From the NCBI GenBank assembly GCA_021797675.1, contig JAJZZH010000078.1, positions 1-33,409 of the forward strand: a DNA stretch of 33,409 bases, written 5' to 3'. Below the pieces are notes generated by a model, which did no database searches, was not told the origin of the DNA, and saw only the letters and a program-made list of their open reading frames with translations. Positions 1-33,409 of the stretch are shown in pieces. Positions within the stretch are counted from its first letter, which is position 1. Each line of letters begins with the position of its first letter. Made by a program: the position numbers and the translations under genes. The stretch is from Bacillota bacterium. GTDB lineage: Bacteria > Bacillota > Sulfobacillia > Sulfobacillales > Sulfobacillaceae.

Positions 1-65
1 CACGCGACCTTCCGGGGTGGCCGTCCCCATTTTTCATTCCTGTGGGTGCCCCGAACCCGGGGCAT
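1..65 (-). CDS. Possible 5' end of a gene leaving the window
   Basis: An ATG at 65-63 on the minus strand is preceded, five to six bases away, by a good Shine-Dalgarno stretch (AAAGGAGA, plus-strand positions 71-78). The frame stays open to the window edge and gives about 21 basic, Arg/Lys/Gly-rich residues. No family can be named from so little sequence. A seven-pair hairpin at 47-64 lies inside it. The only support is the ribosome binding site plus an open frame, so it could be chance. Confidence 0.28.
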   Translation of the reverse strand, partial: MPRVRGTHRNEKWGRPPRKVA

Positions 66-262
66 GGACGTCTCCTTTCGGAACCGTTCTCGATTACCTC
101 ATCGTCGGGGTCTCTGAATAGCTTGCGCGAATCCCGCTGAACCCATTGCCTAACGGCCCTAGTTGCCCGTATACCCAATCATTGATTCCCCTTCCTGTCA
201 CCCGTCTGGCCACCATATAGCCCACTGGACGCGCCATACACTTGTGACGCGGACTTAACCAT

Positions 263-291
263 TTGCCGCCACACCTTTTGAGTTGTATACT
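263..291 (+). promoter_or_regulatory. Sigma-A-type promoter of hicA, possibly leaderless
   Basis: TTGCCG at 263-268 and TATACT at 286-291 are separated by exactly 17 bases. The expected transcription start (about 298-299) coincides with the GTG start codon of hicA at 299, and no Shine-Dalgarno sequence lies upstream of that GTG. A leaderless toxin mRNA is therefore plausible; this is inferred from spacing only. Confidence 0.5.
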
Positions 292-298
292 GTTCATA

Positions 299-568
299 GT
301 GAACGGCAAAGCGGTCGTCAAATACTTGCAAGAGCGAGGATGGGTCGTCGATCGGATTCACGGCTCACATTTCATCATGGTCAAGGACGGACATCGGCCC
401 ATTCCGGTGCCTGTCCATGGATCCCAAGATTTGCCGCTCGGGTTAGTTCGGGGCATTATCCGGGAAGCGAAGGACGAAGGAGGAATGATGAATGGTGGAA
501 CGCGTGCCTTTACGATGCTGGGCGGACGAGAATGTCTGGTTCGTGCAAGGTCTGCCACCCTGGGATAA
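299..568 (+). CDS. hicA: HicA-family mRNA interferase toxin
   Basis: Small protein (89 residues from the GTG at 299) matching the HicA dsRBD-like fold: an N-terminal helix with NGKAVVKYLQERGW, then the diagnostic GSH motif with the catalytic His at residue 24, a basic strand rich in His/Pro, and a closing helix with LVRGIIREA. HicA toxins cleave mRNA in the cytoplasm and are neutralised by HicB. The start at 299 is chosen because homology begins there and a promoter sits just upstream; an ATG at 263 in the same frame would add residues overlapping that promoter. The C-terminal 26 codons overlap hicB and look like extra sequence beyond the usual family length. The gene is followed by its antitoxin in another frame. 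Confidence 0.8.
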   Translation: MNGKAVVKYLQERGWVVDRIHGSHFIMVKDGHRPIPVPVHGSQDLPLGLVRGIIREAKDEGGMMNGGTRAFTMLGGRECLVRARSATLG

Positions 569-1001
569 TGTGCTAACGTATGGTTCTGATCGGGAGGACG
601 CCGTCCATCAGGCACAAGACGCCTTAAGTGGGGTGTTGGCCGCCTGGTTAGATCACGGTGACCCCATTCCGGAGGTGCCAATCCCCGCAGTGGGAGACGA
701 CATTATCTGGGTGGCCCCGGATCTGCGCGTTATGGTCCCGCTTTGGATCCGGCAGACCCGGGAAGCAGCGGGTTTGACGCAAGGGAAATTAGCAACCCGC
801 CTCGGGGTGACCTACCAGGCCATCCAAAAATGGGAGCGGTCGGGTGCGAATCCTACCATTGGCACCCTGCAACGGGTGGCCCAAGCCTTGGGTCATGAGG
901 CCATGATTTCCTTTCACCTGAACTTTTCGACAGCGTCACCGGGCGAGCTCCTTGCCAAACCTGAACCAGCCCCCACGGCTAAAGCCCCAGGGGGGTTCTA
1001 A
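492..1001 (+). CDS. hicB: HicB-family antitoxin with XRE DNA-binding domain; C-terminus formed by an IS end
   Basis: 169 residues. The first ~65 resemble the partially degraded RNase H-like HicB fold that binds HicA; residues ~79-135 are an XRE helix-turn-helix (RQTREAAGLTQGKLA ... VTYQAIQKWERSG), the DNA-binding half used for autoregulation. An AGGAGG at 478-483 precedes the ATG at 492 by eight bases. Two in-frame-with-hicA ATGs at 485 and 488 do not lead into HicB homology. Odd point: the last ~13 codons (Pro/Ala-rich, ending GGF) lie on a hairpin at 970-995 typical of the right end of TnpB elements, so the native C-terminus has probably been replaced or trimmed by the insertion at 1006-2604. 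The core domains appear intact, so function may be kept. Confidence 0.75.
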   Translation: MVERVPLRCWADENVWFVQGLPPWDNVLTYGSDREDAVHQAQDALSGVLAAWLDHGDPIPEVPIPAVGDDIIWVAPDLRVMVPLWIRQTREAAGLTQGKLATRLGVTYQAIQKWERSGANPTIGTLQRVAQALGHEAMISFHLNFSTASPGELLAKPEPAPTAKAPGGF

Positions 1002-1010
1002 AAACTTAAG
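965..1010 (-). ncRNA. Candidate 3' end of a TnpB guide RNA (omega RNA) / right-end hairpin
   Basis: On the minus strand, directly after the tnpB stop codon, a GTTTTTAG motif is followed by a stem-loop with GGGGCTTTAGCC at its core. TnpB guide RNAs are normally made from the 3' end of tnpB through such a right-end hairpin, with the guide taken from flanking host DNA. Here the guide would be read from about position 965 downward, inside hicB. The scaffold's 5' limit cannot be seen. The hairpin is observed; the RNA is inferred. Confidence 0.42.
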
Positions 1011-2604
1011 CCTTCGCCCTCTCGGCACCTTCCACGAGGCTTGCGTCCCCGCATCCGCCGTGTTGGAACCCGGCAGGAATTCTTTCTCGGGCGTCCCGCT
1101 CTGACTCGAACCGCTGAAACAGCGGCCAAAGGACGAGGGCCTCGACCCTCGACTCGCAGGTTGGTTTTGGGTTGCCTGCCACCAAGCCGTCCTGAAGCGG
1201 TTCCGCACCTGGCCAAGCCTCGGAAGCCTTGGCGACTTGGAGGGTATCGTCCCGCACAAAGCGGGCCAAATAGGCGCTGAAGCGATCGCGTTGCATCACC
1301 ACGCCGCAGACACCGCAATGCACGCGCTCGGACAATCGCTGGAGCGCGCGCCGCCCGCAGACGCAGGTTTGCGACAAGGCCGTCGTCCGGGGGTTGAATT
1401 CGATGACCAGCCCACCGGCTCTTTCAGCCTTGCGGGCGAGGATCGTCAGAAACACCCAAGGAGCCCGAACGCCGATGGATCGGCCCAACATTTTCTGAAA
1501 AGCTTTGTAGGACAACTTTTCCGTTTTAAAGACCATGCCGTGCGTGAGAAACGTATTGGCCATCGGCCCGTGTACGGTTCGCCGGTGGGCCGCTTCCCGG
1601 CGAAATAACTCCGCCAAGCGCGCTTTGGTGTGCCGTTGTCGCCGACTCGTCTTGGTAGAGCGTTTGCCCTTAATAGCCCGCCCCCGAGCATCATAGCAAT
1701 CGGGCTTGTTGGCCCGTCGCTGGCGGTCTAGATGGCGTTGCAACCGGCGAATGGCGGCGTGATCGCGCACCACGTCGGCAGCAAACGCTTCCAGATCGGC
1801 GGATGTCTGTCCCGCCCGGGCAATCGTGGAGGGGCCAATGTCCAAGCCCTGGGTTTCGGTGCCCCAGGGATGACGAAACCGGCCTGTTTTCGGATCAAGC
1901 TTGCGCATCGGCAGTCCCTTGCACACCCATTGGGCGAACCAACGGACACGACCTCGGATGGTGCGCCGGACCGGCCGAACGTACTTGCTGCGCTGCGTGA
2001 GCCCATAGGCGATGACCGGTTCGCGATCCGCGTGTTTCTTCATCGGCAGAACCAACGATCGCCAGTGCAGCGCGTTCTCCCGCCAGCGCAAGCTCGCTTG
2101 GTTGGACTTGCCTTCCAAACTGCCGATCTGATGGAGACCCCGCTTCCCTTTGAACCGGAACTTTTTGGCGTGGCCGAGGGCCATCCGGTTGACGGCTTGG
2201 AATGTCCGCTTCGTAAGGGTCTGGCCGATGACCGCATCGACATGATCGCCAATCCAGGAGTGATGGATCTGGGTGGCGTACTGCGAGAGTGCCGATGCGG
2301 TGAAGTCCACAGCCTTGCGGGCCATGGCGAAGGTGATCGCCCGTTCCACCGGGTGATCCCGGGAAATATCCCGCTTGGCCGCTTGACAGAGCGTGGATTC
2401 CCGCAACAACTGCAACCGCCGCAGCCCTTTCCCCAGGAGCGCATTGTAGAGGTGTCGCGCCGCCTCGAACCGTATCATCAGCCGTCGTTCCTGCGCCGGG
2501 GTGACCCGCAGGGGGACTTCGCAGACAAAGGGCGGCGTGGTGGCGCGACCGTGTTTAGACGGACGGATTTTCGATGGTTGGGTGGATGACGGCAAGCGGG
2601 ACAC
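1006..2604 (-). CDS. tnpB: Long TnpB-family RNA-guided nuclease (OrfB, zinc ribbon)
   Basis: 532 residues, longer than the ~400 usual for TnpB. The RuvC-like centre is recognisable: Asp255 in GLDIGPSTIA, Glu362 in KTEKLSYKAF and Asp440 in MQRDRFSAYLARF. Between the last two is a four-Cys zinc ribbon (Cys414, Cys416, Cys430, Cys433). A basic Arg/Lys-rich helical region (~285-345) precedes motif II. TnpB proteins are RNA-guided DNA nucleases that help retain their element. The longest frame opens with GTG at 2604, but its Shine-Dalgarno overlaps the codon; TTG at 2595 has GGGAGG eight bases upstream and fits better. The C-terminal ~80 residues beyond motif III are an unusual acidic/Arg-rich tail. 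All catalytic residues are present, so it may be active. Confidence 0.85.
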   Translation of the reverse strand: MSRLPSSTQPSKIRPSKHGRATTPPFVCEVPLRVTPAQERRLMIRFEAARHLYNALLGKGLRRLQLLRESTLCQAAKRDISRDHPVERAITFAMARKAVDFTASALSQYATQIHHSWIGDHVDAVIGQTLTKRTFQAVNRMALGHAKKFRFKGKRGLHQIGSLEGKSNQASLRWRENALHWRSLVLPMKKHADREPVIAYGLTQRSKYVRPVRRTIRGRVRWFAQWVCKGLPMRKLDPKTGRFRHPWGTETQGLDIGPSTIARAGQTSADLEAFAADVVRDHAAIRRLQRHLDRQRRANKPDCYDARGRAIKGKRSTKTSRRQRHTKARLAELFRREAAHRRTVHGPMANTFLTHGMVFKTEKLSYKAFQKMLGRSIGVRAPWVFLTILARKAERAGGLVIEFNPRTTALSQTCVCGRRALQRLSERVHCGVCGVVMQRDRFSAYLARFVRDDTLQVAKASEAWPGAEPLQDGLVAGNPKPTCESRVEALVLWPLFQRFESERDARERIPAGFQHGGCGDASLVEGAERAKA

Positions 2605-2693
2605 CTCCCACGGTTAAAACACCCCAATCCCCCATAGGTTGATTATACAGCACGATGACATCTAATGCAAGACGGACGAACCGCTAAAAACTC

Positions 2694-2752
2694 TTGGCCC
2701 TAACGGGCCAATGGGCTTATATCCCCAGGCGTAAACGCCGGGGCTTTACGCC
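2694..2752. repeat. Left-end palindromes of the TnpB element with two alternative folds
   Basis: A perfect 7-bp hairpin (TTGGCCC/GGGCCAA, loop TAAC) lies at 2694-2711. Next, 2723-2743 can fold as CCCC-A-GGCGT/ACGCC-GGGG, while 2728-2752 can instead form GGCGTAAA/TTTACGCC around a nine-base loop; the two folds exclude each other. Subterminal imperfect palindromes are expected at IS200/IS605-type ends. The rest of the gap to 2989 shows no convincing gene. Confidence 0.5.
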
Positions 2753-2989
2753 CAAATTTGGTAATACGGATCGTCCCCCCTTTCGACGGACTCCGGACTC
2801 GGTTCGTCACCGCTGTTCGGCGGCGGGCCGGTGTTCTGGAGGCGGAACGGATGCGCTGTCGAAGCACGGATCCGCCCCGCAACGGTCATCGCATTCTGCG
2901 GGATCTCGACGCTAGTTGCCATGCCGCCAAGAAGGCGTATGAAGATGACAAATATCCTTTTGACGGTCCCCGAGGGAGATTATGGTAGC

Positions 2990-3163
2990 ATGACCGAGAA
3001 CAATCATCGCCAACAACTGCTTTGCATCTCGATTGATCAGGGACGCGCGCTTCTGATCCGTAGATTTGTTGTTCAGCAAAACACCTCCGCGATTTATGGC
3101 GTAGTTGAAGGAACCGGACCCAGTCCGTCGAACTTCAGCCTAGTCGGTGGGAAAGGAAGGTAG
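2990..3163 (+). CDS. Small hypothetical protein, first gene of a broken operon
   Basis: 57 codons from an ATG at 2990, with a purine-rich GAGGGAGA about ten bases upstream as ribosome binding site. The product is a soluble-looking small protein with a beta-strand-like centre (LLCISIDQGRALLIRRF); no family is recognised. Its stop codon is six bases upstream of the inferred original GTG start (3170) of the next gene, and the GGAAAGGAAGG at its 3' end would serve as that gene's ribosome binding site, so the two look like a translationally coupled pair. Lower GC than the core genes suggests transfer with the accessory island. Confidence 0.45.
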   Translation: MTENNHRQQLLCISIDQGRALLIRRFVVQQNTSAIYGVVEGTGPSPSNFSLVGGKGR

Positions 3164-3172
3164 CGTGGTGTG

Positions 3173-3298
3173 CTAGGAGCATGTCCATTAATTCGAATCA
3201 TGCCAACCGTATCCACAATATATGGTACCGTTTCCAGAAACTGTGGAATATATTGTAGTTTTGCACGTGCTCATGGGGATTTATGGACAAGCTCCTAG
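3173..3298. mobile_element. MITE family 1, copy A (CTAG target duplication)
   Basis: 118-bp element (3177-3294) with ~16-bp terminal inverted repeats (GAGCATGTCCATTAAT left; GAGCTTGTCCATAAAT as read from the right end), flanked by perfect CTAG duplications at 3173-3176 and 3295-3298. The interior is itself palindromic: ACAATATAT pairs with ATATATTGT and a GTTT/AAAC core closes the loop. No coding capacity. It shares terminal repeats, but not the interior, with copies B (27666-27793) and C (31791-31914). The mobilising transposase is not in the window. Confidence 0.75.
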
Positions 3299-3612
3299 AA
3301 GAATTCAGACATCAACCGATCGTATTTGAAGGAGTACCGGGACTGCAAGCAGCCGCCATCGGTTTGCGTTATACACTTAACGGCAATCTTACGTCTCCAA
3401 CCACGACGCTTGAGCTTGTGGTGCGGGCCACTGAAGCTCAGCACATACGTTTCATGCCAGAAAAGGAAGATGATCCGATCTACATCACATCAACGATTAA
3501 TGTGATGTATCGACGCAACAGTGCGTCCTCTTATTACGTAGTCATTCGTACAACCCAAAACCACTTGCTCCTTGACGCCGATCAATATTGGGAGCCGGAT
3601 CAGTGGGAAACG

Positions 3613-3812
3613 TTTCGGAAAAAATCCTTATTTGCACATTGTTGATGCAAAATCCTTAATCCATGTGGGAGAACGAGCGGTACCTTAGCGTTTTTCGCGT
3701 ATTTAATGCAAGAATTTCTGCTCTTGGACATGTGCTTTGACACCTCCGCTGTTAGGATGCCAAAATCGTATCATCAATTGCAACACTGTGCAAATAAGGA
3801 TTTTTTTCGGAA
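3613..3812. mobile_element. MITE family 2 with 8-bp target duplication
   Basis: 184-bp element (3621-3804) with ~24-bp near-perfect terminal inverted repeats starting AAAATCCTTATTTGCACA and differing by one base over that length. It is flanked by TTTCGGAA at 3613-3620 and 3805-3812, which I read as the target-site duplication. AT-richer than its surroundings and without a transposase gene. Element plus one duplication is 192 bp, a multiple of three, so excision restores the frame of the host gene. Only one copy is seen in this window. Confidence 0.75.
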
Positions 3813-4007
3813 AGCCTCCCAAACACTATTGGTGCTAGGCATATTGGACAATGACTATCGCCTGATCCCCTCTGTGGGGCTCGTGGAAGTGGCTCAAGGC
3901 CACATCTTTTGGAATCTCCGACCTGCCTAGACGTGGTTGTTCCAAGCCCGCCGCAGATGCGGCCAGCCCTGTATCTTGGGGTGGCCGGCCGGATCGGCGG
4001 ACGGAGT

Positions 4008-4797
4008 TTAATACCCGATCGGCGTCGCAATCACATAGTAATCCGTCCCGTTGATCGTCACGTCCGCCTGGGCGCTGCGTTTGTAAGTGTCCGTGCGATA
4101 ATGGATTGTCGAGCACTGCTTGTGGGGATGTTTCTTGGTCGTGGTGTACTGACAGGCCGCCTTCGCTTTCCACGCCACCGTGAGCGAATACGTGCGCCCG
4201 ATGTTCGCATACTGCAGATTCGGCGGATAGCCGTGCCAGGATTCCAAGATGTGGCCGGCGGCGGCGTACCGTCCGATTTGCAGCAAATGCAGCGTCTTGG
4301 GAAAGTAATTGTAGAGATTGCCCGTGTGGGGCACGTACCCGGGATTCCCCGGCGCGGCGGGCACGCCTTGCGTATACGGCAAGCTTGCGGTCAGGGTCAC
4401 ATGATCCACGGTGTCGATGGACGGCAGGGTCGGCGGCGGAACCTGCAACTGCAGTTGGATGGTATCGCCAAATTTGGCTCCGTAGTCCGAATTTTGCACA
4501 AACCACGCGGCAGAGTTGCCCGACAGCGTCGGAGGAATGGTGCAGGTATGCCACACCTGAAAACTACTGCTGGTGGGCACCGTGCCGCCGTTGTATCCGG
4601 TGTTGACCACAGGTCAGAGTCAGCGTCCCCAGCGCGGAGTTTTGACTTTTCGGCTGGGTTGGCTGCACCGTCACGGTGGCGGTGCCCGACACCGATTGTC
4701 CGAGTTCATCGATGGCCGTGACCGTCACCGGTATGCGCCTGCCGAACCGAAATCGGTTGACGCCGGGGAGAAAATTTGCGAGAGTGAAGGTATATTC
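4008..4797 (-). pseudogene. Decayed secreted protein with an Ig-like repeat
   Basis: The 3' part (4610-4008, 200 codons from a GTG) is Thr/Tyr/Pro-rich and reads like an extracellular beta-sheet domain with several Cys. Upstream, in another frame, 4795-4610 encodes a typical bacterial Ig/cadherin-like strand pattern (IPVTVTAIDELGQSVSG, TATVTVQP) leading to TLTLTCG. The two parts join at about 4605 by a single-base shift. A stop codon at about 4797 closes the frame, and no signal peptide remains, so the gene is truncated at its 5' end and frameshifted. The original product was probably a cell-wall or exported protein; the exact family is unknown. Confidence 0.5.
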
Positions 4798-4834
4798 CTA
4801 ACAACTATGGCGCACGGAAGAAGCGATCGCAGGC

Positions 4835-5437
4835 ATGACCACCTTGAAGCAGCCAACGACTTTGGTTAGAGGCTTGGCTGAGGGAATCTCCGTCATCTTC
4901 AATCCTTTAGTGTTTTGCAGCCTGTTCTTCGCCACCCTGGCGGTTCGGCATCGCCCGTGGTTGGCGCCGCTCTCCGTCTTGTGGACGGCATTGGTGGCAG
5001 CCCCCGCCCTGTTGCTCGGATTTGGCGTGCGCCGGGGATGGTGGTCCGACCTGGATGTTTCCCAACTGCACGAGCGAAGGACGTATATGCCTTGGGTTCT
5101 AGCTGCCGCCGGGCTCGCCAGTGCCTTAGCTTGGGGCTTTGGGTTTCCGCCCCCCTTGAAATGGTCCATCGACAGCATATTCTTCTGGCTGGTTATATCA
5201 GTAGCCGTCGGCGTGGCGTGGAAAATCTCTCTGCATGCGGGCGGCAGCACGGGCATTGTCGCCCTCGCCTACATCATCTTGGGCTGGCGATGGGGCTTGG
5301 CCCTTACCTGGGTCCCCATCGCGGTTGGCTGGGCACGCGTCCGGCTTGCCTGCCATACTCCGTTTCAGGTGTTGGCCGGCGCCGTAGCTGGCGGTGCCGC
5401 GGTGACGGTCGTGTGGCTGGTTCATCCTGGCATTTAG
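4835..5437 (+). CDS. PAP2-superfamily membrane phosphatase
   Basis: 200-residue integral membrane protein with about five hydrophobic segments. Two of the three PAP2 signature motifs are visible: SLHAGGSTG (SxxH-type, around residues 132-140) and RVRLACHTPFQVLAG (R-x5-H, around 168-182); the first K-x6-RP-like motif is not clear. Family members remove phosphate from lipid pyrophosphates or phosphatidates at the membrane; undecaprenyl-pyrophosphate recycling is possible but not shown. The ATG at 4835 is the first in frame after a stop at ~4797; its ribosome binding site is weak. The gene is convergent with recG and seems monocistronic. Confidence 0.7.
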   Translation: MTTLKQPTTLVRGLAEGISVIFNPLVFCSLFFATLAVRHRPWLAPLSVLWTALVAAPALLLGFGVRRGWWSDLDVSQLHERRTYMPWVLAAAGLASALAWGFGFPPPLKWSIDSIFFWLVISVAVGVAWKISLHAGGSTGIVALAYIILGWRWGLALTWVPIAVGWARVRLACHTPFQVLAGAVAGGAAVTVVWLVHPGI

Positions 5438-5508
5438 GCATTTAGCAGCCACGCCTCAACGAACGACCGGGGGACGTCTCAATCGCGGCCACCTTGGGAC
5501 GCGGCGGT

Positions 5509-7626
5509 CTATGTCAGAATCCGCTGGGCCGTCTGCTCTTCGATGGCTGTTAACATCCATGCCTTTAATGCGGCGTGCTCTGGCCACACCAGGCCAGGGT
5601 CTCGCGCCAGCACTTCGCGTGCCGCGGCGCGGGCCTCTTCTAATAGCGCCAGGTCGCCCAGCGGACGGGCCAACCGAAAGCCCCGCAAGCCATGTTGGCG
5701 GAGACCCAGCACCTCGCCCGGCCCGCGCAGGGCGAGATCCCTTTCCGCCAAATCCAGTCCGTCATGATGCTCGACCAAGGCGGCAAGGCGTTGCTCCGCC
5801 TCGTCAGTCTCGTCGTTGGCCAGCAAGAAACAGACGGCCGGGTGCTCACCCCGCCCCACGCGCCCTCGCAGCTGGTGTAGCTGCGCAATGCCAAAGCGTT
5901 CAGCGTTTTCAACGACCATTACGGTGGCATTGGGAACATCGACGCCAACTTCGATGATATTGGTAGTAACCAATACGTCCAGCCGATGATCCCGGAACGC
6001 CTGCATCACTCCGTTCTTTTCCTCCGCTGGCAACTGCCCGTGCAACAGCCCCACCTTCCACGATGCGGCCGCGCGCATCCCTTCGGCCAATTCGACTGCT
6101 CCCTTAAGACCCAGGTCGGAATTTTGGTGGATCAGGGAACAGACCACATAGGCCTGACGCCCTGAACGCACCGCGTCCGCCACCGCTTGGTAGGCCAGCC
6201 GCCGCTCAGCCTTCCGCAGTTGCATGGTGGTCACCGGTGAACGACCGGGGGGCATCCCTTCAATGCGTGATATCTCCAGGTCACCAAAGACGGTCAGCGC
6301 CATCGTGCGCGGGATGGGAGTTGCCGTCATCACCAGCACATGCGGACCGTTTCCCTTATCCGACAACCCGGCTCTCTGCCGCACACCAAACCGATGTTGT
6401 TCATCCACCACCACGACGCCTAGATCGGCAAACTGCACCTGTTCGGACACCAGCGCCTGGGTGCCTACCACCACGTGCAGGCGATGGCCCCTCATCGCTT
6501 CTAGCGCTGGCCGCCGTCCCGGGGTGCGCCCGGTGAGCAGATGCAAGCGCACTCCCAGCGGCTCCAACAAGGGGGCCAGCACCTGATAATGCTGTTCAGC
6601 CAGGAGCTCGGTGGGGGCCATAAAGGCCGCCTGCCGACCTCCGTCCACCGCGGCCAACAGCGTCAAGGCGGCCACGATAGTCTTGCCGGAACCCACGTCG
6701 CCTTGCAGAAGGCGGGCCATCGGCCTCGCCGAGACCAAGTCGGCCGAAATCTCTTCCCAGGCGGCCTGCTGTCCCCGAGTCAAGGCAAAGGGCAACCGGG
6801 CCAGAAATTTGCGGCTGAGAGGGCCGTCGGGCATCACCCGCACGCTTGGACTGCTCCGCTGGGGTTCCGACATCCAGTGGACGGCGAGACCAATCCGCAA
6901 AAACTCGTCAAACGCCAACCGACGTCGCGCATCTTCCAACTCGGCCTCGTCGGAGGGGAAATGTTCGTGCAACAATGCGCATGGCCGATCCCGCAGTCCA
7001 TGCTCGGACCGCAACCATTCCGGTAAGGGATCGGAGACGTCGGGAATCAATTCCGGCAGCACGCGGTACATCAAATCGCTCAACCAGCGCTGGCTAATCC
7101 CCGCAACCAAGGGGTAGACAGGGATGAGTCCTAGCCGCGGGGATTGGTCCGCGTCGAGCAATTCCAGATCAGGATGCGACATGCTCAGCCACCCTCCGTA
7201 TCGCTCGACGGGCCCGCTCACGGCCACCCGTTGGCCCACCGGCAGCTTTGGGGTCAGCCAGCGGGCATGGAAAAACGTGACGGCCAGCCGTCCGCTGCCG
7301 TCGTCCACCACGACCCGCAGAACTTCCCTCCGGCTCGGGGTTCGCTTGAAAATCGCCTGCTGGATCCGCCCCACGACCAGGCACTCTTGCCCTAACGCAA
7401 GTTCCCCAACCGGCGTAATCTGACACCGGTTCAGATGCCGTCGGGGCCACAGCTCAATCAGATCGCCAACCGTCTGCACACCGAGTTTAGCCAGGGCTTG
7501 GGCACGACGCTTTCCCACCCCCGAAAGCCGAATCACTGGTTCATCGGGCACGATTCGGTGATCCCGCGAGCTGACGCGGCTTCCGACCACCGCGTCGCCA
7601 ACCTGGCCTGGGGCGCCTGCTTCCAT
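5509..7626 (-). CDS. recG: ATP-dependent DNA helicase RecG
   Basis: 705 residues, full length for RecG. An N-terminal wedge/OB-fold region (about 70-165) binds branched DNA; the superfamily-2 helicase core follows with Walker A GDVGSGKT (309-316), the DEQH box at 408-411, TATPIPRT and the arginine-finger motif GRVGRG. RecG reverses stalled forks and processes recombination intermediates together with PriA, encoded 14 kb away in the same cluster. The ATG at 7626 has AGAGGAGG about seven bases upstream. In B. subtilis recG also lies downstream of the asp23-like yloU, but with yloV (fakA) and sda genes between; here those are missing. Confidence 0.95.
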   Translation of the reverse strand: MEAGAPGQVGDAVVGSRVSSRDHRIVPDEPVIRLSGVGKRRAQALAKLGVQTVGDLIELWPRRHLNRCQITPVGELALGQECLVVGRIQQAIFKRTPSRREVLRVVVDDGSGRLAVTFFHARWLTPKLPVGQRVAVSGPVERYGGWLSMSHPDLELLDADQSPRLGLIPVYPLVAGISQRWLSDLMYRVLPELIPDVSDPLPEWLRSEHGLRDRPCALLHEHFPSDEAELEDARRRLAFDEFLRIGLAVHWMSEPQRSSPSVRVMPDGPLSRKFLARLPFALTRGQQAAWEEISADLVSARPMARLLQGDVGSGKTIVAALTLLAAVDGGRQAAFMAPTELLAEQHYQVLAPLLEPLGVRLHLLTGRTPGRRPALEAMRGHRLHVVVGTQALVSEQVQFADLGVVVVDEQHRFGVRQRAGLSDKGNGPHVLVMTATPIPRTMALTVFGDLEISRIEGMPPGRSPVTTMQLRKAERRLAYQAVADAVRSGRQAYVVCSLIHQNSDLGLKGAVELAEGMRAAASWKVGLLHGQLPAEEKNGVMQAFRDHRLDVLVTTNIIEVGVDVPNATVMVVENAERFGIAQLHQLRGRVGRGEHPAVCFLLANDETDEAEQRLAALVEHHDGLDLAERDLALRGPGEVLGLRQHGLRGFRLARPLGDLALLEEARAAAREVLARDPGLVWPEHAALKAWMLTAIEEQTAQRILT

Positions 7627-7967
7627 CTTTTCGCCTCCTCTGGCGACGGCTCAGCACCAGGGATGACCCGAACAACGCAAACAGTGTCATGATACGCTAT
7701 ACTGCTCACGGATGAAAATTTGTTAACCTAGGAATGCTCGTCACGGCTAAAACACCTGAGACCGGAGCGGATATCCGTGTTTATCATATCGTACATCTGT
7801 ATGTTAAGAAGATTCTACCAGCGAGCAGTATATGTTCAATTCCGGCCATGGCGCGTCCAGCCACGCCGCACCCCCCTTGTCGGCCGCGGCTGATTCAGGC
7901 GACCTTAGCCCCAGCCAGCGCGGGTCACGTTGCTCGGGGGGGGGTAGCATCAGCGGACCTCCCGGGG
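7627..7967. other. Intergenic stretch between asp23 and recG
   Basis: About 340 bp without a convincing gene on either strand. It contains the recG promoter candidate and GC-rich simple sequence near 7937. The yloV (fakA) homologue found here in B. subtilis is absent, and no remnant of it is readable. Confidence 0.5.
7812..7839 (-). promoter_or_regulatory. Candidate sigma-A promoter for recG
   Basis: Reading the minus strand, TTGAAC (7839-7834) and TAGAAT (7817-7812) are separated by 16 bases, giving a start near 7805 and a leader of about 180 nt before the recG ATG. The -10 matches five of six consensus bases. Confidence 0.4.
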
Positions 7968-8324
7968 TCAGTCCACCGGAACCACTTCTTCTACATGGAC
8001 GGTAATGCGGCTAGGGCGAAACCCCAGGGCCTGTTCTAGTGCCTGGTTAATGCGGTCAACCAAGGCAACGCCGACCGCATTGAACTGCACCCCGTAGCGC
8101 ACTGCCACATAAATGTCCAGGGCCACCGCCTCACCGTCCGCGGTGACGGTCACTCCGTGCCCGCGGTCTTCTTTGTTGAGCCACTCGCTTAAGTCTTCGC
8201 GAACCCCACGAGAACCCATCTTGACGATTCCCTCGGTGTGCAAGGCCGCGTCTTCGACGATAGTCGCCACGACCTCGTCGTGCACCCGGAGGGTGCCAAA
8301 GGACGTCTTTCGCTCCACAGCCAT
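7968..8324 (-). CDS. Asp23/Gls24-family envelope stress protein (YloU type)
   Basis: 118 residues from the ATG at 8324. The sequence has the Asp23 pattern: a start with FGTLRVHDEVVATIVEDAALHTEGI, a central stretch VALDIYVAVRYGVQFNAVG and an end with PSRITVHVEEVV. Proteins of this family sit at the membrane or cytosol in Gram-positive bacteria and respond to cell-wall stress; the exact role is unresolved. It is divergent from rpmB with about 85 bp between, the same arrangement as yloU/rpmB of B. subtilis. The upstream AAGGGGG is about ten bases from the ATG. A TTG one codon earlier (8327) could also start the frame. Confidence 0.88.
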   Translation of the reverse strand: MAVERKTSFGTLRVHDEVVATIVEDAALHTEGIVKMGSRGVREDLSEWLNKEDRGHGVTVTADGEAVALDIYVAVRYGVQFNAVGVALVDRINQALEQALGFRPSRITVHVEEVVPVD

Positions 8325-8344
8325 CAATCAGTAAGCCCCCTTAC

Positions 8345-8373
8345 TTGCCAGCCCGTTAGCATTATGGTAGCAT
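8345..8373 (+). promoter_or_regulatory. Candidate promoter of rpmB
   Basis: TTGCCA at 8345-8350 and TAGCAT at 8368-8373 with 17 bases between. The short divergent gap must also hold the asp23 promoter; on the minus strand a CATAAT near 8366-8361 is a possible -10. Confidence 0.4.
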
Positions 8374-8409
8374 ACGTAAGCATGAGAGCAAGCAGGGAGG
8401 ATCACCAAA

Positions 8410-8601
8410 GTGGCATATCGTTGCGAGATTTGTGACAAGCATTCGGTGCACGGGAACACCATTAGCCATTCCCACCATAAGACACGGCGGGTGTGGAAAC
8501 CAAATATCCAGCACGTGCGAGCTCGGGTTAACGGCAAGACTCGGCGGATATATGTCTGCACACGATGCTTGCGTTCGGGCCGGGTAGACCGGGCGATCTA
8601 G
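8410..8601 (+). CDS. rpmB: Large ribosomal subunit protein bL28, zinc-binding form
   Basis: 63 residues, normal length for bL28. It has the C+ zinc pattern: CEIC near the N-terminus (residues 5 and 8) and CTRC near the C-terminus, with the family's basic His-rich middle (HSHHKTRR) and RVNGKTRRIYVC. The start is GTG at 8410, preceded by AGGGAGG at 8394-8400. The gene is the only core gene in the cluster on the plus strand, as in B. subtilis. A C+ bL28 often implies a zinc-independent paralogue elsewhere, which cannot be seen here. Confidence 0.95.
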   Translation: MAYRCEICDKHSVHGNTISHSHHKTRRVWKPNIQHVRARVNGKTRRIYVCTRCLRSGRVDRAI

Positions 8602-8664
8602 TAGGCGACGTTCTTTGCTTCTGTACGTGGGGTTCCCGAACGGCTTTGTCGTCCGGGATTTTTC

Positions 8665-9025
8665 ATGAGCCCTAGCGAGTTGCTGGTGCTGACCCCGGTC
8701 TACGATGCCCTGCGGGATTAGGGATACGAGCCCAGGGACGAGCACGTGGTCATCGACGGGATTCCCGTTCAGTTCCTACCAGCATACAATCCGTTGTTGG
8801 AAGAGGCTTTGGAACACGCACGCATGGTTGACGTGGAAGGGATGCCTACCCGTGTCTTGCGGATCGAGTACCTGATCGGTGTGTCCGTTCAAACCGGACG
8901 ATCTAAGGATCGAGAGCGCGTTCAATTGCTCATGGAAGCAGGTAATGTGGATGCGGAAGCTCCTGGCGGAGATTCGTACTCGTCACCATCTCATGTTGCC
9001 GATATTGGGAGGAGAATGGTCGTGA
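8665..9025 (+). pseudogene. Decayed nucleotidyltransferase, toxin-antitoxin-like
   Basis: The frame from ATG 8665 reads MSPSELLVLTPVYDALRD, hits a TAG at 8719, and continues in the same frame with HVVIDGIPVQFLPAYNPL, EALEHARMVDVEGMPTRVL and VQTGRSKDRERVQLLMEAG, a pattern I know from a family of small nucleotidyltransferase-like proteins. A one-base shift near 8959 is needed to reach LLAEIRTRHHLMLPILGGEW and the stop at 9023-9025. The N-terminal nucleotide-binding half is missing. One stop, one frameshift and a 5' truncation make it non-functional. Confidence 0.55.
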
Positions 9026-9305
9026 ACGCCCCGCACGCCGCCTGCAAGCGGCTCTTGCAGCGAAACAGCGGCGCCGGCAGGAACTTGCGGCGTTGCCGTA
9101 TGAAGAGAAACTGCGCATTTTATTGCGCTTGCAACAAATGGGCGATATCATCCTCCAAACCCGCGGGGCATCGGCTCGTGCCTGGCCGATGGACGAGAAA
9201 ACGCTCATGCCCTTTCCTGCCGTATCACCGCTTGACGTTAGCCGGGTAAATTCGGGGGACGTCGAACTCAGACGCGCGGACAATGCCTGCTTGTCACGAG
9301 AATAG
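9012..9305 (+). pseudogene. Remnant of the partner gene of the nucleotidyltransferase
   Basis: Starting as the preceding pseudogene ends, one frame reads ERPARRLQAALAAKQRRRQE then LAALPYEEKLRILLRLQQMG. The basic helix followed by LPYEEKLRIL is typical of the short partner protein encoded next to such nucleotidyltransferases. No start codon lies in frame at the right place (the first ATG is 9093, inside the motif), and the frame runs on past the expected end near RG. It is probably dead together with its neighbour. Confidence 0.45.
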
Positions 9306-9556
9306 TCTATACCTACAATCCTGTTGTATTCGATGGAGCGTTCGATGCCATCGACGAATGACCCATTCGCACCCGGCTGGTGCCGAGCCAGGAATACCTT
9401 CCATATCTGGGCGACGGCGTCCGCATCACGCGCCCTCGAGCGAGGATGCCCCATCCAATCAGTCTATCCCGGGGCTAGAGTGAACCGTCTGACTACTCAA
9501 CGATGGTATTCGTAATCGTTTCGTCCGATAACGAACTGACGTCCTCGTGTACTAGT
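9306..9556. other. Gene-poor stretch, possible coding debris
   Basis: On the plus strand a short stretch reads VVFDGAFDAIDE, stop, then TRLVPSQEYLPYLGDGVRIT, which looks like the remains of a protein gene of unknown family. No intact frame, promoter or RNA gene is visible. Confidence 0.3.
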
Positions 9557-10828
9557 CTAATGGATAGTCAGTTGGCGGCGCCCCGCTTCCCTAAGGGCAT
9601 CGCGATCATCAGGATGGGCGAGGCCAATCAGCTGCTGGGCGCGCTGGGCCAGCGATAGGCCGTGAAGGTTGGCGACCCCGTATTCGGTAACGACGAATTG
9701 GACGTGGTTGCGGGTGGTAGTGACCGCCGCACCCGGATGCAGGGTTGGGACAATGCGGGGTTGCCCGGCCGAAGTTCTCGAAGGCAGGGCGATCACCGAG
9801 AAGCCTCCCGGTGACAGACTGGAGCCGCGAACGAAATCCATTTGCCCGCCGACACCGGACAGCATACGACGCCCTACCGATTCGGCGGCGACCTGGCCGG
9901 TTAGATCGACCTCCACCGCGGAGTTGATCGAGATCATCCGCGGGTGGCGGCGGATGACCGCGGTGTCATTGGTATAATCTACGGGACGCATGGCGACCGC
10001 GGGATTGTTGTCCATAAAGTCATACAGCGATTGACTGCCGAAGGCAAAGGTGCAAACTAGGCGATCCCGATCCATGGCCTTGTACCGTCCGGTTATGACC
10101 CCTTGCCGCACCAGCGGCACCACACTGTCCGAGATCATTTCGCTGTGAATGCCCAGATCGTGATGGTCCGCCAGCATGGAGAGCACCAGATCCGGAATTG
10201 CGCCGATACCCAATTGCAGCGTCGCCCGATCGGGAATTAGAGCCGCGACCTGGGCCGCAATTTTGCGGCGCACCGGATCTTGCGGAGCCGCATCCCGTGT
10301 GTACAGCGACCGTGCATTCCATATCCCGTAAGTGATCGCCGAGGCGGGAATTTCGGCCGAACCAAGGGTGCGGGGCACCATCGGGTTGACGGCGGCCACC
10401 ACCACTCGCGCCTTGCGGATGGCTGCTAGAGCGCTCTCTACGCTCGTACCCAGGCTGACAAAACCGTGGCGGTCGGGGGGGGTGACGTGAATTAAGGCGT
10501 AGTCGAGCGGCAAGTTGTTTTGCACGAAGGATGGGATGTCGGACAAGAACAGAGGGAGGTAGGAGGCTTGACCGGAATCGACGTACTCTCGCGTGTTTTG
10601 GCCGATGAACCACGAAATATCATGGAGGTGTCCAGATAACAAGGGGTCCAGGTGGGGAACCGGTCCTTCCAGATGGATATGATATAACGAGACCTCGGTA
10701 AGGCCCAGGGCTTTCGCCGACAGCGCCTTCAAGAGTGGCGTAGGAGTCATCGCGATCCCTTGGACATAGACATTCATGCCCGAGCGCAAGTTGTGAAACG
10801 CGGTGTCGCAATCTACCATCTTCACCAC
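9557..10828 (-). CDS. Acetyl-CoA hydrolase/transferase family CoA-transferase
   Basis: 423 residues, the family's usual length. Visible hallmarks are GIGAIPDLVLSML (CoA/ADP-fold glycine motif), GIHSEMISD with the Glu expected to form the glutamyl-CoA thioester, and the C-terminal VVTEYGVANLHGLSLAQRA. Enzymes of this family move CoA between acetyl-CoA and organic acids (for example 4-hydroxybutyrate or succinate); substrate cannot be told from sequence alone. The start is GTG at 10828 with GAGGAGGG just upstream. It follows the EPSP-synthase-like gene on the same strand after 88 bp and may be co-transcribed. It is not part of the conserved core cluster. Confidence 0.85.
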   Translation of the reverse strand: MVKMVDCDTAFHNLRSGMNVYVQGIAMTPTPLLKALSAKALGLTEVSLYHIHLEGPVPHLDPLLSGHLHDISWFIGQNTREYVDSGQASYLPLFLSDIPSFVQNNLPLDYALIHVTPPDRHGFVSLGTSVESALAAIRKARVVVAAVNPMVPRTLGSAEIPASAITYGIWNARSLYTRDAAPQDPVRRKIAAQVAALIPDRATLQLGIGAIPDLVLSMLADHHDLGIHSEMISDSVVPLVRQGVITGRYKAMDRDRLVCTFAFGSQSLYDFMDNNPAVAMRPVDYTNDTAVIRRHPRMISINSAVEVDLTGQVAAESVGRRMLSGVGGQMDFVRGSSLSPGGFSVIALPSRTSAGQPRIVPTLHPGAAVTTTRNHVQFVVTEYGVANLHGLSLAQRAQQLIGLAHPDDRDALREAGRRQLTIH

Positions 10829-10916
10829 AAAGCCCTCCTCATCCCACTATGGCTTTACGTCGTCTGGAAGTCAACTGCCTGTCGCCCGCTTGGCATGGCG
10901 GCATGAGGGGTCGTCT

Positions 10917-12308
10917 CTAATTGGGCAAGATCGATGCTCCCCTGAGCGTGGCAGCGCTTAGAACCGGTTCAGGCGGTTGGCTGGCCGTGCTAAAAGTCTC
11001 CAACTTCATCTTCATTCCCTGCGCGCGGATCAAGGCAGTCAATTCCGAATAGGTGGCTAAGAAGCTCCACTCCGGCGGCAGCGTGCTGGGGCGGTCGGCC
11101 GTGATCGCCGCCAACAGGAGCCCCATGAAGTGATGGGCGTCGAGCATGGCAGGCAGGTCGCCGCCTTGCAGTCGGTCTACACCCAGCACGGTCAGACGCC
11201 TGCCACCGCTAGCCGGCACGGGGACCACCTCGGCTCCCATTTGGCGGAGTGCCCGCTGAAACTCGATGCTTGCGGGCAGGTTAAACAGGGGCTGACGGGA
11301 GCGCAATACGGTGGTGCCGCTCGCGGTGGCGCCGAGCGTCATCAGCAGGGGGACAACTTGAGCCATGCCGTCGACATCAACCGTGGTACCGACAAGTCGT
11401 CCCGGGTTCCGTACGCCGATGGTCCCACCGTCCTGATTATTGCTGATCGCGACGCCCATCTCTCGCAAAATCGTAACCAGCCGCTCCATCAGGCTGGGCA
11501 GCGCGTGCCGGCCACGGACGATCTCCGTGGTGCCGGGTTGGGCAGCCGTCAACGCCAGCACAAAAGCCGCAACCCACGGATCGGGGCACGCATCCACCTG
11601 AGCCGCTCGATAGGTTTGCGGAGCATCCAAGCGCCACCATCCGCGCGACTCGTCGGAATCTACGAAAATACCGAATCGCCGCAACAGTTGGGTGGTTACG
11701 ATCGCGTCGGCCCCGGCTGAAAACGTGTCGGCCAATTTAATGGTGACCGGAGCGCGGGCTAAGGGAGCAACCATCAGCACCGAGGAGACCCAACGGCTTA
11801 GGAGCGGTGAGAGATTAATCGCCCCGCCTTCGGGCTGACCAGGAAAGGCGCGCACGCTCTTGGATGTGGCGTCAACACTGAAATGGAGACCAATGGCTTC
11901 CAGCGCCTTGACCAACGCCGTCACCGGGTATGCTAGTCGCCCGGGGTGAGGTTCAAACACCACGGGGCCGTTTTGCACCCTGGCACCCATGGCCAAAATC
12001 CACGGAAGGGCGCCGCAGTCGGGATCGCCTAAATAAATGTGCTGGTCAGGATGTCGAAGCCAGAGGTCGCCGCCGTCCACCACGTAGCCGTCCGTCCGCC
12101 GCACAATGGACGCCCCCAGGCGCTTTAACGCCTCCGCCGTATTGTGCACCGCGGGTGGGGTGCATCCGTCACCCGTTTCAATCCAACTCTCGCCCCGAGC
12201 CACCGAGGCCAAGATGAGCGCCCTTTGCATGCGCGCTGCGGATGCCGGCAACGGTACCTCGTGCATCAACGGGGGCTCCATTGGGGTTACTCGTAATCGC
12301 ATTTCCAC
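10917..12308 (-). CDS. EPSP-synthase-like protein with degraded active-site motifs
   Basis: 463 residues from a GTG at 12308, which has GGGGAGGA seven bases upstream; an earlier ATG pair at 12341 would add eleven residues. The fold is that of 3-phosphoshikimate 1-carboxyvinyltransferase: MQRALILASVARGESWIETG, ALKRLGASI, VSSVLMVAPLARAPV, and QRALRQMGAEVVPV all align to the repeated beta-alpha-beta units. But the N-terminal Lys-Ser motif (SKS in AroA) reads PASAAR, the GNSGTT-R loop reads GDPDCGALPW, and the SSQ triad reads LSRW. These residues bind PEP and shikimate-3-phosphate, so catalysis of the normal shikimate step is unlikely. It may be a paralogue with another substrate; a true aroA would be expected elsewhere. 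Confidence 0.65.
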   Translation of the reverse strand: MEMRLRVTPMEPPLMHEVPLPASAARMQRALILASVARGESWIETGDGCTPPAVHNTAEALKRLGASIVRRTDGYVVDGGDLWLRHPDQHIYLGDPDCGALPWILAMGARVQNGPVVFEPHPGRLAYPVTALVKALEAIGLHFSVDATSKSVRAFPGQPEGGAINLSPLLSRWVSSVLMVAPLARAPVTIKLADTFSAGADAIVTTQLLRRFGIFVDSDESRGWWRLDAPQTYRAAQVDACPDPWVAAFVLALTAAQPGTTEIVRGRHALPSLMERLVTILREMGVAISNNQDGGTIGVRNPGRLVGTTVDVDGMAQVVPLLMTLGATASGTTVLRSRQPLFNLPASIEFQRALRQMGAEVVPVPASGGRRLTVLGVDRLQGGDLPAMLDAHHFMGLLLAAITADRPSTLPPEWSFLATYSELTALIRAQGMKMKLETFSTASQPPEPVLSAATLRGASILPN

Positions 12309-12341
12309 GCGAAATTCCTCCCCTCGACCGACGATCATCAT

Positions 12342-12939
12342 TGACCTCCGCGTTGTCCCTCACTGGTGAGGCTCTACGCCTTCAGCTTACCGAGTCCTGA
12401 TGCTCTCGGCGACGCTCTTTCGGCCGAAATAATCCCGTCCGAACGGCGTATCGATCCTTCCCCAGGCGCGGTCATCCAGCGGCTTATGGTCGAAGGCGGG
12501 AGGTGAATCGCGGCCGATCAGCGGCGTCACGTTGGCACGGTCTCTCGTGGCGCAGCGTCCCGTCTGAATTTCCGGGTAACGGGTTCGGTATGCCACCCAA
12601 GGTCTTCCCCCCAAAACAAGGGAACTGGTCAGGTCGCGCCGTCGGCCTTCTAAACGAACTCCAGCGGCCTTGGGGAACCGTCCAACGCCGAGCAGGGATG
12701 GTGGTAGCCATCCCTGTCGTTCGCATCGACCTAACGTCGATCCACGATCTCTTGCCGCAAGAGTCGGTGACGAGGGGGAGCCGGTGATCTTGCCCCATCG
12801 CCGGTAGCCCTTCGCCGAGCGTTGCCCCTGCTTATGGGCAAACAGCGATAATCTCCCCGCGATGGAACACGTTGGCGATGGACGCCATATTCAGCCATGG
12901 GTATCACTCAGGCACTCCCGCTAGAAATGCAAGACGTGG
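12342..12939. other. Noncoding or decayed stretch upstream of the EPSP-synthase-like gene
   Basis: About 600 bp with no credible gene. Short open frames (for example 12503-12787 plus and 12484-12798 minus) have Trp/Arg/Pro-rich translations of the kind produced by shadow frames or structured DNA. A 9-bp perfect hairpin lies at 12693-12716, and the telomere-like array follows at its right end. Confidence 0.45.
12693..12716. repeat. Perfect 9-bp hairpin
   Basis: CAGGGATGG at 12693-12701 pairs exactly with CCATCCCTG at 12708-12716 around a six-base loop. There is no T-run on either side, so it is not a classic intrinsic terminator. It could be the end of a decayed element or a structured RNA; nothing decides this. 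Confidence 0.5.
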
Positions 12940-12980
12940 TTAGGGTTAGGGTTAGGGTTAGGGTTAGGGTTAGGGTTAGG
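12940..12980. repeat. Telomere-like (TTAGGG)n tandem array
   Basis: Six perfect TTAGGG units plus TTAGG, 41 bp without a single mismatch. The plus strand carries six GGG tracts spaced by TTA, enough for a G-quadruplex. It is interstitial, flanked by ordinary bacterial sequence, and lies in a gene-free stretch between the EPSP-synthase-like gene and spoVM. Confidence 0.95.
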
Positions 12981-13037
12981 AAGCAAGATGCGACCAATGA
13001 GGTTCACCGCGGGCCCACCGTGTCTGTCAGTTGACGG

Positions 13038-13277
13038 CTAGGACGAAGGTCTCCGGGTGAAGCGGAAGGCTCCGGAACACCGTGAGGCACTGCCGCTTCC
13101 GACAGCAAATCGGCCCGGTTTTCGTGCTAGGAAGGATGCCAACACGCCTCGGAACCCGTCGCAACGGCGGCGAGAAGTTCCACCCGGTGCGCCACCTGCG
13201 CGATCCGGGCGGAACCACAACCCGCAAGCTGCCAGCGCCATCCCCGACACCACCGCCGCACCAACCCCGCAGTCCAT
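13038..13277 (-). CDS. Possible small membrane-anchored protein
   Basis: 79 codons from an ATG at 13277 that has AGAGGAAG five bases upstream, 22 bp after the spoVM stop. Residues ~3-22 form a hydrophobic segment (VGAAVVSGMALAACGLWF); the remainder is Arg/Gly/Ser-rich and of low plausibility. An alternative frame overlaps it. Good ribosome binding site and operon position argue for it; composition argues against. Confidence 0.25.
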   Translation of the reverse strand: MDCGVGAAVVSGMALAACGLWFRPDRAGGAPGGTSRRRCDGFRGVLASFLARKPGRFAVGSGSASRCSGAFRFTRRPSS

Positions 13278-13299
13278 TGCGCTTCCTCTCACCGCCCCC

Positions 13300-13386
13300 C
13301 TATCGTCGCTCGCGCGCCCAAAACAAAAGAAAAAACTGCAAAATCTTGCCGACGACCCGCGGAACCTTCACCACTTGTACACGCAC
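13300..13386 (-). CDS. spoVM: SpoVM, stage V sporulation membrane-anchoring peptide
   Basis: 28 codons from a GTG at 13386, with AAGGGGG about nine bases upstream. The peptide MRVQVVKVPRVVGKILQFF... lines up residue for residue with B. subtilis SpoVM (26 residues): basic residue 2, Lys7, Pro9, basic residue 10, Gly13 and Ile15 are shared, then a hydrophobic amphipathic face and a basic C-terminus. SpoVM inserts shallowly in the forespore membrane, recognises its curvature and recruits SpoIVA to start coat assembly. The place, downstream of rpe and before the rpmB/asp23 group, is the same as in B. subtilis (rpe-thiN-spoVM-rpmB). Too short for routine gene calling. Confidence 0.8.
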   Translation of the reverse strand: MRVQVVKVPRVVGKILQFFLLFWARERR

Positions 13387-13414
13387 GCCCCACGCCCCCT
13401 TCATTCACGGCCGG

Positions 13415-13639
13415 TTATCGTGTCGATACCAAACGCCAACCGGCCCAAATCATCGCGGCACCGATCAAGATCGGTCCCAGTCCAGACCACACCAGCCACA
13501 GCCCCACGCCCAAGGGCCACAACCACAAGGGAAAAATCTTGATGATTAGGACCGCGCCGGAGAGTCCCACTCCCACCCCCATCAGCCGCCGGTACAGCCG
13601 TTGCCGAGAGGTGATCCAACCACGCCGGAGAGGTCGCAC
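13415..13639 (-). CDS. Small two-segment membrane protein
   Basis: 74 codons. After a basic N-terminus there are two hydrophobic segments: LMGVGVGLSGAVLIIKIFPL and the Trp/Leu-rich LWPLGVGLWLVW...ILIGAAMIWAGW, ending in a short basic tail. It lies between rpe (79 bp upstream) and spoVM (28 bp downstream), where B. subtilis has thiN. The start is uncertain: GTG/ATG choices at the N-terminus lack a strong ribosome binding site, and Met20 could start a shorter protein. Function unknown; operon position suggests expression with rpe and spoVM. Confidence 0.55.
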   Translation of the reverse strand: MRPLRRGWITSRQRLYRRLMGVGVGLSGAVLIIKIFPLWLWPLGVGLWLVWSGLGPILIGAAMIWAGWRLVSTR

Positions 13640-13717
13640 AACCTCACCTCCTACGCCGTTCGCACGCCTTGCTCACTCCTTCTCAGCGTACGAAGACGAG
13701 AGGCAAAAGGTGTCTTG

Positions 13718-14404
13718 TCACCCCTTGCGCATTTGTTGAATTGCGCTCCCGGGGTCTGCGCTGCCGAAAATTGCTGTGCCGGCCACTAACACGTCGGCTC
13801 CCGCCGATTTCACCAAAGGGGCCGTTTTAAGAGTAATTCCTCCGTCCACCTGGATCAGGGGACGTTGCCGGTCTCCGCGCAATCGCGCCATCCGCCGCAC
13901 CTTATCCACCGCTCGCGGCCAAAAGGCTTGCCCGCCAAAGCCGGGATTAACGCTCATAATCAGCACCAGGTCCAGTTCATCAACCATGTCCACCAGCGCC
14001 TCCACAGGCGTCGCCGGATTCAGCGCCACCCCGGCCAGGGCGCCCGTCTCGTGGATCTGGCCGACCACCCGTTCTAAATGCGGACACGCCTCATAGTGTA
14101 CGGTAAGGCTATCGGCTCCTGCGTCGCGAAATGCCTTGATAAACCGTTCGGGTTCCACCACCATCATATGCACGTCAAAGGGCAACTCAGTCGTCTTTCG
14201 CACCGCCTCGACCACCATCGGTCCGATGGTAATATTTGGTACGAATCGCCCGTCCATGATGTCTAAGTGCAGCCAATCTGCGGTCTGGCTCACACCTACC
14301 ACCGACTCCGCCAACCGTCCGAAGTCGGCGGATAGGAGACTAGGCGCTATCCGTATCCGACGGATGCCCTGTTCATTCTGTGCCATGCTACCGTTTGCCT
14401 CCAT
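13718..14404 (-). CDS. rpe: Ribulose-phosphate 3-epimerase
   Basis: A TIM-barrel of 228 residues (222 from the second Met). Family hallmarks: APSLLSADF, HLDIMDGRFVPN with the metal/catalytic Asp, FDVHMMV, MSVNPGFGGQAF (phosphate loop) and QVDGGI with the second catalytic Asp. It interconverts ribulose-5-phosphate and xylulose-5-phosphate in the pentose phosphate pathway. The ATG at 14404 is nine bases after the rsgA stop but has a weak ribosome binding site; the ATG at 14386 has GGAGG twelve bases upstream and begins nearer to homology, so either may be used. It follows rsgA as in B. subtilis. Confidence 0.95.
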   Translation of the reverse strand: MEANGSMAQNEQGIRRIRIAPSLLSADFGRLAESVVGVSQTADWLHLDIMDGRFVPNITIGPMVVEAVRKTTELPFDVHMMVVEPERFIKAFRDAGADSLTVHYEACPHLERVVGQIHETGALAGVALNPATPVEALVDMVDELDLVLIMSVNPGFGGQAFWPRAVDKVRRMARLRGDRQRPLIQVDGGITLKTAPLVKSAGADVLVAGTAIFGSADPGSAIQQMRKG

Positions 14405-14413
14405 GGTTAATGG

Positions 14414-15265
14414 TTAACGCTTCACCCAATTGGTCAGGATCGTCGTGTAGCTGCGGTAACGAATGCGGTCGACCTCTCCCTGGGCCAGCGCCTGCCGCAC
14501 ACCACACCCGGGCTCTACCAAATGTCGGCAATCTCCAAAACGACAATGATGGCGAGCAAATTCGGGAAAGGCGGCCAGGATATCCTCCGCTCGCTCGACT
14601 TCAAGGGTCAGTGCGGTATACCCGGGGGCGTCGGCCAGCCAAAACTCGCCAACCAGCCATAAACGTACCTGGCGGGTCGTTTCTCGCCCCCGCCCGATCC
14701 GGCTCAATTCTTGGGATTCCAACTTGACCTCGGGCAAAATCGCCGACAACAGACTGGATTTTCCTACTCCGCTCTCACCGGTCAGGATCCAGGTCCCCTG
14801 CCGAGGCGAGGCAATCATCTCGTCAATGCCGACACGGGTGAGCACGGAAACCCGCCAGATCCGGTAGCCGACGTCCCGATACACGTTGGCAAGCTGCTCC
14901 CACGCGTCAACCGGAGTTAAATCCGCCTTATTAAGGACAATCTCGGCACGCATGCCGGAGAGTTCGGCCAACACCAACCGCTTGTCTAACAATTCGCGGT
15001 TGCCTTCTGGGCGGGTCATCGTGTAGACCACCAGCAACCCGGTTACGTTAGCCGCTGGCGGTCGGAGCAAGGTGTTCATCCTCGGCTCGACGGCCGTAAT
15101 CAGGGCCTGCCCGGGATCGGTTGGCATCAGCGCAACCCGGTCACCTACCATGATGCGCCCATGGTCCCGGTGAATGCGTCCGCGAAGATAGCAAAGATAC
15201 CGGGTTCCTTCGTCGGTCACCACGGTGGGTCGGTTGGCCTCCAGGGACACCACCAATCCCCTCAT
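14414..15265 (-). CDS. rsgA: Ribosome small-subunit-dependent GTPase RsgA
   Basis: 283 residues from ATG 15265, chosen because RsgA homology starts there (MRGLVVSLE); a TTG at 15304 would add thirteen residues without a ribosome binding site. An N-terminal OB fold is followed by a circularly permuted GTPase: NKAD (G4) comes before GESGVGKSS (G1) and DAPGY (G3, usually DTPG). A C-terminal zinc site is CRFGDCRHLVEPGCGV with the expected Cys/His ligands. RsgA checks late 30S maturation and leaves on GTP hydrolysis. It is in the usual prkC-rsgA-rpe order and in many Firmicutes its activity is modulated by the neighbouring kinase. Confidence 0.95.
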   Translation of the reverse strand: MRGLVVSLEANRPTVVTDEGTRYLCYLRGRIHRDHGRIMVGDRVALMPTDPGQALITAVEPRMNTLLRPPAANVTGLLVVYTMTRPEGNRELLDKRLVLAELSGMRAEIVLNKADLTPVDAWEQLANVYRDVGYRIWRVSVLTRVGIDEMIASPRQGTWILTGESGVGKSSLLSAILPEVKLESQELSRIGRGRETTRQVRLWLVGEFWLADAPGYTALTLEVERAEDILAAFPEFARHHCRFGDCRHLVEPGCGVRQALAQGEVDRIRYRSYTTILTNWVKR

Positions 15266-15417
15266 CCCCTGCTCGCCGGCTTCCTCGGCGCGGCAGCTGC
15301 CCAAGGCCGATTAATGCGCGATAGCATCGCACCATCACCCCCTCCTAGGTCGGTTTCCGCAAGAGAACCATGCCCTCTTCGTGACCCTGCCGATCCTTTT
15401 GGAGGGCAGTCCATCGG

Positions 15418-17361
15418 CTAAGACGGCGCATTGAGAAACTGGTTTCCCAACGTGTTGTTGGTGCCCACTCCCGGGCCCGGAAATGCCCCAGTAGGGGGAG
15501 CTGACAACATCAGCGGAGTCTGCGGGTGATTATTCAGATAGGGCAACACTTCGGCGCTCGTGCCATACCAAACCACGGGAACCCGGACGCGCATGCCGGG
15601 ATTCACCTGTTGGTAAAACATCTCTTTGTTGCCAGCCTGGTCCTCGACGACTGCTTCAAAGAGGGAGTGGGGCGACGCGTTCTGAGGAATCGTAAAGCGA
15701 GGTGTGTTCTTGTTCTTCGGCAGATGACGACTCTCTGGACTAGGACCATCGGAAACCCACACGCTGACCTGGCTGATCCCGTGCACCGGCTGATACGGCT
15801 TCGGACTCTGGTCGATAATGGTGTTGATCGGTTGCGTGCTATACGAAGCCACCGGAGTTCCCTCGCTCAAATTATCTCGGGCCAGGACGGTAGCCGCCTG
15901 AGAGACCGTCATGCCGACCAAATAGGGCATGACTTGGTGGGCACGAGCACCGTTGGACACCCACAACGTCACCACTTTGCCGTGCGCGATAAGCTGATGC
16001 GGTTGCGGACGCTGGCGAAGCACCACCCCTGGGGGACGGGCCGACGACACCATGACGACCTTATGACGCAGCCGCTCGGCCCGCAAGCCCTGTTCGGCCA
16101 CCGCCATCGGCTGGCCGGAATAGTTGGGCAGACGCAGCTGGATCGGCCCTGAAGAGGTGACTAACTCAACCGCCTGCCCCGCCTTCACCATGCTGCCGGG
16201 TTCAGGAGTCTCTCGCACCACATACCCCTTGGCCCAGCGGTCGGAAGGCGACGTCCCGGCCATGTGCGCCACCAGCCCTTTTTGTCTGAGTTTCCGTTTG
16301 GCGAGCGGTAAGCGGATGCCACGAACATTTGGCACGGCGACCGGCGGAGCGTAAAGCCAATGATAAAAGGCGAGCGCTCCCCCGCCCCCCACCACCAATA
16401 GGACTGCACTCAACCAGAGCCAGATCCGCCGTGGGCGTCGGCGCTGTTCCTCCCGGGCCTTGCTGCGCGAAGGGAGTTGCCCATCTGCCGACGGCACCGG
16501 CACCGGCAACGCGGACGACGGAGCCTCGTCGATGGCCGCCTCGGGATCTAAGATGCGCAACAAATCCGCCCTGAACGCCGAGGCGGTTTGATAGCGGTCG
16601 GCCGGATCCTTGGCTAACGCTCGCGCCACCACCCGGCTGACCGATTCCGGAATCGTGGGGCGGATGCTGCGAACATCGGGGGCCTGATCCTGCAGATGCT
16701 TCAATGCCACCCCAATGGCGCTTTCCCCGTTGAAAGGAAGCCGACCCGTCAGCATCTCGAACAGCACCACACCCAGGGAATAAATATCGGATTGAGGTCC
16801 CACCAGCTTGCCGCGCGCCTGTTCGGGACTGAGATACTGAACCGTTCCCAAAAACGAGCTGGTGTTTACCAGGGTACCGGAAGCGGCGGCATACGCGATC
16901 CCGAAGTCCGTGACTTTGACCGTTTTATCTTCGGCCATCAAAATGTTTTGGGGCTTGATATCCCGGTGAACCAGCTTTTGGCGATGTGCCGCATCCAACC
17001 CGTCCGCCACCTGCTCAGCTATCGCGATGGCTTCGCGCACAGCCAACACTGGCGTGGTATCCAGCGTTTCGCGGAGGGTTCGGCCCTTGATTAACTCCAT
17101 GACGATATAGTGGATGTCAGGTTCTTCCCGGCCGACGTCGAATACCTGGACGACGTGCAGATTGGTCAGTGACGCTGCCGCGCGTGCCTCTTGATGAAAC
17201 CGTCGTATGACATCTGCGTCTTCCGTCCACTGTTGCTTGAGAATCTTCACTGCGACGATTCGACTGAGGGTGAGGTCTCGGGCCCGGTAGACCAGCGACA
17301 TGCCGCCCGTCCCGATGCGTTCCAAGACTTCATACCGTCCAGCTAACACCTTACCTACCAT
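15418..17361 (-). CDS. prkC: PASTA-domain Ser/Thr protein kinase (PrkC/PknB)
   Basis: 647 residues. Kinase domain ~10-270: glycine loop GTGGMSLVYRA (17-27), Lys39 in AVKIL, catalytic HRDIKPQN with Asp134, and DFG at 152-154. A Pro/Ser-rich juxtamembrane linker leads to one membrane segment (~313-333). Outside the cell are three PASTA repeats, beginning near VAVPNVRGIRLP (341), LRLPNYSGQPMA and MPYLVGMTVSQA, which in this family bind muropeptides or lipid II; a ~100-residue Pro-rich extension follows. It senses cell-wall fragments and phosphorylates translation, division and germination targets. The gene starts 17 bp after prpC, its phosphatase. Confidence 0.96.
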   Translation of the reverse strand: MVGKVLAGRYEVLERIGTGGMSLVYRARDLTLSRIVAVKILKQQWTEDADVIRRFHQEARAAASLTNLHVVQVFDVGREEPDIHYIVMELIKGRTLRETLDTTPVLAVREAIAIAEQVADGLDAAHRQKLVHRDIKPQNILMAEDKTVKVTDFGIAYAAASGTLVNTSSFLGTVQYLSPEQARGKLVGPQSDIYSLGVVLFEMLTGRLPFNGESAIGVALKHLQDQAPDVRSIRPTIPESVSRVVARALAKDPADRYQTASAFRADLLRILDPEAAIDEAPSSALPVPVPSADGQLPSRSKAREEQRRRPRRIWLWLSAVLLVVGGGGALAFYHWLYAPPVAVPNVRGIRLPLAKRKLRQKGLVAHMAGTSPSDRWAKGYVVRETPEPGSMVKAGQAVELVTSSGPIQLRLPNYSGQPMAVAEQGLRAERLRHKVVMVSSARPPGVVLRQRPQPHQLIAHGKVVTLWVSNGARAHQVMPYLVGMTVSQAATVLARDNLSEGTPVASYSTQPINTIIDQSPKPYQPVHGISQVSVWVSDGPSPESRHLPKNKNTPRFTIPQNASPHSLFEAVVEDQAGNKEMFYQQVNPGMRVRVPVVWYGTSAEVLPYLNNHPQTPLMLSAPPTGAFPGPGVGTNNTLGNQFLNAPS

Positions 17362-17378
17362 GGCTCACACCAACTCCA

Positions 17379-18134
17379 TCACGATTCCACCATAACCACT
17401 GTAACGTTATCATGTCCGCCCTGCTTCAGCGCTTGTGCAATCAAAGCATCCACGACGGCTTGGCCGGTGAATCGCTCGCAAATGTCGAATAATTGTTCCT
17501 CCGATAAAGCGTTGTATAATCCGTCCGTGCACAGCAACAAACGATCGGACGACGACCAGGCCAGGGCCCGGGAATCGACGCGAACGGTTGCGTACGGACC
17601 CACCGCTCTGGTCAGCACGTGTCGCTGGGGATGGCGCAACGCCTCGTCGGCGCTTATGGAACCCACGCGTTCCATTTCACCCGCCACCGAGTGATCGTCG
17701 GTCAGGCGAAACGCCCCTTGGTGGGTGATGCGGTATGCCCGGGAGTCGCCTACATGGGCAAGCACGAGGCGGGACTGCCACACCACGGCGGCGGTTAACG
17801 TGGTGCCCATTCCGGCCAATTCCGCCCGGTGTGTCGCCTCTTGATGAATGCGAAGATTGGCCTGTTGAATAATCCGCGCGAGCACCTCAGCCTGTTCGCC
17901 GCGGCGAATGGCTTCCTGCAGCACTTCCACCGCCATCGCGCTAGCCTGCCCACCCCCGGGAGCACCTCCGATGCCGTCGGCGACCGCCACCAACAGCCCG
18001 CCGCCCAGTAACCCGGTCGCGATCCAATTATCCTGATTGTCCCTCCGCACCAAACCTTGGTGGGTTCCTCCGAATACGGCTAGGACGACGATCAGCCTCC
18101 TCACGATGGCGCAATTGCCCGCAAGCCGCGTCAA
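17379..18134 (-). CDS. prpC: PP2C-type Ser/Thr phosphatase (PrpC/Stp)
   Basis: 251 residues in the longest frame. PP2C metal-binding motifs are complete: RRDNQDN, VADGIGG, GMGTTL, VGDSRAYR, DDHSV, LLCTDGLY and GGHDNVTVV, with the Asp residues that hold two Mn/Mg ions. It reverses PrkC phosphorylation. The start is unclear: the ATG at 18134 lies 107 bp inside rlmN; homology really begins near residue 17 (AVFGGTHQGLVRRDN). A GTG at 18104 is an alternative, and GAGGAGG sits at its first codons, pointing to a start slightly further in that would have to be non-standard. Order rlmN-prpC-prkC matches B. subtilis. Confidence 0.93.
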   Translation of the reverse strand: MTRLAGNCAIVRRLIVVLAVFGGTHQGLVRRDNQDNWIATGLLGGGLLVAVADGIGGAPGGGQASAMAVEVLQEAIRRGEQAEVLARIIQQANLRIHQEATHRAELAGMGTTLTAAVVWQSRLVLAHVGDSRAYRITHQGAFRLTDDHSVAGEMERVGSISADEALRHPQRHVLTRAVGPYATVRVDSRALAWSSSDRLLLCTDGLYNALSEEQLFDICERFTGQAVVDALIAQALKQGGHDNVTVVMVES

Positions 18135-19161
18135 TGTCTTGCCCCAGTTCTCTACGTATCGTACAAGATATTCCGTGCTGTTGCACTAGATCGCGGAAAG
18201 ATCGCACGCGCGCCATCGGTGACGGTTCATAGGCTTGTTCGGGTACGGGATTCCAGGGAATGAGGTTAACATGGCAGGGCATGGGGGTTGCCGTCAGCAA
18301 GTCGACCAGCTCCCTGGCGGTGCCAGGATCATCATTGACATCTGCCAGCATGGCATATTCAAAACTCACGCGCCGGCCCGTTGTCTCGAAATAGTATCGC
18401 GCCGCCGGCATCAGCTTCGCCAACGGGTAGGCGCGGTTAATCGGCATCAATCGCTGACGCAGGGCGTCATTGGGGGCGTGTAGAGAAACCGCCAGGGTAA
18501 TGGCCAGCTGCTCATCGGCTAGTCGGTAAATGGCTGGCACGACCCCACTCGTTGAAAGCGTAATATGCCGATAGCTCAGGTTGAATCCGGGGGCGGCATG
18601 GACCAATCGGCAAAACCGCAGCACGTGGTCATAATTGTCGAGCGGTTCTCCAATTCCCATCAGGTCAACACGACGCACAGGACCTCCGCCCGGCGCACGG
18701 TTTGCCGCCGCGGCTGCGGCGACCTGGTCCATGATTTCTCCCGCATTCAGATTGCGCACCCGGCCCAAAATCCCCGACGCGCAAAACGTGCAGCCCATAT
18801 TGCATCCGACCTGGGAGGACACGCAGACCGACGTTCCGTAGTCGTGGGGCAAGAGCACGGTCTCGACGCGCTCGCCGTCCGCCAACCGCAACAACAGCTT
18901 CGTCGTCCCGTCCGCGCCTCGCCGCACCCGTTCCTCATCGACCCGACGAAAGGGATAGCGCTCAGCCATGCGTGCTCTGAGGCCCTTGGGCCACACCGCA
19001 ATATCGTCATACGTGCGCGCGTCGTGCCGCCAAATCCATTCAAAGGCCTGCCGCCCTCGATAGCTGGGCTCCCCCAAGGTGCCCAGGGTCTCTGCCCAGG
19101 TTTCCGGAAGCCAGGAGAGCGGCTGATCCAGGTCGTTGACGCCTTTTCGATCACTCATCAC
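18028..19161 (-). CDS. rlmN: Dual-specificity RNA methyltransferase RlmN
   Basis: 377 residues. Radical-SAM cluster motif CNMGCTFC (Cys-x3-Cys-x2-Cys), the SAM-binding MGIGEPLDNYD, and the C-terminal CTIRRELGQDIDAACGQL carrying the methyl-carrying Cys. RlmN makes 2-methyladenosine at A2503 of 23S rRNA and in some tRNAs. The start is GTG at 19161 (ATG next codon) with AAGGAGA five bases upstream, 25 bp after rsmB. The C-terminus is odd: RlmN normally ends soon after GQL, but here a ~28-residue Arg-rich tail continues and overlaps the start region of prpC, as if the original stop was lost. Confidence 0.95.
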   Translation of the reverse strand: MMSDRKGVNDLDQPLSWLPETWAETLGTLGEPSYRGRQAFEWIWRHDARTYDDIAVWPKGLRARMAERYPFRRVDEERVRRGADGTTKLLLRLADGERVETVLLPHDYGTSVCVSSQVGCNMGCTFCASGILGRVRNLNAGEIMDQVAAAAAANRAPGGGPVRRVDLMGIGEPLDNYDHVLRFCRLVHAAPGFNLSYRHITLSTSGVVPAIYRLADEQLAITLAVSLHAPNDALRQRLMPINRAYPLAKLMPAARYYFETTGRRVSFEYAMLADVNDDPGTARELVDLLTATPMPCHVNLIPWNPVPEQAYEPSPMARVRSFRDLVQQHGISCTIRRELGQDIDAACGQLRHREEADRRPSRIRRNPPRFGAEGQSG

Positions 19162-19186
19162 GGTCTCCTTCTCGCCGGCGCTCCGA

Positions 19187-20512
19187 CTAGACCTCCTTAA
19201 TCAGGCGGGCAATGAAAAATCCATCCATACCCAAAGTCCCTGGAACCATTGACAACATCCCGCCGCGGACCAAACCGGCTAATTCCGGCGCCGGCAGATC
19301 CCGGACGGGAAAATCCAAGGCTATCCCCTCCAAGCGAGAGAGTGCCCACTCCATTTGTTCCACGGTTTCTTCCGGCTCCACCGAGCACGTACTATAGATC
19401 AGGGCGCCGCCCGGCTTCAACGCCCGCCAGGCCGCCAGCAGCAACTCACGCTGCAAGCCGGCCAGGACCGTGAGGTCAGCGGCGCGTTTTCTCCACCGGG
19501 CGTCTACCTTACGCCGCAGAACTCCGAGTCCGGTGCAGGGGGCATCCAGGATCACGCGGTCGAAGGCGTTGGGATGCTCTTGTCCGTAATCGCGCGCGTC
19601 GGTGTGCACGACGCTAATCCGTTCCCACAGCCCCGCCCTTTGCGCATTGTGCTGCAGGTCTTCCAGGCGGCGGGCGGACCGGTCGACGGCCACCACCTGA
19701 GCATTGGGCTGCCGCTCCAAGACGTGAAGGGTTTTGCCGCCGCGCCCCGCCGCCAGGTCAAGCACGGCGGCCGCCTGTGCCGGCTCCCCGCCTACCCCGG
19801 ATACGGCCACCCAGGCCACTACCATGCCGCTTTCATCCTGCACCGACACCTCGCCCCGCTGGTAGGGCGCAAACCCTTCCAGCCACAAAGACCCCGTCAC
19901 CCGAATCGCCTCCGGGAGATATCGGGAGGGCTCCGCCACCGTACCCAATGCCGCCAGAGCCCTGAGCACGTCTTGCCGGCTGGTCCGCAAGCGATTGACG
20001 CGAAGCGTCAACGGCGGTATCGCTTGGTCGACGGCCAAAATCGTTTCCAGGTCGCGACCGTAGCGCTGGCGCCAACGCTCGACAATCCACTCCGGGTGAG
20101 AATAGCGCACGCTGAGCGGGAGATTTTGGGGAGGGTGGCCCATTGCGCGCCGCAAGACGGCGTTTACCAGATTGGCGGCGGGTGGCTCAGTTTCCTTCGT
20201 CAACTCCACTGCGGCGTGCACCACGGCATACGCAGGTACTCGGTCGAGGAAGCCCATTTGGAAAAAACCCATCCGCAGAATATCTTGCACGTCGCGGCTC
20301 AAACGGCCACGCACCCACGGCTTCATCCAAGCGTCCAAATAGCGCCGGTGTCGCAGCACCCCGTAGACCATTTGGGTCGCGAGATGCCGATCCGCTAGGC
20401 TCAGCGGTTGGTCCTGAAAGGCTTTGCCCAGGGCCTCATTCACTGCCTCGCCCCGTCGCACGCGCTGCAATGCGGTTAATGCCCGTCTTCGAGCGTGCCC
20501 GGGTCCCGTCAT
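19187..20512 (-). CDS. rsmB: 16S rRNA (cytosine-967-C5)-methyltransferase RsmB
   Basis: 441 residues from the ATG at 20512. A NusB-like RNA-binding domain (1-~130) is fused to a SAM-dependent methyltransferase: DLAAGRGGKTLHVLE (motif I), DAPCTGLG (motif IV Cys, usually PCSG) and STCSVEPEE (motif VI nucleophile Cys). It modifies C967 of 16S rRNA. The start codon overlaps the fmt stop as ATGA and has GGAG nine bases upstream; the frame is open 70 codons further up, but that segment is the fmt gene in another frame. Translational coupling with fmt is therefore likely. Confidence 0.95.
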   Translation of the reverse strand: MTGPGHARRRALTALQRVRRGEAVNEALGKAFQDQPLSLADRHLATQMVYGVLRHRRYLDAWMKPWVRGRLSRDVQDILRMGFFQMGFLDRVPAYAVVHAAVELTKETEPPAANLVNAVLRRAMGHPPQNLPLSVRYSHPEWIVERWRQRYGRDLETILAVDQAIPPLTLRVNRLRTSRQDVLRALAALGTVAEPSRYLPEAIRVTGSLWLEGFAPYQRGEVSVQDESGMVVAWVAVSGVGGEPAQAAAVLDLAAGRGGKTLHVLERQPNAQVVAVDRSARRLEDLQHNAQRAGLWERISVVHTDARDYGQEHPNAFDRVILDAPCTGLGVLRRKVDARWRKRAADLTVLAGLQRELLLAAWRALKPGGALIYSTCSVEPEETVEQMEWALSRLEGIALDFPVRDLPAPELAGLVRGGMLSMVPGTLGMDGFFIARLIKEV

Positions 20513-21417
20513 TTGAGCCGCTCCGGACATCGGCCCCGCAGCCCCCGGCAAAACGCGCCCGGGGTCATCCAAGATTTGCCGGCCGGCCGGATGCGGTCGA
20601 CGTAGAGCGCACCGGTGCCGCAGCCGACGATCCAAGCCTCGCGATCCATGCGTATCACCCCCGCCTCCATCGACAGGTCCAACACCCGCGCCGGTCCGAC
20701 CCCGATCCGAAACGTATCCCACATAGTATAGGCGCCGGGGCGATCGCTCATGCTGCGAATCCGGCGCGCCTCGGCCACGGCGGGCCGCGTCCAGTCAATT
20801 TGGCGCATCGCGGGATCGAACTTGGGAGCATCGGTTGCCCCATCCTCCAGCTGTGGATGCGCGGGCAAGTCGAGCACCTTTGCCCAGCACCGCAGCCAGA
20901 GGTCGCGAGCCAACGCACTCAATCGATCCTCCAAGGTGGTGAACGTATCCTCACCGCGAATTGCCAAGCGCTCCGCGGCCAAAATAGGTCCGGTATCGAT
21001 CCCCGCCTGCATCTCCATTAAGGTCACCCCGGTTTGCTCGTCTCCCGCCCAAATCGCCCAACCAATCGGGTTGGGGCCTCGCCACCGCGGTAACAATGAG
21101 GCATGCAAGTTTACCGCCCGCCGGGGCAAATTCACGAGCCAGGGAGGCAAAATCCTGCCGTAGGCGGCCGTCACGATCACATCAGGGCGATAGGCCATCC
21201 ACTCCGCGCGCAGATCGGCCAACCGTCGGGGCCGGTCAAGCGCTATCTGCTGCGCCAAGGCGTACGCAGACACCGGAGACGGGCGCACGTGATGCCCCCG
21301 ACCTTGAGGACGGTCGGGTTGGCTCACCACCCGCAGTTCGCTGGGGGCCAGAACTTGAACCATGCCCTCCAGCACGCGCACCGCATAGTTTGAGGAGCCC
21401 ATCAACATGACTCGCAT
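20509..21417 (-). CDS. fmt: Methionyl-tRNA formyltransferase
   Basis: 302 residues from the ATG at 21417, which has GGAGGCGG about nine bases upstream; the open frame upstream belongs to the priA end. Rossmann-type N-terminus (MRVMLMGSSNYAVRVLEG), the catalytic Asn-His in NLHASLLPRWRGPNPIGWAI, and the catalytic Asp in GIDTGPIL are all present, followed by a C-terminal OB-fold region binding initiator tRNA. It formylates Met-tRNAi using 10-formyl-THF. In most Firmicutes def (peptide deformylase) precedes fmt; here fmt follows priA after 43 bp and def is absent. Confidence 0.95.
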   Translation of the reverse strand: MRVMLMGSSNYAVRVLEGMVQVLAPSELRVVSQPDRPQGRGHHVRPSPVSAYALAQQIALDRPRRLADLRAEWMAYRPDVIVTAAYGRILPPWLVNLPRRAVNLHASLLPRWRGPNPIGWAIWAGDEQTGVTLMEMQAGIDTGPILAAERLAIRGEDTFTTLEDRLSALARDLWLRCWAKVLDLPAHPQLEDGATDAPKFDPAMRQIDWTRPAVAEARRIRSMSDRPGAYTMWDTFRIGVGPARVLDLSMEAGVIRMDREAWIVGCGTGALYVDRIRPAGKSWMTPGAFCRGLRGRCPERLK

Positions 21418-21460
21418 GACCTTCCGCCTCCCTGTGTGCTGCCCCAACGGCCAACCGGGT

Positions 21461-23617
21461 TCAGAGCATGAAGTAAGGATCAATCGTCACCTGAACCCCC
21501 GAACGGCCCTTGAGGACGGCCCCCAACCGGTCGAGTTGAGCGCCGCGCACCGCGCTTTTGAGTAAAATGTGAAATCGAAAGAATTCCCGGACTTTCGCGA
21601 TCGGCGCCGGCGCGGGCCCCAGCACGGCCACCGCGCCATCCACCTGGGAACGCACCAGGTCCGCCGTTTCCTGCGCCATCTCCCGCGCCTTGTGCTCGTC
21701 CCGATCGCGAATCTCAAGCAGCCACAGCTGGCGGAACGGGGGATACCCGGCCGCCTCCCGATACTGCAGTTCCTCATCAAGAAAACCCTGATAATCCGCC
21801 TGTACCGCCCGAACAATCGCATAGTGTTCAGGGTTATAGGTCTGAATCACCACGTGGCCGGGGATTTGTCCCCGGCCCGCGCGGCCGGATGCCTGCACCA
21901 GCAGCTGAAAGGTCCGCTCCCCGCTACGGAAATCGGGAAAATTCAGCGAAACGTCGGCGGCCAAAATCCCCACCAACGTCACCATGGGCCAGTCCATGCC
22001 CTTGGCGATCATTTGGGTTCCCACCAGGATGTCCGCCTCCCGCCGGGAAAAGGCCCGCCACATCCGCTCATGGCTCTCCCGCCCGCTCAGCGTGTCGCGA
22101 TCGGCGCGGAGCACCCGCGCCTGGGGCCATAAGCGGGCCACGGCCTCCACCACCCGCTCCGTGCCCGCGCCAAAATAGCGGATGCGCTCGCTCGCGCAAC
22201 GCGGACAGCGTCGGGGCGGAACCGTCTCGTAGAAACAATAGTGACAGCTCAAACGTCCTGTTTCCTGATGATAGGTTAGGGTCACAGAACAGTGCGGGCA
22301 ACTGAGCGAGGCGCCGCAATCGCGACAAAATATGTAGGTCGCGTATCCGCGTCGGTTCAAGAACAAAATCGTCTGCCGTCCAGCGGCCAACGTCTGGGTG
22401 ACCGCCTCCATCAATGCTCCGCTGAACATTTCATGGTTCCCATTGCGTAACTCGGCGCGCATGTCGACAATGGTCACTTGGGGCAGCGGGCGCTGCATGA
22501 CCCGTTCGGTCAGTCGAATCCACCCAATCTGCCCATTTCGCGCCCGCCAAGCACTGTCGAGAGCTGGCGTCGCACTACCCAAGATGCACTGTGCTCCCTC
22601 CCGGCGCGCCCGTTCTTCAGCGACCTCGCGAGCATGGTAGCGCGGATGCTCGTCTTGTTTGTAGGTGGTTTCGTGTTCTTCGTCGAGTACAATTAGGCCC
22701 AGGCAAGGAAACGGCAAAAAGATCGCAGAGCGTGCACCCACCACCACCGGAGTCGTCCCCCGCCGCACCCGCCGCCACGTCTCCGCCCGTTGACCCCGGG
22801 AGAGTCCCGAATGCCACACTTCCACCCGGCTGCCGAACCGTTCTCGAAAGCGGGCCACCGTCTGCGGCGTCAAGGCGATTTCCGGCACCAGGACCATGGC
22901 CTGCCTTCCATCCGCCAGCGTCTTTTCGATCCGCTCCATATACACTTCCGTTTTTCCCGAGCCGGTCACGCCTTCCAAGAGCCAAACTCCAGACGCCCCC
23001 GACAACCGCTGCACAGCGTCTCGTTGCTCGGCATTGAGTTGAACGGCGGGCTTCTGCGGAAGCTCCTGCACCTCGTTCACCGGCACGATCAGGCCCTGAC
23101 GGCGAAGCGCGACAAACACAGCGGACGATGCCGACCCCGCAGCCAACATCTCCTCCCGGGTAGACGGACCATGTTCCCGCAGCCATTCCCACATCGCCCG
23201 TTGGTGCACGGCTCTCGGACCCGGGGAACGCTCGCCTGCCCGCCAGCGCGCAGGCGGGCTCTCAAGCCCATGCGCGCCTTGACGCACTCCGGGAGGGATC
23301 ATGGCACGCACCGTTTGGCCAATAAAAGCGAGGTACCGCTCGCTCATCCACAGGGCAAGTTCGGTCAATTGGGGCGTTAGGGTGGGTTCGTCGTCCAGCA
23401 CCGCCAGCACTGACCGAATCTTCGGATCGGTGGCAAACTGGAGAGGCATTGGCTGTTCGCGAAGAACGACACCCGTCGCGGTACCGCGACCGAGGGGGAC
23501 TTCAATCCGGTGGCCAACCCAGTCTTGCGGCCCCTCGGGCCCAGCCCGGTAACTCCAAAGACGGTCCAAGTCCCCAACCGCGCGTTCGATCGCAACGTCC
23601 ACCAATCTCTGCTCCAT
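21461..23617 (-). CDS. priA: Primosomal replication-restart helicase PriA
   Basis: 718 residues. A 3'-end-binding N-terminal domain (1-~105), a winged-helix, then the helicase core with GVTGSGKTEVY (Walker A), DEEHETTYKQ (DEEH box), GSATPALDS and QASGRAGRG (motif VI). Eight Cys in four pairs (CRDC, CPHC, CHYC, CPRC) form the two-zinc domain inserted in the core. PriA restarts collapsed forks and loads the replicative helicase. The ATG at 23617 has no clear ribosome binding site; the decayed IS607-type element ends just upstream, so the natural leader, and coupling to coaBC, may have been lost. Confidence 0.96.
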   Translation of the reverse strand: MEQRLVDVAIERAVGDLDRLWSYRAGPEGPQDWVGHRIEVPLGRGTATGVVLREQPMPLQFATDPKIRSVLAVLDDEPTLTPQLTELALWMSERYLAFIGQTVRAMIPPGVRQGAHGLESPPARWRAGERSPGPRAVHQRAMWEWLREHGPSTREEMLAAGSASSAVFVALRRQGLIVPVNEVQELPQKPAVQLNAEQRDAVQRLSGASGVWLLEGVTGSGKTEVYMERIEKTLADGRQAMVLVPEIALTPQTVARFRERFGSRVEVWHSGLSRGQRAETWRRVRRGTTPVVVGARSAIFLPFPCLGLIVLDEEHETTYKQDEHPRYHAREVAEERARREGAQCILGSATPALDSAWRARNGQIGWIRLTERVMQRPLPQVTIVDMRAELRNGNHEMFSGALMEAVTQTLAAGRQTILFLNRRGYATYIFCRDCGASLSCPHCSVTLTYHQETGRLSCHYCFYETVPPRRCPRCASERIRYFGAGTERVVEAVARLWPQARVLRADRDTLSGRESHERMWRAFSRREADILVGTQMIAKGMDWPMVTLVGILAADVSLNFPDFRSGERTFQLLVQASGRAGRGQIPGHVVIQTYNPEHYAIVRAVQADYQGFLDEELQYREAAGYPPFRQLWLLEIRDRDEHKAREMAQETADLVRSQVDGAVAVLGPAPAPIAKVREFFRFHILLKSAVRGAQLDRLGAVLKGRSGVQVTIDPYFML

Positions 23618-23623
23618 GATCGG

Positions 23624-23977
23624 CTAAACCGGCGCGCCAGCGCGCGCCCTGAGAACTGCCTGACGTGAAGCAGGATCTTGAGATGCCCATGCTCTTTTCT
23701 TCAAGCCGAGTTGGCCATTTTGTCCGGAAAACCGTCGCCGGCCCGCGGCACGCATGCTGGCCATCGACGCCGGCCGGACATCACCATGCATCCCGTGCCG
23801 CTGCGGAAGCGCCCGATATTGAATGACATGCCATGGCGGGTTGGGCGCTTTGACCACGGCATGGTGCCTCGCTGGGTACAATTGGTTCCAGCAGGCTAAT
23901 ACCCCAGCACCCTGCTTCAAGCGGACAGCGGGTTCCGCCGTCGAACGGAGACGGATCTCGTGGGCTAACGTCGGCAT
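23624..23977 (-). pseudogene. N-terminal remnant of a TnpB gene
   Basis: The frame from ATG 23977 starts MPTLAHEIRLRSTAEPAVRL, close to the usual TnpB opening (a strand, then a T-x-EQ-x2-L helix), and keeps a plausible trace further on (GQNGQLGLKKRAWASQD). The rest is scrambled and there is no RuvC core; the frame ends next to priA. It follows the resolvase remnant in the order of an IS607-type element (serine resolvase then TnpB, overlapping starts). Confidence 0.5.
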
Positions 23978-24572
23978 TCAGCGCCTCCTTTAAGCTCTTG
24001 CGGTAGTTCCGTAGGCCATCCAAGCGCGCCGAAAAGCCCTCCGTGATGTCGAGTAAATCCTCGACTAATTCCTGCTCGGGCGACAGGTGTTCCTGATCAA
24101 GCACCAGGATTTCACAACCGTGCTGCTGACTGAAGCGTTAAAACCACGCGTAGCCAAGTCGCGTCAAACGCTCTTGGTGGGCCAGAATGAAAGTCCCAAT
24201 CTTTCCCGCGTCAATGGCGTCCATCAAGCCCAGGAACCGCTTGCGGTGGAAGTTCATGCCCCCCGCCGACCTCTTCGATGAATTCCACGTTGGCGAGTCA
24301 GCGCGCCGTGCAGAACTGTTCTAATGCGAGCCGCTGAGTCTTCAACTCCGGTCGCTGTCTTTGGCCGCTCACCCAAAAATAGGCCACAATCTTCCGCGGA
24401 CCGGGCGGATTCGGCCGCTGGTGTCGAAATGCCCGGACTTGGTCTGCGGCACCATAGCGGCGACCCGTCACCGTCTCCGCTGGCGTCGCCCCTGCCGATC
24501 CCAACGCTGGATCGTCTTGCTGTTCACCCCGAGCAGATGGGCTACCTGGCGACTTGTCAGTGTGCGTTCCAT
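23978..24572 (-). pseudogene. Decayed IS607-type serine recombinase
   Basis: Reading the minus strand from ATG 24572: MERTLTSRQVAHLLGVNSKT is the N-terminal MerR-like helix-turn-helix of IS607 resolvases; after a frameshift IVAYFWVSGQRQRPELKTQR is the catalytic region (the Ser is there, but the YxRVS Arg has become Trp), ending LALEQFC. A later segment reads ILVLDQEHLSPEQELVEDLL and then SARLDGLRNYRKSLKEAL, the usual C-terminus. At least two frameshifts and an in-frame stop separate these parts. It sits between coaBC and priA and breaks the core operon. Confidence 0.6.
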
Positions 24573-24616
24573 GGGCGTATTATACATTGTTGAGCACCGT
24601 CGAGCAATCTATATGA

Positions 24617-25813
24617 TCATGACTCCTCAGTCTGCGTCGACAGCCTTCGGGCCACCCGGTCCAGGACCTTAGACGCCGTTTCTGGTTTGCTGGTTACCGA
24701 CTCCTCTGGGCCGTTGGGGCCTATGATCATGCCCTGATACGGCAGATCGGAAAACCCTTGCGCGGGGCCAACCGTGTTGGCGACCACCCAATCCAAACCC
24801 TTTTCCCGCAGTTTGCGGGCAGCCGACTCCACTTGCGCGTGAGTCTCCGCGGCGAATCCCACCACCACCGTGTGGCCGTCTTTGACTCGGCAAAACTCCT
24901 GCAACGTGTCGGGATTCCGCTTCATTTCCCATAAGAGCCCCACGTTCGCCTTGTGTTGCTTGAGCGAACTCCGCTGCTTCGGCCGAAAATCGCTCACCGC
25001 GGCGGTAGCAATCAGGGCGTCGGCGTTCGCCGCTCGCTCCAATAAGGCTTCCAACAACTCCTCTGCGCTGACAATCCGAACAACCTCCACCCGTCGGATC
25101 CATCCCGCCGACAACTCGACACCAGGGCCGACCAGCAGGCTAACCGTGGCTCCCCGCCGCAGCGCCTCCCGCGCCAATGCCAATCCCATGGTTCCGGTGG
25201 AGGGGTTGGTCAGAATACGCACCGGGTCAAAGTGCTCCCAGGTGGGGCCCGCTGTCACCAGAATCACCCGCCCTGCCAAATCTTTGTTCACCGTCAGGTC
25301 GTCCACCGCGTTCACGATGTCTTCCGGCTCGGCCATCCGGCCGTTGCCTTCCATCCCCGACGCCGTTCTGCCATAGACGGGCCCGACCCAGACCACGCCA
25401 TCGGCGGTCAACCGCTGAACGTTCCGCTGTATGGCCGGATGATCCCACATATGCGGTTCCATCGCCGGGGCAACAATGCACGGACCGCGAAATCCCAGAT
25501 AGACCAGGCTCAGCATGTCATCCGCCGTTCCGGCAACCATCCGGGCAATGCGATCGGCGGTGGCCGGAGCCACGATCATCGCGTCAGCCCAACGGGCCAG
25601 CGCAACATGGCTGAGGGGGCCACGAGGACCGTCAGCCGCCGACAATCCGACCGGTCGACCGGTTAAGGCGGCAAATGTCAACGGGCCCACGAATTGGGTC
25701 GCTGCCTCGCTCATGACCGTCTCAACTTCGTGGCCCGCCTGCACCAGTCGACTCGCGACCTCCGCCACCTTATAGGCAGCAATCCCTCCGGCCACGCCGA
25801 GCACTATGCGCAT
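24617..25813 (-). CDS. coaBC: Bifunctional phosphopantothenoylcysteine decarboxylase/synthetase CoaBC
   Basis: 398 residues. The N-terminal FMN-dependent CoaC half has GVAGGIAAYK, the catalytic His in SHVALARWADAMIVAPATAD, and PAMEPHMWDHPA (the PAMNxxMW-type substrate clamp). The C-terminal CoaB half has NPSTGTMGLALA and the LKQHKANVGL...KRNPDTL region; the KxKK motif is loose here (QHKAN). It converts 4'-phosphopantothenate to phosphopantetheine in CoA synthesis. The ATG at 25813 is three bases after the rpoZ stop, so translation is probably coupled. Confidence 0.95.
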   Translation of the reverse strand: MRIVLGVAGGIAAYKVAEVASRLVQAGHEVETVMSEAATQFVGPLTFAALTGRPVGLSAADGPRGPLSHVALARWADAMIVAPATADRIARMVAGTADDMLSLVYLGFRGPCIVAPAMEPHMWDHPAIQRNVQRLTADGVVWVGPVYGRTASGMEGNGRMAEPEDIVNAVDDLTVNKDLAGRVILVTAGPTWEHFDPVRILTNPSTGTMGLALAREALRRGATVSLLVGPGVELSAGWIRRVEVVRIVSAEELLEALLERAANADALIATAAVSDFRPKQRSSLKQHKANVGLLWEMKRNPDTLQEFCRVKDGHTVVVGFAAETHAQVESAARKLREKGLDWVVANTVGPAQGFSDLPYQGMIIGPNGPEESVTSKPETASKVLDRVARRLSTQTEES

Positions 25814-25816
25814 ACG

Positions 25817-26026
25817 TTACTTAATCCCCGCCTGTGGAACTACCAGCCGGATCGCACCCGCCCAAATCTCTTGCAAGGCGATGGTGACGGGCTTGACAGC
25901 TCCGCCTTCGGTCAACGGCGGGGCACCGTCCATAATCGCACGCCCCCGCTTGGCTGCTCCCACCACCAAAGCATACTTGCTCCCCGCCTGTTGGGCGAGC
26001 TGCCCTACGCGATATCCGTCGCTCAC
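25817..26026 (-). CDS. rpoZ: RNA polymerase omega subunit
   Basis: 69 residues starting with GTG at 26026, with GGAGG seven bases upstream and 18 bp after remA. The omega signature KYALVVGAAKRGRAIMDG and the C-terminal VTIALQEIWAG are clear. Omega helps fold and retain the beta' subunit. In B. subtilis gmk lies between remA and rpoZ; it is missing here. Confidence 0.93.
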   Translation of the reverse strand: MSDGYRVGQLAQQAGSKYALVVGAAKRGRAIMDGAPPLTEGGAVKPVTIALQEIWAGAIRLVVPQAGIK

Positions 26027-26044
26027 CTTTCAGCCTCCGTGTGT

Positions 26045-26359
26045 CTAGTCTTCCCCGCCGTCGCCGGCATCTTTGTCGTTAGCCGATTCCTCAGCTTCGG
26101 TGTCCATGGTGGGAGCCTCGCGGCTAGTTAGACGATTGGCCACCGTTTCCGGCTGCACGGCGGACAAAATCACGTGGTCACTATCGGTGATAATGACCGC
26201 CCGCGTCCTTCGGCCATACGTGGCGTCCACCAGTACGCCCCGGTCCCGTGCTTCGGTAATAATCCGCTTAATCGGAGCCGAATCCGGACTGACGATGGCG
26301 ACGATGCGATTGGCGGAGACGATATTCCCGAACCCAATGTTGACCAACTTAATGTCCAA
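26045..26359 (-). CDS. remA: Extracellular matrix regulatory protein RemA
   Basis: The DUF370/RemA core is nearly canonical: [50 protein letters not shown] and [18 protein letters not shown]. RemA is a DNA-binding ring-forming activator of matrix and osmoprotection genes in Bacillus. I choose TTG 26359 as start: it has GGGAGG seven bases upstream and matches the family N-terminus; TTG 26365 is too near that site. An acidic tail of about 25 residues rich in Asp/Glu follows the core. It begins the rpoZ-coaBC operon; the usual upstream yicC homologue is absent. Confidence 0.93.
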
Positions 26360-26365
26360 CCCCAA

Positions 26366-26925
26366 GCCTCCCGATCCGCGGCAAATTGATTGCTCCTGAA
26401 CCCCTCCGGTCAGAGCAGATCTTAGGCGATCCCCTCCAACCCTGTCAATTGTAGCCTAAACTCGCCCGTTTTTCGATGTGCCTGCCTTTTGGGCCATGAA
26501 AGCGCGCGATTTTCCGCCCGCAAGATGCAGCGTGCTCGTCGCTGGTCTGCCATGCACCGCCGGTCCCCATCGGACCGCCGAGGGTTCGCCCAACCCCGGC
26601 GCCGATCCCCTTACCCCGGCCGCCCGCCGATCGACACCGCACGCATATCGTCCGTTGCTTGCGTCTTTATTGAGCGACGCTCCGTTCTCCCGAGTACCGC
26701 AGTGGGCGCAAGATTCCGACAACCTTGCCCGCTCCAGATTTCACGGAACCGCGAGCCACGGCAAAGGCACAATGGCCTCGCGCAACCGATTCGGTCCTTA
26801 ACTTAGCTCAACCTGATGGGTGGTGATAGGATGATGCGAAAATCCCTGTGGCCGCGCGCAAGCGCATCCCCTATGCCCGCGGCACGCTGCGACACAGCCC
26901 AGCAGGCAGGTGGACTCCTCAGCCC
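26366..26925. other. Gene-poor gap where yicC is expected
   Basis: 560 bp between remA and the DedA promoter. The minus frame at 26722-26456 reads CAHCGTRENGASLNKDASNG, faintly like the C-terminal zinc ribbon of TnpB (CxxCG... N-ASLN), so IS debris is possible. No intact gene or RNA is evident. Confidence 0.3.
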
Positions 26926-26954
26926 TTAAACTCGCCTCATCCACGATATATAAT
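26926..26954 (+). promoter_or_regulatory. Candidate sigma-A promoter of the DedA gene
   Basis: A perfect TATAAT at 26949-26954 with TTAAAC at 26926-26931, 17 bases apart. The transcript would have a leader of about 90 nt before the GTG at 27050; I see no recognisable riboswitch in it. Confidence 0.5.
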
Positions 26955-27049
26955 AGTGAGGAAGGCTTGGCAGGGGGGATGATCCTCGCCTTTGACGCGC
27001 TACGAGCCCCCGGGCGACTCAAACAACTATCTAAGCAAGAGGAGACGTC

Positions 27050-27664
27050 GTGCTATCCCTCATTCACACGGTATCGTCCTGGCTCGAACGATTCGGCTAT
27101 CCATCGATCATCGCGGTTCTGTTTGCCGAGAGCCTAGGCATCCCCAGCCCTTCCGAAATCATTTTGTTGTTCGCTGGATATCTGATATGGAAGGACCACC
27201 TGTCATTCCCATTGGTCGTCGTTTCCGGGGCCCTGGGTAGCACGATGGGCGCGATCGGCGCTTACCTGCTGGCTAATCGGGGAGGCCGCCGTCTGATGCT
27301 CGGGCGCTTTCGCTTTATTTTTAAGAGTCCTGAACAATTGCAACGCTGGGAGCGCTATTTTCTAGACCACGGCGACCGGATCATCATTGTTGGTCGCATT
27401 ATCTCCGGCGTCCGCGCCATCATTTCGTATCCCGCCGGCCTGTTCAACATGCCGTTTCTTCGCTTTATCGTCTATACCGCAATTGGGTCGATCCTGTGGC
27501 CACTGATTGCGGTGACTGCGGGTTATATGCTGGGCCCCGAGGTAAAACCGGGCATCATGGTCATCCATCGCTACGAAATGCCCGTGATCATTGTGTCGGT
27601 GCTGGCTGCACTGGCATGGTGGTACCGTCGCCGACGACGTCGCTTGCGTGCGCCGAATTCCTGA
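27050..27664 (+). CDS. DedA-family membrane protein
   Basis: 204 residues, GTG start at 27050 with AGAGGAG about six bases upstream. The DedA signature is present: AESLGIPSPSEIILLFAGYL with the conserved Glu/Pro/Ser, ALGSTMGAIGAYLLANRGG, and the Arg motif GRIISGVRAIISYPAGLFNMP; about four to five hydrophobic segments and a very basic C-terminal tail (RRRRRRLR). DedA proteins are half-conserved membrane proteins that flip lipids such as undecaprenyl phosphate or PE. The stop codon is only a few bases from the left end of a MITE, which fills the whole space to the convergent dapF. Confidence 0.88.
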   Translation: MLSLIHTVSSWLERFGYPSIIAVLFAESLGIPSPSEIILLFAGYLIWKDHLSFPLVVVSGALGSTMGAIGAYLLANRGGRRLMLGRFRFIFKSPEQLQRWERYFLDHGDRIIIVGRIISGVRAIISYPAGLFNMPFLRFIVYTAIGSILWPLIAVTAGYMLGPEVKPGIMVIHRYEMPVIIVSVLAALAWWYRRRRRRLRAPNS

Positions 27665-27665
27665 C

Positions 27666-27793
27666 TTAGGAGCCTGTCCATCAATCCCAATCCCGACCAT
27701 CTGCAATACAACATCTAGGACCAGCGATTGACCATGCGCCATAAATATTGAAATGGGTACGGTTCCCGGTCCGATAAATGGACAAACTCCTAG
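27666..27793. mobile_element. MITE family 1, copy B
   Basis: 120-bp element (27670-27789) with terminal repeats GAGCCTGTCCATCAAT and, from the right, GAGTTTGTCCATTTAT. The flanking tetranucleotides are TTAG and CTAG, i.e. a CTAG duplication with one change. It shares its interior with copy C (including a 25-bp identical run), in inverted orientation. It exactly fills the convergent gap between the DedA gene and dapF, where its dyad could act as a terminator for both. Confidence 0.75.
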
Positions 27794-27804
27794 GCCGGGC
27801 CACC

Positions 27805-28665
27805 CTATTTCGGCGCATAGATGCCTTCACCGACCTCCACCGCCGGTCCTGTCAAAACCATGTGCCCGCTGGCGGCAACGTATTCCGCCACGAGTTCACC
27901 GCCCGGCACCGACACCGTGACTCGGGTGTCGGTTCGTCCGCTGGCGGACGCCACCGCCACCGCGGCGGCGACCCCGGTGCCGCAAGCCAGCGTCGCTCCG
28001 GCTCCCCGTTCCCAATGTCGCATGCGAATTGCCGTTCGGGACTCGACGGCCACCGAATGCACATTAATCCGCCGGGGAAACCAGGGATGTCGTTCCAGCC
28101 GAGGCCCCAACCGGGCCAGTTGTTCATCATCCCATAGCGGTCCAAATATGATGAGATGCGGGTTGCCCATCGACACCGCGGTAGCCCGAATGATCTCGCC
28201 GTCCACTTCGAGCGCATCATCGCGAAACGGCGTGTCGGGGTCGCCGACGGCAATCCCGATGGCTGCCCGCGACCAGCGCGGCGGACCCATGTCGACCTGA
28301 ATGTGCGTCGCTCGGCCCCGCTCAACCGCCACCACCCTCGGATACAATACCCCGGCACCCGTTTCGACAGCCTGTTCTTCACCGAATTCACGCCGGTCGT
28401 AGAGCCACTTGGCCAGCCCGCGCAAGCCGTTGCCACACATCTCTGATTCACTGCCGTCCGCATTGAAAATGCGCATGCCCACCGGGGCCACGGCTGAGGG
28501 AACCACGAGGATGATGCCGTCGGCGCCGATTCCGAAGTGGCGGTCGGACATTGTCCGCGCTAAGTCGGCCCAGTCGCGCTCCGGCAGAGCGCGGGCATCG
28601 ATATACAGATAGTCATTGCCTAATCCGTGCAATTTCGTAAACCGCACTTCGCCGCCGGTTTCCAT
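27805..28665 (-). CDS. dapF: Diaminopimelate epimerase
   Basis: 286 residues from the ATG at 28665, which has AAAGGAG nine bases upstream; the open frame further up is the end of the ATPase gene in another frame. Catalytic Cys pair: EMCGNGLRG and LACGTGVAAAVA; also FTKLHGLGNDY and SMGNPHLIIF. It converts LL- to meso-diaminopimelate for lysine and peptidoglycan. It stands between the Ca2+-ATPase and the remA group, an insertion relative to B. subtilis. Confidence 0.95.
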   Translation of the reverse strand: METGGEVRFTKLHGLGNDYLYIDARALPERDWADLARTMSDRHFGIGADGIILVVPSAVAPVGMRIFNADGSESEMCGNGLRGLAKWLYDRREFGEEQAVETGAGVLYPRVVAVERGRATHIQVDMGPPRWSRAAIGIAVGDPDTPFRDDALEVDGEIIRATAVSMGNPHLIIFGPLWDDEQLARLGPRLERHPWFPRRINVHSVAVESRTAIRMRHWERGAGATLACGTGVAAAVAVASASGRTDTRVTVSVPGGELVAEYVAASGHMVLTGPAVEVGEGIYAPK

Positions 28666-28768
28666 CTTGACCACTCCTTTGCCCGGCCCTCTTTCCCGCC
28701 GTGACACGGCGGTCGGGCTCGCTTCCCATTTTACAATACCGACTCCGGCGGTGCGCGCATGCGTGGGC

Positions 28769-31480
28769 TCACGAGGTCCAGCGACGCCATTGACGCCGGC
28801 GAATCGGACGGGTGATGACGCCACGCAGCGCCGACCCGATCTGGATAAAGCCGGAAGCAAATAAGACAATCCCCCAGTCTCTAACCGACAGGGGATACGT
28901 GTTGAACAGCTCGCGTAGGTTCGGAAGGTAAATCACTGCCGCCATCATCATGATTGAGGAGATCACGGCCAAGACCGCCCAAGGATTGGACAACAGCCCC
29001 ACTTCGAGAAAGTTTCGATCTTCCGAGCGAACATCAAAAACATGCAAGAGCTGACTCATTACCAGCGTTCCCAGGGCCAGCGTGCGCGCTTCTCGGAGCC
29101 CGCTGGCTAAGGGGCCCAGCGCCCAAGCGAACACGATGAGTGTCGAAATTCCGATAAAGAGACCCCGAAAAGCGATTTTGGCGCCTAGGCCGTGGGCGAA
29201 GACACTCTCGTGAGGGGACCTGGGCGGGCGGTCCATCAATCCTGGCGCTGGCGGATCGATGGCCAATGCCATCGCGGGCAGGCCATCGGTTGCCAGATTA
29301 ACCAGCAAAATTTGGATGGGCAGCAGGGGCAACGGCAGCCCGATAAAGGCGGCTAAAAACATCACCAGTACTTCGCCGATGTTGCAGGACAATAGGTAAC
29401 GGACAAACTTGCGCACGTTATCATAGATCGCTCGACCTTCTTGCACCGCCTGAACAATCGTCGCGTAATTGTCGTCGGTGAGAATCATCGATGAGGCTTC
29501 CTTGGTGACGTCCGTTCCCGCGATCCCCATGGCAACCCCAATGTCGGCCTCTTTTATCGCCGGCGCGTCGTTCACTCCGTCACCGGTCATAGCCACTACT
29601 TCCCCTGCTCGCTTGAACGCGCGGACCACACGGAGTTTGTGCCGGGGCGACACGCGAGCGTAGACGCGAACGTGGCGCACCTTGGCCACCAGTTTGTCGT
29701 CGGTCCATGTATCCAGCTGGGCACCGGTCACCACCAGATCTCCCGCTCGCAACATATCCATGCTTTGAGCGATGGCACGCGCCGTATGAGGATGATCGCC
29801 GGTGATCATAACCGTCCGCACGCCCGCTCGCCGCGCCGCGGCGAGGGCGCGGATGGCCTCCGGGCGCGGGGGATCGATCATGCCGACCAGCCCTAATAGG
29901 ATCAAATCGGTTTCCATTAGCGATTCCGAGGCTCCTTGAGAATCAGCGGATCCGCTGGAACCGGACGGAAGAGAGCGATAGGCAATAGCCAATACCCGCA
30001 ACGCCCGGTCGGCCATGGCTTCTTGGGCTTCGATGGCCTCGCGTTGCACCGCCCCCTGCCAAGGCTCAATCTTTCCGTGCCACCAAATCCAGCGACATAC
30101 TTGGCTGACGCTTTCGTACGACCCTTTGACATAGCTAGTCAGCTCCTGTCGTTCGTCCGCTACCACGACCGACATCCGTTGCCGTTCCGACTCGAACGGA
30201 CGTTCTCCTCGCCGTGAATACCTGCGCCGTAGTGCGGTGACGTCGATGTCGTTATTCCGCGCCGCCCACAACAGGGCAAGTTCCGTCGGGTCGCCATGGC
30301 TGGCGGAGGTTTCCCCGTCGCTCACGATTCCATTGTTGCAAAGGGCGGCACCGATCAGCACGCGTCGAAGCTGGTCCCGTAGCGTGGGATCGTCCGTCAC
30401 TGGTCCCAGTTGCCCGTCAGCCGAACCCGTAATATGTCGCCCGTTGGTCCAGACCTCGGTCACGGTCATGGAGTTTTTCGTCAAGGTTCCGGTTTTGTCT
30501 GAGCAGATAACGGTGGTGCAGCCCAAGGTCTCTACCGCCGGTAATCGACGCACCACAGCATGGGCCCGGATCATGCGCTGCACGCCGAGCGCAAGCGCGA
30601 TGGTCACGATGGCCGGCAATCCTTCCGGAATCGCGGCGACGGCCAAACTCACGCCGGTTAAAAACATTTGGTACACCGGCTCTCCGCGAAAGAGCCCGGT
30701 CACCACCACGACCGCCACGATGGCGATCGAGAGTGCCACCAAGACTTTCCCCAACTGCTCCAATCTGCGTTGCAACGGCGTGGATTCGTTCTGAGTTTCC
30801 CGCATCAGATGGGCAATCTGTCCCATTTCCGTATTCATTCCGGTCGCTACCACCACGGCCCGCCCTCGCCCTCGGTTGACCGTGGTGCCCAGGAAAACCA
30901 GATTGCGCCGGTCAGCCAATTCTAAATTGACAGGGTCCAACGCCTGCGAGCATTTCGGTACCGAATGAGACTCTCCCGTCAGCTGGGCCTCGTCGACCTC
31001 CAGCGCAATCTGATGAAGCATGCGGGCGTCCGCTGGAATTCGGTCACCCGCCTCAAGTTCAATCACATCGCCGGGGACCAATTCGTCGGCCGGAATGCGC
31101 AGCGTTGACCCGTCGCGCACCACCTGGGCGGTAGGAGCGGTCAGCCGCTTCAGCACCGCCACAGATTGTTCAGCACGATATTCCTGGAAAAACCCCAACA
31201 CACCATTCATCACGACGATAGCCACGATGGTTATAGCATCGCCTACCTCTCCAAGAGCAAACGCGACGACGGTTGCGGCTAACAAGACGAGGACCATGAA
31301 ATCGGAAAACTGCTGCAACAAAATCTTCCAAGGCGTGTCCCGCAGCTTTTCGACGAGTGCGTTGAGCCCGATCGTTTGCAGGCGCCGCTCAGCTTCGGCG
31401 CCGGTCAATCCGCGATCAGGATCCGTCTGCAGTTTTCCGCATGCTTCCTCGGTGCTGACTGAATGCCATGGCTCGGCCAC
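28769..31480 (-). CDS. P-type (P2A) calcium-transporting ATPase, YloB-like
   Basis: 903 residues with the full P2-type plan: actuator motif TGES (168-171), M4 motif PEGL (285-288), phosphorylated Asp328 in DKTGTLT, the hinge MTGDGVNDAPA, and six C-terminal membrane segments including NIGEVLV and LLPIQILLVNLATDGLPA (Ca2+-site residues in M5/M6). It pumps Ca2+ out at the expense of ATP. GTG start at 31480, with GGGGAGGG six bases upstream. Its place at the head of the remA-rpoZ-coaBC-priA group matches yloB of B. subtilis, a spore-related Ca2+-ATPase, so this is likely the orthologue. Confidence 0.93.
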   Translation of the reverse strand: MAEPWHSVSTEEACGKLQTDPDRGLTGAEAERRLQTIGLNALVEKLRDTPWKILLQQFSDFMVLVLLAATVVAFALGEVGDAITIVAIVVMNGVLGFFQEYRAEQSVAVLKRLTAPTAQVVRDGSTLRIPADELVPGDVIELEAGDRIPADARMLHQIALEVDEAQLTGESHSVPKCSQALDPVNLELADRRNLVFLGTTVNRGRGRAVVVATGMNTEMGQIAHLMRETQNESTPLQRRLEQLGKVLVALSIAIVAVVVVTGLFRGEPVYQMFLTGVSLAVAAIPEGLPAIVTIALALGVQRMIRAHAVVRRLPAVETLGCTTVICSDKTGTLTKNSMTVTEVWTNGRHITGSADGQLGPVTDDPTLRDQLRRVLIGAALCNNGIVSDGETSASHGDPTELALLWAARNNDIDVTALRRRYSRRGERPFESERQRMSVVVADERQELTSYVKGSYESVSQVCRWIWWHGKIEPWQGAVQREAIEAQEAMADRALRVLAIAYRSLPSGSSGSADSQGASESLMETDLILLGLVGMIDPPRPEAIRALAAARRAGVRTVMITGDHPHTARAIAQSMDMLRAGDLVVTGAQLDTWTDDKLVAKVRHVRVYARVSPRHKLRVVRAFKRAGEVVAMTGDGVNDAPAIKEADIGVAMGIAGTDVTKEASSMILTDDNYATIVQAVQEGRAIYDNVRKFVRYLLSCNIGEVLVMFLAAFIGLPLPLLPIQILLVNLATDGLPAMALAIDPPAPGLMDRPPRSPHESVFAHGLGAKIAFRGLFIGISTLIVFAWALGPLASGLREARTLALGTLVMSQLLHVFDVRSEDRNFLEVGLLSNPWAVLAVISSIMMMAAVIYLPNLRELFNTYPLSVRDWGIVLFASGFIQIGSALRGVITRPIRRRQWRRWTS

Positions 31481-31790
31481 AAGGTTCCCTCCCCTCTGAG
31501 GTCGATACCAAGGTATGTCCCCTGGAGGACAAGAAGAACCAAGCCTAGGGGGATGCCAGCCAGGGATTTACGGCAGCGCAGATCGCCGGACCCTGCGGAG
31601 AATTCTTGCCCGTCGCCCATCCATGGGCCATCTTCAAGAAGCCCCGGCGGAGATGCGTGGGGATCGCGACCCGCACCGCGCAGGAAGAACCATGGCCTCC
31701 ATGAGTCCGGCCCCCCGCCCAGGGGCTCACCGGCAAGCTCCTTAGGCTGCAACACTTCAATCTACGTTCCCCATGCGGAATTCGACCGGT
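31481..31790. other. Leader region of the ATPase without a recognised gene
   Basis: 310 bp. The minus frame 31755-31405 is open and has a hydrophobic run (LGLVLLVLQGTYLG) but mostly Gly/Pro/Arg-rich sequence and overlaps the ATPase start, so I do not call it. No clear promoter motif. Confidence 0.3.
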
Positions 31791-31914
31791 CTGGGAGGTT
31801 GTCCGTTTATACGACCGGGAACCGTAGCGTGTCAATATTTATCGCTCATGGTCAATCATTGGCCCTATATGTTGTATTGCAGATGGTCGGGATTTGGATT
31901 TGACAGGCTCTAGG
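31791..31914. mobile_element. MITE family 1, copy C (inverted relative to B)
   Basis: 116-bp element (31795-31910) whose reverse complement aligns with copy B over its length, with runs such as GATTGACCATG and ACGGTTCCCGGTC preserved. Terminal repeats are more worn (GAGGTTGTCC; GAGCCTGTCA) and the flanking CTGG/CTAG is an imperfect duplication with one base lost at the right edge. This is the oldest-looking of the three copies. Confidence 0.7.
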
Positions 31915-32130
31915 CCCCGTTGCCCTTCACAACCGCGCACGCGATTTCACCGTGGGAGGCCCACCCTTCGCCGACAGGCATTGCACCCGCTCCGTATGGT
32001 CGGCTTTTCATGGCGCACCCATGGGCGCTTTGCACTCGTCGATCCCATGGTCAGCGGACAATATGCTACACTTAAGTTCATCAGGATTTGCAGTCATTCG
32101 AAATCTTCGGGATGAGGAGGCCTATGGCTA

Positions 32131-32256
32131 ATGTCTCGGCCGAAAGACACCCCACCGTCGTCTGTGCCGCACCCGCCGATCTGGGCGTTTATCACTATCG
32201 GATTATTCTTGGCCGTGATCGTGGTAGGTTATCTGATTAATCCCGCGGCTCGATGA
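32131..32256 (+). CDS. Small single-pass membrane protein
   Basis: 41 codons from the ATG at 32131: a soluble Pro/Ser-rich start (MSRPKDTPPSSVPHPP) followed by one clear membrane segment (IWAFITIGLFLAVIVVGYLI) and NPAAR. GAGGAGG at 32114-32120 is ten bases upstream; a nearer ATG at 32124 is in another frame that loses the hydrophobic segment. Size and layout are like accessory subunits of membrane complexes, but no family is recognised. It is followed by a strong hairpin, as expected for a monocistronic gene. Confidence 0.55.
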   Translation: MSRPKDTPPSSVPHPPIWAFITIGLFLAVIVVGYLINPAAR

Positions 32257-32279
32257 AACAAATCGGGCAATCCCCCACC

Positions 32280-32306
32280 GCGCCCGGGGAGGAGATCCCC
32301 GGGCGC
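32280..32306. terminator. Bidirectional terminator-like hairpin
   Basis: GCGCCCGGGGA pairs perfectly with TCCCCGGGCGC (11 bp) around a five-base GGAGA loop. It lies between the convergent small membrane protein (ends 32256) and the secreted protein gene (ends 32328). There is no T-run, so termination would rest on stem strength alone. Confidence 0.55.
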
Positions 32307-32327
32307 GAGCGGCAGGATTGCGGGCTA

Positions 32328-32984
32328 TCACCAACCGGATCCTGACGAGGTAGAGCCTCCGCCCTTGGAGGTAGAACCTCCGCTCTTTGACCCGTATCCG
32401 CCAGAACCCTTGTGAGTCTTCTTGGCGCCCGCCGACCACGCACGGACCATTTGCGGGGTTGCGGTGCCGTATTGCTTCAAAAAGTCGGTAGCGGCGAACC
32501 AGGCCAGGATGGAATGCGGTGCTTTGCCCGGCGGTCCAATCAGGACGATCGGGTCATTCACCGGCCCCTTCAAATGGACGGGCACATTGAATGTAAACGT
32601 TCCCGCCTTGCTGAGGGGTGTCGGCTTGGTAACCACGCGCGCGCCCTCGGCGTCGGTGACCACGGCGACAACACTCTTTACTCCTGCCGTCGTGCCGACC
32701 AGGGTTTTCGGTACGGGCGCTCCACTGGCCATGATGCCTGGTGGAATGAGCAGCCAAGTACCGGACACGCTGAGATGGGTCCGGGTTAGTGTTGCGTTGC
32801 CAGCCGCCACCCACGGTGCGACTCCGCTCTTGACACCACGTAGGGTGACTTTAGGAATGTTTCCGTACACCGGACTTTTCAAAAGAACCTGCGACTTTAC
32901 AGGCGCGGCCAGCGTAACACTTCCAGCCAACGCGAGCATCGCGGCGGTCGTCGCCGCGGCTATCCAGTAGCGTGATGTCCTCAT
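32328..32984 (-). CDS. Secreted protein with Gly/Ser-rich tail
   Basis: 218 residues. A Sec signal peptide is clear: basic start MRTSRYW, hydrophobic AAATTAAMLALAGSVTLAA and an Ala-x-Ala-type cleavage site before PVKSQV. The mature part is a ~150-residue strand-rich domain of unknown family (VTLRGVKSGVAPW, TWLLIPPGIM, TFTFNVPVHL), ending in ~30 residues of Gly/Ser/Lys repeats (GGSTSKGGGSTSSG). The ATG at 32984 has AGGGAGGG about twelve bases upstream. It is likely exported and perhaps wall- or matrix-associated; no anchor motif is visible. Confidence 0.65.
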   Translation of the reverse strand: MRTSRYWIAAATTAAMLALAGSVTLAAPVKSQVLLKSPVYGNIPKVTLRGVKSGVAPWVAAGNATLTRTHLSVSGTWLLIPPGIMASGAPVPKTLVGTTAGVKSVVAVVTDAEGARVVTKPTPLSKAGTFTFNVPVHLKGPVNDPIVLIGPPGKAPHSILAWFAATDFLKQYGTATPQMVRAWSAGAKKTHKGSGGYGSKSGGSTSKGGGSTSSGSGW

Positions 32985-33320
32985 AGCAACCCATCGCCCT
33001 CCCTATCGAATTTTTGCCGCTGCTGCAAAGGAAAAATAACAGCGGACCCAGCATAAATCCGCACCGAGTCGGCAGCCATCGCGATCCTTGGCCGCAATCA
33101 CCCTTTGACCTCGATACCCTCGCTCCTCGCTATTGGGCATCATACAGGCACGAATCTCTCACCCGCCTGCTCCCCGGAGGGACCGTTGCGTTGGTCGGGG
33201 AATCGGCATCGTCGCAGGAATTTGCCTCACGCAGCCGCCAGGCCGCCGCGAACCCTCGACCACCCATACCCGAAGCTCCCCCACCAAAGTAATCGAATCC
33301 GCATCCCATAACGAAGAACC
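32985..33320. other. Gap between the secreted protein gene and the window-edge gene
   Basis: About 335 bp with no gene I can support. A minus frame from about 33311 starts MGCGFDYFGGGASGMGGRG but degenerates and lacks a ribosome binding site. The plus frame at 33014-33292 has shadow-like composition. Confidence 0.35.
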
Positions 33321-33409
33321 TTACTTTCCGTATCCATTCATACCATACCCTACCTTCTCTAAGAGCAACGTGAGAATTTCTTCTGCTTTTAGTGGTTTTT
33401 TCCCAATAT
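33321..33409 (-). CDS. C-terminal end of a gene entering from the right edge
   Basis: An open minus frame from the window edge to TAA at 33321 encodes about 28 residues: a Lys-rich start, an amphipathic helix AEEILTLLLEKVGYG, and the ending GMNGYGK. Its AT-rich codon use differs from the core genes. No family can be assigned from the fragment. Confidence 0.4.
   Translation of the reverse strand, partial: IGKKPLKAEEILTLLLEKVGYGMNGYGK

Follow-up and report, generated by a model that had tools for sequence, protein, structure and literature searches.

A perfect tandem array of the vertebrate telomere unit TTAGGG was found in the window, which is the whole contig C200 (33,409 bp) of the 4.06-Mb draft genome G000. 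We consider this array to be an ordinary hexanucleotide microsatellite (probability about 0.8), whose identity with the vertebrate telomere repeat is coincidental and which serves neither a telomeric or maintenance function nor a dedicated regulatory one. On the best reading it is young and effectively neutral.

The array, non-coding and 43 bp long, consists of GG, six TTAGGG units and TTAGG, corresponding to 7.2 copies of GGTTAG with no mismatches (100% match). It is thus perfect, as the initial annotation had described it, and slightly longer than the 41 bp given there. Six GGG tracts are present, with an additional GG at either end. Such a head-to-tail run of identical short units is far beyond the length expected by chance in a 33-kb sequence. 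Searches with Rfam (gathering threshold and E 0.5) and ARAGORN gave no match in the array region. The features of the window are listed in Table 1.

Table 1. Features of the array locus, in order of position in the window.
Feature	Position	Strand	Remarks
recG helicase gene	5509–7626	−	Name based on the recognised sequence and the conserved position; in most relatives close to hslO or rpe
Asp23-family gene	7968–8327	−	
Block matching the sequence directly after hslO in G001 (probably rpmB)	8405–8601	−	84.8% identity to G001 C179:12108–12304
Acetyl-CoA hydrolase/transferase gene	9557–10828	−	Next to the AroA-like gene in both this genome and G001
EPSP-synthase-like (AroA-family) gene	10917–12341	−	G001 counterpart 71% identical, on a separate contig
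Lineage-specific filler between blocks not adjacent in relatives	12500–13154		Contains the array and a dispersed-repeat copy; G001 homology ends at 13155 (rpe side, contig C179) and at 12499 (other side, contig C55)
Dispersed repeat	12620–12790		Perfect hairpin core AGGGATGGTGGTAGCCATCCCT (12694–12715); related copies at other genomic sites
Perfect hexanucleotide array GG(TTAGGG)6TTAGG	12938–12980	+	7.2 copies; + strand G-rich, CCCTAA on the strand of the neighbouring genes
hslO (Hsp33) 5′ remnant, truncated, frame disrupted	13155–13277	−	About the first 40 codons; tblastn and alignment to intact G001 hslO: 65% over 20 aa, indels relative to G001
Short membrane-protein-like ORF, 74 aa	13415–13639	−	Conserved; lies between rpe and hslO in G001 as well
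rpe, ribulose-phosphate 3-epimerase	13718–14404	−	

Frequency of the motif in this and other genomes

A genome-wide search for TTAGGG arrays, a check which the initial annotation had called for, showed the array to be the only one: (TTAGGG)3 or longer occurred at a single site in the 4,057,591-bp draft (242 contigs), and the reversed motif used as a control had no match in the same sequence. The search thus revealed one array, well inside its contig, and not the terminal or numerous internal arrays expected of a telomeric repeat. We know of no telomerase-maintained TTAGGG chromosome ends in this bacterial group. No such array was found in 60 relatives, among them the sole congener, G001.

Other units form comparable arrays both in this genome and in sequence collections. 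A background repeat survey of a 763-kb sample of the genome yielded perfect arrays of a heptamer (CATACTT, 5.7 copies, 40 bp), an octamer (TGTCATCG, 3.9 copies, 31 bp) and a nonamer (CATGACCCG, 3.3 copies, 30 bp). The heptamer array is located at positions 4346–4385 of locus L119 (contig C20). With its 43 bp, the TTAGGG array was the longest perfect array in the 763-kb sample, slightly above the heptamer.

The telomere unit was not favoured over hexamers of the same base composition, since these were equally common or commoner. In IMG/VR, which the composition-matched controls cover, stretches of five units numbered 9 for TTAGGG, 8 for GGGATT, 14 for TTGAGG and 20 for TAGTGG. Among 398 genomes of the same phylum, for which the reversed unit served as the control, (TTAGGG)4 was present in two (one of them the genome studied here) and the reversed unit in one. 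Neither data set revealed an enrichment of TTAGGG, and the link to vertebrate telomeres suggested by the initial annotation is therefore not supported. Across 84,980 species genomes, (TTAGGG)5 was detected in about 55, scattered over unrelated phyla, with 34 of the 58 stretches in contig interiors and 24 at 150 bp or less from a contig end. Several of the interior stretches belong to long contigs of isolates, e.g., Edwardsiella, Vibrio, Legionella, and Rhizobium. A mobile array sharing flanks with other TTAGGG arrays was also considered and rejected: the matches inspected were confined to the repeat. One match, in Saccharibacter (L048), extended beyond the repeat for some 20 bases, with mismatches, and was attributed to chance.

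Bacterial genomes are known to contain hexanucleotide repeats, if sparsely (PMC12699852; PMC7015867), and hexamers are reported to exceed simulated numbers in most phyla of prokaryotes (PMC12699852). The array resembles these microsatellites in being a short perfect direct repeat of a kind found occasionally in bacterial genomes (PMC7015867, PMC12699852), but it exceeds most of those in this genome in length, and its unit happens to be that of vertebrate telomeres. An internal TTAGGG array is also what defines the likeness to eukaryotic interstitial telomeric sequences; here, however, the genome contains no second such array, and the motif is no commoner than composition-matched hexamers. Our literature search found no paper on point about TTAGGG arrays in bacterial chromosomes.

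Replacement of hslO and origin of the array

The locus was compared with that of the congener G001. Beyond rpe and the 74-aa ORF, the G001 sequence continues into an intact hslO, whereas the window keeps about 40 codons of this chaperone gene, with indels. HSP33 was detected in every one of the 24 relatives searched, mostly next to rpe or recG. A search of the genome for a second hslO copy gave nothing convincing: the congener protein had no significant match, and an HSP33 match on contig C166 (21.3 bits over 80 positions) was rejected as probably spurious. The 3′ part of hslO was not found on any other contig of the genome. On the other side of the filler, homology to G001 runs from 12499 to 9557 and spans the EPSP-synthase-like and acetyl-CoA hydrolase genes, which lie on contig C55 in G001. 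Ancestral synteny returns at 8601–8405 with the match to the post-hslO sequence of G001 (probably rpmB, going by the order in which these genes usually occur), followed by asp23 and recG. The outer blocks match contig C179 and the inner block C55; the comparison shows that hslO has been lost and that a segment of about 4.5 kb with the AroA-like and acetyl-CoA hydrolase genes now stands in its place.

The filler containing the array is 655 bp long, and its counterpart in relatives is limited to the dispersed repeat and short matches near the edge of the hslO remnant. Insertion of the segment by a transposon via long repeats joining this filler and that at 8602–9556 was considered; only chance-level matches were obtained. 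The dispersed repeat was likewise rejected as the source of the array, its other copies being devoid of TTAGGG arrays.

Several further features of the window and its relatives were recorded. Copies of the dispersed repeat occur on contigs C160, C138, C9, and C141 of the same genome and at contig ends on C180, C137, C2, and C54; three copies are found no more than about 65 bases from a contig end. The repeat, with its conserved hairpin core, is also present in G001 and G010, and the window copy had no match in Rfam. The 74-aa ORF is hydrophobic, has a GTG start and shows high identity with the congener copy. In the relative G006, a Dak/FakA-like gene is located next to asp23; none is present between asp23 and recG in the window. 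At 1006–2604 (− strand) a TnpB-like protein with a Cas12f1-like TNB domain is encoded. An inverted repeat pair of about 110 bases (27683–27798 and 31786–31900, 85–90% complementary, about 4 kb apart) encloses a P-type ATPase gene.

The initial annotation had warned of contamination. An assembly artefact, or a eukaryotic telomere contaminant joined into the contig, could be suspected in a 242-contig draft, and the share of (TTAGGG)5 stretches close to contig ends in the species genomes is that expected for broken or contaminant joins. The present array, however, is 12.9 kb and 20.4 kb away from the contig ends, and tetranucleotide profiles of its two sides agree (r = 0.96). Bacterial DNA lies on either side, as the initial annotation had stated. 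The outer flanks, rpe with the 5′ end of hslO on one side and rpmB, asp23 and recG on the other, have kept the order and orientation that they have as ancestral neighbours. Two separate errors would thus be required for a chimera. In addition, the 3′ part of hslO is absent from every other contig. This two-sided synteny argues against contamination; judged from sequence, a telomere contaminant or a simple chimera appears unlikely, and we regard the artefact explanation as a whole as very improbable. An assembly error confined to the array itself is conceivable.

The array might instead be a repair scar. In that case hslO would have been removed and the AroA-like segment joined at a break, and templated or slipping synthesis during the sealing of this break would have produced the array at once, not gradually by later slippage. 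Its location inside the filler of about 650 bp, between blocks that are not adjacent in relatives, and its distance of 175 bp to the point where homology to hslO stops are consistent with this origin. Yet the array touches neither block edge, the unrelated sequence in between measuring 175 bp on one side and about 440 bp on the other, and the filler also contains the dispersed repeat and so has another history. We consider such a one-step origin unlikely.

The microsatellite reading is supported by the site of the array: non-coding filler beside a decayed gene, unique to this genome. The truncation of hslO and the placement of the AroA-like/acetyl-CoA hydrolase segment left several hundred bases of unconstrained DNA, as the comparison with G001 shows. 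There, slippage during replication may have expanded a chance seed of about two GGTTAG units until 7.2 identical copies were reached. That simple tandem repeats of bacteria change in length is established (reviewed in PMC7015867). The lack of point mutations would mean that the array is young or that slippage turnover is ongoing. The initial annotation had offered recent expansion or active maintenance to account for the perfect identity. The former agrees with our data, the array being perfect, unique to this genome and probably young; dedicated upkeep is not needed, because young or still-slipping arrays are perfect anyway. Three points count against the neutral microsatellite reading: the growth of the array is deduced from a single genome of the species; the array is the longest perfect one in the 763-kb sample, if only slightly longer than the 40-bp heptamer; and an array of six GGG tracts able to form a G-quadruplex could affect the cell even if it is not conserved.

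G-quadruplex potential and regulation

The six GGG tracts, separated by three-base loops, were predicted to fold. When the strand was read as RNA, the G-quadruplex energy model favoured folding (−15.5 vs. −0.6 kcal/mol). G-quadruplex formation in single strands is thus possible, and the initial annotation was in principle right on this point.

A role of the array as a functional G-quadruplex or slippage-variable element tuning transcription or recombination was weighed on this basis. The nearest described G-quadruplex arrays are the GGGNATC heptamers of Xanthomonas and Nostoc, which adopt quadruplex structures in vitro and are situated close to ORFs (PMC4692102); like the array, they are G-rich, tandem and non-coding, with at least four G tracts. 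Those heptamers, however, are abundant genome-wide and preferentially located at 50 bp or less from ORFs (PMC4692102), whereas the array studied here is a single hexamer array, absent from relatives and situated in a scar unique to this genome. It is about 600 bp away from the nearest downstream gene start, that of the EPSP-synthase-like ORF (12341 or 12308), and at least 435 bp from the nearest upstream ORF end. A promoter and terminator scan of 12200–13800, which covers the sigma-70 type, detected no promoter-like or terminator-like site. Regulation of the EPSP-synthase-like gene, proposed by the initial annotation, was not supported either, given this distance, the lack of a sigma-70 promoter-like site and the end of upstream homology at 12499, far from reaching the array. 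A G-quadruplex role is without support because the array is far from genes, without promoter-like sites and without conservation, and we consider it clearly improbable.

The reverse order of events appears extremely unlikely to us. In this case the array, as a G-quadruplex that stalls replication or marks a site prone to rearrangement, would have brought about the replacement of hslO in this lineage instead of arising after it.

For the microsatellite reading, the wider meaning is one of caution: where a bacterial contig contains a perfect telomere-like array, neither contamination nor a telomere-like system has to be assumed. About one species genome in 1,500 searched holds an array of the (TTAGGG)5 type, and other hexamers behave alike. 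The more informative facts at this locus are the lineage-specific loss of hslO and the altered placement of the AroA-like/acetyl-CoA hydrolase gene pair.
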